Positions 1 to 64,000 of a stretch of 64,000 nt of DNA are shown here, one piece after another. Source of the stretch: Mycolicibacterium diernhoferi (GTDB lineage: Bacteria; Actinomycetota; Actinomycetes; Mycobacteriales; Mycobacteriaceae); NCBI RefSeq assembly GCF_019456655.1, contig NZ_CP080332.1, positions 3,038,001 to 3,102,000 of the forward strand. Direction: 5' to 3'. Position 1 is the stretch's first letter, and every line of letters starts with the position of its first letter. The notes beneath the pieces are model-generated. The model did not search any database. It had not been told where the DNA came from and saw only the letters and a program-made list of their open reading frames with translations. The position numbers and the translations under genes were made by a program.

Positions 1-776
1 GCCGTATCCGCTCCGCGAGCAACGCCACCTTCCTGTGCGAGGCACAGCTGGGGGAGCAGACGGTGCACTGCGTCTACAAACCGGTCGCCGGTGAGGCCCC
101 GCTGTGGGATTTCCCGGACGGCACGCTGGCGGGACGGGAGCGCGCCGCCTATCTGGTGTCGGCCGCGCTGGGCTGGGACATCGTGCCGTACACCATCATT
201 CGTGACGGACCGGCCGGCCCGGGCATGGTGCAGCGCTGGGTCGATCAACCCGGCGACGCGCTGACCGAGGATGCCGCCGAACCCGCTGACCCGGACGCCG
301 GACCCGATCTGGTCGACCTGCTGCCTGCGGGCCGGTTACCGGCCGGCTACCTGGCGATCCTGCAGGCCTACGACTACGCCGGGGACCCGGTCACCCTGGT
401 CCACGCCGACGACGACCGGCTGCGCCGGATGGCCGTGTTCGACGTGCTGATCAACAACGCCGACCGCAAGGGCGGGCACATCCTGACCGGGGTGGACGGA
501 CGCGTTCGCGGCGTCGACCACGGGGTGAGCCTGCACAGCGAGGACAAACTGCGCACCGTGCTCTGGGGCTGGGCCGGCAAACCCGTCGACGACGAGACGC
601 TCGCCGCGGTGGCGGGGCTGCGCGACAAGCTCGACGGTGAGCTGGCCGAGCAACTCGGTGAGCACCTCACCGCCCGCGAGGTGGCCGCGCTGCGGGCCAG
701 GGTCAGCGAGCTGCTGGATCATCCGGTGATGCCGACCCCGGATCGGCACCGGCCGATCCCGTGGCCGGCGTTCTAG
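1..776 (+). CDS. SCO1664-like, PI3/4-kinase-related conserved protein (5' end missing)
   Basis: The reading frame is already open at nt 3, so the true start lies before the window; the GTG at 63 is internal. The visible part has the block VYKPVAGEAPLWDFPDGTLA, then GPGMVQRWV, and near the C terminus a catalytic-loop-like DVLINNADRKGGH followed by GVDHG, an arrangement reminiscent of phosphatidylinositol 3-/4-kinase folds. This matches my memory of the actinobacterial SCO1664 family, whose substrate is not known. The stop is four bases from the stop of the convergent DUF2628 gene. Family assignment is fairly secure; enzymatic activity is an inference from the two motifs. Confidence 0.75.
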   Translation, partial: RIRSASNATFLCEAQLGEQTVHCVYKPVAGEAPLWDFPDGTLAGRERAAYLVSAALGWDIVPYTIIRDGPAGPGMVQRWVDQPGDALTEDAAEPADPDAGPDLVDLLPAGRLPAGYLAILQAYDYAGDPVTLVHADDDRLRRMAVFDVLINNADRKGGHILTGVDGRVRGVDHGVSLHSEDKLRTVLWGWAGKPVDDETLAAVAGLRDKLDGELAEQLGEHLTAREVAALRARVSELLDHPVMPTPDRHRPIPWPAF

Positions 777-780
777 GACG

Positions 781-1188
781 TCACATCGAGGTGCGGGGAC
801 CGAACCCCTCGAACGGATTCCACGACTGGCTGCCCCGGGCGTGCAGGTAGTAGGCGTAGTTGGCGGTGGACATGATCGCCCCGGCGAACGCGAACGTGAT
901 CACCTGGGTCAGGAACTGCGACGCATGCAGCGATGCGAGCAGTACCCCCAGCCCGAAGCCGATGCCCAGCAGCGTGGTGCCCTTGCGCCACATGCCCTTG
1001 ACGTAGAAGTAGATGAAGCCGAACAGCAGCGCCCACACGTTCGACGTCAGGCGCACCTTGTCCCAGAACGGCAGGGTGCGGTAGGCGGCCTTGGCCACCG
1101 GTGACGAGTTGGGCAGGCCGTACAGATCGAAGAAGGCGAACCGGCGCTGCCAGGAGGGGGCGAGTTCGCCCGCCGCGGGTGCGGTCAT
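781..1188 (-). CDS. DUF2628 small integral membrane protein
   Basis: A 135-residue protein starting [14 protein letters not shown] soluble N-terminal 45 residues is followed by hydrophobic stretches [29 protein letters not shown] and [20 protein letters not shown], suggesting three membrane passes. The layout (short cytosolic lead, [25 protein letters not shown] core) is that of DUF2628. The open frame runs on far upstream, but the ATG at 1188 has an AAAGG element about 10 bases before it, and the longer frame would run antisense across cysQ. Function unknown. It is divergent from cysQ with about 125 bases between starts. Confidence 0.75.
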
Positions 1189-1314
1189 GAACGGGTCGCC
1201 TTTCGAGAAAATCCGGGTTTGATCGAGCCCATCTTGAGCCATCGAGGCGCATCGTGGAGCGTTTCCCGACACGTGCCCTGCGACCCGGCCCGGCGGCCAA
1301 GCAATACTGGGTCG

Positions 1315-2085
1315 GTGAATTCCGCCGCGCAGACCGACGCCGACGTGGCCGCCATGGTCGCTGCCGAGGCGGGCGAACTGCTGGTGGCGTTGCGCGAGGA
1401 GGTCGGTTTCTACGACTCCTACGAGCTCGGTGACGCCGGAGACCGCCACGCCAACGTGCTGATCCTCAAACGGCTCGCCGAACTGCGCCCGGGCGATGCG
1501 GTGCTCTCCGAGGAGGCGGCCGACGACCTGTCCCGGGTGCACGCCGAGCGGGTGTGGATCGTCGACCCGGTCGACGGGACCCGGGAGTTCTCCATGCGCG
1601 GGCACGCCGACTGGGCGGTGCACATCGCGTTGTGGCAGCGCAACGGAACTTCTGAGGGCCTGATCACCGACGCCGCGGTCGCGCTGCCGGCGATCGGTGA
1701 GGTCTACCGCACCGACACGGTGACCGCCCCACCGCCGCGCCGCGAGGGACCCATCCGCATCACCGCCAGCACCTACCGGCCCCCGGCGGTGCTGTGGTGG
1801 CTGCGCGAGCATCTCGATATCGAGGTGGTCCGGATCGGTTCGGCCGGCGCGAAGGCGATGGCCGTGGTGCGCGGGGACGTCGACGCCTACATCCACGCCG
1901 GCGGGCAGTGGGAGTGGGACTCGGCGGCGCCGGCCGGGGTGGTGCAGGCCGCCGGGCTGCACGCCTCCCGGCTGGGTGGGGCGCCGCTGATCTACAACCG
2001 CCGCGACCCCTACCTGCCGGACCTGTTGATGTGCCGTACCGAGCTGGCCGACACACTGCTGCAGAGCATCCGGTCCGCGTTTTGA
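1315..2085 (+). CDS. cysQ: 3'(2'),5'-bisphosphate nucleotidase CysQ / inositol monophosphatase family
   Basis: A 256-residue Mg-dependent, Li-sensitive phosphatase family protein. In mycobacteria CysQ removes the 3'-phosphate of PAP/PAPS, keeping sulfate assimilation flowing, and also acts on inositol phosphates and fructose-1,6-bisphosphate. The metal-binding loop [10 protein letters not shown] is at residues 83-92, the preceding glutamate pair lies in LSEEAADD around 66-67, and the second metal motif WEWDSAAP begins near 199. I chose the GTG at 1315 because it gives [15 protein letters not shown]..., in register with the M. tuberculosis protein as I recall it (about 267 aa); the longer frame from 1219 is not family-like. 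It precedes mshC in the same direction, the usual mycobacterial order. Confidence 0.9.
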
Positions 2086-2204
2086 CCCGGATCGCCGATT
2101 GCGGGAATGTATTCGGCGCCGAACTTGTCGGTTCCGGTGAGCGACAACCGGCACGACCACACCATCGAAAGGCATCGGTGACCGAACACCCTAGAGTCGA
2201 CGTC

Positions 2205-3443
2205 ATGCAGTCCTGGCCGGCGCCGACCATTCCCACGTTGCCCGGCCGGGGTGTACCGCTGCGCCTGTACGACACCGCCGACCGGCAGGTGCGCCCGGTG
2301 TCACCCGGCCAGACCGCCACCATGTACGTGTGCGGGATCACCCCGTATGACGCGACCCACCTCGGCCACGCCGCGACCTACCTGGCCTTCGACCTGGTCA
2401 ACCGGGTGTGGCGGGACGGCGGACACGATGTGCACTACGTGCAGAACATCACCGACGTGGACGACCCGTTGTTCGAACGGGCCGAGCGCGACGGTATCGA
2501 CTGGCGTGAGCTCGGCGACCGCGAGACGCAGCTGTTCCGGGAGGACATGACCGCGCTGCGGGTGCTGCCACCGCGCGACTACGTGGCCGCCACCGACGCG
2601 ATCGCCGAGGTGATCGCGCTGGTGGAGAAGATGCTGGCGTCCGGGGCCGCGTACGTGGTCGACGATGCGCAGTACCCGGACGTGTACTTCCGCGCCGACG
2701 CCACCGAGCAGTTCGGCTACGAATCGGGTTACGACCACGACACCATGGCGCGGCTGTTCGCCGAACGCGGTGGTGACCCGGACCGCGCCGGTAAGGCCGA
2801 TCCGCTCGACGCCCTGCTGTGGCGCGCGCAGCGGCCGGGCGAACCCAGCTGGCCCTCACCGTTCGGGGCCGGCCGGCCGGGCTGGCATGTGGAGTGCACG
2901 GCCATCGCCCTGGACCGCATCGGGACCGGACTGGACATCCAGGGCGGCGGGTCGGATCTCATCTTCCCGCACCACGAGTTCTCCGCCGCGCACGCCGAAT
3001 GTGTCACGGGGGAGCGCCGATTCGCCCGGCACTATGTGCACGCCGGGATGATCGGCTGGGACGGGCACAAGATGAGCAAGAGCCGCGGCAACCTGGTGCT
3101 GGTGTCGCAGTTGCGCGCCGACGGGGTCGATCCGGGTGCGGTGCGGCTGGGACTGTTCGCCGGTCACTACCGCGCGGACCGGTACTGGAGCCCGGCCATC
3201 CTGGACGAGGCCGACATCCGGCTGCAGCGGTGGCGCGCCGCGACGGCGCTGCCGTCCGGACCGGATGCCACCGATGTGCTGAGCCGGGTGCGCAGCTACC
3301 TGGCCGACGACCTGGACACCCCCAAAGCGCTTGCCGCTCTTGATGGCTGGTGTACCGACGCGCTGACCTACGGCGGCGGTGACCAGTCGGCTCCAAAGCT
3401 GGTCGCCGACATCGTCGACAGTTTGCTGGGTATAGACCTTTAA
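2205..3443 (+). CDS. mshC: Cysteine:1D-myo-inosityl 2-amino-2-deoxy-alpha-D-glucopyranoside ligase MshC
   Basis: Third enzyme of mycothiol synthesis: it ligates cysteine to GlcN-Ins using ATP, via a cysteinyl-AMP intermediate. It is a cysteinyl-tRNA-synthetase-derived fold. The zinc/cysteine site begins at Cys43 in [13 protein letters not shown], which also holds the HIGH-type motif (residues 51-55). [10 protein letters not shown] supplies further zinc ligands and KMSKS lies at 289-293. The protein is 412 aa; the family is about 414. The start MQSW at 2205 matches the family, but an in-frame GTG at 2178 has a better ribosome-binding site (GAAAGG, 6 bases upstream), so an N-terminal extension of nine residues is possible. 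The anticodon-binding domain of CysS is absent, as expected. Confidence 0.95.
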
Positions 3444-3485
3444 CCACCCACCTGCAGGAACGACACGGCGGGTACGTTGACCGCC

Positions 3486-4367
3486 ATGAGCTCCCTGCAC
3501 GGCAAGGTCGTCTTCATCACCGGTGGTGCCCGTGGGGTGGGCGCGGAGGTGGCCCGCCGGCTGCGCCGTAGGGGCGCGAAACTGGTGCTCACCGACCTGG
3601 ACGCCGCGCCGCTGGCCGAGCTGGCCGCCGAGCTGGGCGGTGACGCTCACGTGCTGACCGTCCTGGCCGATGTGCGTGACCTCCCGGCCATGCAACGCGC
3701 CGCCGACGCGGCGGTGGCCCGCTTCGGTGGCATCGATGTGGTGCTGGCCAACGCCGGTATCGCCTGCTTCGGCTCCGTCCTGCAGGTCGATCCCGCCGCC
3801 TTCAAACGGGTGCAGGACGTCAACGTCGTCGGCGTCTTCAACACGGTCCGCGCCACCCTGCCGGCGGTCATCGAGCGGCGCGGCTACGTGCTGGTGGTGT
3901 CCTCGCTGGCGGCCTTCACCTCGGCCCCGGGGCTGGCGGCCTACCACGCCTCCAAGGCCGGCGCCGAGTACTTCGCCAACACCTTGCGCCTGGAGGTCGC
4001 CCACCTCGGGGTGGACGTCGGGTCCGCGCACATGAGCTGGATCGACACCCCGCTGGTGCAGGACGCCAAGGCCGACCTGGCCGCGTTCCGTGAGATGCTC
4101 GCCCGGATGCCCGGCCCGCTCAAGCGCACCACCACGGTCACCGAATGCGGTGCCGCGTTCGTCAAGGGCATCGAGCGCCGCAAGAAGCGGATCTACAGCC
4201 CGCGCTGGGTGGGGGTGTTCCGGTGGATCCGCCCGCTGGTCTCGACCCCGTTGGCCGAGCGCGACATCCGGCGGTTCACCCCCGAACTGCTGCCCGAACT
4301 CGACGCCGAGGCAACCGCCCTGGGCCGCAACACCAGCGCACGCACCGAAGCATTGGAGAAGCAGTGA
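3486..4367 (+). CDS. Short-chain dehydrogenase/reductase (Rv2129c-like)
   Basis: A 293-residue SDR. The Rossmann glycine motif TGGARGVG is at about residues 12-19, NAG follows in LANAGIACFG, and the catalytic Ser-Tyr-Lys set is in VVSSLAAF plus Tyr153 and Lys157 (YHASK). The C-terminal RRFTPELLPELDAEATALG tail is the longer type seen in mycobacterial SDRs next to mshC. The substrate is unknown. The ATG at 3486 is preferred to the TTG at 3477. Its TGA overlaps the GTG of the next gene (GTGA), so the two are probably co-translated. Confidence 0.85.
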   Translation: MSSLHGKVVFITGGARGVGAEVARRLRRRGAKLVLTDLDAAPLAELAAELGGDAHVLTVLADVRDLPAMQRAADAAVARFGGIDVVLANAGIACFGSVLQVDPAAFKRVQDVNVVGVFNTVRATLPAVIERRGYVLVVSSLAAFTSAPGLAAYHASKAGAEYFANTLRLEVAHLGVDVGSAHMSWIDTPLVQDAKADLAAFREMLARMPGPLKRTTTVTECGAAFVKGIERRKKRIYSPRWVGVFRWIRPLVSTPLAERDIRRFTPELLPELDAEATALGRNTSARTEALEKQ

Positions 4368-5800
4368 CCCGTCTGCTGTCGGTGATGGTCCTCATCGCCG
4401 CCCTGGCCGGCTGCAGTCCCGCCGCCAAGGAACCGGATCCGACCCCCACGCAGAGCGCTGCCGAGGATCGTCCGGTCTCCCTCGACGAGGCCCGTGCGAT
4501 CGCGAAAGAGGCCTACGTCTACGGGTTTCCGATGGTCGACAACTATCGGGTGCAGTACGCCTACTTCGTGGACAAGGAGGACCCGGAGTACAAGGGCGGC
4601 TGGAACGCCATCCACAACTTCGCACGGGTGTCCACGCCCGCGGACACCGCGATCCAGACCCCGAATTCGGACACCCCGTACTCGTTCGTCGGCGCGGACC
4701 TGCGCGCCGAGCCGTTGGTGCTGACGGTGCCACCGATCGAACAGGACCGCTACTACTCCCTGCAGTTCGTCGACGGCTACACCTACAACGTCGGGTACGT
4801 GGGCAGCCGGACCACGGGCAACAACGGCGGGCGCTACCTGCTGGCCGGGCCCGGCTGGCAGGGCGAGAAACCCGAGGGCATCGACGAGGTCATCCGGTCC
4901 GGCACGGATCTGGCGTTCGTGCTGTACCGCACCCAGTTGTTCGGGCCGTCCGACATCGACGAGGTCAAGTCGATCCAGGCCGGTTACCAGGTGGCGCCGC
5001 TGTCGGTGGCGCTCAACCAGCCGTCGCCGGCGGCCGCCCCGCCGATCGACTTCACCCCGCCGCTGACCGCGGAGGCGCAGAAGACCTCGCCGCAGTTCTT
5101 CGAGGTGCTCAACGCCGCGCTGCGGTTCGCCCCGGCGCAACCGGGCGAACAGGAACTACGGGACCGGTTCGCGCGCATCGGCATCGGGCCGGGCGGTGAC
5201 TTCGACGCCGACAAACTGAGCCCGGAGATGCGCACGGCCGTCGAGGACGGCATGGCGGACGCCTGGGCCGAGTTCGACGCGTTCAAGAAGGACAAGGTCG
5301 ACACCGGCGAGGTCGGCTCGGCGCAGTTCTTCGGCACCGCCGAGGACCTCGACGGCAATTACCTGTACCGGATGGCCGGCGCGGTGCTGGGCATCTACGG
5401 CAACACCGCGGCCGAGGCGCTGTACCCGAGTGCGATGAACGACTCCGACGGGGCGCCACTGACCGGGGCCCAGCGCTACACCTACCGGTTCGAGCCGGGA
5501 CAACTGCCACCGGTCAACGCGTTCTGGTCGCTGACCATGTACGAGCTGCCGTCCAGTCTGCTGGTGGACAATCCGATCAACCGGTATCTGATCAACTCGG
5601 AGATGCTGCCGCAGTTGGTGCCCGACGCGGACGGCGGCTACACGCTGCTGATCCAGCACGACTCGCCCGGGGCCGACAAGGAACCCAACTGGCTGCCGGC
5701 ACCCGAGGGACCGTTCGCCCTGGTGTTGCGGCTGTACTGGCCCAAGCCGGACGCGCTGAACGGCAGCTGGCAGGCGCCGCAGCCGGAGCGGGTCGGTTAG
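4364..5800 (+). CDS. DUF1254/DUF1214 domain lipoprotein
   Basis: A 478-residue protein with a lipoprotein signal: VTRLLSVMVLIAALAGC puts the lipobox LAGC at residues 14-17, so Cys17 is the expected lipidated residue. The mature part has an N-terminal DUF1254 region (VYGFPMVDNYRVQYAY, ... TPNSDTPYSFVGADL) and a C-terminal DUF1214 region (RFEPGQLPPVNAFWSLTMYELP, ... LLIQHDSPGADKEPNWLPAP). Such proteins are common in mycobacteria; their role is not established. The GTG start overlaps the stop of the SDR upstream; an in-frame ATG at 4385 would shorten the signal too much. The TAG stop overlaps the TAA of the convergent PAC2 gene (shared TTAG at 5797-5800). Confidence 0.85.
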   Translation: MTRLLSVMVLIAALAGCSPAAKEPDPTPTQSAAEDRPVSLDEARAIAKEAYVYGFPMVDNYRVQYAYFVDKEDPEYKGGWNAIHNFARVSTPADTAIQTPNSDTPYSFVGADLRAEPLVLTVPPIEQDRYYSLQFVDGYTYNVGYVGSRTTGNNGGRYLLAGPGWQGEKPEGIDEVIRSGTDLAFVLYRTQLFGPSDIDEVKSIQAGYQVAPLSVALNQPSPAAAPPIDFTPPLTAEAQKTSPQFFEVLNAALRFAPAQPGEQELRDRFARIGIGPGGDFDADKLSPEMRTAVEDGMADAWAEFDAFKKDKVDTGEVGSAQFFGTAEDLDGNYLYRMAGAVLGIYGNTAAEALYPSAMNDSDGAPLTGAQRYTYRFEPGQLPPVNAFWSLTMYELPSSLLVDNPINRYLINSEMLPQLVPDADGGYTLLIQHDSPGADKEPNWLPAPEGPFALVLRLYWPKPDALNGSWQAPQPERVG

Positions 5801-6666
5801 CGGCCACGCCTACGCAGGTACCGCTCGAACTCGGCGGCCAGCGCGTCGCCGTCGATCTTGCCCAGCGCCTCGTTCATGTCCACCTCGGCGTCGCCGCGTT
5901 CCTCCAGTGACTGCACGTACTCGGCGATCTCGTCGTCCTCGGCGGTCATCTCGGTGACGGCCTGCTCCCACTCCTCGGCCGCGGTGGGCAGATCGGCCAA
6001 CGGCACCTCGATGTCCAGGACGTCCTCGACGCGCCGTAGCAGCGCCACGGTGGCCTTCGGGTTGGGCGGCTGGGACACGTAGTGCGGAACCGCCGCCCAG
6101 AACGTCACCGCCGGGATCCCGGCCTGCACGCAGGCGTCCTGGAACACCCCGGCGATACCGGTGGGTCCCTCGTAGCGGGTCTCCTCCAGGCCGAAGAGCT
6201 TGGCCGATTCCGCCGAGTACGCGGCACCGGACACCGGGACCGGGCGGGTGTGCGGTGTGTCGGCGAGCAGCGCACCCAGAATGACGACGGTGTCGACGTT
6301 CAGCTTGTCGGCGATGGCCAGCAGTTCCGCGCAGAACGTGCGCCAGCGCATGTTCGGTTCGACCCCGTGCATCAGCACGATGTCGCGGTCGCTGCCCGGC
6401 GGGCGGCAGTGCGAGATCCGCATCGACGGCCAGACCAACTCACGTGTGACGCCGTCGATCTGGCGGATCACCGGGCGATTCACCTGGTAGTCGTAGTAGC
6501 TCTCGTCGTCGATCTCGACGATGGTCACGGCTTCCCAGATCGCGTCCAGGTGCTCCAGGGCTCCGCTGGCCGCGTCGCCGGCGTCGTTCCAGCCCTCGAA
6601 GGCCGCCACCACGACTGTGTTCTGCAGCTCCGGCAGGCCGGGCACGCTCGGATCCGACGGTGTCAC
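5797..6666 (-). CDS. PAC2 (proteasome assembly chaperone 2) family protein, Rv2125-like
   Basis: A 289-residue protein whose core LPELQNTVVVAAFEGWNDAGDAA, then HYVSQPPNPKATVALLRRVEDVL, identifies the bacterial PAC2 family. The M. tuberculosis member is Rv2125 (about 292 aa). Eukaryotic PAC2 helps assemble proteasome alpha rings; the bacterial role is unknown and many actinobacteria carry two paralogues. I took the GTG at 6666 (VTPSDPSVPGL), since the frame above it (to 6819) adds an Arg-rich non-family extension. The C-terminal acidic region (TAEDDEIAEYVQSLEERGDAEVD) is typical. It is divergent from metH. Confidence 0.85.
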   Translation of the reverse strand: MTPSDPSVPGLPELQNTVVVAAFEGWNDAGDAASGALEHLDAIWEAVTIVEIDDESYYDYQVNRPVIRQIDGVTRELVWPSMRISHCRPPGSDRDIVLMHGVEPNMRWRTFCAELLAIADKLNVDTVVILGALLADTPHTRPVPVSGAAYSAESAKLFGLEETRYEGPTGIAGVFQDACVQAGIPAVTFWAAVPHYVSQPPNPKATVALLRRVEDVLDIEVPLADLPTAAEEWEQAVTEMTAEDDEIAEYVQSLEERGDAEVDMNEALGKIDGDALAAEFERYLRRRGR

Positions 6667-7016
6667 ACTGCCAGCGTAAGCCCTGGATCGCAGCGAGGAG
6701 CCACGGCGGGCCACACGGCGATTTGCGGCCCGGATCCCCGTGGTCAGGGCGGTGCGGGACAAATCCATTTGGCTAGCCGGACTACTCTGTTCCTGTGACC
6801 GCCGGCTTGCGACACCCACGCGACACCCGCCGACCGGACCTGTTCGGCCGGCGTGTCATGCCCGGTGCCGGCGTCAAGGCCGGTGCCCGCGAGGTCGAGG
6901 CCAAATGCGTTGGACTGCAACAGGTCCAGCCCTGGTGTCGTTGACCTGCCGACAGGTCCCGCGAACTGTCATCGCGGTGACGAGTTGGGCGTCCGGACGT
7001 CGATCGGGTGACGACG
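6667..7016. other. Non-coding stretch between PAC2 gene and metH promoter
   Basis: About 350 bases between the divergent PAC2 and metH genes with no credible ORF on either strand. A GCGACACCC direct repeat occurs at about 6809-6828. I see no cobalamin-riboswitch B12-box here. It presumably holds both promoters, but I cannot place the PAC2 one. Confidence 0.4.
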
Positions 7017-7022
7017 TAGACT
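7017..7022 (+). promoter_or_regulatory. Possible -10 hexamer of the metH leader transcript (TAGACT)
   Basis: TAGACT fits the mycobacterial TANNNT -10 pattern and would start RNA near 7029, exactly where the folded leader begins at 7030. No recognisable -35 is present, which is common in mycobacteria. The placement is supported mainly by its fit with the aptamer boundary. Confidence 0.35.
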
Positions 7023-7028
7023 TTCCAA

Positions 7029-7122
7029 GGTCGAGAGGCGTTGCAACGGTTATCTGGGGGCTGTTTCCCCTGGTATCCGCCACGCTCGGCAGAGTCAAGG
7101 ACGCCTTCCGCCACGGAAGGAG
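7029..7122 (+). promoter_or_regulatory. Candidate S-adenosylhomocysteine (SAH) riboswitch upstream of metH
   Basis: Seen in sequence: GTCGAG (7030-7035) pairs with CTCGGC (7085-7090). The adjacent AGGCGT (7036-7041) pairs perfectly with ACGCCT (7101-7106), which lies outside the first helix and so forms a pseudoknot. Between them is the conserved-looking TTGCAACGG (7041-7049) and an internal hairpin GGTTATC...GGTATCC capped by GGGG/CCCC (7056-7070). Downstream, CCTTCCG (7104-7110) can pair with CGGAAGG (7114-7120), hiding the metH ribosome-binding site. That hairpin competes with the pseudoknot for 7104-7106. This topology and the CGAG..GCG.TGCAAC..GCTCG..CGCC order match the SAH riboswitch class as I remember it. 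Ligand binding would free the Shine-Dalgarno, an ON switch. Confidence 0.75.
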
Positions 7123-7127
7123 TGCAC

Positions 7128-10868
<3,741 letters not shown>

Positions 10869-10871
10869 GGC

Positions 10872-11675
10872 TCAGCCGAACCGGTCCGCGTTCAGCTTGG
10901 CCCACTCGGCGATCGAGATCGCCGGTGCGCCAGTCAGTTCGGCGACGAGGTCGTTGGCCTGCTGGGGTGTCTGCACGCCGGCCGCCAGGAGGTCGACGTA
11001 CCAGCTCGCCTGCTCACCCATGACCGGCGCGAGCGTTGCCAGCGCCTCCTCGCGGCTACACGTCTCGAACCGGACCGGCCTGCCGATGCCGATCCCGATC
11101 TGTTCGGCGATCTGGGCCCGGGTCAGCGCCTCGGGCCCGGTGAGCTCATACATCCGGCCCAGGTGCGCATCGTCGGGTGCGGCGAGCAACGCCGCGGCGA
11201 CGCGGGCGATGTCGTCCATCGCGATCGGCGCCTCCACCACGTCGGGGTAGGGCTCTCGAACCGTGCCGGTCGCCGCGATCTGGGTGGCCCACATGGCGAA
11301 GTTCTCGCAGAACTCACCCGGCCCGAGCTGGATGGCCGGCACCGCGGCCGCCGCGATCACGTCGGCATGCTGCTGCCAGTGCGCGCCACCGGAGAGCGCC
11401 ACCACATAGGACACGCGGGCCGCGGCGATCATCTCGCACGTGATGCCGATCGTCGGCGGGTACGGCGCCAGGTACACCCGGTCCACATCGGCCAGCGCCA
11501 CCGACATCGTCTCCGGCCTGCCGAGGAAACCGGTGACCACCTCCACGCCGTCGGGCAGATTCGCCTTGGCCGGATCGGTGGTCAATGCCCGGATATCCCG
11601 GACTCCCAGCTCGAGCAGTCGATCCACGACCTTGCGGCCGATGTTGCCGGTGGCGCCCGTCACAAGAACCGTCAT
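10872..11675 (-). CDS. NmrA-like NAD(P)-binding protein
   Basis: A 267-residue atypical short-chain dehydrogenase fold. It starts MTVLVTGATGNIG, with the nucleotide-binding GATGNIG at residues 7-13, and continues with VVALSGGAHW, LGPGEFCENF and YELTGPEALTRAQIAEQIG, as in NmrA/HSCARG and quinone-oxidoreductase-like NAD(P)H-binding proteins. There is no SDR Tyr-x3-Lys pair, so it may be a redox sensor or an NAD(P)H-dependent reductase. It is convergent with metH, three bases between stops, and divergent from the HAD gene. Confidence 0.8.
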   Translation of the reverse strand: MTVLVTGATGNIGRKVVDRLLELGVRDIRALTTDPAKANLPDGVEVVTGFLGRPETMSVALADVDRVYLAPYPPTIGITCEMIAAARVSYVVALSGGAHWQQHADVIAAAAVPAIQLGPGEFCENFAMWATQIAATGTVREPYPDVVEAPIAMDDIARVAAALLAAPDDAHLGRMYELTGPEALTRAQIAEQIGIGIGRPVRFETCSREEALATLAPVMGEQASWYVDLLAAGVQTPQQANDLVAELTGAPAISIAEWAKLNADRFG

Positions 11676-11748
11676 GGCACCACGTTAGCCGCGCGCCCCG
11701 ACGAGCTTCGATTTCCGGGCCCCCGGAGTCGATGAGAGGATGGCACCC

Positions 11749-12432
11749 ATGCGTGCTGTGTTGTGGGATATGGATGGCACCATCGTGGACTCCGAAAAGC
11801 TCTGGGACTTCGGCATTCACGAGCTCTACCGCCAACACGGACGGCAGCTGAGCGCCCAGGTGCGGACCAGCACGATCGGCGGCTCGAGTGAGACCGTGAT
11901 GCAGATCGTGTACGCCGACCTGGGCCTGGATCCCGACCCCGCGGACATGGCCCGGACCGCGGACTGGCTGCACGAATACGTCGGGGGACTCTTCGCGACC
12001 GGCCTGCCGTGGTGCGCCGGCGCCCGGGAAATGCTCGACGGCCTGACCGCCGCCGGGGTTCCGATGGCGTTGGTGACCAACACCCGTCGCGATCTGGCCG
12101 ATCAGGCCCTGGAGTCGATCGGCCGGCACTACTTCTCGGTTTCGGTGTGCGGGGACGAAGTGCCCGCGGGCAAGCCGTCGCCCGACCCGTATCTGCGGGC
12201 CGCCGAGCTGCTGGGTCTGGATCCCGCGGACTGCCTGGCGATCGAGGACTCGGTGACGGGCTCGACGTCGGCGGAGTCCGCCGGGTGCGCGGTTCTGGTC
12301 GTGCCCAATGAGATCGAGGTGCCGTCCGGCCCGCGCCGGCGGCACGCCGAATCCCTGGCCGGGCTGACAGTGCACGATCTACGGGTGGTGCACACCGAAC
12401 TCGGCGCCGATCAGGACGAACGCAGCGCCTGA
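11749..12432 (+). CDS. HAD-superfamily hydrolase (beta-phosphoglucomutase/phosphatase-like)
   Basis: A 227-residue HAD hydrolase. Motif I is D7-M-D9-G-T (WDMDGTIVDSE), motif II is LVTNTRRD, and motif III/IV is GKPSPDPYLRAAELLG...CLAIEDS. The helical cap between motifs I and II (subclass I) is present. The substrate cannot be told; relatives act on sugar phosphates. I prefer ATG 11749 to the ATG at 11740, because GAGAGG (11734-11739) abuts 11740 but is nine bases from 11749. Confidence 0.85.
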   Translation: MRAVLWDMDGTIVDSEKLWDFGIHELYRQHGRQLSAQVRTSTIGGSSETVMQIVYADLGLDPDPADMARTADWLHEYVGGLFATGLPWCAGAREMLDGLTAAGVPMALVTNTRRDLADQALESIGRHYFSVSVCGDEVPAGKPSPDPYLRAAELLGLDPADCLAIEDSVTGSTSAESAGCAVLVVPNEIEVPSGPRRRHAESLAGLTVHDLRVVHTELGADQDERSA

Positions 12433-12521
12433 TTTCCTCTCCGGGTAACGGTCCATTACCCACCGCGTCTGTGCGATTGTGATGTGGCACCCATCACAGC
12501 GCGCTGCGGAAGGACGAGTCG

Positions 12522-13994
12522 ATGACACACGGTCCGGTCGGCGGAGATGACGCCTCGTTCCTCGACGATGATTCCGGGTTCAGTTCCGGCCGGACGGCGG
12601 TGAGAATCGCCGCGGTGGCCGCGCTCGGCGGCCTGTTGTTCGGCTACGACAGCGCGGTCATCAACGGTGCGGTGTCCTCGATCCAGGAGGACTTCGGGAT
12701 CGGCAACTACGCCCTGGGGCTCGCGGTGGCGTCCGCGCTGCTGGGCGCCGCGGCCGGTGCCCTGTCCGCCGGCCGCATCGCCGACCGGATCGGGCGCATC
12801 GCGGTGATGAAGATCGCCGCCGTGCTTTTTCTCATCAGCGCATTCGGCACCGGACTGGCCCCCGAGACCATCACCCTGGTGGTGTTCCGCATCATCGGCG
12901 GCATCGGTGTCGGTGTCGCCTCGGTCATCGCGCCCGCCTATATCGCCGAGACCTCGCCACCCGGAATCCGCGGCCGCCTGGGCTCGCTGCAGCAACTCGC
13001 GATCGTGCTGGGCATCTTCATCTCGTTCGCGGTGAACTGGCTGCTGCAGTGGATCGCCGGCGGGCCCAACGAGGTGTTGTGGCTGGGCCTGGACGCCTGG
13101 CGATGGATGTTCCTGGTGATGGCGGTGCCCGCCGTGCTGTACGGCAGCCTCGCTTACACCATTCCGGAGTCGCCGCGTTATCTCGTTGCCAGCCATAAGA
13201 TTCCGGAAGCCCGCCGGGTATTGACCATGCTGCTGGGGCAGAAGAACCTGGAGATCACGATCACCCGCATCCGGGACACCCTGGAGCGCGATGACAAGCC
13301 GTCCTGGCGGGATCTGAAGAAGCCGACCGGCGGCGTCTACGGCATCGTGTGGGTCGGTCTGGGCTTGTCGATCTTCCAGCAGTTCGTCGGGATCAACGTC
13401 ATCTTCTACTACTCGAATGTGCTGTGGCAGGCCGTCGGTTTCAGCGCCGACCAGTCGGCGGTCTACACCGTGATCACCTCGGTGATCAACGTGCTCACCA
13501 CCCTGATCGCGATCGCGCTGATCGACAAGATCGGCCGCAAACCGCTGCTGCTGATCGGCTCGGCGGGTATGGCGGTCACCCTGGCCACCATGGCGGTCAT
13601 CTTCGCCAACGCCACGGTCAATCCCGACGGCACCCCGAGCCTGCCCGGCGCGTCCGGCGTGGTCGCGCTGGTCGCCGCGAACCTGTTCGTGGTCGCGTTC
13701 GGCATGTCCTGGGGTCCGGTGGTGTGGGTGCTGCTGGGGGAGATGTTCCCCAACCGCATCCGCGCGGCCGCCCTGGGTCTGGCCGCCGCAGGCCAGTGGA
13801 CGGCCAACTGGCTGATCACGGTCACCTTCCCGGAACTGCGCAATCACCTGGGCCTGGCCTACGGCTTCTACGCGCTGTGCGCCGTGCTGTCGTTCCTGTT
13901 CGTGACGAAGTGGGTGCGCGAGACCAAGGGTGTCTCGTTGGAGGACATGCACGCCGAGGTGCTCAACGAGGAGGAGCGTCCGGCGTCCCGGTGA
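12522..13994 (+). CDS. glcP: Sugar porter MFS transporter, GlcP-like glucose permease
   Basis: A 490-residue major facilitator of the sugar porter family with 12 predicted membrane segments. Diagnostic motifs: LFGYDSAVINGA in segment 1, the two DRIGR/DKIGRKPLL loop signatures, PESPRYL after segment 6, QQFVGINVIFYYSN in segment 7, and RETKGVSLEDM at the C terminus. M. smegmatis has a glucose permease GlcP at what I recall as the equivalent place; sugar specificity here is therefore inferred. A hydrophilic N-terminal extension of about 28 residues precedes the first segment. A small CCCGCG-TGAC-CGCGGG hairpin (14018-14033) lies between it and hisE but has no T-run. Confidence 0.8.
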   Translation: MTHGPVGGDDASFLDDDSGFSSGRTAVRIAAVAALGGLLFGYDSAVINGAVSSIQEDFGIGNYALGLAVASALLGAAAGALSAGRIADRIGRIAVMKIAAVLFLISAFGTGLAPETITLVVFRIIGGIGVGVASVIAPAYIAETSPPGIRGRLGSLQQLAIVLGIFISFAVNWLLQWIAGGPNEVLWLGLDAWRWMFLVMAVPAVLYGSLAYTIPESPRYLVASHKIPEARRVLTMLLGQKNLEITITRIRDTLERDDKPSWRDLKKPTGGVYGIVWVGLGLSIFQQFVGINVIFYYSNVLWQAVGFSADQSAVYTVITSVINVLTTLIAIALIDKIGRKPLLLIGSAGMAVTLATMAVIFANATVNPDGTPSLPGASGVVALVAANLFVVAFGMSWGPVVWVLLGEMFPNRIRAAALGLAAAGQWTANWLITVTFPELRNHLGLAYGFYALCAVLSFLFVTKWVRETKGVSLEDMHAEVLNEEERPASR

Positions 13995-14042
13995 CCGGCC
14001 GGGCGCCCGAGGTGAAACCCGCGTGACCGCGGGAACGGGCGC

Positions 14043-14324
14043 GTGAAAGAATTGCGGTCCGTGAAGACCTTCGACGGCCTGTTCGCCGAGCTCAGTGAGA
14101 AAGCACAGACCCGGCCCGCCGGTAGCGGTACGGTCGCGGCGCTCGACGCCGGGGTGCACGGGCTGGGCAAGAAGATCCTCGAGGAGGCCGGCGAGGTGTG
14201 GCTGGCCGCCGAGCACGAGAGCGATGACGCGCTCGCCGAAGAAATCAGCCAGTTGCTGTACTGGACTCAGGTACTGATGCTCAAGCGCGGCCTGAGCCTC
14301 GACGACGTGTACCGGAACCTGTGA
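14043..14324 (+). CDS. hisE: Phosphoribosyl-ATP pyrophosphatase HisE
   Basis: A 93-residue all-alpha MazG-type hydrolase that converts phosphoribosyl-ATP to phosphoribosyl-AMP, step two of histidine synthesis. The motifs [25 protein letters not shown] and [15 protein letters not shown] (EExxE...ExxD metal set) are essentially those of M. tuberculosis HisE, and the length is the same. The GTG start at 14043 gives [14 protein letters not shown]. Its TGA overlaps the ATG of hisG, which catalyses step one, so the two form a tight operon. Confidence 0.95.
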
Positions 14325-15193
14325 TGTCGGACGCTTCGCGGGCCGGGGTGCTGCGGGTCGCGGTACCCAACAAGGGGGCGCTGAGCGAGTCGGCCGCCGA
14401 GATCCTGTCCGAGGCCGGTTACCGGCGACGGACCGACTCCAAGGATCTGACCGTCGTCGACCCGGCCAACAATGTCGAATTCTTCTTCCTGCGGCCCAAG
14501 GACATCGCGATCTACGTGGGGTCCGGGCAACTCGACCTCGGCATCACCGGACGCGATCTGGCCGCCGAGTCCGGCGCGCCGGTGCGGGAACGGTTGGCGC
14601 TGGGGTTCGGGTCCTCGACGTTCCGTTACGCCGCGCCGGCCGGGCAGAACTGGACCGTCGACCAGCTGGGCGGTAAGCGGATCGCCACCGCGTACCCGAA
14701 TCTGGTCCGTAAGAACCTGGCGGACAGGGGAATCGAAGCGACCGTCATCCGCCTGGACGGCGCCGTGGAGATTTCCATCCAGCTCGGGGTGGCCGACGTC
14801 ATCGCCGACATCGTCGGTTCCGGACGCACCCTGGGGCTGCACAATCTGGTGGCCTTCGGGGAGTCGCTGTGCGACTCCGAAGCGGTCCTGATCGAACGGA
14901 CGGATGCCGAGCCCGATCCCGCCCGTGACCAGCTGGCGGCCCGTGTCCAGGGCGTGGTGTTCGGCCAGCAGTACCTGATGCTCGACTACGACTGCCCGCG
15001 CAGCCTTCTGGAAGCCGCCAGTGCCGTCACACCGGGGCTCGAGTCGCCCACCATCGCCCCGCTGGCCGACCCGGACTGGGTTGCGGTGCGGGCGCTGGTA
15101 CCGCGACGCGACGTCAACTCCATCATGGATGAGCTCGCCGCGATCGGCGCCAAGGCGATCCTGGCCTCCGACATCCGGTTCTGCCGCTTCTGA
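14324..15193 (+). CDS. hisG: ATP phosphoribosyltransferase HisG (long form)
   Basis: A 289-residue enzyme joining ATP and PRPP to start histidine synthesis. The long form carries a C-terminal ACT-like regulatory domain (from about residue 210: [28 protein letters not shown]) for histidine feedback, so HisZ is not needed. The catalytic part shows [20 protein letters not shown], the E-S-rich GSTFRYAAP region and the PRPP-loop-like [23 protein letters not shown] 14324 overlaps the hisE stop (TGATG); a GTG at 14321 directly before it is also possible. Confidence 0.95.
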
Positions 15194-15281
15194 ACCGGCT
15201 CCCGAGCCCACCCGATTAGCAGGGCCTGCCGTCGTCCTGCGTGTTAGCGTCCGGGAATCATCGGTGTGCCCGGAGGTGGTC

Positions 15282-15782
15282 ATGACGATCGTTCTCGTTC
15301 TGGTGCTGGCCCTGCTGATCGGTGTCGTCGCCGGCCTGCGGGCACTGACGCCACCGGCCATGGTCGCCTGGGGCGGTGCACTGGGCTGGATCGATCTGGA
15401 CGGCACCTGGGCCCAGTGGGTGGCCCACCCACTCACCGTCACGGTGCTGACCATCCTGCTGGTGGTCGAGCTGGTCACCGACCAGCTCCCCAGCACCCCG
15501 GCTCGGACGGTGGCCGTGCAGTTCTCGGCCCGGCTGCTCACCGCCGGGTTCGCCGGCGCCGTCCTGGTCACCGGCGCGTTGGCCACGGTCAAGACCGGCA
15601 CCGTGGTCTCCGGGATCGGGGCGGGGGTCATCGGCGCGGTGCTGGGCACCATGGGCGGCTACCGGGCCCGTAAGGCGCTGGTGGAGCGCAACGGCGGCAA
15701 GGACCTTCCCATCGCGCTCATCGAAGACGCCGTGGCCGTTCTCGGCGGATTCGCCGTGGTCGCTCTCGCGACTCTGATCTGA
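15282..15782 (+). CDS. DUF4126 integral membrane protein (Rv2120c-like)
   Basis: A 166-residue hydrophobic protein with four or five membrane segments (IVLVLVLALLIGVVAGL, PLTVTVLTILLVVEL, LLTAGFAGAVLVTGAL, VVSGIGAGVIGAVLGTMG, VAVLGGFAVVALATLI). The conserved GLRALTPPAMVAWGGALGWIDL and VELVTDQLPSTPART identify DUF4126. It follows hisG, as Rv2120c does in M. tuberculosis. GGAGGT lies five bases before the ATG. Its stop overlaps the next start (TGATG). Function unknown. Confidence 0.8.
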   Translation: MTIVLVLVLALLIGVVAGLRALTPPAMVAWGGALGWIDLDGTWAQWVAHPLTVTVLTILLVVELVTDQLPSTPARTVAVQFSARLLTAGFAGAVLVTGALATVKTGTVVSGIGAGVIGAVLGTMGGYRARKALVERNGGKDLPIALIEDAVAVLGGFAVVALATLI

Positions 15783-17161
15783 TGCCCGCCGACGTCACCG
15801 AGTTCGACGCGATCATCGTCGGTGCCGGTCAGGCCGGACCACCGCTGGCCGGCCGGCTGACCGCGGCCGGTCAACGGGTCGCGGTGATCGAACGCAAACT
15901 CGTCGGCGGCACCTGCGTGAACTACGGGTGCATCCCCACCAAGACCCTGGTGGCCAGTGCGCATACCGCGCACATCGCCCGCCGCGGAGCCGACTTCGGC
16001 ATCGACACAGGTGAGATCACCGTCGACATGACGAAGGTCAAGGCCCGCAAGGACAAGATCGTCGAGGGCGACCGGCGCGGTGTGGAGAACTGGATCGAGG
16101 GGATGGACGGCGCGACCCTGCTGCGCGGGCACGCCCGATTCACCGATCCACACACCCTCGACATGGACGGCAGGGCGCTGCGCGCCGACCGGATCTTCCT
16201 CAACGTCGGGGGCCGTGCCGTGGTGCCGGACCTGCCGGGCCTCTCCGAGATCGACTACCTGACCAATGTGTCTGTGCTGGAACTGGATACGGTGCCCGAA
16301 CATCTCGTCATCATCGGCGGGAGTTACATCGCCCTGGAGTTCGCGCAGATGTACCGCCGGTTCGGTGCCCGGGTGTCGGTGATCGAGCGTGGTCCGCGAC
16401 TGACCTCCCGCGAGGACGAAGATGTCTCCGCGGGTATCCGCGACATCCTGGAGGCCGAGGGGATCGAGATCCACACCGGCGCCGATGACATCCGCTTCAC
16501 CAAGCTGGAGAACGGATTTCAAGTCAGCCCACGCGCCGGCGCCGCCCCGATCGTCGGGAGCCACGCGTTGATCGCCGTCGGCCGGACACCCAACACCGAC
16601 GATCTCGGTCTGCAGCACGCCGGCGTGCGTACCGATCACCGCGGCTACATCGAGGTCGACGACACCCTGCGTACCGATGTCGAACACATCTGGGCGATGG
16701 GGGACTGCAACGGCCGGGGTGCGTTCACGCACACGTCCTACAACGATTTCGAGATCGTGGCCGCGAACCTGCTCGACGATGATCCGCGCCGGGTCAGTGA
16801 CCGGGTGCCGACCTACGCGCTCTACATCGACCCGCCGCTGGGCCGAGCCGGGATGACCGCCGACGAGGTGCGTCGTTCGGGCCGGAAAGCGTTGGTGGGC
16901 AAGCGCCCGATGACGCGCGTCGGGCGCGCGGTGGAGAAGGGCGAGACCCAGGGCTTCATGAAGGTGGTGGTCGACGCCGACACCGAGGAGATCCTGGGCG
17001 CCGCGATTCTCGGCGTCGGCGGTGACGAGGTGGTGCACGCCATCCTGGACGTGATGACCGCCAAACTGCCCTACACGGCGATATCGCGGACCATGCACAT
17101 CCATCCCACCGTCAGCGAGCTGGTGCCCACCCTGCTGCAGGACCTCAAGCCGCTCGATTAA
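15782..17161 (+). CDS. Mercuric-reductase-like FAD-dependent pyridine nucleotide-disulfide oxidoreductase
   Basis: A 459-residue class I flavoprotein. FAD motif GAGQAGPPLAGRL starts at residue 14, the redox-active disulfide is Cys45/Cys50 in GGTCVNYGC, the NAD(P) motif is IIGGSYIALEFAQMYRRFG, the second FAD motif is HIWAMGDCNG, and the C-terminal dimerisation domain ends with the catalytic-base-like IHPTVSE. The mercury-binding N-terminal HMA domain and C-terminal cysteine pair of MerA are missing, so mercury reduction is unlikely. No mycothione-reductase-specific feature was recognised; substrate unknown. Its TAA overlaps the TAA of the convergent DinB gene (TTAA at 17158-17161). Confidence 0.85.
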   Translation: MPADVTEFDAIIVGAGQAGPPLAGRLTAAGQRVAVIERKLVGGTCVNYGCIPTKTLVASAHTAHIARRGADFGIDTGEITVDMTKVKARKDKIVEGDRRGVENWIEGMDGATLLRGHARFTDPHTLDMDGRALRADRIFLNVGGRAVVPDLPGLSEIDYLTNVSVLELDTVPEHLVIIGGSYIALEFAQMYRRFGARVSVIERGPRLTSREDEDVSAGIRDILEAEGIEIHTGADDIRFTKLENGFQVSPRAGAAPIVGSHALIAVGRTPNTDDLGLQHAGVRTDHRGYIEVDDTLRTDVEHIWAMGDCNGRGAFTHTSYNDFEIVAANLLDDDPRRVSDRVPTYALYIDPPLGRAGMTADEVRRSGRKALVGKRPMTRVGRAVEKGETQGFMKVVVDADTEEILGAAILGVGGDEVVHAILDVMTAKLPYTAISRTMHIHPTVSELVPTLLQDLKPLD

Positions 17162-17664
17162 CGCGCGGCCCGCATCATCCGCAGCGCCCCGATCTCCGAT
17201 CCGTTCTTGGTCAGCTCGATGTTGAGCCACAGCACCGTGTCGGCGACGGTCCGGCCCCCGCCGGGCCCCCACGGGAAAGCGCATGGTGCGCCGAGATCGT
17301 CGTGGCTCAGCGTGGCCAGGATCTGCCGCCACCGATCGCACAACGATCTGATCGCCCGCACCGAGTTCATCGGGCCGGGCCAACCGATCTCGCCGGGTGG
17401 CCGTGCGGGCCGGCCGGTCAGCTCGTCTGCGGCCGCCGACCACCAGTAGATGATGTGCCAGGTGAGCCACCCGACGGTCGGTACCGGGATCGGGTCCGGT
17501 TCGGTCTCGGCCCAGTCCGGGTACCAGGATCCGGCCGCATCGCGATGCATCGTCCACACCACCGCCGCGGGTTCCCAGAGGAAATCCTCCTCGGTCAGTG
17601 CGCTCAGGTGCAGATCGGTCAGCGCCCAGGCCAGATCGAACTGACCGCGCAGCGCCTCGATCAC
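17158..17664 (-). CDS. DinB-family protein
   Basis: A 168-residue four-helix-bundle protein starting VIEALRGQFDLAWALTDLHLSAL. The metal-binding histidine candidates are His in TVGWLTWHIIYWW and others early in the chain, and the pattern W..HRDAAGSWYPDW..E..PDPIPVPTVGWLTWH is that of the DinB_2/DUF664 thiol-dependent transferase-like superfamily. Some members use mycothiol or bacillithiol, which would fit a mycothiol producer, but nothing here proves it. The GTG at 17664 overlaps the stop of the thioesterase gene upstream (GTGA), so the two are translationally coupled. Confidence 0.75.
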   Translation of the reverse strand: MIEALRGQFDLAWALTDLHLSALTEEDFLWEPAAVVWTMHRDAAGSWYPDWAETEPDPIPVPTVGWLTWHIIYWWSAAADELTGRPARPPGEIGWPGPMNSVRAIRSLCDRWRQILATLSHDDLGAPCAFPWGPGGGRTVADTVLWLNIELTKNGSEIGALRMMRAAR

Positions 17665-18451
17665 GGCACCCGCTGCACCAGCAGGGTCTGCGCCGAGGTG
17701 CCGATGAATCCGTGCCGGTCGAAGATCTCGGCCGTCGTCACCCCGATGCCATCCGGGCCGATCGACCCGCGGGCCCGCAACGCGAAATCGTTGCCGCGCG
17801 GTGCCCGATGCAGGTGCACCGCGGTGTCGGTGTTCATGAACACGAACCGGTCGGGATCCAGCGCCGCGCCCACACCGTTGGCCGAGTCGACCACCATCGC
17901 CAGCCGCTGCAGGTCGGTGAGCGGCTCGGAATCCACCAGCGGCACAAGCGGACTCATCCAGGACACCGCGGGCTCGCCGGGCGCCGTCTGCTGCCGGCGC
18001 CAGCTCACCGTGTCCAGATAGCCGGGGGCGCCCATCCATCCGTGCGCGTCGGCCGAGGCCGCGCCCTCGACCAGGGGTGGGTACCGGTCGGTGGCCGCGT
18101 CCGCGGTGTCGCTGGCCGCCAGCAGCCAGGCACTCACCCGGGCCAGCACCCGGTCGGATCCCTCCACCGCGCGCATCTCCGCGACCGCCATCGTGATCCG
18201 CGCGCCGGGGCGCTCCACCCAGGCGCGGACCTTCACCGGGGCCACCGGGATGGCGCCCAGGATGTCCAGCAGGAGCCGACCCACCCGCAACTCCGGGCGG
18301 TCGGTGTAGAGCTCCTCGATCGTCTTGGTCAACAGCGCCAGCGGCGGCGACCCGTGCTGGATCGAGGAGTCCCAGTTGCTGGCGGTGCCGATGCTGGATT
18401 CGAAGAACTGGAAACCGTCGGACTCGGGAAGCCGTCGGTAGTGGGAGTCGC

Positions 18452-18455
<4 letters not shown>
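17661..18455 (-). CDS. Acyl-CoA thioesterase, double-hotdog (TesB-like) family
   Basis: A 264-residue protein of two hotdog repeats. The N half has SIGTASNWDSSIQHGSPPLALL, then GRLLLDILGAIPVAPVKVRAWVERPG; the C half has SANGVGAALDPDRFVFMNTDTAVHLHRAP and GIGVTTAEIFDRHGFIGTSAQTLLV, a characteristic actinobacterial thioesterase ending. It likely hydrolyses fatty acyl-CoA. The GTG start at 18455 overlaps the TGA of the RecB-like gene; the frame extends 40 codons upstream but that part is antisense-quality sequence and lies within the nuclease gene. Confidence 0.8.
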
Positions 18456-20246
<1,791 letters not shown>

Positions 20247-20251
20247 TCCGG

Positions 20252-20548
20252 CTACTCGTCGGTGCTGCGGTGCAGCCCGCGCCGGGTGCAGAGCAACTCC
20301 AGCTCCGGTCGGGCCGCCACCAGACGTTCGGCGGCGTCGAGCACGTCGACGACGTGCGCCCGATCGCCGGCCACCACCGAGATGCCGATGCCGGCGCGGC
20401 GGTGCAGATCCTGGTCCCCGGTTTCGGCCGCCGACACGGCGAACCGTCGGCGCAGTTCGGCGATCACCGGGCGGATCACCGAGCGCTTCGCCTTCAGGGA
20501 GTGCACATCGCCGAGCAGCAGGTCACATTCCAGCCAGCCGATCCACAT
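20252..20548 (-). CDS. DUF503 (YlxP-like) small protein
   Basis: A 98-residue ferredoxin-like-fold protein: MWIGWLECDLLLGDVHSLKAKRS at the start, then VIRPVIAELRRRFAVSAAETGDQDLHRRAGIGISVVAGD. This is the DUF503/YlxP family; in Firmicutes it is encoded with nusA-infB-rbfA, while in mycobacteria (Rv2117) it sits beside trmI and lppK as here. Role unproven, possibly ribosome-related. It follows lppK on the same strand with only four bases between. Confidence 0.85.
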   Translation of the reverse strand: MWIGWLECDLLLGDVHSLKAKRSVIRPVIAELRRRFAVSAAETGDQDLHRRAGIGISVVAGDRAHVVDVLDAAERLVAARPELELLCTRRGLHRSTDE

Positions 20549-20552
20549 GGTC

Positions 20553-21095
20553 CTACCGTGGGGGTTCCGGCGGCGGGGGCGGACCCAGTTCGAGCAGCTG
20601 ATCGGCGGTGTCCCGGGTCAGCTGCCAGGCCCCCTCGTACGGGGTGAACTGCATCGGGAAAGTGAACGGCGGCGCCTGGGGGCCCGGGTTGGCCGATTCG
20701 GCGGTGACTGTGGCCACCACATCGCCGTAATCGGTGGGTGACCAGGTCAGATCCGCGGCGCGGAAGGTCAGCGGCGCCAGCCCGCCGTCGACGGTCGCCT
20801 TGGCGAACCGGTCCAGCGCGGGCCCGTCCTCGGCGGTGGCGTGCTGAACCAGCGCCACCTTCTGCTCACCGGGAATCGATGGGTCGGCGAGCTGCTGCAG
20901 GACGGCGGTCAGCGCTTCGGGCGCCGGCAACGGCGCCTGCGGAGCCGTCTGGGGACCGGGCGTCGCCGTCGAGAACGGCGACGGTTCGGGCATCGGTGGC
21001 ACCGGCTCCTGCGCGCAGCCCGACAGTCCGAGCACCAGCACCGAGATGGTGGCGCTCAGGACCGCCCTGGCGGGCAGCGCAGCGAGGCGGCGCAT
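20553..21095 (-). CDS. lppK: Lipoprotein LppK, MTB12-like
   Basis: A 180-residue lipoprotein. The signal MRRLAALPARAVLSATISVLVLGLSGC ends in lipobox LSGC, followed by a Pro-rich linker. The folded part (ADPSIPGEQKVALVQHATAEDGPALDRFAKA ... FTFPMQFTPYEGAWQLTRDTADQLLELG) is the NTF2-like domain of the low-molecular-weight antigen MTB12 family. It takes the place of Rv2116 (lppK) next to the DUF503 gene. I chose ATG 21095 over a TTG at 21113 because it gives a compact signal peptide. Surface-exposed; function unknown. Confidence 0.8.
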   Translation of the reverse strand: MRRLAALPARAVLSATISVLVLGLSGCAQEPVPPMPEPSPFSTATPGPQTAPQAPLPAPEALTAVLQQLADPSIPGEQKVALVQHATAEDGPALDRFAKATVDGGLAPLTFRAADLTWSPTDYGDVVATVTAESANPGPQAPPFTFPMQFTPYEGAWQLTRDTADQLLELGPPPPPEPPR

Positions 21096-21105
21096 CGTCG
21101 TGGCG

Positions 21106-21600
21106 TCAGCCAACCGCCGAGAGCAGCGCCATCGCGGACTGCTTGGAGACCTGCCAGCCGGTGGGGCTGGGACCGGCGATGAAGGTGACGCCCTGGGTGG
21201 CGGTGCCGCCGGTGGCCGCGGTGGCGGTCACGTTCGCGGTGGCAACCGGGCCGTTCACGTCGATGTCGACGACGTTGAAGGTCAGCGGGAACTGTCCCTT
21301 GGCGGCCGCGTTGCTGTAGGCACGGTCGGCGGCGATGGTCTCGATGCGGCCCATACCGCCCTCGATGAAGGCCTTCTTGCCGGCGAATCCGCCCGGTCCG
21401 GCGAGCCCGGCGAGCGTCTGCACCAGCGGCGCCTGCAGTTCGGGCGCGGGCGCCTGGGGCATCGGGGTGTCCCATACGACCGGTGTGATGGCCGGGGCGG
21501 CGCCGGACGCAACCGACGTCACACCCGCGGTCGCAGCGGTAACGATGCCGGCTGCTGCCGCGCTGGTTACGAAGCCGATTGCGAGGGTTTTGAAGATCAC
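21106..21600 (-). CDS. Secreted MTB12/CFP-2-like protein
   Basis: A 164-residue protein with a Sec signal peptide (VIFKTLAIGFVTSAAAAGIV..., likely cleaved after the ASGA near residue 34) and no lipobox cysteine, then a Pro/Ala linker and an MTB12-type domain (FAGKKAFIEGGMGRIETIAADRAYSNAAAKG ... GVTFIAGPSPTGWQVSKQSAMALL). It is a secreted relative of the lipid-anchored LppK encoded directly downstream, ten bases away, so the pair looks like a tandem duplication with different anchoring. GTG start, AAAGG about seven bases before it. Divergent from mpa. Confidence 0.8.
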   Translation of the reverse strand: MIFKTLAIGFVTSAAAAGIVTAATAGVTSVASGAAPAITPVVWDTPMPQAPAPELQAPLVQTLAGLAGPGGFAGKKAFIEGGMGRIETIAADRAYSNAAAKGQFPLTFNVVDIDVNGPVATANVTATAATGGTATQGVTFIAGPSPTGWQVSKQSAMALLSAVG

Positions 21601-21745
21601 AGTGGGCCTTTCAATGGGGCAGACTCATCAAGGAGGTTAACAGCGTTGCGGGTGTGTCGAATTCCTAGAGCAGACACAATGGCTCAATCGCCGGTAGCGT
21701 TGAAGGTGTTACTGCACCAGCATTCGGTGCGGGAGGGAGCGCAAC

Positions 21746-23581
21746 ATGAGTGAGTCCGAGCGTTCTGAAAGTTTCGGAACACCCCACGAATCCGGTATGT
21801 CCGTCGAGGATGCCGCCGAGTTGGAGCGTTTGCGCCGGGAAGCCGCCGCACTGCGCGAACAACTGGAGGGCACCGTCGGACAGTCCAGTGGGTTGCGTAC
21901 CGCCCGCGACGTTCAGCAGCTCGAGGCGCGGATCGACTCCTTGGCGGCACGTAACGCCAAACTGATGGACACGCTCAAGGAGGCCCGTCAGCAATTGCTG
22001 GCGCTGCGCGAGGAGGTGGACCGGCTCGGTCAGCCGCCCAGCGGCTACGGGGTGCTGCTCGCGACCCACGAGGACGAGACCGTCGACGTCTTCACCTCCG
22101 GACGCAAGATGCGGCTCACACTGTCCCCGAACATCGAACCGGCCGGCCTCAAGCAGGGCCAGACGGTGCGCCTCAACGAGGCGCTGACCGTCGTCGAGGC
22201 AGGCACCTTCGAGGCGGTCGGTGAGATCAGCACCTTGCGCGAGATCCTGTCCGACGGGCATCGCGCGCTGGTGGTCGGGCACGCCGACGAGGAACGCATC
22301 GTGTGGCTGGCCGAACCGCTGATCGCCGAGGAGTTCCTGCCCGAGGGCACCGTGGTGGAGCCCTCGCTGGACGGTGAACAGCCCCGCAAGCTGCGCCCCG
22401 GCGACTCACTCCTGGTCGACACCAAGGCCGGGTACGCCTTCGAGCGCATCCCCAAGGCCGAGGTGGAGGATCTGGTGCTGGAGGAGGTGCCCGACGTCAG
22501 CTACGGTGACATCGGCGGCCTGACCCGGCAGATCGAGCAGATCCGCGACGCGGTGGAGCTGCCGTTCCTGCACAAGGATCTGTACCGGGAGTACGCGCTG
22601 CGCCCGCCCAAGGGTGTGCTGCTCTACGGTCCGCCCGGGTGCGGCAAGACGCTGATCGCCAAGGCGGTGGCCAACTCGCTGGCCAAGAAGATGGCCGAGC
22701 TGCGCGGCGAGGACTCCCGCGAGGCGAAGTCGTACTTCCTGAACATCAAGGGCCCCGAGCTGCTCAACAAGTTCGTCGGCGAGACCGAGCGTCATATCCG
22801 GCTGATCTTCCAGCGGGCGCGGGAGAAGGCGTCCGAGGGCACCCCGGTGATCGTGTTCTTCGACGAGATGGACTCGATCTTCCGTACCCGCGGCACGGGC
22901 GTGAGCTCGGACGTGGAGACCACCGTGGTGCCGCAGTTGCTCAGCGAGATCGACGGCGTCGAGGGCCTGGAGAACGTCATCGTCATCGGCGCCTCCAACC
23001 GCGAGGACATGATCGACCCGGCCATCCTGCGGCCCGGCCGTCTGGACGTGAAGATCAAGATCGAGCGGCCCGACGCCGAAGCCGCCCAGGACATCTTCAG
23101 CAAGTACCTCACCGAAGATCTGCCGATCAACGAGGACGATCTGCAGGAGTTCGTCGGTGACCGCTCGCTGACGATCAAGACGATGATCGAGAAGGTCGTG
23201 GACCGGATGTACGCCGAGATCGACGACAACCGGTTCCTGGAGGTCACCTACGCCAACGGTGACAAGGAAGTCATGTACTTCAAGGACTTCAACTCCGGCG
23301 CCATGATCCAGAACGTGGTGGACCGGGCGAAGAAGTACGCCATCAAGTCGGTGCTGGAGACCGGGCAGAGGGGTCTGCGTATCCAGCACCTGCTCGATTC
23401 GATCGTCGACGAGTTCGCCGAGAACGAGGACCTGCCGAACACCACGAATCCCGATGACTGGGCCCGGATCTCGGGCAAGAAGGGGGAGCGGATCGTCTAC
23501 ATCCGCACCCTGGTCACCGGGAAGACTTCGTCGGCCAGCCGGGCCATCGACACCGAGTCGAACCTGGGCCAGTACCTGTAG
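21746..23581 (+). CDS. mpa: Proteasome-associated AAA+ ATPase Mpa (ARC)
   Basis: A 611-residue hexameric unfoldase that captures Pup-tagged proteins and threads them into the 20S proteasome. Residues about 24-95 form the coiled coil that binds Pup ([16 protein letters not shown]...LREEVDRL). Two OB folds follow, then the AAA module: Walker A GPPGCGKT at 295-302, Walker B FFDEMDS with Asp373/Glu374, sensor/arginine-finger region [20 protein letters not shown]. The C terminus ends GQYL, the HbYX-like tail that docks on the PrcA ring. Length and ends match M. tuberculosis Mpa (609). A perfect terminator hairpin follows, so it is not co-transcribed with the downstream genes. Confidence 0.97.
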
Positions 23582-23603
23582 TCACCTGTAGCCGAACGGT
23601 CGT

Positions 23604-23639
23604 GAAGGGCCGCAGAACCCACCGGTTCTGCGGCCCTTC
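23604..23639. terminator. Perfect 16-bp hairpin after mpa
   Basis: GAAGGGCCGCAGAACC (23604-23619) and GGTTCTGCGGCCCTTC (23624-23639) are exact complements around a four-base loop CACC. There is no long T-run, but a GC-rich stem of this length 22 bases after the mpa stop is a convincing terminator and would work in either direction. Confidence 0.85.
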
Positions 23640-23699
23640 GCGTCTGCCGGCACGGGATGGGTACCGTCAGGCCTTGGCGCACATGGTGGTTGGCCGACC

Positions 23700-23865
23700 T
23701 GGCAGGTCTGTTCACCTGACCACAGCACGGTCACTTCGTAGGGAATGGCGATGATCCCCAGCGCCAGGAAGAAGGCGAACAGCCCGGCGGTGAACAGCAC
23801 CACCTGAATCGTCTGGGCCACCACCATGACCGCGACCACGTTGATCCGCTCGGGCAGGGAACCCC
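23700..23865 (-). pseudogene. Remnant of a membrane protein related to the gene at 26141-27289
   Basis: On the minus strand this stretch reads PERINVVAVMVVAQTIQVVL then FFLALGIIAIPYEVTVLW. The intact protein at 26141-27289 has the corresponding IERVNVVFVLVASQVLQVLM and FFVLGLILLSPALLAEW. The remnant lacks the earlier membrane segments: upstream the frame runs antisense through the histidine kinase with no family-like sequence, and downstream it runs into the mpa terminator. I read it as the 3' relic of a duplicated or displaced copy. It could instead be a real short protein starting at ATG 23827 (81 codons), but its C-terminal half would be encoded by the terminator stem. Confidence 0.4.
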
Positions 23866-23900
23866 TCGAGGCCCCGGAACCGGTAAGGCACAGTGGACGG

Positions 23901-25307
23901 ATGCGACGTGGACTGGCCCGACCCGGCAACTGGGGGATCTCGGCGCGTTCGGCGTTCGTCGCGGCCAGTGTGGTGTTCGTCGCTCTCGGCGTGACGGGCA
24001 TGGTGCTGGCCGGCGTGCTGTACCGATCGATGCTCAGCGAGGTCGACAATGCCGCCGCGGCGCGGGTGGCCCGGGCTGCGGCGATCATCGCCGCGCGTGG
24101 CCCGGACGGGCTCGATGACACCCTGCTCAGCACGGACTCACGCATCCTGGCGGTCCAGGTGATCGGTGCCGACGGAACCGTGCTCCGCCGGTCCCCGGGG
24201 GCCCCGGCCTCGCCGCTGATCCCGGTGGGAGCGCTCGGGACCGGCCCGCGAATCGGTATGCCCGAGCATGATTCACCCTTCGGCCAGATCCGGTTCAGCG
24301 CGCAGACGATCAGCGGCCCGGACGACGCGCAGTACACGGTGGTGGTCGGGGAGGGCAGCCCGCTGGTGTTGTCCACGGTGGGCACCGTGGTGACCGCGCT
24401 GGCGGTGGCCGCTCCGGTGGTCATCGCGGTGTCGGCGGCCGCGACATACCTGTTGGTGCGCCGGTCGATGCGCTCGGTCGATGACATCCGATCCCGGGTC
24501 GCCGCCATCACCACCTCCGATCTGACCGAACGGGTCCCGGTGCCCGACAGCCGGGACGAGATCGCCGCACTGGCGGTGACGATGAACGAGATGCTGGCCC
24601 GCGTCGAGGCAGGCCATACGGCACAGCAGCGGTTCGTCGGCGACGCCTCCCATGAACTGCGCAGCCCGCTGGCCACCATCATCTCGGCACTGGAGGTCGC
24701 CCAGGCGCACCCGGATCTGCTCAACGCCGATCTGGCCGAGCACACGCTGATGCCCGAGGCGCAGCGGATGCGCTCGCTCATCGACGATCTGCTGTTGCTG
24801 GCCCGCGCCGACGAACAGGGCTGGAACATCCGCCATGACGATGTGGATCTCGACGATCTGGCGGCCGGCGAGATCGAGCGGATCCGGCGCGAGCACGCTC
24901 TGGAGGTGACCGCCACGATCACCCCGGCCCGGGTGACCGGGGACCCGGCGGCGCTGGCCAGGGTGCTGCGCAATCTGCTGGATAACGCTGCGCGGCACGC
25001 AACCTCGGTGATCGAGGTCGACCTGCGCCGCGCCGGTGCCGATGTGGTGCTCATGATCGGCGACGACGGGCCCGGAATACCCGCACCGGACCGGCTCCGG
25101 GTGTTCGACCGCTTCGTGCGTCTGGATGAGGGCCGCTCACGGGGTGCGGGCGGCACCGGTCTGGGGTTGGCGATCGTCTCGGAGATCGTCGCCGCACATC
25201 TCGGGCAGGTGCGCATCGAGGACCGTCCCGGCGGTGGGACGCGTGCGGTGGTTCAGCTGACCGCCGTTGGACTGGCGACCGATCAGTGGTCGGCGGCCAA
25301 CCGGTAG
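23901..25307 (+). CDS. Sensor histidine kinase (HAMP, HisKA, HATPase_c)
   Basis: A 468-residue membrane kinase. TM1 is SAFVAASVVFVALGVTGMVLAGVL, an extracytoplasmic domain of about 110 residues follows, and TM2 is VVTALAVAAPVVIAVSAAATYLLV. Then come HAMP, the phospho-acceptor His251 in DASHELRSPLATI, the N box NLLDNAARHA, G1 GDDGPGIP and G2 GGTGLGLAIV. The signal is unknown. ATG 23901 gives a short basic lead before TM1; an in-frame ATG at 23826 would extend it by 25 residues, over the membrane-protein relic. Its 3' end overlaps the convergent response regulator by 25 bases, so this cognate-looking pair is not an operon. Confidence 0.88.
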   Translation: MRRGLARPGNWGISARSAFVAASVVFVALGVTGMVLAGVLYRSMLSEVDNAAAARVARAAAIIAARGPDGLDDTLLSTDSRILAVQVIGADGTVLRRSPGAPASPLIPVGALGTGPRIGMPEHDSPFGQIRFSAQTISGPDDAQYTVVVGEGSPLVLSTVGTVVTALAVAAPVVIAVSAAATYLLVRRSMRSVDDIRSRVAAITTSDLTERVPVPDSRDEIAALAVTMNEMLARVEAGHTAQQRFVGDASHELRSPLATIISALEVAQAHPDLLNADLAEHTLMPEAQRMRSLIDDLLLLARADEQGWNIRHDDVDLDDLAAGEIERIRREHALEVTATITPARVTGDPAALARVLRNLLDNAARHATSVIEVDLRRAGADVVLMIGDDGPGIPAPDRLRVFDRFVRLDEGRSRGAGGTGLGLAIVSEIVAAHLGQVRIEDRPGGGTRAVVQLTAVGLATDQWSAANR

Positions 25308-25957
25308 CCGACGCCGCGGATGGTCTCGATGGTGCTGGTGCCGAACGGAATATCGATCTTTCGGCGTACGTAGCCGACGTAGACCTCGACGACGTTGTCC
25401 GGCCCGTCGTAGTGGGCGTCCCAGACGTTGTGCAGGATGTCGGCCTTGGTCACGGCGACGTTCTTGTTGCGCATCAGGTACTCCAGTACCCCGTACTCGC
25501 GCGGGGTCAGTGACAGCGCCTTGTCGCCGCGCGCCACGGTGCGCCGGCCCGGGTCCAGCGTGAGGGTGCCGGCGGTGAGCACCGGCGGCGTGTGCGGGGC
25601 CGCCCGCCGGACCAGGGCACGCAGTCGGGCCACCAGGACGATGAACGAGAACGGCTTGGTCAGGTAGTCATCGGCGCCGAGATCGAAGGCGTCGGTCTGG
25701 TCGTACTCGCCGTCCTTGGCGGTCAGCATCAGCACCGGTGTCCACACTTCCCGGGCCCGCATCCGGCGCAGCACCTCGTAGCCGTTGAGACCGGGCAGCA
25801 TGATGTCCAGGACCACGACGTCGAAGTCGTTCTCGGTGGCCTGCCACAAACCGTCGATCCCGTTGGCGGCTTCGACCACGGAGAAGCCTTCGGCGCGTAA
25901 TCCGATGGCAAGGGTGGAACTCAGACGGGGCTCGTCCTCGACGATCAGCACTCTCAT
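25283..25957 (-). CDS. OmpR/PhoB-family response regulator
   Basis: A 224-residue DNA-binding regulator: receiver domain with acidic pocket Glu7/Asp8, phospho-acceptor Asp51 (VVVLDIMLPG), conserved Thr in MLTAKD and Lys in YLTKPF, a short linker, then a winged-helix trans_reg_C domain (LTPREYGVLEYLMRN ... VYVGYVRRKID ... IRGVGYRL). The likely partner is the histidine kinase encoded tail-to-tail. ATG at 25957; the longer frame to 26002 starts with an Arg-rich stretch unlike the family. It could regulate the neighbouring membrane protein or ectoine genes, but no binding site was identified. Confidence 0.9.
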   Translation of the reverse strand: MRVLIVEDEPRLSSTLAIGLRAEGFSVVEAANGIDGLWQATENDFDVVVLDIMLPGLNGYEVLRRMRAREVWTPVLMLTAKDGEYDQTDAFDLGADDYLTKPFSFIVLVARLRALVRRAAPHTPPVLTAGTLTLDPGRRTVARGDKALSLTPREYGVLEYLMRNKNVAVTKADILHNVWDAHYDGPDNVVEVYVGYVRRKIDIPFGTSTIETIRGVGYRLAADH

Positions 25958-26140
25958 AACGTCTCTATGTCTACCGCGTCCGCGCAGAGGTCGGCGCGCC
26001 ACGCTGTTCGCGGTACCCCCATGTCAGGGAGTCAACGATGAACATGAAGGCCAATGCGCGGCGCGCCGACGGTCTGTTGAGCCTGCGTTGACTCCGCACG
26101 CTAGCCCCCGCAACGCCGGTTGGTGCGCAATTCGCAGAAC

Positions 26141-27289
26141 CTATGCATTGCCGGGAACCACCGGGGTTTCGTCGGCCAGTCGATAGCGGTCGCGGGCGTC
26201 GAGGGTGACCCGCAGATCCTGGATCAGCGGGTCGAGGAACTCGGCGCGGTAGTCGCCGTCACCGACGGCCCTGGCACTGATGTACATGAACGTCAATGCG
26301 CCGAGGAACATCGAGATCTGGATCAGCGCCTGGGGGACCGGCAGCGTCATACCCAGCAGATACCCGTCGCTGGAGCCGTTGCGTGTCCACTCCGCCAGCA
26401 GGGCCGGGCTCAACAGGATCAGGCCCAGGACGAAGAAGATGAGCCCGGTCACGATCGCGACCATCAGCACCTGCAGCACCTGCGAGGCCACCAGCACGAA
26501 CACCACGTTGACGCGTTCGATGCGGGTCACCGGTACCCGTTGCTCGGGGGCACGCAGCCCCTCGAACGGGGTGCCCCGCAGACCGGGATCGTCCCCGCTG
26601 GGCCGCTCGGTGGTGGTCAGCATCGGCCGCACCCGTTCGACGGTGGCCGATGTGACGAATGCCACCGCGAGCAGGCCGAGAAAGCCGAGCGCCAACCACA
26701 GCCGGGTGCGGCTGACGAGGGAGGCCATCAGCCACATATAGGTGTTGAAGAAGGCCAGCACGGTCAGCAGCATCACCGGCAGGGCGCGTACGAAGAGGCT
26801 CCCGGCCAGCGCCAGGTTGTGTGCGGTGGCGTCGAGCGCCCAGCCCAGGATCGCCCCCACGCCCGTTGCGGTGAGCGCCAGGATCACCGCGATGACCACC
26901 CCGACGTAGACGAGGTCGATCCCGATCCGCGGGGTGGGCCCGCCGAACACCGCGCCGAGCACCGAGGTCAGCACCGCGACCGCGGCCGCGACCGTCCGGC
27001 TGCGCAGACTGTCCAACCGGCACACCCACCAGCCCACCGCGGCCGCCACCGGCAGCACCAGTACCAGCAGCGCGAGGATGAACCATTCGTCGCGGGTCGG
27101 CTCGCCGGCAATGTCGATGGTGTGTTCGTCGGTGAGCGCCACCACCGCTATCGAGTTGACCATGAATACCGCGAAGGCGGCGAGGGCAGGGGCTGCCCTC
27201 GGCCACAGCCGTCTGGCCAGCGCGCCCGGCGGGAGCACCCCGGGCAGGCCCCGGCGCAGGAACCATGCGTGTGCCTCGATGCGTTGCAC
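26141..27289 (-). CDS. Multi-pass membrane protein of unknown function
   Basis: A 382-residue protein with about eight hydrophobic segments, among them APALAAFAVFMVNSIAVVAL, WFILALLVLVLPVAAAVGWWV, LVYVGVVIAVILALTATGVGA, ALPVMLLTVLAFFNTYMWL, VFVLVASQVLQVLMVAI and QISMFLGALTFMYI. A charged cytosolic loop (VRPMLTTTERPSGDDPGLRG) separates the last two from the rest, and the tail is charged. I do not recognise the family. The GTG at 27289 has AGGAGG six bases upstream and fixes the start; the frame to 27397 lacks one. A truncated relative lies at 23700-23865, so the kinase/regulator pair is bracketed by this gene and its relic. Divergent from ectA. Confidence 0.7.
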   Translation of the reverse strand: MQRIEAHAWFLRRGLPGVLPPGALARRLWPRAAPALAAFAVFMVNSIAVVALTDEHTIDIAGEPTRDEWFILALLVLVLPVAAAVGWWVCRLDSLRSRTVAAAVAVLTSVLGAVFGGPTPRIGIDLVYVGVVIAVILALTATGVGAILGWALDATAHNLALAGSLFVRALPVMLLTVLAFFNTYMWLMASLVSRTRLWLALGFLGLLAVAFVTSATVERVRPMLTTTERPSGDDPGLRGTPFEGLRAPEQRVPVTRIERVNVVFVLVASQVLQVLMVAIVTGLIFFVLGLILLSPALLAEWTRNGSSDGYLLGMTLPVPQALIQISMFLGALTFMYISARAVGDGDYRAEFLDPLIQDLRVTLDARDRYRLADETPVVPGNA

Positions 27290-27627
27290 GACACCTCCTC
27301 TTGGTGGCAGTCGAATGGTAATCACCTCGGCGGCGCGCAGCCGCGCGCCGTGCCGCACAAATATCGCGGGCCGGAAAAGAAAAGCGGCCGAATTCAAGTG
27401 TGACGGGGATCATGGTTTAGATAACGATTCTATAACGGTCAGGTTTGACAGGGGCCTCTGTCAATCACCGCGTTCACGCAGGTGAGTGCCCGATCGGCAG
27501 AAATCACGTCGGCCAGATGTGGCGTGTCACAGCTTGATTCGTAACTTGTGGTCTGGATACGTTCGGCTCACCGAAGACTTGAAACGTAATGAGATCGATG
27601 ACTGCTCGGTGGTGACTTTTACTCAAT
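27290..27627. promoter_or_regulatory. A+T-rich control region of ectABCD, with inverted repeat at 27445-27464
   Basis: A 338-base gap of clearly lower G+C than its surroundings. TTGACAG (27445-27451) and CTGTCAA (27458-27464) form a perfect 7-bp inverted repeat with a six-base spacer. ATAACG occurs twice just before it (27421-27426 and 27432-27437). No convincing -35/-10 pair can be assigned; TTGATT (27533-27538) followed 17 bases later by ATACGT is the best ectA candidate. No ORF with a ribosome-binding site was found. The repeat is a plausible operator. Confidence 0.4.
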
Positions 27628-28185
27628 ATGAACGGCGTACAAAACGCACCGGATACACGTATTCGGGCTCATAAAACTCCGGCGATCGCTACCCAGATCG
27701 CACTACGGCGTCCACGCGGATCCGACGCCATCCCCATTCGCGAGCTGGTGGCCGAAACCGGGGTATTGGATCTCAATTCCACCTATGCATACCTGCTGCT
27801 GGCGACCGATTTCGCCGAGACGTCCATCGTCGCCGAAGTGGCCGGTGACCTGCACGGTTTCATCACCGGATACCAGCCACCGAGCAGGCCCGATGTGCTG
27901 TTCGTCTGGCAGGTGGCGGTTGCCCCTCGCGCCCAGCGCGGCGGCCTGGCCGCGGCGATGTTGGACAGCCTGGTCGCACACGTCCGGTCCCAGCGCGGAC
28001 ATGCACCGCTGACCGTCGAGGCCACCGTCGCGCCGGGCAATGCGAGTTCGCGGGCCTTCTTCGGTGCGTTCGCTCGCCGTCACGGCGTGCCGCTGCGCGA
28101 ACATCCGCACTTCACCGCTGCCCAGCTCGATCCCGATCAGGCGCACGAGGACGAACCGCTGCTGCGGATCGGCCCGCTCGCCTGA
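27628..28185 (+). CDS. ectA: L-2,4-diaminobutyrate N-acetyltransferase EctA
   Basis: A 185-residue GNAT acetyltransferase, second step of ectoine synthesis: diaminobutyrate plus acetyl-CoA gives N-gamma-acetyl-diaminobutyrate. Family blocks: VLDLNSTYAYLLLATDFAE, GFITGYQPPSRPDVLFVWQVAV and the acetyl-CoA loop RAQRGGLAAAMLDSL, then EATVAPGNASSRAFFGAFARRHG. ATG 27628 is the only in-frame start but has no clear ribosome-binding site, and the first 25 residues are not conserved-looking. First gene of ectABCD, 49 bases before ectB. Confidence 0.93.
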   Translation: MNGVQNAPDTRIRAHKTPAIATQIALRRPRGSDAIPIRELVAETGVLDLNSTYAYLLLATDFAETSIVAEVAGDLHGFITGYQPPSRPDVLFVWQVAVAPRAQRGGLAAAMLDSLVAHVRSQRGHAPLTVEATVAPGNASSRAFFGAFARRHGVPLREHPHFTAAQLDPDQAHEDEPLLRIGPLA

Positions 28186-28234
28186 GCACCCCACCCTGTT
28201 TCCCGTCACGCCGAAATCCCTTGGAGGACATCCC

Positions 28235-29530
28235 TTGTTGCTCGACACGCCCCTGACAGCCGCCACCGGCCCGATTGAGGACGATCTGCCGGCGGTGTTC
28301 TCCGCGGTGGAATCGGAGGTCCGCAGCTACTGCCGTGGCTGGCCGACCATCCTGGCCACCGCCAAGGACTCCTGGGTCACCGACACCGAGGGCCGTCGCT
28401 ACCTGGACTTCTTCGCCGGCGCGGGAGCATTGAACTACGGGCACAACAACGATCAGCTCAAGAGCGCTCTGCTGGACTACCTCAGCGGCGACGGCATCGT
28501 GCACTCGCTGGACATCGCCACGACGGCCAAACAGAACTTCCTGGAGACCTTCGACCGACTCATCCTCAAGCCCCGCGGGCTGGACTACAAGGTCCAATTC
28601 CCGGGGCCGACCGGGACGAACTCCGTCGAGGCCGCCTTGAAGCTCGCCCGCAAGGTGACCAGCCGCGAGTCGATCATCAGTTTCACCAATGCATTTCACG
28701 GGATGACGTTGGGTTCGCTCTCGGTGACCGGTAACTCGATGAAGCGGGCCGGCGCGGGCATACCGCTGGTGCACGCCACCCCGATGCCCTATGACAACTA
28801 CTTCGGCGGTGTCACCGAGGACTTCCATTGGTTCGAGCGCGTTCTCGACGATTCGGGCAGCGGCCTGAACCGGCCGGCAGCGGTGATCGTCGAGACCGTG
28901 CAGGGTGAGGGCGGACTCAACGTGGCCCGCCTGGAGTGGCTGCAGGAACTGGCGAACCTGTGCCGCAAGCGCGACATCCTGCTGATCGTCGACGACGTTC
29001 AGATGGGTTGCGGCCGCACCGGTGAGTTCTTCAGCTTCGAGGCCGCCGGCATCGTCCCCGATATCGTGACCCTGTCGAAGTCGATCAGCGGCTACGGCCT
29101 GCCGATGGCGCTGACGCTGTTCCGACCCGACCTCGACGTCTGGGCGCCGGGGGAGCACAACGGAACGTTCCGGGGCCACAACCCCGCCTTCGTCACCGCC
29201 ACGAAGGCGCTCGAACTTTATTGGGAAAAGCCCACATTCGCCGCCGAGACGGCCGAGAAGGGCCTGCTGCTGCGGGCCGGCCTCGACGAGATCGCGGCGG
29301 CGTACGACGGTGTGTCGGCGCGCGGCAGGGGGATGGCCCAGGGCTTGATGTTCACCGACGCCGACCTCGCCGCCGACGTGTGCCGCAGCGCCTTCGAACG
29401 CGGCGCGTTGATGGAGACCAGCGGACCGTCCGACGAGGTCGTCAAGCTTCTGCCCCCGTTGACCACGTCGCGCTCGGATCTGGAGGCCGGCCTGCAGATC
29501 CTGGCCGAATCCGTTGCCGCGACCGTCTAG
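28235..29530 (+). CDS. ectB: Diaminobutyrate-2-oxoglutarate transaminase EctB
   Basis: A 431-residue class III PLP aminotransferase making L-2,4-diaminobutyrate from aspartate-semialdehyde and glutamate, the first ectoine step. It shows FFAGAGALNYGHNN, FPGPTGTNSVEAALKLARK, AFHGMTLGSLSVTGN, VETVQGEGGLN, DDVQMGCGRTGEFFSFE and the PLP lysine Lys282 in TLSKSISGYG. The start is TTG 28235, seven bases after TTGGAGGAC; no ATG or GTG is available between the ribosome-binding site and the conserved N terminus. The longer frame from 28040 lies over ectA and is not real. Confidence 0.94.
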   Translation: MLLDTPLTAATGPIEDDLPAVFSAVESEVRSYCRGWPTILATAKDSWVTDTEGRRYLDFFAGAGALNYGHNNDQLKSALLDYLSGDGIVHSLDIATTAKQNFLETFDRLILKPRGLDYKVQFPGPTGTNSVEAALKLARKVTSRESIISFTNAFHGMTLGSLSVTGNSMKRAGAGIPLVHATPMPYDNYFGGVTEDFHWFERVLDDSGSGLNRPAAVIVETVQGEGGLNVARLEWLQELANLCRKRDILLIVDDVQMGCGRTGEFFSFEAAGIVPDIVTLSKSISGYGLPMALTLFRPDLDVWAPGEHNGTFRGHNPAFVTATKALELYWEKPTFAAETAEKGLLLRAGLDEIAAAYDGVSARGRGMAQGLMFTDADLAADVCRSAFERGALMETSGPSDEVVKLLPPLTTSRSDLEAGLQILAESVAATV

Positions 29531-29565
29531 CCACCGACCGGCCCGACAAGGGAAAGAGGTACCCA

Positions 29566-29954
<389 letters not shown>

Positions 29955-29958
<4 letters not shown>

Positions 29959-30899
29959 GCGAGGCTTGCGGAGCGAGCATGAGCGCACTGCAGCAGCAGG
30001 TCCACGATCCGTACCCGACCCGCCTCGAGCACGCCATCACCCCGATCGAACGCATCGAGCCGACGGTGTGGGGCGATGACGGCAGCGGTCCGCTCGGCGC
30101 GGCCGAACTGAACGACTTTGCCGCACAGGGCTATCTGGTCCGCCCGGACACCGTCGACAGCGATGCGTTGGGACCGCTGGGAAACGAACTGGAAAGGCTG
30201 GCGGCCGAGCTCGACAGCGACGACCCCCGGGTCATCAGGGAACCCGGCGGTTCGATCCGGTCGATCTTCGCGCCCCACCTGCTGAGCACGCTGGTCGCCG
30301 GCGTCGTGCAGCTGGACACCGTGCTGCCGGTCGCCCGTCAACTCCTCGGCGGTGACGTCTACATCCACCAGGCGCGGATCAACCTGATGCCGGCGTTCAC
30401 CGGTACCGGTTTCTACTGGCACTCCGATTTCGAGACCTGGCACGCCGAGGACGGCATGCCGCAGATGCGCGCGGTGTCCTGCTCCATCGCGCTGACCGAG
30501 AACTATCCGTACAACGGCTCGCTGATGGTGATCCCGGGATCGCACCGCACCTTCTATCCGTGTGTCGGCGCCACCCCGGACAACCACCACAGTTCCTCGC
30601 TGGTGGCCCAGCGGTTCGGGGTGCCCGACCAGAACACCCTGACCAAGGCCGTGGATGCCGACGGGATCGACCAGTTCACCGGACCGGCCGGGTCCGCGCT
30701 GTGGTTCGACTGCAATCTGCTGCACGGCTCGGGCTCCAACATCACCCCACTGCCGCGATCCAACGTCTTCCTGGTGTTCAACTCGGTCGACAATCAGCTC
30801 GGCGCGCCGTACGCCGCGGCCGGCATCCGCCCGGAGTACCTGGCGGCCCGGCGCACCCGCTCTCTCGGGCTCCCGGCGTCGCGCGCCCAGTGCTGCTGA
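29955..30899 (+). CDS. ectD: Ectoine 5-hydroxylase EctD
   Basis: A 314-residue non-haem Fe(II)/2-oxoglutarate dioxygenase converting ectoine to 5-hydroxyectoine. The iron triad is His156, Asp158 (FYWHSDFETWH) and His257 (LLHGSGSNIT). The ectoine-site loop RINLMPAFTGTGFYWHSD and the TENYPYNGSLMVIPGSH block are typical of EctD. Two in-frame starts exist: ATG 29955 (overlapping the ectC stop) and ATG 29979, both followed by AGCG, giving MSEACGASMSAL. The first eight codons look like a duplicated start. Dop starts 34 bases after the stop. Confidence 0.94.
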
Positions 30900-30933
30900 T
30901 CACGGCCTTTACCACGTCCCCTAGGCTGACCCC

Positions 30934-32442
30934 ATGCAACGGATTATCGGCACCGAGGTCGAGTACGGCATCTCCTCGCCGTCGGACCCCACGGCCAATC
31001 CGATCCTGACGTCCACTCAGGCGGTACTGGCCTACGCGGCGGCCGCCGGGCTGCAGCGCGCCAAGCGCACCCGGTGGGACTACGAGGTCGAGTCCCCACT
31101 GCGCGACGCCCGTGGCTTCGATCTGTCCCGGTCCTCGGGTCCGGCGCCGATCATCGACGCCGACGAGGTCGGTGCGGCGAACATGATCCTGACCAATGGG
31201 GCCCGCCTCTACGTCGATCACGCGCACCCGGAGTACTCGGCGCCCGAGGTCACCGACCCGATGGACGCGGTGATCTGGGACAAGGCCGGCGAGCGTGTCA
31301 TGGAGGCCGCGGCCCGGCACGTGGCCAGCGTCCCCGGCGCGATCAAGCTGCAGCTGTACAAGAACAACGTGGACGGCAAGGGCGCGTCCTACGGCACGCA
31401 CGAGAACTACCTGATGTCGCGTCAGACTCCGTTCTCCTCGGTCATCGCCGGGTTCACCCCGTTCCTGGTGTCGCGCCAGGTGGTCACCGGGTCCGGGCGG
31501 GTCGGGATCGGACCCTCCGGCGACGAACCCGGTTTCCAGCTGTCCCAGCGCGCCGACTACATCGAGGTCGAGGTCGGCCTGGAGACCACCCTCAAGCGCG
31601 GCATCATCAACACCCGCGACGAACCGCACGCCGACGCCGACAAGTACCGCCGGCTGCACGTCATCATCGGTGACGCCAACCTCGCCGAGACCTCGACCTA
31701 CCTCAAGGTGGGCACCAGTTCACTGGTGCTGGACCTGATCGAGGAGGGACCGGCTTTCGGCCTGGATCTGTCCGACCTGGCACTGGCCCGGCCGGTACAC
31801 GCCGTGCACGTGATCAGCCGCGACCCGTCGCTGCGGGCCACCGTGGCACTTGCCGACGGCCGCGAACTGACCGCCCTTGCGCTGCAACGGATCTACCTCG
31901 ACCGGGTGGCCAAGCTGGTGGACGCCCGCGATCCCGATCCGCGGGCCGAGCACGTGCTGGAGACCTGGGCCCACGTGCTCGATCTGCTCGAGCGCGACCC
32001 GATGGAGTGCGCGGAGATCCTGGACTGGCCCGCCAAGCTGCGGCTGCTGGAGGGCTTCCGGCAGCGGGAGAACCTCAGCTGGAATGCGCCGCGCCTGCAC
32101 CTGGTCGATCTGCAGTACTCGGACGTGCGCCTCGACAAGGGCCTCTACAACCGGCTGGTGGCGCGCGGCTCGATGCAGCGTCTGGTCACCGAGCAGGAGG
32201 TGCTCGACGCGGTCGACAACCCGCCGACGGACACCCGGGCCTACTTCCGGGGCGAATGCCTGCGTCGGTTCGGCGCGGATATCGCCGCGGCGAGCTGGGA
32301 CTCGGTGATCTTCGACCTCGGCGGGGATTCGCTCGTCCGGATTCCCACCCTGGAGCCGCTGCGGGGGAGCAAGGCACACGTCGGTGCGCTGCTGGATTCG
32401 GTGAACAGTGCGGTCGAACTGGTGGAGCAGCTCACCACATAA
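30934..32442 (+). CDS. dop: Deamidase/depupylase of Pup, Dop
   Basis: A 502-residue carboxylate-amine ligase fold enzyme. It deamidates the C-terminal Gln of Pup to Glu, allowing PafA to use it, and cleaves Pup from substrates. Catalytic region: GTEVEYG (Glu8, Glu10), nucleophile Asp95 in [32 protein letters not shown] and [22 protein letters not shown]. The loop [18 protein letters not shown] between helix 1 and the core is the Dop-specific insertion absent from PafA. The length matches M. tuberculosis Dop. It is 34 bases after ectD and 73 bases before pup. Confidence 0.97.
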
Positions 32443-32515
32443 GCTTCGCTATCCCCGGCAGGGACGATGTTGACCGGTAGTGTGAAAGAACTGGACGAGC
32501 AATCAGGAGGCAGCG

Positions 32516-32710
32516 ATGGCTCAGGAGCAGACCAAGCGCGGCGGTGGCGGCGGCGAGGACGACGACGCCGGCGGCCCGACGGCAGCCGGGCAGGAGCGTC
32601 GCGAGAAGCTGGCCGAGGAGACCGACGATCTGCTCGATGAGATTGACGACGTCCTGGAAGAGAACGCCGAGGACTTCGTGCGCGCGTATGTCCAAAAGGG
32701 TGGCCAGTGA
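32516..32710 (+). CDS. pup: Prokaryotic ubiquitin-like protein Pup
   Basis: A 64-residue, largely disordered modifier. The C-terminal half [23 protein letters not shown] region folds on the Mpa coiled coil, and the chain ends GGQ, so Dop must deamidate the final Gln before PafA ligates it to lysines. A Gly/Asp-rich N terminus ([15 protein letters not shown]) serves as the unfolding initiator. AGGAGG precedes the ATG by six bases. Its TGA overlaps the prcB start (GTGA). Confidence 0.98.
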
Positions 32711-33555
32711 CGGCCTGGTCAAATAAGCCTTTCGCCGATTCGCTCGATCTCACATCACCCCATCTGAACCTGTCCTCCTTCTCGGATTTCCTGAGCAGGC
32801 AGGCCCCGGAGCTGCTGCCGGGCGGTGTCTCGCACGCCGCCGCCGGCGGTGTGGAACTGGCTCACGGCACCACGATCGTGGCGCTGAAGTATCCCGGGGG
32901 CGTGCTGATCGCGGGTGACCGGCGGGCGACGCAGGGACACATGATCGCGAGTCGCGACGTCCAGAAGGTGCACATCGCCGACGATTACGCGGCCACCGGC
33001 ATCGCCGGCACCGCCGCGATCGCCGTCGAATTCGCCCGGCTGTACGCCGTCGAGCTCGAGCACTACGAGAAGGTCGAGGGTGTCCCGCTGACCTTCCGCG
33101 GCAAGGTCAACCGCCTCGCCACCATGGTGCGCGGGAACCTCGGTGCGGCGCTTCAGGGATTCGTCGCGTTGCCGCTGCTGGTCGCCTTCGACGTCGACGC
33201 CGCCGATCCGGTCAGCGCTGGGCGCATCGTGTCCTTCGACGCGGCCGGTGGCTGGAACATCGAGGAGGAGGGCTACCAGGCGGTGGGTTCGGGATCGCTG
33301 TTCGCGAAGTCGTCCATCAAGAAGCTCTATCCGCAGGTCACCGATGCCGAGACCGCGCTGAAGGCGGCCATCGAGGCGCTGTATGACGCTGCCGACGACG
33401 ACGCCGCCACCGGTGGACCGGATCTGGTCCGCGGCATCTATCCGACCGCCGTGCTGATCGGCGCCGACGGCGCCGAGGAAGTGACCGAGGCGAGGATTGC
33501 CGAGTTGGCCCGCGAGGTCATCGAGCACCGGACCCGCACGGACGGGAACGGCTGA
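32707..33555 (+). CDS. prcB: Proteasome subunit beta PrcB
   Basis: A 282-residue Ntn-hydrolase that forms the inner catalytic rings of the 20S proteasome. The first 54 residues are a propeptide ending ...VELAHG; autocleavage exposes Thr55 ([11 protein letters not shown]), the nucleophile. Lys and Asp partners are in [23 protein letters not shown] start overlapping the pup stop. Stop overlaps the prcA ATG (TGATG), consistent with stoichiometric synthesis. Confidence 0.97.
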
Positions 33556-34283
33556 TGAGCTTTCCGTACTTCATCTCGCCTGAGCAGGCGATGCGTGAGC
33601 GTTCCGAGCTTGCGCGCAAAGGTATTTCGCGTGGACGCAGTGTCGTCGCGCTGGCCTACGACGGCGGTGTGCTGTTCGTGGCGGAGAACCCGTCACGGTC
33701 GTTGCAGAAGGTCAGTGAGCTCTATGACCGGGTGGGCTTCGCAGCCGTCGGCCGGTTCAACGAGTTCGACAAGCTGCGCGTCGCCGGTATCCAGTTCGCC
33801 GACACCCGCGGCTACGCCTACGACCGCCGCGACGTCACCGGCCGCCAGCTGGCCAATGTGTACGCCCAGGCGCTCGGCACCATCTTCACCGAACAGGCGA
33901 AACCGTTCGAGGTGGAACTGTGCGTCGCCGAGGTGGCGCATTACGGGGAGACGAAAGCTCCTGAGCTGTACCGCATCACCTACGACGGTTCGATCGCCGA
34001 CGAACCGCATTTCGTGGTGATGGGCGGCACCACCGAGCCGATCGCGGCGGCGTTGGAGCAGTCCTACACCGAGAACGCCAGCCTGGCGGATGCGGTCACC
34101 ATCGCGGTCAAGGCACTGCGCACCGCAGGCAATGGCAATGAGCCGCGGGTGCTGGAGCCGTCCACCATGGAGGTGGCGATCCTGGATGCGAACCGTCCGC
34201 GCCGGGCGTTCCGCCGGATCACCGGGGCGGCGTTGGAGGCTCTGGTTCCCGCGACCGAAGCGGATCAGCCCGCGGCCGAATAG
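33555..34283 (+). CDS. prcA: Proteasome subunit alpha PrcA
   Basis: A 242-residue alpha subunit forming the outer gating rings. [27 protein letters not shown] is the gate-forming N terminus with the alpha-helix H0, followed by a non-catalytic Ntn fold ([19 protein letters not shown], ... [18 protein letters not shown]). Mpa docks onto this ring via its GQYL tail. No propeptide, as usual. The C-terminal tail is Pro/Ala/Glu-rich. Confidence 0.97.
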
Positions 34284-34429
34284 TCGCCGATTGCGTTGAC
34301 CACCGCGTGTCGGTTCGGGCAGCGGGGGCGCTTTGTGCTGGAAGGGCTGCGTGCGGGGAGCTGAAACTGGTCCCGGCGCGAGCCCGTCTTGCCCACCGAT
34401 ACCGAGACCCACCCCGTAAGCTCGACTGT

Positions 34430-35788
34430 GTGCAGCGACGGATCATGGGAATTGAGACTGAATTCGGTGTGACCTGCACGTTCCACGGTCACCGCCGACT
34501 CAGTCCGGACGAGGTTGCCCGCTACCTGTTCCGGCGGGTGGTGTCCTGGGGCCGCAGCTCCAACGTCTTTCTCCGCAACGGAGCCCGGTTGTACCTCGAT
34601 GTGGGCTCGCATCCGGAGTACGCCACCGCGGAGTGCGACAACCTGGCGCAGCTGATCACCCACGACCGGGCCGGGGAGCGGGTGCTCGAAGACCTGCTGA
34701 TCGACGCCGAGCAGCGGCTGGCCGATGAGGGCATCGGCGGCGACATCTACCTGTTCAAGAACAACACCGACTCGGCGGGCAACTCCTACGGCTGCCACGA
34801 GAACTATCTGATCGTCCGGGCCGGGGAGTTCTCCCGGATCTCCGATGTGCTGCTGCCCTTCCTGGTGACCCGCCAGCTGATCTGCGGGGCCGGCAAGGTG
34901 CTGCAGACCCCGAAGTCGGCCACCTTCTGCCTGTCCCAGCGCGCCGAGCACATCTGGGAGGGCGTCTCCTCGGCGACCACCCGGTCGCGTCCCATCATCA
35001 ACACCCGCGACGAACCGCATGCCGATGCGGAGAAGTACCGCCGGCTGCACGTCATCGTCGGCGACTCGAACATGAGCGAATCGACCACGATGCTCAAGGT
35101 CGGTACCGCCTCGCTGGTGCTGGAGATGATCGAGGCCGGAGTCGCGTTCCGGGACTTCTCGCTGGACAACCCGATCCGGGCGATCCGGGAGGTCAGCCAC
35201 GATCTGACCGGCCGTCGTCCGGTGCGGCTGGCCGGCGGCCGGCAGGCCAGCGCCCTGGACATCCAGCGCGAGTACTACGGTCGCGCGGTCGAGTACCTGC
35301 AGACCCGCGAGCCGAACACCCAGATCGAGCAGGTCGTCGACCTGTGGGGCCGCCAGCTCGACGCGGTCGAGAGCCAGGACTTCGCCAAGGTCGACACCGA
35401 GATCGACTGGGTGATCAAGCGCAAGCTGTTCCAGCGCTACCAGGACCGGTACAACATGGAACTCTCGGATCCGAAGATCGCCCAGCTCGACCTGGCCTAT
35501 CACGACATCAAGCGTGGTCGCGGCGTGTTCGACCTGTTGCAGCGCAAGGGCCTGGCGGCCCGGATCACCACCGACGAGGAGATCGACGCCGCGGTCAACA
35601 CGCCTCCGCAGACCACCCGCGCGAAACTGCGCGGTGAATTCATCAGCGCCGCACAGGAAGCGGGCCGGGATTTCACGGTGGACTGGGTGCACCTGAAGCT
35701 GAACGACCAGGCCCAGCGCACGGTGCTGTGCAAGGACCCGTTCCGGTCGGTCGACGAGCGGGTCAAACGGCTCATCGCGAGCATGTGA
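34430..35788 (+). CDS. pafA: Pup ligase PafA
   Basis: A 452-residue carboxylate-amine ligase-like enzyme that activates the C-terminal glutamate of Pup with ATP and joins it to substrate lysines. [23 protein letters not shown] opens the protein, the catalytic Asp57 is in [14 protein letters not shown], and [21 protein letters not shown] and [22 protein letters not shown] mirror Dop. The GTG at 34430 gives exactly the M. tuberculosis length; the frame above (to 34307) is not conserved. Only 146 bases separate it from prcA, whereas in M. tuberculosis several genes intervene. Confidence 0.97.
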
Positions 35789-35848
35789 GCGCATTCTTCG
35801 GCCCGTCGTGCACGGGTGTGGCAGCGCGGACGCCCTAAGCTTCTCGGG

Positions 35849-36838
35849 GTGGCGACATCCAAGGTCGAAAGACTGATGAATCTGGTGATCGCACTGCTGT
35901 CCACCAACTCGTATCTGACGGCGGAAAAGATCCGCAAGAGCGTCGCGGGCTACGCCGACAGCGCCAGCGACGAGGCGTTCTCGCGGATGTTCGAGCGGGA
36001 CAAGAACGAGCTGCGCGACCTGGGCATCCCGCTGGAGACCGGGAAACTCTCCTCGTTCGACGCCACCGAGGGCTACCGCATCAACCAGAAGGCCTACGCG
36101 CTGCCGCCGGTCGAGCTGACCCCGGAGGAATCCGCGTCGGTCGCGGTCGCGACGCAGCTGTGGCAGTCCCCGGAGATGGTCACCGCCACCCAGAGCGCCC
36201 TGCTCAAGCTGCGCGCCGCCGGCGTCGACGTCGACTCCGAGGACGCCGGGGTGGCCTTCACCTCCACCGCCGCACTGCCCGGTCTGCGCGGCTCCGAAGA
36301 GGTGCTGCGGGTCCTGTTGGCCGCCACCGACTCTGGCCAGGTGGTCCAGTTCGAGCACCGGCCGTCCCGCAACGAGCCGTACCGGACCCGCACCGTGGAG
36401 CCGTGGGGCGTGGTCACCCACCGCGGCCGGTGGTACCTGGTCGGGCACGACCGCGACCGCGCCGACACCCGCACCTTCCGGCTGTCGCGCATCGCCCCCG
36501 GCGCCAAACCCGTCGGCCCGGCCGGCGAGGTGCGGGTGCCCGAGGGGGTCAATCTGCGGCAGATCGTGCAGCGGGTGGTCGCCGACGTCCCGACCGGCGA
36601 GCAGGCCACGGTGTGGATCGCGCAGGGCCGAGCGACCGCGCTGCGCCGCCAGGCCACCTCGGCGACGCCGCGGGTGTGGCGGGGCCGGCCAGGGGAGGAG
36701 ATCACCGTCGACATCGGCATGTACGACCGGCTGGCCCGGGAGATCGCCAGCTACGGCACCGACGCGGTCGCCCTGGAGCCGCGGTCGCTGCGCGAGGATG
36801 TGCTGGCCCGGCTGCGCGCCCAGGCAGGTGCCTCGTGA
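35849..36838 (+). CDS. pafB: Transcriptional activator subunit PafB (WYL domain)
   Basis: A 329-residue HTH-WYL regulator. The N-terminal winged helix (ATSKVERLMNLVIALLSTNSYLTAEKIRKSV) is followed by the WYL domain (QFEHRPSRNEPYRTRTVEPWGVVTHRGRWYLVGHDRDR) and a C-terminal extension. With PafC it activates the RecA/LexA-independent DNA-damage response of mycobacteria. GTG 35849 matches the family start. Its TGA (36836-36838) overlaps the GTG of the repeat ORF between pafB and pafC. Confidence 0.93.
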   Translation: MATSKVERLMNLVIALLSTNSYLTAEKIRKSVAGYADSASDEAFSRMFERDKNELRDLGIPLETGKLSSFDATEGYRINQKAYALPPVELTPEESASVAVATQLWQSPEMVTATQSALLKLRAAGVDVDSEDAGVAFTSTAALPGLRGSEEVLRVLLAATDSGQVVQFEHRPSRNEPYRTRTVEPWGVVTHRGRWYLVGHDRDRADTRTFRLSRIAPGAKPVGPAGEVRVPEGVNLRQIVQRVVADVPTGEQATVWIAQGRATALRRQATSATPRVWRGRPGEEITVDIGMYDRLAREIASYGTDAVALEPRSLREDVLARLRAQAGAS

Positions 36839-37014
36839 GTCCCAGCGAGAAGCCGGAGGCGGATCGCGCCATCAGCAGCAGCGAGAAGCCGGAGGCGGAT
36901 CGCGCCATGAGCCCCAGCGAGAAGCCGGAGGCGGATCGCGCCATGAGCCCCAGCGAGAAGCCGGAGGCGGATCGCGCCATCAGCAGCAGCGAGAAGCCGG
37001 AGGCGGATCGCGCA
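36835..37014. repeat. Five tandem 36-bp repeats (minisatellite) between pafB and pafC
   Basis: Five contiguous 36-bp units at 36835, 36871, 36907, 36943 and 36979, with no spacers. The invariant core is AGCGAGAAGCCGGAGGCGG followed by ATCGCGC. Units differ only in the first nine or so bases; units 3 and 4 are identical. Every unit carries GGAGG ten bases before its end, so the last unit supplies the pafC ribosome-binding site and the others repeat it. Copy number is probably variable between strains. Confidence 0.95.
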
Positions 37015-37017
37015 TGA
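36835..37017 (+). CDS. 60-codon repeat ORF bridging pafB and pafC (5 x 12 residues)
   Basis: The frame starts at a GTG overlapping the pafB stop (GTGA), runs through five copies of a 12-residue unit and stops at a TGA overlapping the pafC ATG (ATGA). Units are V/M-SPSEKPEADRA (1, 3, 4) or ISSSEKPEADRA (2, 5). Internal ATG codons open units 3 (36907) and 4 (36943). The product would be a low-complexity, charged peptide with no fold I recognise. I think its role, if any, is to keep ribosomes moving from pafB to pafC rather than to make a functional protein. Translation is not proven. Confidence 0.45.
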   Translation: MSPSEKPEADRAISSSEKPEADRAMSPSEKPEADRAMSPSEKPEADRAISSSEKPEADRA

Positions 37018-37976
37018 GTCAGGTATCGAACCGGCTGGTCCGGCTGCTGAACATGGTGCCGTATTTCCAGGCCAACCCGCGGGTCACCCGCGATGAGGCG
37101 GCCGCCGCGCTGGGGGTGACCCGCAAACAGCTCGACGCGGACCTCGACCAGCTGTGGATGTGCGGACTGCCCGGCTACGGCCCCGGCGACCTGATCGATT
37201 TCGATTTCACCGGGGACACCATCGAGGTGACGTTCACCGCCGGCGTCGAGCATCCGTTGCGACTGACCTCCACCGAGGCCACCGGGATCCTGGTGGCGCT
37301 GCGCGCGCTGCTGGATGTGCCCGGCATGGTGGATCCGCAGGCCGCGCGCAGCGCCATCGCCAAGATCGAGTCCGCGGCCGGCACCGCGGCCGCACCGGAC
37401 GCGGTGGCCGAGGATGCCGACGAGCCCGAGAGCGCGTCGGCGGCGGCGGTCCGGGACGCCACCCGGGCCGGCAAGGCCCTGGCACTGGAGTACCACTCGG
37501 CGTCGCACGACACCGTGTCCAGCCGCGTGGTGGATCCGATCCGGGTGGTCCTGGTCAGCGACCACAGCTATCTGGAGGCCTGGTGCCGCAGCGCGGAAGG
37601 GGTGCGGTTGTTCCGGTTCGACCGCATCGTCGACGCGCGGGTGCTCGACGAGCCCGCCGCCCCACCCGCGCCGGCCGTACAGGCGGGCCCGGACACCGCC
37701 CTGTTCGACGCCGATGCCGATGATCCCTCGTTGCACTCGTCGCGTCTGCTCATCGACCGCTCCGCGGAGTGGATGTTCGACTATTACCCGTTGCGGGTCA
37801 TCACCGAGCTGCCGAACGGTGCGTGCGAGGCGGCGATGACCTACGCTTCCGATGAGTGGATGGCCCGGTTCGTGCTGGGCTTCGGCTCGGCGGTGCGGGT
37901 CCTGGCGCCGCAGTCGCTGGCCGACAAAGTCCGGGAGACGGCCGCGGCGGCGGTTCGCGCATACGAGGACGAGTAG
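37014..37976 (+). CDS. pafC: Transcriptional activator subunit PafC (WYL domain)
   Basis: A 320-residue HTH-WYL protein, partner of PafB. MSQVSNRLVRLLNMVPYFQANPRVTRDEAAAALGVTRKQLDADL is the winged helix; the WYL domain is around DPIRVVLVSDHSYLEAWCRSAEGVRLFRFDRI; a C-terminal WCX-like domain follows. ATG 37014 overlaps the stop of the repeat ORF. A longer Ala/Glu-rich linker (SAAGTAAAPDAVAEDADEPES) separates the domains. Confidence 0.92.
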   Translation: MSQVSNRLVRLLNMVPYFQANPRVTRDEAAAALGVTRKQLDADLDQLWMCGLPGYGPGDLIDFDFTGDTIEVTFTAGVEHPLRLTSTEATGILVALRALLDVPGMVDPQAARSAIAKIESAAGTAAAPDAVAEDADEPESASAAAVRDATRAGKALALEYHSASHDTVSSRVVDPIRVVLVSDHSYLEAWCRSAEGVRLFRFDRIVDARVLDEPAAPPAPAVQAGPDTALFDADADDPSLHSSRLLIDRSAEWMFDYYPLRVITELPNGACEAAMTYASDEWMARFVLGFGSAVRVLAPQSLADKVRETAAAAVRAYEDE

Positions 37977-38006
37977 ACTCGGTGACAATCTCTGGAGGTG
38001 TTTGAA

Positions 38007-38258
38007 TTGGGCGGTCTTCAACCGTGGCACTGGCTGATCGTTATCGCGGCTTTCATCCTTCTTTTCGGTGCCAAGAAGCTCCCGGACGCTGCGCGTTCGC
38101 TGGGTAAGTCGATGCGCATCTTCAAGTCGGAGATCAAGGAGATGCAGGCTGACGGCGCCGAGAAACCGGACGCCACGCTGCCCGCGACCCCGGTCACCTC
38201 GGAGCGGGTGGTCGATACCCCGGCGCCCGAGCATCCCGGCGATAAGCGATCGGCCTGA
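38007..38258 (+). CDS. tatA: Sec-independent translocase subunit TatA
   Basis: An 83-residue protein: short periplasmic N terminus MGGLQPWHW, one membrane helix ([24 protein letters not shown] with the FGxKKLP hinge) and an amphipathic helix ([14 protein letters not shown]), then a variable tail. TTG 38007 is preferred: it reproduces the M. tuberculosis N terminus and lies seven bases after GGAGGT (37994-37999). The GTG at 37998 overlaps that ribosome-binding site. It multimerises to form the pore for folded twin-arginine substrates recruited by TatC. Confidence 0.95.
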
Positions 38259-38338
38259 ACGCTGCCACGTCCGTCCCCTCGCGGTGTGACGTCGCGCCGC
38301 TAGAGCGCGCCTGCCTGCGTCGACGTTAAAGGCTGTCC

Positions 38339-39283
38339 GTGCACACCCCTGGAATCTTCAAGAAACTCGACCCGCGTCAGCGTCGCGCGCGGGTCAATCC
38401 CGACGGCACCATGTCGTTGGTCGACCACCTCGCCGAACTGCGTAACCGGTTGCTGATCGCCACCGCCGCGGTGGTCCTGACCACCGTCGTCGGCTTCATC
38501 TGGTACACCCACGGTTTCCTGGGCGTCCCCAGTCTCGGCGAATGGTTGCGCGGCCCGTACTGCGCGCTGCCGGAGTCGGCCCGGGCCACCATCGCGCCGG
38601 ACGGCCAATGCCGGCTGCTGGCCACCGGTCCGTTCGACCAGTTCATGCTGCGCCTCAAGGTGGCGCTGATGGCCGGCGTCGTCATGGCCTGCCCGGTCTG
38701 GCTGTATCAGCTTTGGGCGTTCATCACCCCCGGCCTCTACAACAAGGAACGCCGCTTCGCGATGGCGTTCGTCGCGTTCGGGGCGGTGCTGTTCATCGGC
38801 GGCGCGGTCCTGGCCTACGTCGTGCTGTCCACCGCGCTGAGTTTCCTGCTCACCGTCGGCAGCGACGTCCAGGTGACCGCGCTGTCCGGCGACCAGTACT
38901 TCGGCTTCCTGATCAACCTGCTGTTGGTCTTCGGGATCAGCTTCGAGTTCCCCCTTCTGATCATCATGCTCAACCTGACCGGGGTGCTCAGCTACGCCAA
39001 ACTCAAGGAGTGGCGCCGCGGTCTGATCTTCGCGCTGTTCGTGTTCGCCGCGTTCGCCACGCCGGGCTCGGATCCGTTCTCGATGCTCGCGCTGGCTTTC
39101 GCGCTGACGTTGCTGCTCGAATTCGCGATCCAGATCGCACGCCTACACGACAAGCGGAAAGCCAAACGGGAAGCGCTGGCCGAGGTGCCCGAGGATGAGG
39201 CCGCACCGATCCCGGCCGCCGAGCCGATCGCCCCGCCGACGGCGGTGTCCTCCCAGGCGTTGTTCGATGACGACGCCACCTGA
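38339..39283 (+). CDS. tatC: Sec-independent translocase subunit TatC
   Basis: A 314-residue protein with six membrane helices. [17 protein letters not shown] is the conserved N-terminal signature that reads the twin-arginine signal, with [16 protein letters not shown] sequence ([15 protein letters not shown]) carrying the functional glutamate and [18 protein letters not shown] near the end. A long C-terminal tail rich in Glu/Ala/Pro extends past the last helix, as in other actinobacteria. GTG start. The last 17 bases overlap helY. Confidence 0.95.
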
Positions 39284-41999
39284 GACCGGGCCGGAACTGG
39301 CGGCGTTCGTCGCGCAGTTGCCGTTCGGGCTGGACCCCTTCCAGATTCGCGCCTGCGCCGCATTGGAGGCCGGGCACGGTGTGCTGGTCTGCGCGCCGAC
39401 CGGCGCCGGTAAGACGGTGGTGGGCGAGTTCGCCGTGCACCTGGCGCTGGCCGCCGGCCACAAATGCTTCTACACCACGCCGATCAAGGCGCTGAGCAAT
39501 CAGAAGCACCTCGATCTGACGCACCGCTACGGCGCCGACCGGGTGGGCCTGCTGACCGGGGATCAGTCGATCAACGCCGATGCACCGGTGGTGGTGATGA
39601 CCACCGAGGTGCTGCGCAACATGCTCTACGCGGACTCACCCGCACTGCAGGGGCTCTCGCATGTGGTGATGGACGAGGTGCACTTCCTGGCCGACCGGAT
39701 GCGCGGCGCGGTCTGGGAGGAGGTGATCCTGCACCTGCCCGAGGAGGTGCGGCTGGTCAGCCTCTCCGCGACGGTGAGCAACGCCGAGGAGTTCGGCGGC
39801 TGGATCCAGACCGTGCGCGGGGACACCACCGTCGTGGTCGACGAGCACCGGCCGGTGCCGCTGTCCCAACACATGATGGTCGGTAAGCGGCTCTTCGACC
39901 TGTTCCAGTCGGGCGGCAACAAGACGCTCGTCGACCCGAATCTGCTCCGCCACATCGCGCACCGGAGGGAGGCCGACCGGCTGGCCGACTGGCAGCCGCG
40001 GGGGCGCGGCCGGGGACGCCAGGGCCGGCCCGGCCTGCACCGCGGACCGTCGCGGCCCGACGTGATCGCCACCCTGGACGCCGAGGGCCTGTTGCCGGCA
40101 ATCACTTTCGTGTTCTCCCGGGCCGGCTGCGATGCCGCGGTGAAACAGTGCCTGCGGGCGCCGCTGCGGCTCACCGACGATGACGAGCGGGCCCGCATCG
40201 CCGAGGTGATCGACCGGCGGTGCGCCGATCTCGCCCAGTCCGATCTGGCCGTGCTCGGCTACTACGAGTGGCGCGAGGGCCTGCTGCGCGGGCTGGCAGC
40301 ACACCACGCCGGCATGCTGCCCGTCTTCCGGCACACCGTCGAGGAACTGTTCACCGCGGGTTTGGTGAAGGCGGTGTTCGCCACCGAGACACTGGCCTTG
40401 GGCATCAACATGCCGGCCCGCACGGTCGTGCTGGAACGGCTGGTCAAGTACAACGGTGAACAGCACGCGCCGCTCACACCGGGGGAGTACACCCAGCTGA
40501 CCGGACGGGCCGGGCGCCGCGGGATCGACGTGGAGGGCCACGCGGTGGTGCTGTGGCACGCCGACGACAGCGCGGCCGAACCCGCCGAGGTGGCCGGGCT
40601 GGCCTCCACCCGCACCTTCCCGCTGAAGAGTTCGTTCGCGCCGTCCTACAACATGACGATCAACCTGGTGCACCAGATGGGCCCGGATCAGGCCCGCAAA
40701 CTGTTGGAGCGGTCCTTCGCCCAGTACCAGGCGGACCGTTCGGTGGTCGGCCTGGTGCGCGGCATCGCGCGCGGCGAGAAGATGCTCGACGAACTCGCCG
40801 CCGAACTCGGTGGCCGGGACTCACCGGTGCTCGATTACGCCCGGCTGCGGGCGACCATCACCGCGCGTGAACGGGCGCAGTCGCGTGCGTCGCGGCTGCA
40901 TCGTCGCCGCGCCGCGGACGAGGCGCTGGCCGCGCTGCGCCGCGGCGACATCATCACCATCACCCACGGCCGCCGCGGCGGACTCGCAGTGGTGCTGGAG
41001 CCCGCCCACGACCGCGACGACCCGCGGCCGCTGATCCTCACCGAGCACCACTGGGCGGGCCGGATCTCGTCGGCCGACTACTCCGGTGCCTCCGCACCGC
41101 TCGGGTCGATGGCCCTGCCCAAGCGCGTCGAATACCGTCAGCCCCGGGTCCGCCGTGACCTGGCGTCCGCGCTGCGCTCGGCGGCGGCGGGGCTGGATGT
41201 GCCGTCCCGGCGTGAGAAGACCGTCGACCGGGACACCGACGCCGAGCTGGCCGGGCTGCGTGAGCAACTGCGCCGCCATTCCGCGCACAACGTGCCCGAC
41301 CGGGAGGCCCAGCTCCGGATCGCCGAGCGCTATCTGCGCATCGAGCGGGACAACGAGCAGATCCGGCAGAAGGTGGCGGCGGCGACGAACTCGCTGGCCC
41401 GCACCTTCGACCGGATCCTGGTGCTGCTCACCGAGCGCGGCTTCATCGAAGGCACCGGCGACACGCCGAGGGTCACCGAGGACGGCCGGCTGTTGGCGCG
41501 GATCTACAGCGAGAGTGACCTTTTGGTCGCCGAGTGCCTGCGCCACGGCGCGTGGGAGGGGCTGACGCCGGCCGAACTGGCCGCGGTGGTCTCGGCGGTG
41601 CAGTTCGAGTCCCGCGGTGACGGGACCGGCCCGCAGGGTCTGCAGACCCCGACCGCGGACATTCGGCGGGCCCTGACGGCCACCCGCCGGCTGTCGGCGC
41701 AGATCCGCAGCGACGAACAGCGCCACCGCATTGCCCAGAGCCGTGAACCCGACGACGGTTTCGTCGCCGCCATCCACCAGTGGGCCAGCACCGGCAACCT
41801 GGCGTCGTCGTTGGCGGCTTCGGACGGCAACGGCAGTGGATCCCCGCTGTCGGCGGGCGATTTCGTGCGCTGGTGCCGTCAGGTGCTGGATCTGCTCGAC
41901 CAGGTCCGCATTGCTGCGCCGACACCGGCGCTGCGGACAACCGCGAAACGCGCCCTCAACGACATTCGGCGAGGCGTCGTAGCTGTTGATGCAGGGTAA
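39267..41999 (+). CDS. helY: Ski2-like DEVH-box RNA helicase HelY
   Basis: A 910-residue superfamily 2 helicase (M. tuberculosis HelY is 906). Walker A APTGAGKT with Lys49, motif Ia [17 protein letters not shown] box beginning Asp136, SAT motif LSATVSN, motif [13 protein letters not shown], motif [18 protein letters not shown] and motif [14 protein letters not shown] are all present. The C-terminal DSHCT domain follows the MTR4/Ski2 pattern. A Gly/Arg-rich insert ([18 protein letters not shown]) sits between the two RecA lobes. RNA processing or decay role inferred from family. Confidence 0.95.
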
Positions 42000-42066
42000 T
42001 GTGGCGGCGTAGATCCGCAGCGGCGGGTCTCGACGATGCAAGACGCGCCCGGATCAAGGAGAAACG

Positions 42067-42846
42067 ATGAGCGGACCGCAGGGATCTGACCCCACGCAGG
42101 CGTGGTCGGGTCAGCCGCCGCAGTCCGGCGGTGCCCCGTCTTCGGGCGACCAGCCCGCGTGGCAGCCCGCGCCGGGTGAGCAGCCCGCGTGGCAGCCTCC
42201 GTCACAGCCCGAGCCGCAGACGGGCGACGCCCAGCCCTGGCAGCAGCAGCCGGCCTACCAGCAGCCGCAGACCCCCCAGCAGTACCCGCAGTACCAGCAG
42301 CCTGCCTACAACCCGCCGCCTCAGCAGCCGTATCCGCAGCCTGACCAGTACGGTCAGCAGCCCACCGGGTACGCGCCGCAGGGTTACCCGCAGTACGGCC
42401 AGCAGCCGGGTCAGCCGCCCTACGGTCAGCCGCAGTACGGCCAACCGGGCCAGTACGACCCGCAGCAGTACGGGCAGTACAACGCGCCCGGCGGCGAGGA
42501 GACTTCGAAGAAGTCGCTGGCGGTCATCGGTACCGTGATCGGCGTCCTGGTCGGCGTGATCATCGCGGTGGTGCTGGTGCTCGGTTTCTGGAAGCCCGGC
42601 TTCTTCGTCACCACCACGCTGGACGTGGACGCCGCGCAGACCGGCGTGCAGCAGATCCTGACCGACGAGGCCAACGGTTACGGCGCCAAGAACGTCAAGG
42701 ACGTGCGCTGCAACGACGGTGTCAGCCCCGAGGTCAAGAAGGGCGACACGTTCACCTGCCAGGTGAGCATCGACGGCACCAAGCGTCAGGTCACCGTGAC
42801 GTTCCAGGACGACAAGGGCACCTACGAGGTCGGCCGCCCCAAGTAA
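42067..42846 (+). CDS. DUF4333 membrane protein with long Pro/Gln/Tyr-rich N terminus (Rv2091c-like)
   Basis: A 259-residue protein. Residues 1-145 are low complexity (repeats of [15 protein letters not shown]), followed by one membrane helix ([25 protein letters not shown]) and an extracytoplasmic DUF4333 domain with a probable disulfide, Cys215 (VRCNDG) and Cys231 (FTCQV), ending [17 protein letters not shown]. The position downstream of helY equals that of Rv2091c. Function unknown; the disordered half is cytosolic. A strong terminator follows. Confidence 0.85.
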
Positions 42847-42857
42847 GCACGAACAGT

Positions 42858-42898
42858 CGCGAATGGCCCCTGAACAGTGGTTTCAGGGGCCATTCGCG
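42858..42898. terminator. 17-bp hairpin with T-run after the DUF4333 gene
   Basis: CGCGAATGGCCCCTGAA (42858-42874) pairs exactly with TTCAGGGGCCATTCGCG (42882-42898) around a seven-base loop, followed by TCTTTT. It lies between two convergent genes and should end transcription from both sides. Confidence 0.92.
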
Positions 42899-42917
42899 TC
42901 TTTTCGCGAGAGGAACG

Positions 42918-43871
42918 CTAGGGGAGTTTGTCCAGCGCTTTCTGCAGCCGCCCGACCGAGGACAGCACCCCGTACTTCTCCGCCAGTGCCGCCACCCGGC
43001 CCGGGTCGGCCGGGGCCAGCGGCAGCACATCGGTCGGGGTGGACAGCGTGACGGGTGCATCCAGGGCGACCCGCACCACCGGTTCGGCGGCCTGGATGTA
43101 CTCGTCCGCGGCGAGCAGCTTCTTGCGCTGCGCGGCAGGCATTTTCGACGCCGGATCCGCTGCCGCGGCGACAATCGCGGCCAGCGACCCGTGCTGGGCC
43201 AGCAGCGTCGCGGCGGTCTTCTCCCCGATGCCCGCGACGCCGGGCAGCCCGTCGGACGGGTCACCGCGCAGCAACGCGAGTTCGGCGTAGGCGGCCCCGG
43301 CCCGCGCCGCGGGCACGCCATAGGTGTCGGCGACCTCGGCCGGCCCGAACAGCACCGCCTTGGCCAGTCCCCGCCCGATGTAGAGCACCCGGATCCCGGG
43401 CTCCTCGTCGCTGACCAGCTGGAGCAGGTCGCGGTCACCGCTGACCACGATCGCCGGATCGCGCTGCTCGTTGGCGGCCAGGGTGCCCAGCACGTCATCG
43501 GCCTCATACCCGGGCGCGCCGGCGGTGGCGATTCCGAACGCCGCAAGGATGTCCATGATCATCTCGACCTGGGGGGTCAGGTCGTCGGGCACCTCCTCGA
43601 TGTCGGGGGCGCCGTCGGGGCGGGCCTCTTCGACGCGGTGCGCCTTGTAGGACGGAATACGGTCCACCCGCCACTGTGGGCGCCAGTCGTCGTCGCGGCA
43701 CACCACGAGCCGGGACGGCTGGTGCTGGGTGACCAGGGTGGAGATGGCGTCGAGGAACCCGCGCAGCGCGTTGACCGGACGCCCGTCCGGGGCCGTGATG
43801 GAGGACGGCACCCCGAAGAACGACCGGAACCACATGCTCGCGCCGTCCAGCAGCAGCACCGGGCCGCTCAT
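42918..43871 (-). CDS. 5'-3' exonuclease/flap endonuclease (Rv2090-like)
   Basis: A 317-residue stand-alone PIN/FEN nuclease homologous to the N-terminal domain of DNA polymerase [16 protein letters not shown] gives the first acidic residue, [12 protein letters not shown] and YEADDVLG the central acidic cluster, [10 protein letters not shown] the next pair, and the helix-hairpin-helix [16 protein letters not shown] binds DNA. It likely removes RNA primers or flaps. Its ATG overlaps the stop of the thioesterase gene (ATGA). Confidence 0.9.
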
Positions 43872-44704
43872 GCTGCGGTCCCGAACAGGTAGGAGCCCAC
43901 GGTGGTCAATCTGTCCTCATTTCCCTCGTCGTACAGGTGCACCCGCACCGCGACGGTGCCGGCGGCGCCGTCGAATCGTTCGGCCTCGACCCGGAACGGG
44001 CCGGCCTTGCCGCGGGCCAGGAACATCACGTGCGCGGAGATGCCTTGCACATCTGAGCCGGCCGCATCGGCTGCCGCGGTCTCCAAGATGACGAACTGCG
44101 GGCCGATGTGCAGCGCGGCGTCCGGCGAGGCCACCTCGGCGGACAGTTCCGGTAGGCCCCAGTTTCCGTCGTCGCGCCGGTACCCGCCGAACACCTGCCA
44201 CAGCGGCGGGAGATCGGGGGAGTCGACCACCTCGATGTTGTCGACCTCCATCTTCTGCAGGCCCCCGGGCGGCACGCCGATGCTCACGCCCTGGCCCTCG
44301 ATCAACGCGAGCACCCGGTCCGGCCGGTCGGCGTCGACGATCTTGGCCCGGCTGTAGCCGAATTGGCGGCCGCGCTTCAGCGGCTCGGAGACGATCTCGA
44401 TGCGACGCACATCGCGGCCGGGATCGAGGATCTGGCAGGAGTGGATCACCGGGTTGGGCACGGCCTCCAGATCCGACATGTGACCACTCTCGGGCGCGGA
44501 GATGCCGAGCACCGCGAACAGCAGACCGCCTCGGGCATTGCGCATGTCGTGACGGACCGTGACGGTGTCCTCGACGTCACGCGGATCCATCGAGGCATAC
44601 ATCCGCCCGATGTAGCGGTAGCTGAGCAGACCGCCCCAGCGCCGCCGCAATTCCTCGGCGTAAGCCTCCTGCTGGTCGGTCAGTTCACGAATATCGCGGA
44701 GCAT
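43868..44704 (-). CDS. Hotdog-fold thioesterase-like protein
   Basis: A 278-residue protein of two hotdog-like halves. The N half contains [29 protein letters not shown] and the C half [37 protein letters not shown] assign it to the hotdog superfamily from this pattern; no catalytic residue can be named confidently. Function, substrate and true family are uncertain. It starts 11-17 bases from the divergent pepE start and is coupled to the exonuclease gene downstream. Confidence 0.6.
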
Positions 44705-44721
44705 CGCACTAGCCTATGGGC

Positions 44722-45870
44722 ATGGCTACTGCCGGCGACGTCAATCTGTTCCCCACCGAGGTCTACTCCCAGCGCATCTCCGCGGCCGCGGCCGGCGCGG
44801 CGAATGCCGGCCTGGCGGGTCTGGTCATCACCCCGGGCTATGACCTGCGCTATCTGGTCGGCTCGCGGGCGCAGACCTTCGAACGGCTGACCGCGCTGGT
44901 GCTGCCGGCCGACGGGTCGGCACCCACCGTGGTGGTACCGCGGCTGGAACTGGCCGCGCTGCGCGAATCCGCGGTCGCCGAACTCGGTGCCACGGTTGCC
45001 GATTGGGTGGACGGTGAGAACCCGTACGAACTCGTCGCGCGCGCGCTGCGCGGATCCGGCACCGAGCCGGTCACCGTCGCGGTCACCGATTCGATGACCG
45101 CACTGCACCTGCTGCCGCTGGCCGAGGTGCTCGGGGCGGTGCCGGTGCTGGCCACCGAAGTGCTGCGCAAGCTGCGGATGATCAAGGACGCGAGCGAGGT
45201 CGACGCACTGCGCAACGCGGGCGCGGCCATCGACCGGGTGCACGCCCGGGTGCCGGAGTTCCTGAAACCCGGACGTACCGAGGCCGACGTCGCCGCCGAC
45301 ATCGCCGAAGCCATTGTCGCCGAAGGCCACTCGGAGGTCGCGTTCATCATCGTCGGGTCCGGCCCCAATGGCGCCGACCCGCATCACGAATGCTCGGACC
45401 GCGAACTGCAGGTGGGTGACATCGTCGTCGTCGACATCGGCGGGCCCTACGCGCCCGGCTACAACTCCGATTCCACCCGCACGTACAGCCTCGGCGAGCC
45501 CGACGCCGAGGTGGCCCGCCGGTACGCGGTGCTGCAGCGGGCCCAGGCCGAGGCGGTGTCGGCGGTGCGGCCGGGGATCAGCGCCGAAGCGGTCGACGCC
45601 GCCGCGCGGGACGTGCTGGCGGGCGAGGGACTGGCCGAGTGGTTCGTGCACCGCACCGGGCACGGCATCGGACTGTCGGTGCACGAGGAGCCCTATATCG
45701 TCGCCGGCAACGAGATCACCCTGGAGCCCGGGATGGCGTTCTCGGTGGAACCGGGCATCTACTTCCCGGGCAAGTGGGGTGCCCGGATCGAGGACATCGT
45801 CATCGTCACCGAGGACGGGGTGGAGCCGGTGAACCGGCGCCCGCACGATCTGGTCGTGGTGCCGGTTTAA
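44722..45870 (+). CDS. pepE: M24-family Xaa-Pro dipeptidase PepE
   Basis: A 382-residue metallopeptidase (M. tuberculosis Rv2089c). The creatinase-like N domain is followed by the pita-bread fold with metal ligands Asp in [21 protein letters not shown] (two Asp), His in [15 protein letters not shown], Glu in [13 protein letters not shown] and Glu in [10 protein letters not shown]. It cleaves Xaa-Pro dipeptides. ATG 44722 is taken; an ATG six bases earlier is equally possible. Its TAA overlaps the stop of the convergent reductase gene (TTAA, 45867-45870). Confidence 0.9.
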
Positions 45871-46292
45871 CTGTCGCTGCGGTCCAGCAGGGTGGACGAG
45901 CCCAGCACCCGCTCCACCTTGACCTCGATGACCACCCGGCGGGGATTGACCCGGGGGGTGCGGTAACGCTGGGCGTAGCGCAGTTCGGCGTCGCGCACGG
46001 CCTCCGGGTCGGCGCTCACGGTGGCGGTGCCCTCCAGCGACAGCCAGCGCGCCCCGTCGACCTGGCTGAGCACCGCGATACCGCGCTCCTTGGCATTGAC
46101 GGCCTTCTGCGAACCGCCGGTGGTGATGACCCGGGCGATGTGCGTGATCGGATCGAAGGTGAAGCCGACCGCCACGACGTGCGGCGAGTTGTCGCTGCGC
46201 AGGGTCGTCAGCATGGCCAGATGACGCTCGGTCAGGAAGGCCAGCGCATCGGTGGTCAGTCGGGTAGTCGCCTTGCGACCGGATGTAGCCAT
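45867..46292 (-). CDS. F420H2-dependent biliverdin reductase-like PPOX protein (Rv2074-like)
   Basis: A 141-residue split-beta-barrel flavin/deazaflavin protein. [35 protein letters not shown] and [36 protein letters not shown] are close to M. tuberculosis Rv2074, which has been reported to reduce biliverdin using F420H2. The activity is transferred by similarity. The N-terminal extension [10 protein letters not shown] is short. Convergent with pepE, divergent from the SDR gene. Confidence 0.85.
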
Positions 46293-46327
46293 CGGGGTCC
46301 ACGCTAGCGCAGGTCATAATCTGAGCC

Positions 46328-47071
46328 ATGAAGGACACGGGCCTGGTCGTGATTTTCGGCGGGCGCAGCGAGATCGGTGTGGAAGTGGCGGTGCGCATCG
46401 CCGCCGGACGGCCGGTCGTGCTGGCGGCCCGCCGTGCCCACGACCTGGCCGCCGAGGTGGATGCCGTCCGCGCGGCCGGCGCCACCGCGGTGCAGGTCCG
46501 CGAGTTCGACGCGGACGACACGGCCGCGCATCGGGGGCTGGTCGAGTCGATCGTCGCCGAGCACGGTCGGATCGGCACCGCGGTGCTGACCTTCGGCGTG
46601 CTCGGTGACCAGGCACGCGCCGAGACCGACGCCGGACATGCGGTCGCGGTCGCGCACACCGACTATGTGGCGCAGGTGAGTCTGCTGACCGTGCTGGCGG
46701 ATTCGATGCGCCGGGCCGGCGGCGGAGAGCTGGTGACCTTTTCCTCGATCGCCGGGGTGCGGGTGCGCCGCGCCAACTACGTGTACGGGTCGGCCAAGGC
46801 CGGCCTGGACGGTTTCTGCAGCGGGCTTTCCGATGCCCTGCGCGGTTCCGGTGTGCGACTGCTGGTGGTTCGCCCGGGCTTCGTGATCGGGCGGATGACC
46901 GAGGGGATGACCCCCGCCCCGTTCTCCAGCACCCCGGCCCAGGTGGCGGCGGCCACGGTGGCTTCCCTGGCCAAGGGCCGACGCACGGTATGGGTGCCCT
47001 GGCAGGTGGGGGTGATCGCGGCGGTGTTCAGAATTCTGCCGGGCCCGATCTGGCGGCGGTTGCCGCGATGA
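46328..47071 (+). CDS. Short-chain dehydrogenase/reductase (Rv2073c-like)
   Basis: A 247-residue SDR with glycine motif IFGGRSEIG, catalytic Ser in VTFSSIAGV and Tyr/Lys in YVYGSAKAG. The tail VWVPWQVGVIAAVFRILPGPIWRRLPR resembles the DprE2-type mycobacterial SDRs with a hydrophobic C-terminal helix. The substrate is unknown. The stop overlaps the cobL ATG (ATGA), so it is in the cobLMK operon, as in M. tuberculosis. Confidence 0.85.
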   Translation: MKDTGLVVIFGGRSEIGVEVAVRIAAGRPVVLAARRAHDLAAEVDAVRAAGATAVQVREFDADDTAAHRGLVESIVAEHGRIGTAVLTFGVLGDQARAETDAGHAVAVAHTDYVAQVSLLTVLADSMRRAGGGELVTFSSIAGVRVRRANYVYGSAKAGLDGFCSGLSDALRGSGVRLLVVRPGFVIGRMTEGMTPAPFSSTPAQVAAATVASLAKGRRTVWVPWQVGVIAAVFRILPGPIWRRLPR

Positions 47072-48252
47072 GCGCCTGGAAAATCGTCGTCGTCGGCATC
47101 GGCGCCGACGGCATGTCCGGCCTGGCCCCGTCCTCGGCCGACGAACTACGCAGCGCCACAATCATTCACGGCGCACCCCGGCAACTCGACCTGCTGGATC
47201 AGACCATCACCGCGCCCCGCCGCCCGTGGCGGTCCCCGCTGCTCGCTGACGTCGAGCGCATCCTGGACGAAGCGACCGGTGATGTGCACGTGGTGGCCAG
47301 CGGGGACCCGATGCTGCACGGTATCGGCGCCACGCTCATCCGGGTGCACGGCGCGGACCGGGTGCGCGTGCTGCCGCACGTGTCCTCGGTGACGTTGGCC
47401 TGCGCCCGGCTCGGGTGGAGCGTGCAGGACACCGAGGTCATCAGTCTGGTCACCGCCCCGGCGCTCACCGCGGTCCGCCGCGGTGGGCAGGCGGTGGTGC
47501 TGAGCCGGGACGGTTCCAGCCCCGCCGAGGTGGCCCGCCTGCTCGCCGAGCACGGCCGCGGCGACTCGGAATTCGTTGTGCTGGAACAGCTCGGCGGCCC
47601 TGAGGAACGGATCCGCCGGTCGGTGGCGCGGGACTGGACCGGTGCGGTCGCCGATCTCAACGTGATCGGTATCCGGTACCTGCCCGACGATCGGCGCGCA
47701 CACGCCCTGCCCGACGATGAGTTCGCCCACGACGGACAGATCACCAAGCAGGCGATGCGGGCGGTCACCCTGGCCGCACTCGGCCCGCGGCCCGGGGAGC
47801 TGCTGTGGGATGTGGGGTCCGGGTCGGGCAGCGTGGCGATCGAATGGTGCCGAAGCGGGCCCGGTTGCACCGCGGTCGCTTTCGAACGCGCCGAGGTGCG
47901 GCGACAGCGCATCACCGGCAACGCGATATCGTTCGGCGTGCGAGTTGACGTGCATGGTCAGGCTCCCGACGCCTTCGCGGCGGTGACGGCGGCCGGTGCG
48001 CCGGCGGCGATCTTCGTCGGTGGCGGAGCAACCACGCCGGGTCTGCTCGACGCCTGCCTACAGCATCTGGCCCCCGGCGGTCGGCTGGTCGCCAACGCGG
48101 TGACCGCAGAATCGGAAGCCGTTGTCACACAGTGGCACTCGAAGATCGGGGGAGAGTTGCGCCGGTTCCAGCACTATCAGGGCGAACCGATCGGCGGGTT
48201 CACCGGGTTCCGGCCGGCCTTCCCGGTCACGCAGTGGGCGGTGGTCAAGTGA
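47068..48252 (+). CDS. cobL: Precorrin-6Y C5,15-methyltransferase (decarboxylating) CobL
   Basis: A 394-residue fusion. Residues 1-200 are the CbiE-type methyltransferase (VVGIGADGMSGL, VHVVASGDPMLHGIGATL); the C-terminal 160 residues are the CbiT-type domain with AdoMet motif LLWDVGSGSGSVAIEW. It methylates C5 and C15 and removes the C12 acetate carboxyl in aerobic cobalamin synthesis. ATG 47068 overlaps the SDR stop. Confidence 0.95.
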   Translation: MSAWKIVVVGIGADGMSGLAPSSADELRSATIIHGAPRQLDLLDQTITAPRRPWRSPLLADVERILDEATGDVHVVASGDPMLHGIGATLIRVHGADRVRVLPHVSSVTLACARLGWSVQDTEVISLVTAPALTAVRRGGQAVVLSRDGSSPAEVARLLAEHGRGDSEFVVLEQLGGPEERIRRSVARDWTGAVADLNVIGIRYLPDDRRAHALPDDEFAHDGQITKQAMRAVTLAALGPRPGELLWDVGSGSGSVAIEWCRSGPGCTAVAFERAEVRRQRITGNAISFGVRVDVHGQAPDAFAAVTAAGAPAAIFVGGGATTPGLLDACLQHLAPGGRLVANAVTAESEAVVTQWHSKIGGELRRFQHYQGEPIGGFTGFRPAFPVTQWAVVK

Positions 48253-49016
48253 CGGTCTTCTTCATCGGCGCCGGTCCCGGCGCGGCCGATCTCATCACGG
48301 TGCGCGGTCAGCGACTGCTGAACCGCTGCCAGGTGTGCCTGTACGCGGGCTCGATCATGCCCCCGGATCTGCTCGAGTTCTGCCCGGCCGACGCCAGGAT
48401 CATCGACACCGGACCGCTGACCCTCGATCAGATCATCGACGAGCTGGCCGCCGCCGATGCGGCCGGCCTCGATGTGGCACGGCTGCATTCCGGGGATCCG
48501 TCGATCTACAGTGCGCTGGCCGAGCAGTGCCGCCGACTGGACGCGCTGGGGATCGGCTACGAGGTCGTGCCCGGGGTGCCGGCGTTCGCGGCGGCCGCCG
48601 CGGCGCTGGGCCGCGAGTTGACCGTGCCCGGGGTGGCGCAGACGGTGACGCTCAGCCGGGTCGCGACGCTGTCCACGGCGATGCCGGAGAAGGAGTCGCT
48701 GGCCGCGCTGTCGGCGCCGGGGGCCACCCTGGTCCTGCATCTGGCCGCCGCCCAGGCCGAGACGATCGTCGCCGAGCTGACCGCCGGTGGCTACACCCGC
48801 GAAACTCCCTGTGCGGTAGTGGCTTACGCCAGCTGGCCCACCGAGAAAGTGGTGCGTTGCGCGCTGGGCGATCTGGTCGAGCAGTTGCGCGCCGCCGGGA
48901 TCACCAAGACCGCGGTGATCATCGTCGGCGATGTCCTCGGGGACGTCTTCGGCGCCGAAGGTGCCACCGAAAGCTACCTGTACTCGTCGGGCCGGCGCCG
49001 CGGAAGCCGGCATTGA
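48249..49016 (+). CDS. cobM: Precorrin-4 C11-methyltransferase CobM
   Basis: A 255-residue tetrapyrrole methylase. FFIGAGPGAADLITVRG at the N terminus, LHSGDPSIYSALAEQ as the substrate/AdoMet loop, VPGVPAFAAAAAALGRELTVPGVAQTV and LHLAAAQAETI are family blocks. GTG 48249 overlaps the cobL stop; the TGA overlaps the cobK start. Confidence 0.95.
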   Translation: MTVFFIGAGPGAADLITVRGQRLLNRCQVCLYAGSIMPPDLLEFCPADARIIDTGPLTLDQIIDELAAADAAGLDVARLHSGDPSIYSALAEQCRRLDALGIGYEVVPGVPAFAAAAAALGRELTVPGVAQTVTLSRVATLSTAMPEKESLAALSAPGATLVLHLAAAQAETIVAELTAGGYTRETPCAVVAYASWPTEKVVRCALGDLVEQLRAAGITKTAVIIVGDVLGDVFGAEGATESYLYSSGRRRGSRH

Positions 49017-49750
49017 ACACGCCGGCGCGGGTGCTGCTGTTGGGCGGCACCGGAGAGGCACGGGCGCTGGCCGCGCGGCTGCATCCGCGGGTCGCGGTGA
49101 TCAGTTCGCTGGCCGGGCGGGTGCCCGACCCGGCGCTGCCGGTCGGCGAGGTGCGCATCGGCGGGTTCGGTGGCCGCGATGGGCTGGCGGACTGGTTGCG
49201 CGCCAACGCCATCACCGCGGTGGTGGATGCCACCCACCCGTTCGCGGCCACCATCACCGCCAACGCGGCCGCCGCCGCGGCACAGGCCGGCCTGCCGCAT
49301 GTGGTGCTGGCCCGTCCGGCCTGGCCGGACGGGGACGCCATCGTGGTGGCCGCCGATGTCGAGGCCGCCGCCGTGGTCAGCCGCAACGGCTACCGCCGGG
49401 TGTTCCTCACCACCGGGCGTTCGGGCACCGCGGCGTTCCGGGATACCGATGCGTGGTTCCTGATCCGGGCGGTCACCGCGCCGAGCGCCGACCTGCTGCC
49501 GGCGCGGCACGAGCTCCTGCTGTCCCGCGGCCCGTACCGGGTCGACGGTGAAAGTGACCTGATGCGCAAGCACGGCATCGACGCGCTGGTGACCAAGAAC
49601 AGCGGCGGGGACATGACCCGGGCCAAGCTGGACGCCGCCGCCGAACTGGGAGTGCCGGTGATCATGGTGAGCAGGCCCGCCCTGCCCGCCGGGGTGCAGG
49701 TCGTACACAGTGTGGACGCCGCTTTGGACTGGCTGACCGCCCGGTCCTAG
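49013..49750 (+). CDS. cobK: Precorrin-6A reductase CobK
   Basis: A 245-residue NADPH-dependent reductase. VLLLGGTGEARALAARL, VDATHPFAATITANAA, FLTTGRSGTAAF, LLSRGPYRVDGE and ALVTKNSGGDMTRAKLDAA match the family. The start is TTG 49013, overlapping the cobM stop (TTGA), and gives the same length as M. tuberculosis CobK (244). The TAG overlaps the stop of the convergent phosphotransferase gene (CTAG, 49747-49750). Confidence 0.94.
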   Translation: MNTPARVLLLGGTGEARALAARLHPRVAVISSLAGRVPDPALPVGEVRIGGFGGRDGLADWLRANAITAVVDATHPFAATITANAAAAAAQAGLPHVVLARPAWPDGDAIVVAADVEAAAVVSRNGYRRVFLTTGRSGTAAFRDTDAWFLIRAVTAPSADLLPARHELLLSRGPYRVDGESDLMRKHGIDALVTKNSGGDMTRAKLDAAAELGVPVIMVSRPALPAGVQVVHSVDAALDWLTARS

Positions 49751-50799
49751 ATGAGTGCCAGGGTGTCGAGTTCGCGGATCGCCCGGCAGGACCGCTCGGC
49801 CATGGCCAGCATCATGTCGTCCCCGCGTTCGGTGGACGTCGCGAATGCGACGCCGAACACGATGATCAGTGGCGCCTGCAGCATGCCGAGGCGGTAGTCC
49901 CGCCAACAGGTTTCCAGGTCGTAGTCCTGCACGCCGAGGGCGCAGAGTTCACCGTGGTAGTCGGCGACCAGCTCCTGCTCCGCGGCGGCGCGGGTCTGGG
50001 GGTCCAGGCTGGTGCCGGTGAAGTAGGCGAGATCGCGTGTGGGCAAACCGGAACCGAGGGTCTGCCAATCGACGATGGTGACCTGCGTGCGGGCCGGATC
50101 GAACAGCATGTTGTCCAGCCGGTAGTCACCGTGCAGCAACGCGAACCGGTTCGTCTCGGCCATCAGCCACGGCGTCACCATCGCCATCGACGCGGCCAGC
50201 GTGGCCCGGTCGTCTGCGCTCATCCGGTCACCGAGCTTCTCCAGGGTGATCTCGGTGGCCATCTTGGCGACATCGCCCATGCCGGAGGCCATTCCGGCGT
50301 CGGGCTTGGGCATCGCGATGCCGGGGAAGTCGCTCAGTTTCGGGTCGCACCAGCTCGGCGCGTGCAATCCGGCCAGTGCACGCACGGCCAGCTTCGCTTC
50401 GGCGACACTGCATCCGGCGATCTGGTCGCCCTGCTCGGCGGGTGCCATGTCGGCCAGCAGCAGCACGAATTCGGCTCCGTCACCGGCGATCTCGCAATGG
50501 TAGTTGCGGGGGATGGGTACCCGGACCAGGTCCGCGACGTTGGCGTAGAAGGCGTGCTCGGAGCGGTATCCGATGGCGACCCGGTCGCGGACGGTGTCAT
50601 CCTGCGAGGGCAGTTTGACGGCGAACGTGCCGGGCAGCCCGCCCTCGTCCCCGCCGTACCGGACGGTGAGCCGGTAGGTCGCACCGGTCTGCCCGGTCCC
50701 GATCGGCGTGATGTCGATGCCGCGGACGTCGGCGCCCAGCACACCACCCAGCCAGGCCGGTGTCACATCCTCGGGACTGCGGGGGATGGCGTTGCTCAT
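49747..50799 (-). CDS. Aminoglycoside phosphotransferase (APH)-fold protein
   Basis: A 350-residue kinase-like protein. The catalytic loop is LLHGDYRLDNMLFD (His-Gly-Asp...Asn) and the metal-binding Asp is in VTIVDWQTLGSGLP, with YFTGTSLDPQTRAAAEQEL after. The nucleotide-binding N lobe has TPIGTGQTGATYRLTVRY and the lysine in FAVKLPSQD. Sequence style is that of the mycobacterial/ecdysteroid-kinase-like phosphotransferases of lipid or small-molecule metabolism rather than drug-resistance enzymes; substrate unknown. Its ATG overlaps the stop of tetR, so the two form an operon under the operator at 51487-51520. Confidence 0.85.
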   Translation of the reverse strand: MSNAIPRSPEDVTPAWLGGVLGADVRGIDITPIGTGQTGATYRLTVRYGGDEGGLPGTFAVKLPSQDDTVRDRVAIGYRSEHAFYANVADLVRVPIPRNYHCEIAGDGAEFVLLLADMAPAEQGDQIAGCSVAEAKLAVRALAGLHAPSWCDPKLSDFPGIAMPKPDAGMASGMGDVAKMATEITLEKLGDRMSADDRATLAASMAMVTPWLMAETNRFALLHGDYRLDNMLFDPARTQVTIVDWQTLGSGLPTRDLAYFTGTSLDPQTRAAAEQELVADYHGELCALGVQDYDLETCWRDYRLGMLQAPLIIVFGVAFATSTERGDDMMLAMAERSCRAIRELDTLALI

Positions 50800-51464
50800 G
50801 ACGTCTGATCTCCGATCACCGTGCCGTAGATGGTGTGCAGCCAGATGGTCTCCGCGCCGGCCACGAGGTCGTCCCGGGTTCGCGGCCCACCCAGGATGAG
50901 GCGTTCCAGCAGTCGGTCGTTGAGTTCGAGCAGCACCCCGGCGAGCACCGCGGCGGCAGGGCCGTCGGGGGCGCGGCCGGCGGCTCGCTCGGTGTCGATC
51001 ATCGCCGCGATCGGCGGTACGAAGGCCTCCCGCGCGTTGTCCCAGATCTCGCGTACCGCACTGCTGGCCGCGCGGGCGTCCAGCATCGCGGCAACCAGAT
51101 AGCGGTGCGCGGCACCGGTATCCATCAGCGCGTCCAGCATCGAACGGATGCGGCTGCGCGGCGATCCGGCGGTGGAGGTGACGATGTCGCCGGCGGCGAA
51201 GACATCGTCGTACATCGTCTCGAGCAGGCCGGCGACGGCCGCGGCCTTGTTCTCGAAATAGAAGTAGAACGCCGACCGGCTCACCCCGGCGCGCGCGGCG
51301 ACCTCGGCGATGTTGACGGCCTCGAAGCTGGTGGCGCGCAAGGCCTCGTCGAAGGCGGCCAGGATGGCGGCACGGCGTTGATCGCTGCGCTGGGCCGCGC
51401 GCCGGTCGGTCAGCGAACGGCGCAGCGCTCCCGGTTGCCCGGCGACATCCTTGCCCGGCTGCAC
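50796..51464 (-). CDS. TetR-family transcriptional regulator
   Basis: A 222-residue repressor. The helix-turn-helix is AAILAAFDEALRATSFEAVNIAEVAARAGVSRSAFYFYFENKAAAV, followed by a helical ligand-binding domain. The GTG at 51464 is supported by a promoter whose predicted start falls on that codon. Operator half-sites upstream imply autoregulation and control of the downstream phosphotransferase gene. In M. tuberculosis I recall sigC and blaC between cobK and the cobIJ cluster; this operon occupies that slot here. Confidence 0.9.
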   Translation of the reverse strand: MQPGKDVAGQPGALRRSLTDRRAAQRSDQRRAAILAAFDEALRATSFEAVNIAEVAARAGVSRSAFYFYFENKAAAVAGLLETMYDDVFAAGDIVTSTAGSPRSRIRSMLDALMDTGAAHRYLVAAMLDARAASSAVREIWDNAREAFVPPIAAMIDTERAAGRAPDGPAAAVLAGVLLELNDRLLERLILGGPRTRDDLVAGAETIWLHTIYGTVIGDQTS

Positions 51465-51520
51465 GAGCGGGACATTATCCCCGCCGCTGACAACTGTCAA
51501 CGATTCCCGACAGTTGTCAG
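51462..51520 (-). promoter_or_regulatory. TetR operator and probable leaderless promoter of the tetR-phosphotransferase operon
   Basis: On the plus strand CTGACAACTGTC (51487-51498) and GACAGTTGTCAG (51509-51520) are perfect 12-bp inverted arms with a ten-base spacer; each arm is itself near-palindromic (TGACA-AC-TGTCA). Reading the minus strand, TTGACA (51500-51495), 17 bases, then TAATGT (51477-51472) make a near-consensus promoter. The start would fall at about 51464-51465, on the GTG of tetR. The -35 lies inside the palindrome. One arm overlaps the cobIJ stop codon. Confidence 0.8.
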
Positions 51521-52995
51521 CTCCGGTGTCCGCTCGGGTAGGTCCGCGGGGTGAACACCCGGTCACCGTGCCATTGGGTCTGCGAAGACCCGATGATCAG
51601 CAGGCAACGCATGTCCACCTGGGCCGGGTCCAACTCACCCAGCGGCACCACCCGCACGGTCTCGTTCGGGCCGGCCACATCGCGTCCGATGACCACCGGG
51701 GTGGCGGGGTCACGGTGCTCGAGCAGCAGCTTCTTCATCTCGCCCACCTGCCAGGTGCGCGTCTTGGACGCCGGGTTGTAGACCGCGATGGCCAGATCCG
51801 CGGCGGCCGCCGCGCTGACCCGCTTGGCGATGATCTCCCAGGGCTTGAGCCGGTCCGACAGCGAGATGACGGCATAATCGTGGCCGAGTGGGGCGCCGAC
51901 CCGGCTGGCCACCGCTTGGGCGGCGGTCATCGCCGGGATCACCCGCACCGGCACATCCGGCCAGGCCTTGGCCTCCTCCAGGACCGCGGTGGCCATCGCG
52001 AACACACCCGGATCACCCGAGGACACCACCACGACGGCCTTGCCCTGCTGGGCCAGTTCGCAGGCCAGCCGGGCGCGGGCCATCTCGTCGGTGTTGTCGC
52101 TGGCGTGGCGGGTCTGTCCGGCGCGGGCACCGACCCGGTCCAGGTAGGGAAAGTAGCCGATCAGGTCGGTGGCGCCGGCCAACTCGCGCCGCGCCTGCGG
52201 GGTGATCCAGTCCAGGTCGCCGGGCCCGAGTCCGACCACCGCGACGCTGCCGCCCGGGCGCGGCGCGGCCGCCTCGCCGGGCAGCATCACGATCGAAAAG
52301 TACGGCACCGAGGTCTCGTCGACCTCGGCGGCGCTGAGCACCCGCTGCTGATCGGTGCTGGCCCGCTCCACGTAGAGCGCCCGGTCCAGCCGGCGGGTCG
52401 CCGAAAGCGCTTGCCGGACATCCGGGTACGACTTGCCCAGCTTCATGATGACGGCCGCGTCGGTATCGGCCAGACGCCGGGTGAGTTCGGCGGCGGGCAG
52501 CGTGCCGGGCAGGATCGTGAGCACCTCGTCGCCCTGCACCAGCGGAGTACCGGTGGCGGCCGAGGCCGCGCTGACCGACGTCACGCCCGGCACGATCACG
52601 GCATCGAAGCGCTCGGTGAGCCGGGTGTGCATGTGCATGTAGGAGCTGTAGAACAGCGGATCGCCCTCGGCGAGCAGGGCGACATTGTGCCCGGCGTCCA
52701 GATGCACCGCGATCCGCTCGGCGGCCTCGGCGTAGAACTCCTCCATGGCGCCGGCGTACCCGCCCGGATGGTCGCTGGTCTCGGTGGTCACCGGGTAGAC
52801 CAGATGCTCCTCGACCTGACCGTCACGCAGGTACGGTTCGGCGATGCGACGGGCGATGCTGCGGCCGTGCCGCGCACTGTGATAGGCCACCACATCGACC
52901 TCGCCGATCAGGCGGGCCGCCTTGACGGTGACCAATTCCGGGTCGCCGGGGCCCAACCCGACGCCGTACAGGGTGCCCTTGCGCTGTGTGCTCAT
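51517..52995 (-). CDS. cobIJ: Fused precorrin-2 C20- / precorrin-3B C17-methyltransferase CobIJ
   Basis: A 492-residue fusion of two tetrapyrrole methylases. CobI part (1 to about 245): [60 protein letters not shown]. CobJ part: [71 protein letters not shown]. It methylates C20 of precorrin-2 and C17 (ring contraction) of precorrin-3B. The same fusion is present in M. tuberculosis (Rv2066). ATG overlaps the cobH stop (ATGA). Confidence 0.95.
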
Positions 52996-53618
52996 TCCTT
53001 CTCACTCGCAATCGCATTCACCGCGGCGGCGGCCATCGCACTGCCGCCGCGCCGGCCCGTCACCACCAGATAGGACATCCCGCGCGGCCGCGCGATCAGC
53101 TCGTCCTTGGACTGCGCGGACCCGACGAAACCGACCGGCCCGCCCAGCACCGCGGCGGGCACCGGGGCGCCCTCGTCGATCAGCTCGAGCAGCCGGAACA
53201 GCGCCGTCGGCGCGTTCCCGATCGCCAGCACCGCACCGCCGAGCCGGTCGGCCCACAGGTCGACCGCGGCCGCCGAGCGGGTGCTGCCCAGCGTGGCCGC
53301 CAGTTCCGGTGCGCGGGGATCGGCGACCAGCGAGACGACCTCGTTGTCGGCGGGCAGGCGGTTGCGGGTGATGCCGGCCGCCACCATCGACGAGTCGCAC
53401 AGCACCGGCGCCCCCGCGGCCAGCGCGGCGTGCGTCCTGGCCACCACGTCGGCGGTGAAGGCGACATGGTCGGTGACGTCGACCTGGCCGCAGGTGTGGA
53501 TGAGCCGGACCACCACGCGGGACACGTCCTCGGGGAAGCGGGTCAGATCGGCTTCGTCCCGGATCGTCGCAAACGATTGCCGGTAGATCTCCGCAGCGTC
53601 GCGGGTGTAGTCGAGCAC
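52992..53618 (-). CDS. cobH: Precorrin-8X methylmutase CobH
   Basis: A 208-residue enzyme moving a methyl from C11 to C12 to give hydrogenobyrinate. The catalytic His41 is in [56 protein letters not shown] and [17 protein letters not shown] are family blocks. GTG 53618 gives the M. tuberculosis length of 208; GTG 53627, one base after the cobG stop, is the alternative. Confidence 0.95.
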
Positions 53619-53628
53619 GCCGATCACC

Positions 53629-54756
53629 CTACGGGTGGCGCTCCTCATAGCCGTCCCCGGTGGCCACCAACACCTGGGCGCCGACCGGGCTGCCACAGGC
53701 CCGCGGGCAACCGACGAAATGCCGGTGCACACCCGGGGTGCCCTGCCCCAGTGCCTGCCGCGCGTCGGCCCGCACATCGGCCAGCGACTTGTCACACCCG
53801 GGACTGCCGGTACAGGCGCTCACGGTCAGCCACGGCGAGTTCTCGTCGAATACCAGCCCCAGCGGGGCCAGCACCCGCAGCGACGCGTCGGCGACGTCCT
53901 CGGCCAGGTCGCACACCAGCACCGAGCGCCACGGCGTCACCACGATCGGCGCCTCGATGGCCGCCAGGAACTCCGCGGTGCGCGCCGGCAGCACACCCAG
54001 CGGCACCGCGGCGCCCAGCGCCACCCTGTCTCCGACGGGATCCGCCGTCTGCGGGATCCAGCCCACCGGCGGCCGACCGCTGTGAGGGGGATAGTCGTAT
54101 CCCGCCTCGGCGGTGACCGTGAACCCGTCCAGCAGCACCCCGGGATCGTCGAGCTCGGTGACGCGCCACCGCTTTCCCCGGATCGCCTGGAAGCGGCGGG
54201 CGATCTCGACCATGGTGGGCACCGCGTCCTCGGCGGCCAACCGGACACCGGTGTCCACGCCGGCGAGTAACAGCGCCACGTCCTCGGCTCCGGCCACGAC
54301 GCCGACGTCGGTGCGCAGCCCGGCCACATCGGCGCGTCCGTCGTCGAGGGAGAACCAGAACCGTCCCGGTAGGGCGGCCAGGGCAGGGTCGGCCTGCAGG
54401 GCGGCGTCGAGTTCGCCGACCCAGCCGCGGACATCGCGCAGTCCGCCGCTGCGCCCCGACAGTGGGGAGGACACGATGTTGCGGACCCGCTCATGGGTGG
54501 CCGAGGGCAGCAGTCCGGCGCCGGCGAGAGTCTCGGCGACCAGACCGGTTTCGGTGATGCCGCGGATCTGCAGGCTGCCCCGCGAGGTCAGCTCCAGCAT
54601 GCCGGTGCCGTGCCGGGAAGCCAGGTGCGCGAGGGTCTCCAGCGCCGCCGCCGAGAGGACACCGCCGGGTAGACGTACCCGTACCAGGCCACCGTCGGCC
54701 GCCTGGTGCACCTGCAGCGCGCCGGGGCAGGCGTCCTGATCACGGGTGCGGCTCAC
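53629..54756 (-). CDS. cobG: Precorrin-3B synthase CobG
   Basis: A 375-residue sulfite/nitrite-reductase-like monooxygenase that hydroxylates C20 and forms the lactone of precorrin-3B using O2, marking the aerobic cobalamin route. Two ferredoxin-like half domains are followed by the siroheme/4Fe-4S motif: Cys in [17 protein letters not shown] and in [15 protein letters not shown] 54756 ([23 protein letters not shown]) fits the family start. First gene of cobG-cobH-cobIJ. Confidence 0.93.
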
Positions 54757-54931
54757 GGGTCCACGGTAGCCCTGCGGTGCCCCGTCGCAGCCAGACCGGG
54801 GCGGTGACCGGGCACCGGAAAACGAGTAGTCCACTACCCGGTCCCGGGTCTGGGCCCGGTCCTACTGTTGCCCGGCATGGAGGCGCATTCCAGCGTCGGG
54901 TGGGTCCGCAAAGTATGTAGGAGGACTCGAA

Positions 54932-55123
54932 ATGTCCGATCTCACACCACATCTGGTTCACCGGCCGCATCTGCCGCACCCGGATCTGCATCGCATCGCC
55001 GATGTGGTGCACCATGCCGGGGAGAAGGCCCATGCGATGTTCGAGCACGAGGAGAAACACGCGTGCCAGCGGTACCCGTTCATCGAGGACGCGCTGATGT
55101 CGCGGGAGATGGGCCGCCTCTAG
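54932..55123 (+). CDS. Small histidine-rich protein of unknown function
   Basis: A 63-residue ORF with an exact AGGAGG seven bases before the ATG. Ten histidines, concentrated in HLVHRPHLPHPDLHRIADVV and continuing HHAGEKAHAMFEHEEKH, plus one Cys (HACQRYPF), give a pattern that could bind a transition metal. No signal peptide or membrane segment. It lies between cobG (divergent) and cobN (same strand); the sense of a cobalt- or metal-handling role is an inference from composition and place only. GTAGTCCACTAC (54826-54837), a 5-bp inverted repeat, lies about 95 bases upstream. I do not recognise the family. Confidence 0.65.
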   Translation: MSDLTPHLVHRPHLPHPDLHRIADVVHHAGEKAHAMFEHEEKHACQRYPFIEDALMSREMGRL

Positions 55124-55300
55124 ATCAGCCGGCTGCGCCCGCCCAGGTCAACGGCGCGGCCACGAGCCCGGTGTGAGATCGGCCACAGCGCCGCGCGCGC
55201 TGTCGGCTCCGGCACAGAATGCGGGCGGCGGTGCTTGCGCGGGCTAGGTTTTCAGATAACCCGGTACCGCCGGTACCCCCTTTTGAGAGGAGGCGACGTC

Positions 55301-55408
55301 ATGGCTTCACTGATCGCAATCGCACTTGGCGTGGTTCTGGTGATCGCCGCCATCTGCGCGCCCTATCAGGACTCCTGGTACGGCCGCTGGAGCCGTTCGG
55401 AACACTGA
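55301..55408 (+). CDS. 35-residue single-pass membrane peptide
   Basis: A short ORF: ATG preceded by AGGAGG seven bases upstream, one hydrophobic helix (LIAIALGVVLVIAAIC) and a polar aromatic tail (APYQDSWYGRWSRSEH). Direct GGTACC copies separated by three bases lie just before it (about 55262-55276). It ends 42 bases before cobN and could share its transcript. The combination of a strong ribosome-binding site and a clean amphipathic pattern argues it is translated. Function unknown. Confidence 0.55.
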   Translation: MASLIAIALGVVLVIAAICAPYQDSWYGRWSRSEH

Positions 55409-55450
55409 CCGGCCGGCCACGGGAAGCCGCTGGTGAGGTAGAAATGGTCA

Positions 55451-58400
55451 GTGCCGAGTGTGCTGCTGCTGTCGACGTCCGATACCGATCTGATCACCGC
55501 CCGCGCCAGCGGCTCGGACTACCGATGGGCGAATCCGTCCCGGCTTGTCGACGATGACCTGAGCCGCGAACTCACCGAACTGCTCGACGGCGTCGACATC
55601 GCGGTGGTGCGGATTCTCGGGGGCTACCGCGCCTGGCAGGACGGTATCGACGCCCTGGTGGCCAGCGGGGTTCCCACCGTCGTGCTGTCCGGGGAGCAGT
55701 CGCCCGACGCCGAACTGATGCGGCACTCCACGGTGCCCGCCGGCGTCGCCCTGCAGGCCCACATCTATCTGGCCCAGGGCGGCGTGAAAAATGTGGCGAA
55801 TCTCCACCATTTCTTGAGCGACACCCTGTTGATGACCGGCGAGGGATTCGAACCGCCGGTCGCCATCCCGACCTGGGGCGTGCTGGACCGCTCAGCGGCC
55901 GACACCGGCGCCGGCCCGACCGTCGCGGTGCTCTACTACCGCGCCCAGCACCTGGCCGGCAACACCGGCTACGTCAGCGCACTGTGCGATGCGATCGCCG
56001 AGGCGGGCGGGCGGCCGCTGCCGGTGTACTGCGCGTCGCTGCGCACCGCCGAACCCGAACTGCTCGAGCTGCTCGGCACGGCCGACGCGCTCGTCACCAC
56101 GGTGCTCGCCGCCGGGGGAGCCACTCCGGCCACGGCGGGCGCCGGCGGAGCCGACGACAGCTGGAACGTCGCCCACCTGGCCGCCCTCGATGTGCCGATC
56201 CTGCAGGGGTTGTGCCTGACCAGTTCGCGCGCCAGATGGTCGGAGAACGACGACGGCATGTCTCCGCTCGATGTCGCCACCCAGGTCGCGGTGCCCGAGT
56301 TCGACGGCCGCATCATCACGGTTCCGTTCTCCTTCAAGGAGATCGACGACGAGGGCCTGATCACCTACACCGCCGACCCGGAACGTTGCGCCCGGGTGGC
56401 CGGACTGGCGGTCCGGCACGCCCGACTGCGCCACGTCGACCCGGCCGACAAGCAGATCGCCCTGGTGTTCTCGGCGTATCCGACCAAACACGCCCGCATC
56501 GGCAACGCCGTGGGCCTGGACACCCCGGCCAGTGCGGTGGCGTTGCTGCGGGCCATGGACTCGCACGGCATCGACATCGGCGAGTTCCCGGGCATCGCGG
56601 CCGAGGACGGTGACGCCCTGATCCACGCGCTCATCGCGCGTGGAGGACAGGACCCCGACTGGCTGACCGAAGAGGCGTTGGCGCTCAACCCGATCCGGGT
56701 GTCCGCGGTCGACTACCGGCGCTGGTTCGCCACCGTGCCGGCCGAGCTGGCCGAGGCCGTGGTGGCGCACTGGGGTCCGCCGCCGGGCGAGCTGTTCGTC
56801 GATCGCAGCCGGGACCCGGACGGCGAAATCGTCATCGCGGCAATGCGATCGGGCAATGTGGTGATCCTGGTGCAGCCGCCGCGCGGCTTCGGCGAGAACC
56901 CGGTGGCGATCTATCACGACCCGGACCTGCCGCCGAGCCACCACTACCTGGCCGCCTACCGCTGGCTGGACGGCGAGTTCGGCGGGGACTTCAAGGCCGA
57001 CGCCGTCGTCCACCTCGGTAAGCACGGAAACCTGGAATGGCTACCGGGCAAGACGCTCGGGATGAGCGCCGACTGCGGTACCGATGCCGCCCTTGGCGAT
57101 CTGCCGCTGATCTACCCGTTCCTGGTCAACGATCCGGGCGAAGGCACCCAGGCCAAGCGGCGGGCCCACGCCACCCTGGTCGACCATCTCATCCCGCCGA
57201 TGGCCCGCGCCGAAACCTACGGTGACATCGCCCGTCTCGAGCAACTGCTCGACGAGCACGCCAACGTATCGGCGCTGGATCCGTCGAAGCTGCCGGCCAT
57301 CCGTCAGCAGATCTGGACGCTGATGCGCGCGGCCAAGATGGACCACGATCTCGGGCTGGAGGACCGGCCCGACGAGGATTCCTTCGACGACATGCTGCTG
57401 CACGTCGACGGCTGGCTGTGCGAGATCAAGGATGTGCAGATCCGCGACGGCCTGCACATCCTGGGCCGCGCCCCGGAGGGGGAGTCCGAACTCGACCTGG
57501 TGCTGGCAATCCTGCGGGCCCGCCAGCTGTTCGGCGGGGAGCAGACGGTGCCCGGCCTGCGCCAGGCGCTCGGGCTGGCCGAGGACGGCGGAGATGAGCG
57601 CACCGCCGTCGACGCCGCGGAGGAGGCGGCCCGCGGCCTGGTCGCCGGTCTGCAGGCCGCGGGCTGGGACGCCGCCGCGGTGGACGGGCTGACCGACGAC
57701 CCGGTGATCGCGGACATCCTGCGGTTCGCCGCCACCGAGGTGGTGCCGCGGCTGCGCGGCACCGATGGCGAGATCGCGGCGATACTGCGGGCGGTGGACG
57801 GGCACTACATCCCGGCCGGGCCGTCCGGTTCGCCGCTGCGGGGCCTGGTCAACGTGCTGCCCACCGGCCGCAACTTCTACTCGGTGGATCCCAAGGCGGT
57901 GCCGTCCCGGCTGGCCTGGGAAACCGGTGTGGCGATGGCGGATTCGCTGCTGGAGCGCTACCGCGCCGACTACGGGGACTGGCCGTCCTCGGTCGGCCTG
58001 TCGGTCTGGGGCACCTCGGCGATGCGCACCGCCGGCGATGACATCGCCGAGGTGCTGGCACTGCTCGGGGTGCGCCCCAAGTGGGATGACGCGTCGCGGC
58101 GGGTGGTGGACCTGGAGGCCATCTCACTGGCCGAACTCGGCCGGCCCCGCATCGATGTCACGGTCCGTATCTCGGGTTTCTTCCGGGACGCGTTCCCGCA
58201 CGTGGTGACCATGCTCGACGATGCCGTCGCGCTGGTGGCCGGCCTCGACGAAAGCCCGCAGGACAACTTCGTGCGCGCCCACGCCCAGGCCGACCTGGCC
58301 GAGCACGGTGATCAACGACGCAGCACCACAAGGATTTTCGGTTCCAAGCCGGGCACCTACGGGGCGGGCCTGCTGCAGCTCATCGACAGTCGCAACTGGC

Positions 58401-59044
58401 GGGACGACGCCGACCTGGCGCAGGTGTACACCGCGTGGGGCGGCTTCGCCTACGGCCGCGACCTGGACGGGGCACCGGCCGCCGACGATATGAGCCGCCA
58501 GTACCGGCGGATCGCGGTCGCGGCCAAGAACACCGACACCCGCGAGCACGACATCGCCGACTCCGACGATTACTTCCAGTACCACGGCGGCATGGTCGCC
58601 ACCGTCCGCGCGCTGACCGGTAAGGATCCCGCCGCCTACATCGGGGACAACACCCGCCCGGACGCGGTGCGCACCCGCACCCTGAGCGAGGAGACCACCC
58701 GGGTGTTCCGCGCGCGTGTGGTCAACCCGCGCTGGATCAACGCCATGCGCAGGCACGGCTACAAGGGGGCTTTCGAGATGGCCGCCACGGTCGACTATCT
58801 GTTCGGCTACGACGCCACCGCCCATGTGATGGCGGACTGGATGTACGAGCAGCTCAGCCAGAGCTACGTGCTCGACGACGAGAACCGTAAGTTCATGAAC
58901 CAATCCAACCCGTGGGCGCTGCACGGGATGGCCGAGCGGCTGCTGGAAGCGGCCGGCCGCGGGATGTGGGCGGCCCCGGAGCCGGCCACCCTCGACGGTC
59001 TCAAACAGGTGCTGCTGGAGACCGAGGGTGAGCTCGAAGGCTGA
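55451..59044 (+). CDS. cobN: Cobaltochelatase large subunit CobN
   Basis: A 1197-residue CobN/magnesium-chelatase H-type protein that binds hydrogenobyrinic acid a,c-diamide and, with an ATPase partner (CobS/CobT or ChlI/D-like, not in this window), inserts cobalt. Recognisable blocks: VFSAYPTKHARIGNAVGLDTPAS, DPDLPPSHHYLAAYRWL, VVHLGKHGNLEWLPGKTLG, VLPTGRNFYSVDPKAVPS, LSVWGTSAMRTAGDD, VRISGFFRDAFPHVV, TAWGGFAYGRDLDG and MSRQYRRIAVAAKNTDTREHD. The length is as expected. GTG start. Confidence 0.96.
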   Translation: MPSVLLLSTSDTDLITARASGSDYRWANPSRLVDDDLSRELTELLDGVDIAVVRILGGYRAWQDGIDALVASGVPTVVLSGEQSPDAELMRHSTVPAGVALQAHIYLAQGGVKNVANLHHFLSDTLLMTGEGFEPPVAIPTWGVLDRSAADTGAGPTVAVLYYRAQHLAGNTGYVSALCDAIAEAGGRPLPVYCASLRTAEPELLELLGTADALVTTVLAAGGATPATAGAGGADDSWNVAHLAALDVPILQGLCLTSSRARWSENDDGMSPLDVATQVAVPEFDGRIITVPFSFKEIDDEGLITYTADPERCARVAGLAVRHARLRHVDPADKQIALVFSAYPTKHARIGNAVGLDTPASAVALLRAMDSHGIDIGEFPGIAAEDGDALIHALIARGGQDPDWLTEEALALNPIRVSAVDYRRWFATVPAELAEAVVAHWGPPPGELFVDRSRDPDGEIVIAAMRSGNVVILVQPPRGFGENPVAIYHDPDLPPSHHYLAAYRWLDGEFGGDFKADAVVHLGKHGNLEWLPGKTLGMSADCGTDAALGDLPLIYPFLVNDPGEGTQAKRRAHATLVDHLIPPMARAETYGDIARLEQLLDEHANVSALDPSKLPAIRQQIWTLMRAAKMDHDLGLEDRPDEDSFDDMLLHVDGWLCEIKDVQIRDGLHILGRAPEGESELDLVLAILRARQLFGGEQTVPGLRQALGLAEDGGDERTAVDAAEEAARGLVAGLQAAGWDAAAVDGLTDDPVIADILRFAATEVVPRLRGTDGEIAAILRAVDGHYIPAGPSGSPLRGLVNVLPTGRNFYSVDPKAVPSRLAWETGVAMADSLLERYRADYGDWPSSVGLSVWGTSAMRTAGDDIAEVLALLGVRPKWDDASRRVVDLEAISLAELGRPRIDVTVRISGFFRDAFPHVVTMLDDAVALVAGLDESPQDNFVRAHAQADLAEHGDQRRSTTRIFGSKPGTYGAGLLQLIDSRNWRDDADLAQVYTAWGGFAYGRDLDGAPAADDMSRQYRRIAVAAKNTDTREHDIADSDDYFQYHGGMVATVRALTGKDPAAYIGDNTRPDAVRTRTLSEETTRVFRARVVNPRWINAMRRHGYKGAFEMAATVDYLFGYDATAHVMADWMYEQLSQSYVLDDENRKFMNQSNPWALHGMAERLLEAAGRGMWAAPEPATLDGLKQVLLETEGELEG

Positions 59045-59075
59045 GCACTCCCGCGGCCGACATAGGATTCACAGC

Positions 59076-59459
59076 ATGGCTCTCACCTTCTCCGATGTCG
59101 CCAAGGCCGACTACATCCTGCTGACCACGTTCACCAAGGACGGCAGGCCCAAGCCGACCGCCATCTGGGCCGTCCCCGAGGGTGACCGGCTGCTGGCCAT
59201 CACCCAGGCGAAGTCCTGGAAGGTCAAGCGAATTCGCAACACCCCCCGGGTGACGCTGGCCGTGTGCGACCGCGCCGGCAACCCCAAGAGCGAGCCGGTG
59301 GAGGCCACCGCGGCGATCCTGGACCAGTCCGCGGTGGCCCGGGTCTACGACGGCATCGGCCGCCGTTACGGACTGTTCGGCAAGGTGTTCAACCTGTTCT
59401 CCAAATTGCGCGGCGGCATGAAGAACAATGTCGCCCTGGAGCTGCGCGCGGCCGCCTGA
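59076..59459 (+). CDS. PPOX-class F420-dependent oxidoreductase-like protein (Rv2061c-like)
   Basis: A 127-residue split beta-barrel protein. MALTFSDVAKADYILLTTFTKDGRPKPTAIWAVPEGDRLLAITQAKSWKVKRIRN and the tail YDGIGRRYGLFGKVFNLFSKLRGGMK match the family and Rv2061c, which likewise follows cobN. It may bind F420 or FMN; the substrate is unknown. ATG 59076 is preferred to an upstream in-frame start at 59028 that overlaps cobN. Confidence 0.85.
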   Translation: MALTFSDVAKADYILLTTFTKDGRPKPTAIWAVPEGDRLLAITQAKSWKVKRIRNTPRVTLAVCDRAGNPKSEPVEATAAILDQSAVARVYDGIGRRYGLFGKVFNLFSKLRGGMKNNVALELRAAA

Positions 59460-59460
59460 C

Positions 59461-60357
59461 ATGACCGGAAGCTATCCTGCACAGACCCCGCAGCAGACCC
59501 GGCACAAGGACATCGGCCGGCTGCTGTTGCGCTGCCCGGACCGGGCCGGCGTCATCGCCGCGGTATCGACGTTCCTGACCGAGGCCGGCGCCAACATCAT
59601 CTCGCTCGATCAGCACTCGACCGAGCCCGAGGGCGGGATCTTTCTGCAGCGCACCGTGTTTCACCTGCCCGGCCTGTCCGCCGCCGGGCCCGAACTGGAA
59701 CGTGAGTTCGCCGCCCGCATCGCACCGGCCTTCGACATCGAATACCGGTTCACCGACGCGGCCAAGCCGAAGCGGGTCGCGATCCTGGCCTCCAAGGCCG
59801 ACCACTGCCTGCTGGATCTGCTGTGGCGTAACCGCCGCGGCGAACTGGACATGACAGTGGTCATGGTGATCGCCAACCACCCCGATCTGGCCGATCAGGT
59901 GCGCCCGTTCGGCGTCCCGTTCGTGCACATCCCGGCCACCCGGGAGAACCGGGCCGAGGCGGAAGCGCGCCAGCTCGAACTGCTGCGCGGCAACGTCGAT
60001 CTGGTGGTGTTGGCCCGCTATATGCAGATCGTCACCCCGGAGTTCCTGGCCGCCGTCGAGGCCCCGCTGATCAACATCCACCATTCGTTCCTGCCCGCCT
60101 TCATCGGCGCGAACACCTACCGTCGTGCCAAGGAACGCGGTGTGAAGCTGGTCGGGGCGACCGCGCATTACGTGACCGAGAACCTCGACGAGGGACCGAT
60201 CATCGAGCAGGACGTGGTGCGCATCGACCACACCCACACCGTCGAGGACCTGGTGCGCCTGGGCGCCGACGTGGAGCGCGCGGTGCTGTCCCGAGCTGTG
60301 CTGTGGCATTGCCAGGACCGGATCGTCCGGCACGGCAACGAGACGGTCGTTTTCTAG
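59461..60357 (+). CDS. purU: Formyltetrahydrofolate deformylase PurU
   Basis: A 298-residue enzyme hydrolysing 10-formyl-THF to THF and formate, which balances one-carbon pools. The N-terminal ACT domain (GRLLLRCPDRAGVIAAVSTFLTEAGANIISLDQHST) is a likely methionine/glycine sensor. The formyltransferase domain has RVAILASKADHCLLDLL, LARYMQIVTPEFL, the catalytic INIHHSFLPAF and GATAHYVTENLDEGPIIEQD. The start is one base after the previous stop. Relevant to metH, since both act on the folate C1 cycle. Confidence 0.93.
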   Translation: MTGSYPAQTPQQTRHKDIGRLLLRCPDRAGVIAAVSTFLTEAGANIISLDQHSTEPEGGIFLQRTVFHLPGLSAAGPELEREFAARIAPAFDIEYRFTDAAKPKRVAILASKADHCLLDLLWRNRRGELDMTVVMVIANHPDLADQVRPFGVPFVHIPATRENRAEAEARQLELLRGNVDLVVLARYMQIVTPEFLAAVEAPLINIHHSFLPAFIGANTYRRAKERGVKLVGATAHYVTENLDEGPIIEQDVVRIDHTHTVEDLVRLGADVERAVLSRAVLWHCQDRIVRHGNETVVF

Positions 60358-60422
60358 GGCGGCGCATCGACAACTGACCCGCGGCTCAGGAACCTGCCGC
60401 ACCTCCCGGTCGTTGTCGTGAC

Positions 60423-60983
60423 ATGGCAAAGCGGTTGTTCCTGATCTACCTGCTGGTCGAACTGGCGGTGCTGGTCGCCCTGGTGTCCACCATCGGGTTC
60501 GGCTGGACGGTGCTCGCGGTGCTCGCAACATTCATGATCGGCCTGCTCTTGGCCGGCTCGCAGGTCGCGCGCCATCTGCGGCGGCTGCAGGCGGCTCTGA
60601 ACTCCCGGTCGTCCTCGTCCGAGCTGGCCACCGACAGCGCCCTGGTCGCACTCGGGGCGATTCTGGTGGTGGTCCCGGGCCTGGCCAGTTCGGTGCTGGG
60701 CGCCCTGCTGCTGATGCCGCCCACCCGGCGCATCGCCCGCCCGGTCGCCGTCGCGCTGGTCGGCAGGGGACTGGCCAACGCCGCTCCGCTGCGGGTGACC
60801 TACATGGCGACCGGCATGAGCAGTCCGCACCGCCCGCGGGTCGACTATGTGGACGGCGAGGTCATCGACGTGGACGGCGAGGTGATCGACGTCGTCGACG
60901 CTCGGGCGAGCGAAGCGGCGGGGGAAGGGTTCGAGGGCACCGAACCGACGGTGCTGGAACGCCGCAGCACCACGGGCGATTAA
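60423..60983 (+). CDS. fxsA: FxsA-family membrane protein
   Basis: A 186-residue protein. Two or three membrane segments (LIYLLVELAVLVALVSTIGFGW, VLAVLATFMIGLLLAGSQV, ALGAILVVVPGLASSVLGALLLMP) and the motif PGLASSVLGALLLMPPTRRIAR define FxsA. The cytosolic tail has a tandem repeat GEVIDVDGEVIDV. FxsA affects exclusion of phage T7 in E. coli when overproduced; its native role is unknown. M. tuberculosis has it at Rv2053c in this same stretch. Confidence 0.85.
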   Translation: MAKRLFLIYLLVELAVLVALVSTIGFGWTVLAVLATFMIGLLLAGSQVARHLRRLQAALNSRSSSSELATDSALVALGAILVVVPGLASSVLGALLLMPPTRRIARPVAVALVGRGLANAAPLRVTYMATGMSSPHRPRVDYVDGEVIDVDGEVIDVVDARASEAAGEGFEGTEPTVLERRSTTGD

Positions 60984-60995
60984 CCTGTCACCTTC

Positions 60996-62606
60996 GTGAC
61001 CACTCTGCTGCTCAACGGTCGGGTACACAGCCCGGCCGCACCCGACGCCACGGCCATCGCATTCAGCGACGGCCCCGACGCCGCGGTGGTGTGGCTCGGC
61101 GCCGATGACACCGCCCGATCGGAGTTTCCGGACGCCGACGTCATCGACCTCGACGGCGCGTTCGTGGCACCGGCGTTCGTGGACAGCCACGTCCACCTGA
61201 CCGCCACCGGACTCAGCCTGACCGGGCTGGATCTGCGGTCTGCGACCTCACGTGAGCATTGCCTGACGCTGGTCGCCGAGCACGCACGACGCCATCCCGA
61301 CGGCATCATCTGGGGGTCGGGCTGGGACGAGTCGGGTTGGCCGGACCCGACCCCGCCGACGACCGCCGACCTCGATCGTGTGCTCGGCAACCGGCCCGCC
61401 TACCTGACCCGCGTCGATGTGCACTCGGCCGCGGCCTCGGCCGCGCTGCGCAGCGCGGTACCCGGGATCGCCGAGGCGGCCGGCTTCGACCCGCAACGGC
61501 CGCTGACCGCCGACGCCCACCACCGCGCCCGCGCGGCGGCCCGCGAACTGCTCACCCCGGCGCAGCGCCGGGCCGCGCAACTGGCGGCCCTCGATGCCGC
61601 GGCCGGCCACGGCATCGTCGCGGTGCACGAATGCGGCGGCCCCGACATCGGGGGACTCGACGACTGGCAGGCACTACACGCGCTGGAACACGGCGTCGAG
61701 GTCACCGGCTACTGGGGCGAGGCCGTGCAGACCGCCGAGCAGGCCCGCGCGCTCATCGCCGCGACCGGCGCGGCCGGCCTGGCCGGGGATCTGTTCGTCG
61801 ACGGAGCACTGGGGTCGCGCACCGCCTGGCTGCATGAGCCCTACGCGGACGCCCCGCACAGTTGCGGCAACAGCTATCTGGACACCGACGCGATCACCGC
61901 CCATCTGCTGGCCTGCACCGAGGCCGGCGTCACCGCCGGGTTCCATGTGATCGGCGATGCCGCCGTCGCCGCGGTCACCGATGCGCTGCGGCTCGTGGTG
62001 GACCGCTTCGGCGGCCCCGCGGTGGCACGGTGCGGGCACCGGCTGGAGCATCTGGAGATGGTGTCGCCCGAGCAGGCCGCCGACCTCGGCGCCTGGGGGG
62101 TGATCGGCAGTGTGCAGCCGAATTTCGACGCGTACTGGGGCGGACCGGACCGGATGTATGCCCAGCGTCTCGGGGTTTCCCGAGCCGCGGCGCTCAATCC
62201 GTTCGCGCTGTTAGCATCCCAAGGCGTGCCCCTCGCCTTCGGCTCGGACAGCCCGGTCACCGGGCTGAATCCGTGGGCGGGCGTCCGGGCCGCCATCCAC
62301 CACCGCACCCCCGGCAGTGGGGTGTCGGCGCGGGCCGCGTTCTCGGCGGCCACCCGCGGCGCCTGGCGGGCCGGCGGCAAGCGTGACGGGATGACCGGCA
62401 CCCTGGTCCCCGGAGCACCCGCCTCGTACGCGATCTGGGACGCCGGCGAACTCGCAGTGGCCACACCCGCGACCGAGAAGGCCGAACGCTGGTCGACCGA
62501 TCCGCGCTCCCGGGTGCCCGCGCTGCCGCAGTTGACCGACGAGGCGGAGTTACCGCGCTGCCTGCGCACCGTCCATCGGGGCACCGTCCTCTTCGAGGAC
62601 CGGTGA
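60996..62606 (+). CDS. Amidohydrolase family protein (YtcJ-like)
   Basis: A 536-residue metal-dependent hydrolase of the amidohydrolase_3 type. AFVDSHVHLTATG carries the HxH metal pair, FHVIGDAAVAAV and HRLEHLEMV further histidines, and AFGSDSPVTGLNPW the final catalytic Asp. A GTG start. Relatives act on N-acyl amides or cyclic amides; the substrate is not predictable. Confidence 0.85.
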   Translation: MTTLLLNGRVHSPAAPDATAIAFSDGPDAAVVWLGADDTARSEFPDADVIDLDGAFVAPAFVDSHVHLTATGLSLTGLDLRSATSREHCLTLVAEHARRHPDGIIWGSGWDESGWPDPTPPTTADLDRVLGNRPAYLTRVDVHSAAASAALRSAVPGIAEAAGFDPQRPLTADAHHRARAAARELLTPAQRRAAQLAALDAAAGHGIVAVHECGGPDIGGLDDWQALHALEHGVEVTGYWGEAVQTAEQARALIAATGAAGLAGDLFVDGALGSRTAWLHEPYADAPHSCGNSYLDTDAITAHLLACTEAGVTAGFHVIGDAAVAAVTDALRLVVDRFGGPAVARCGHRLEHLEMVSPEQAADLGAWGVIGSVQPNFDAYWGGPDRMYAQRLGVSRAAALNPFALLASQGVPLAFGSDSPVTGLNPWAGVRAAIHHRTPGSGVSARAAFSAATRGAWRAGGKRDGMTGTLVPGAPASYAIWDAGELAVATPATEKAERWSTDPRSRVPALPQLTDEAELPRCLRTVHRGTVLFEDR

Positions 62607-62609
62607 GGC

Positions 62610-64000
62610 ATGCCTGACGTCGACGCCCCCGACGCTGACGCCGACGCCGAGGTGTCCGAGCAGCAGGTCACCCCCGACGGCCGGGCGATCCGATTCCTGC
62701 GCGCCGCCGGGCAGGCGCTGACCGTCCGGCTGATCCGGCTCGCGGCGTCGCTGACCGGCGGTGTGCTGATGTACCTGAGCTTCCCGCCGGTCGGCTGGTG
62801 GTGGGCGGCGTTCCCGTCGCTGGCGCTGCTGGGATGGGTGCTGACCCGCAGCCAGACCACCCGGGCCGGCGGATTCGGATACGGCCTGCTGTTCGGGCTC
62901 GCCTTCTATCTGCCCCTGCTGCCCTGGATCGGTGGTCTGGTCGGCACCGGGCCGTGGCTCGCGTTGTCCCTGCTGCAGGCGCTGTTCCCGGCGGTGTTCG
63001 GGCTGTTGGCCGTGCTGGTGCGCGGTCTGCCCGGCTGGCCGGTGTGGTTCGCCGCGGAATGGGTGGTTGCGGAGTGGCTGAAATCGAGTGTGCCGTTCGG
63101 TGGGTTCCCGTGGGGTGTGGTGGCCTACGGGCAGGCCGAGGGGCCGCTGGTGCCGCTAGCCCAGATCGGTGGCGCGCCGCTGGTCTCGGCCGCGGTGGCG
63201 CTGGTCGGGTTCAGCCTGACCGCGCTCCTGCTGGAGGTGGTGCTGTGGTGGCGGCGCACGCATCCCGCCGCCGGGTCGGACGCCGCCCGGCCGGAGGCCG
63301 TGCTGCCCGGGGTGTGCATCTGTGTGGTGCTGCTCGCGACCGCGCTGGTGTGGCCCGGGGTGCGGCAGGCCGGGGTGGGCGCCGGTGAGCACCCGTCGGT
63401 GACGGTGGCCGCCGTCCAGGGCAATGTGCCGCGGCTGGGGCTGGACTTCAACGCCCAGCGGCGGGCGGTGCTGGACAACCACGTCGCCGAGACGCTGCGC
63501 CTCGCCCAGGACGTGCGGGCCGGACGGGCCCCGCAACCGATGGTGGTGATCTGGCCGGAGAACGCCTCCGATATCGACCCGTTGCGCAACACCGATGCCG
63601 CCGCCGCGATCTCGGAGGCCGCCCGTGCCATCCAGGCGCCGATCCTGGTGGGGACCGTGCTGGCCGCGCCCGGTTACACCCGCTCCTCCCCGGTCGCGAC
63701 GAACACGGTGCTGGTGTGGGAGCCGGAGACCGGGCCGCAGGACCGGCACGACAAGCGCATCGTGCAGCCGTTCGGCGAGTATCTGCCGTGGCGCAGCTTC
63801 TTCAAACGCTTCTCCTCCTACGCGGACCGGGCCGGCTACTTCCAGCCCGGCGAAGGCAGCGGCGTGGTGCAGGCGGCGGGCATCCCGATCGGTGTGGCCA
63901 CCTGCTGGGAGGTGATCTTCGACCGCGCCGTCCGGCACTCCGTGCGCAACGGCGCCCAGCTGCTGGCGGTACCGACGAACAACGCGACCTTCGACGCCGC
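62610..64000 (+). CDS. lnt: Apolipoprotein N-acyltransferase Lnt (3' end missing)
   Basis: The frame runs off the window after about 463 codons. An acidic lead [14 protein letters not shown] is followed by six or more membrane segments ([49 protein letters not shown]) and a nitrilase domain with the triad Glu317 (IWPEN), Lys382 ([15 protein letters not shown]) and Cys432 ([10 protein letters not shown]). It adds the third acyl chain to lipoproteins such as LppK in this window. In M. tuberculosis the homologue Rv2051c is fused to a polyprenol-phosphomannose synthase; the fusion cannot be judged here. Start ATG 62610, three bases after the previous stop. Confidence 0.92.

Follow-up and report, generated by a model that had tools for sequence, protein, structure and literature searches.

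The metH leader

The window, by which we mean the whole stretch of 64,000 nucleotides that was analysed, contains on its plus strand a gene for cobalamin-dependent methionine synthase, metH, in which Pfam recognises all five MetH domains, so that the protein is complete. Between a candidate promoter and the start codon lies a leader with two helices (P1 and P2), a pseudoknot and a hairpin that includes the Shine-Dalgarno sequence:

7017..7022, plus strand: candidate -10 box TAGACT, from the sequence; the transcript would start at about the first aptamer base
7027..7113, plus strand: SAH-riboswitch-like aptamer, the extent of the RF01057 match (cmscan, 24.5 bits, model positions 1-78 of 78)
7030..7035, plus strand: P1 5' strand GTCGAG, pairing with 7085-7090 (six pairs, one G-U)
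7036..7041, plus strand: pseudoknot 5' strand AGGCGU, pairing with 7101-7106 (six perfect pairs)
7041..7049, plus strand: near-invariant core UUGCAACGG (TTGCAACGG as read on DNA), within the 17-nt core that is exact in 99 of 165 metH loci
7047..7054, plus strand: P2 5' strand, pairing with 7072-7079; U7050 and U7076 are unpaired (U.U mismatch)
7056..7070, plus strand: apical hairpin atop P2, its length differing among species
7072..7079, plus strand: P2 3' strand, pairing with 7047-7054; inner pairs vary, with compensation in part
7080..7084, plus strand: core CCACG; A7082 is taken as A29 and C7083 as position 30, swapped relative to proteobacteria
7085..7090, plus strand: P1 3' strand CTCGGC, pairing with 7030-7035
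7097..7100, plus strand: core AAGG; G7099 is taken as position 46, the proposed partner of C7083
7101..7106, plus strand: pseudoknot 3' strand ACGCCU, its last three bases common to the anti-Shine-Dalgarno strand
7104..7110, plus strand: anti-Shine-Dalgarno strand CCUUCCG, seven perfect pairs with 7114-7120 (-9.0 kcal/mol)
7114..7120, plus strand: Shine-Dalgarno side of the hairpin, CGGAAGG; the Shine-Dalgarno sequence GGAAGGAG is 7115-7122
7128..7130, plus strand: metH start codon GTG, from the sequence; the N-termini of orthologues align at 7128
7128..10868, plus strand: metH (Pfam: S-methyl_trans, Pterin_bind, B12-binding_2, B12-binding, Met_synt_B12)

A first-pass annotation of this DNA had proposed a SAH riboswitch in the leader, and every coordinate that it gave for the elements is exact to the base. 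The pseudoknotted topology that it described is borne out by P1, by the pseudoknot and by a full-length match to RF01057; P2, which was absent from its list, completes the fold of the RF01057 family. A 340-codon open frame (5797-6819, minus strand) is divergent from metH and begins upstream of the metH promoter.

Similarity to RF01057

Compared with RF01057, the Rfam family of the SAH riboswitch, positions 7027-7113 obtain 24.5 bits over the full length of the model (E 0.015 for 401 bases and 4227 families), which falls under the curated gathering cut-off of 37 bits; at gathering cut-offs, Rfam returns no family anywhere in the window. When the 6.0 Mb genome was scanned with RF01057, the metH leader was the best match (E 0.05, with the runner-up at E 1.0). 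Because RF01057 also matches weakly, at E up to 10, in 10 of 14 control genomes, 24.5 bits are insufficient by themselves, and we therefore based the analysis on a comparison led by metH. No match in 248 genomes of the genus reaches this cut-off; 8 of the 20 leaders scanned from other actinobacterial families exceed it, and so do matches in 19 of the 394 class genomes. The covariance-model check that the first-pass annotation had called for thus yields a match that is sub-threshold in the window and over the cut-off in other actinobacteria.

The folding energy of the leader is ordinary (z -0.71; 52 of 200 shuffles fold equally well) and, not being significant, was dropped as evidence for the element. 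Matches to HCV_ARF_SL and Burkholderiales-2 on the opposite strand are far below their own cut-offs and were taken as chance.

Occurrence within the genus

At E up to 10, RF01057 alone matches in 241 of the 248 genus genomes, and the best-scoring 30 loci that were fetched all directly adjoin metH. Since choosing loci by their RNA biases the result towards the RNA, we searched all 248 genomes again with the N-terminus of MetH as query. This search matched in 242 genomes, 221 of them with orthologous metH (E < 1e-60) and 21 with weaker matches (E 1e-36 to 1e-40), the latter comprising 20 genomes with a distant MetH (47-50% identity) and one (G139) with an orthologue cut by a contig end. A covariance model (R1) built from 54 metH-selected leaders (alignment A2) finds the element in 222 of the 248 genomes, namely in all 221 with orthologous metH and in one further genome (G112) whose contig ends 69 bases behind the element. 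R1 finds it in none of the 21 genomes with only a distant or truncated MetH match and in none of five others without metH, absence for six of these 26 being read from gaps in the R1 match list. As R1 was derived from such leaders, 222 of 248 is a census and not an independent test of the structure. The element is probably an on-switch that has stayed with metH throughout the genus.

An exact copy of the 17-nt core GAGAGGCGTTGCAACGG is present in 99 of 165 metH-bearing loci. Elsewhere among the 165, one locus (L112) has two mismatches, 64 have at least five and are counted as lacking the core, and one is cut by a contig end; 31 of the 100 core-bearing loci had entered the set via the RNA model. 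The named metH loci came from 80 of 572 relatives, and none among them is labelled M. tuberculosis or M. smegmatis.

The 20 genus genomes with distant MetH only (loci L147-L153 and L155-L167; 47-50% identity at the N-terminus) lack the element; here, a changed type of methionine synthase went with absence of the riboswitch. Two metagenome bins, one assigned to Propionibacteriales (L083) and one to Acidobacteria (L093), have MetH N-termini 86% and 81% identical to that of the window together with a leader of mycobacterial type, and are perhaps misbinned. In one genus genome (G099, loci L145 and L168), metH appears split in two frames, with the core of the element exact.

Conservation and co-variation of the helices

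Two comparisons were made. The MAFFT alignment of 62 leaders (A1) misplaced L112 and a few hairpins; A2 omits eight rows (L040, L064, L077, L097, L112, L125, L145 and L146) and contains 54 leaders. All eight are included in a second, pattern-based table, whose 152 distinct actinobacterial copies comprise 94 of the genus type and 58 that are not. The pattern fixes pseudoknot pairs 1 to 4 in part, UGC, CCA and G31, which leaves positions 30, 46 and 47, the pairs 0 and 5 of the pseudoknot and the outer pairs of P1 as the only informative parts of the table; among 23 proteobacterial loci the pattern missed one (L266).

P1 is paired in every cell (100%) of the 54 metH-selected leaders through GC/AU and UG/CG/UA changes, with one pair changed on both sides (in one row) and one pair changed on one side. 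P2 is paired in 81% of cells: its outer three pairs are invariant and its inner three vary, and each of two inner pairs is open in roughly half of the leaders (26 of 54 and 28 of 53). All six pseudoknot pairs are present in every leader (100% paired) without any variation, and the anti-Shine-Dalgarno hairpin is paired in 97.6% of cells, six of its seven pairs never varying. The linker between P1 and the pseudoknot carries extra inserts of about 15-20 nt in L097 and L040, perhaps hairpins.

The covariation score of the pseudoknotted structure exceeds that of all 500 shuffles, and the score of the hairpin structure that of 499 of 500, with shuffles that leave relatedness in. Two coarser measures are weak: pairs changed on both sides were reached by 8 and 137 of 500 shuffles for the pseudoknotted and the hairpin structure, respectively; the number of further pair types is not exceptional (reached by 160 and 216 of 500). 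A shift of the partners by one to three columns lowers pairing in the pseudoknotted structure from 93.7% to 36-44% and in the hairpin structure from 93.2% to 32-48%.

Among the 152 actinobacterial copies, the last pair of the pseudoknot is UA in 103, CG in 44, UG in 4 and CU in one (L227, a mismatch), and the first is A-U in 143 and G-U in 9. A MetH tree of 66 rows requires at least four changes in the 5' letter of the last pair and at least eight in its partner. Three well-supported independent pairs were available for a sign test on this tree; the partner moved in the same direction in an average of 2.4 of them and in the opposite direction in none, and so small a number does not reach significance. 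As the pseudoknot and six of the hairpin pairs are invariant in the 54 leaders, their co-variation rests on the other families and on few independent changes. Compensatory changes, which the first-pass annotation had named as a check, are accordingly seen for P1 and P2 within the metH-selected leaders, and for the pseudoknot and the anti-Shine-Dalgarno hairpin once other families are included. Judged by sequence and structure comparison, we take the RNA of the metH leader to belong by descent to the SAH riboswitch class RF01057.

The anti-Shine-Dalgarno hairpin and a model for switching

The bases CCU at 7104-7106 are common to the pseudoknot and the anti-Shine-Dalgarno hairpin, so that the ligand-bound fold and the fold sequestering the Shine-Dalgarno sequence are mutually exclusive; the first-pass annotation's claim to this effect is right as regards these three shared bases. 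As a free duplex, the pseudoknot helix is worth -8.3 kcal/mol with six pairs and up to -10.9 kcal/mol with eight, two of them G-U. The whole leader adopts the Shine-Dalgarno hairpin; truncated ahead of the Shine-Dalgarno strand, it forms the pseudoknot helix instead, which suggests that the pseudoknot can form first during transcription. In the modelled free-fold ensemble, the Shine-Dalgarno bases 7115-7120 are unpaired with a probability of 0.00-0.01. With the pseudoknot strands occupied and P1 forced, a constraint imposed by hand, the model leaves 7116-7122 unpaired at 0.72-0.98 and 7115 at 0.17.

A perfect hairpin of at least 6 bp that starts in the shared bases can be formed in 147 of the 152 actinobacterial copies and one of 5 bp in the remaining five, compared with 7.4% of shuffled tails, and it occurs in compensated versions (CCTTCC/GGAAGG, CCTCCC/GGGAGG and CCTCCG/CGGAGG). 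Upstream, the TAGACT -10 box of the first-pass annotation is found at 7017-7022, and a TANNNT motif 3-14 nt before P1 is present in 148 of the 152 distinct copies, as against 29 of 611 upstream control windows.

We infer from this arrangement a translational switch that would turn metH on. The RNA would begin at the aptamer, and without ligand CCUUCCG would pair with the Shine-Dalgarno sequence and allow little translation of metH. Binding of SAH would lock P1, P2 and the pseudoknot, whose 3' strand would claim three of the anti-Shine-Dalgarno bases and free the Shine-Dalgarno sequence. The MetH then made would drain the homocysteine released by SAH hydrolase.

Occurrence outside the genus and gene contexts

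Over 394 genomes of the class, R1 matches in 68, of which 25 belong to the genus and 43 lie outside it in five other families. All 43 of the latter matches precede metH. In the loci L273 and L287, metH was recognised by eye from translated N-termini. Scanned on 20 of these 43 loci, RF01057 matches 19 at E up to 0.5, including the 8 over the cut-off; over the 394 genomes it matches in 47 at E up to 0.003, including the 19 over the cut-off. Many other metH genes lack the element: among metH loci, it is present in 3 of 15 from Nocardioides, none of 7 from Blastococcus and none of 12 from proteobacteria (core search, with Rfam on part). Two loci, L250 and L295, were left out as apparent chance matches inside coding sequence. 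The element-bearing metH genes span two MetH lineages with a very deep split (tree of 66 rows), and the same switch before both suggests that metH was exchanged while the switch stayed in place, or else that the switch itself was relocated.

The downstream gene is not always metH. In three genomes the element is followed by ahcY, assigned by Pfam in L249 (from Prauserella halophila) and L293 and from the translated N-terminus alone in L297; a second copy, before metH, occurs in the genomes of L297 (as L197) and L249 (as L126). Between element and ahcY, L249 and L297 contain a 16-codon upstream frame, MPxSxxTSASSARVVV, which follows the element's Shine-Dalgarno sequence; ahcY may be reached there by translational coupling. 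One copy (L296) precedes a gene for adenosine deaminase (Pfam). Finally, R1 found no element in the 10 genomes listed for other genera of the family to which the window belongs; in one of them (G277), RF01057 finds a copy (locus L294) before a class I SAM-dependent methyltransferase.

SAH hydrolase yields homocysteine and adenosine, of which MetH removes the former and adenosine deaminase the latter. Given these reactions, three of the four kinds of downstream gene are as expected of a SAH signal, and the metH, ahcY and adenosine deaminase contexts point to SAH as the ligand. In the proteobacterial SAH regulon, methyltransferase genes, including those for rRNA methyltransferases, are among the members, and adenosine deaminase is not a target named in the available part of that account (PMC4239095). 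If the element does sense SAH, the ahcY and adenosine deaminase contexts would extend the SAH regulon in actinobacteria.

We regard the metH leader as very likely an actinobacterial variant of the SAH riboswitch that acts as a translational on-switch. This reading is built on anatomy, conservation, co-variation, RF01057 homology and gene contexts, all of them shown by the sequences, from which the ligand, the ON direction, control at the level of translation and the transcript start are deduced.

Bases at the presumed ligand site and alternative readings

In crystal numbering, we take G7043 and C7044 to be the ligand-contacting G15 and C16, and positions 29, 30 and 46 presumably fall on the bases listed above. 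G15, C16, A29 and C46 lie at the SAH site, and position 46 adjoins the homocysteine tail of the ligand (PMC7057144). The equivalents of G15, C16 and A29 are invariant in the free alignment of 54 leaders; the pattern-based table requires them and hence says nothing on their conservation. Positions 30 and 46 are C and G in all 152 actinobacterial copies and G and C in all 22 proteobacterial ones, and position 47 is G in 152 of 152 as compared with 12 of 22. The proteobacterial set was assembled with RF01057 in two parts, the first from 15 genomes behind named loci (seven copies over the cut-off) and the second from 61 genomes of one order (16 new copies, 15 over the cut-off); the proteins downstream of all 23 copies look like AhcY by eye from translated N-termini.

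We read the double change at 30 and 46 as one base pair turned round, C7083-G7099 in the window. The swap may have happened once, so that 152 copies are not 152 events, and we treat it as a mark of the variant and not as a feature that defines the family. Owing to this change, affinity or specificity for SAH could differ in actinobacteria, and the swapped bases offer a direct and cheap test of ligand-tail recognition in the class.

A stronger version of this idea holds that the element descends from the SAH riboswitch and still controls metH, and that the core change (C30/G46, with G47 fixed) altered its ligand to SAM, another adenosyl compound or adenosine. The uniform difference between the two groups of copies at 30/46 and 47, the position of base 46 near the homocysteine tail (PMC7057144) and the adenosine deaminase context of L296, which the accessible text on the proteobacterial regulon does not name (PMC4239095), speak for it. 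The change is, however, complementary on both sides as for a pair that is kept, the equivalents of G15, C16 and A29 are retained, and the ahcY and metH contexts fit SAH, with the copies before ahcY (L249, L293 and L297) bearing the same swapped core; we consider an altered ligand unlikely. It is similarly doubtful that the actinobacterial metH and ahcY elements form a subclass in which the turn from G30-C46 to C30-G46 beside the amino-acid tail has changed ligand preference. If they did, the family, so far regarded as uniform for SAH, would contain two specificities, the second in use across mycobacteria and further actinobacteria.

The core also contains a perfect palindrome, CGTTGCAACG (7039-7048), which is invariant across the 54 leaders of A2, and a repressor might bind it as a DNA operator, the RNA fold being incidental; a SAH-responsive TetR repressor, McbR, exists in Corynebacterium (PMC4239095). 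Yet 45 of the 152 copies carry C for the second T (CGCTGC...), which destroys the palindrome, and 44 of the 45 have G in place of A at the distant pseudoknot partner. P1 and P2 show long-range co-variation, and the palindrome, which is situated 3' of the -10 box, falls within the match of an RNA model. We rejected the operator on the broken palindromes and regard it as very improbable. That the leader merely sets a fixed, low level of metH translation through its Shine-Dalgarno hairpin, which is strong and near-universal among the copies, without sensing any ligand is scarcely credible, since P1, P2 and the core are unnecessary for a fixed level and the aptamer core is invariant over the 54 A2 leaders far beyond the need of a simple hairpin.

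Comparison with known systems

If the metH leader is the SAH riboswitch that we propose, a SAH-sensing RNA stands before metH in all 221 of the 248 sampled genus genomes with orthologous metH, and the supply of MetH is tied to the waste of methylation. None of the 248 genomes exceeds the standard cut-off, and annotation based on that cut-off therefore misses the element. SAH control of metH would stand beside the cobalamin riboswitch of metE. MetH sets susceptibility to sulfa drugs in M. smegmatis and M. tuberculosis (PMC5070874).

The first-pass annotation correctly placed most known members of the class in Proteobacteria, but the occurrence of the class in Mycobacteriaceae is already in print: one sentence of 2013, which in the text available to us is given without gene, structure or mechanism, states that SAH riboswitches 'were also identified in Mycobacteriaceae' (PMC3766115), and these are very probably the elements described here. 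Our search of the open-licence literature turned up no description of the mycobacterial metH element, of its platform or of the core swap. What is in print is thus existence in the family, and the link to metH, the platform and the swap are without a paper found in that literature.

The class is said to have been first described by Wang 2008, and its crystal structure reportedly by Edwards 2010. With the proteobacterial members of RF01057 in ahcY and metF leaders, the metH leader shares P1, P2, the pseudoknot from the junction to the 3' tail, the cores UGC(A/G)A and CCA-N-GCU and a context of SAH-recycling genes, and the covariance model indicates homology. The actinobacterial element differs in having C30/G46 instead of G30/C46, in a pseudoknot that begins with A-U or G-U where the proteobacterial one mostly begins with G-C, in metH as its main target and in the anti-Shine-Dalgarno hairpin overlapping the pseudoknot, which by the same test is lacking in 17 of 22 proteobacterial copies and reaches at least 6 bp in four of 22. 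The core regulon of the proteobacterial riboswitch consists of ahcY and metF, with metH in Comamonadaceae (PMC4239095); this last case is the same class before the same target gene, although betaproteobacterial, and is likened here from its description only.

Two further systems sense SAH by other means. The SAM/SAH riboswitch RF01727, found before metK in Rhodobacterales, likewise binds SAH and is a small pseudoknot (PMC7367207), but has another fold and other genes, and cmscan gives no match between it and the metH leader at E up to 10. McbR of Corynebacterium (PMC4239095) also senses SAH for methionine genes in an actinobacterium; there the sensor is a protein acting on DNA, whereas before the mycobacterial metH it would be the leader RNA itself.
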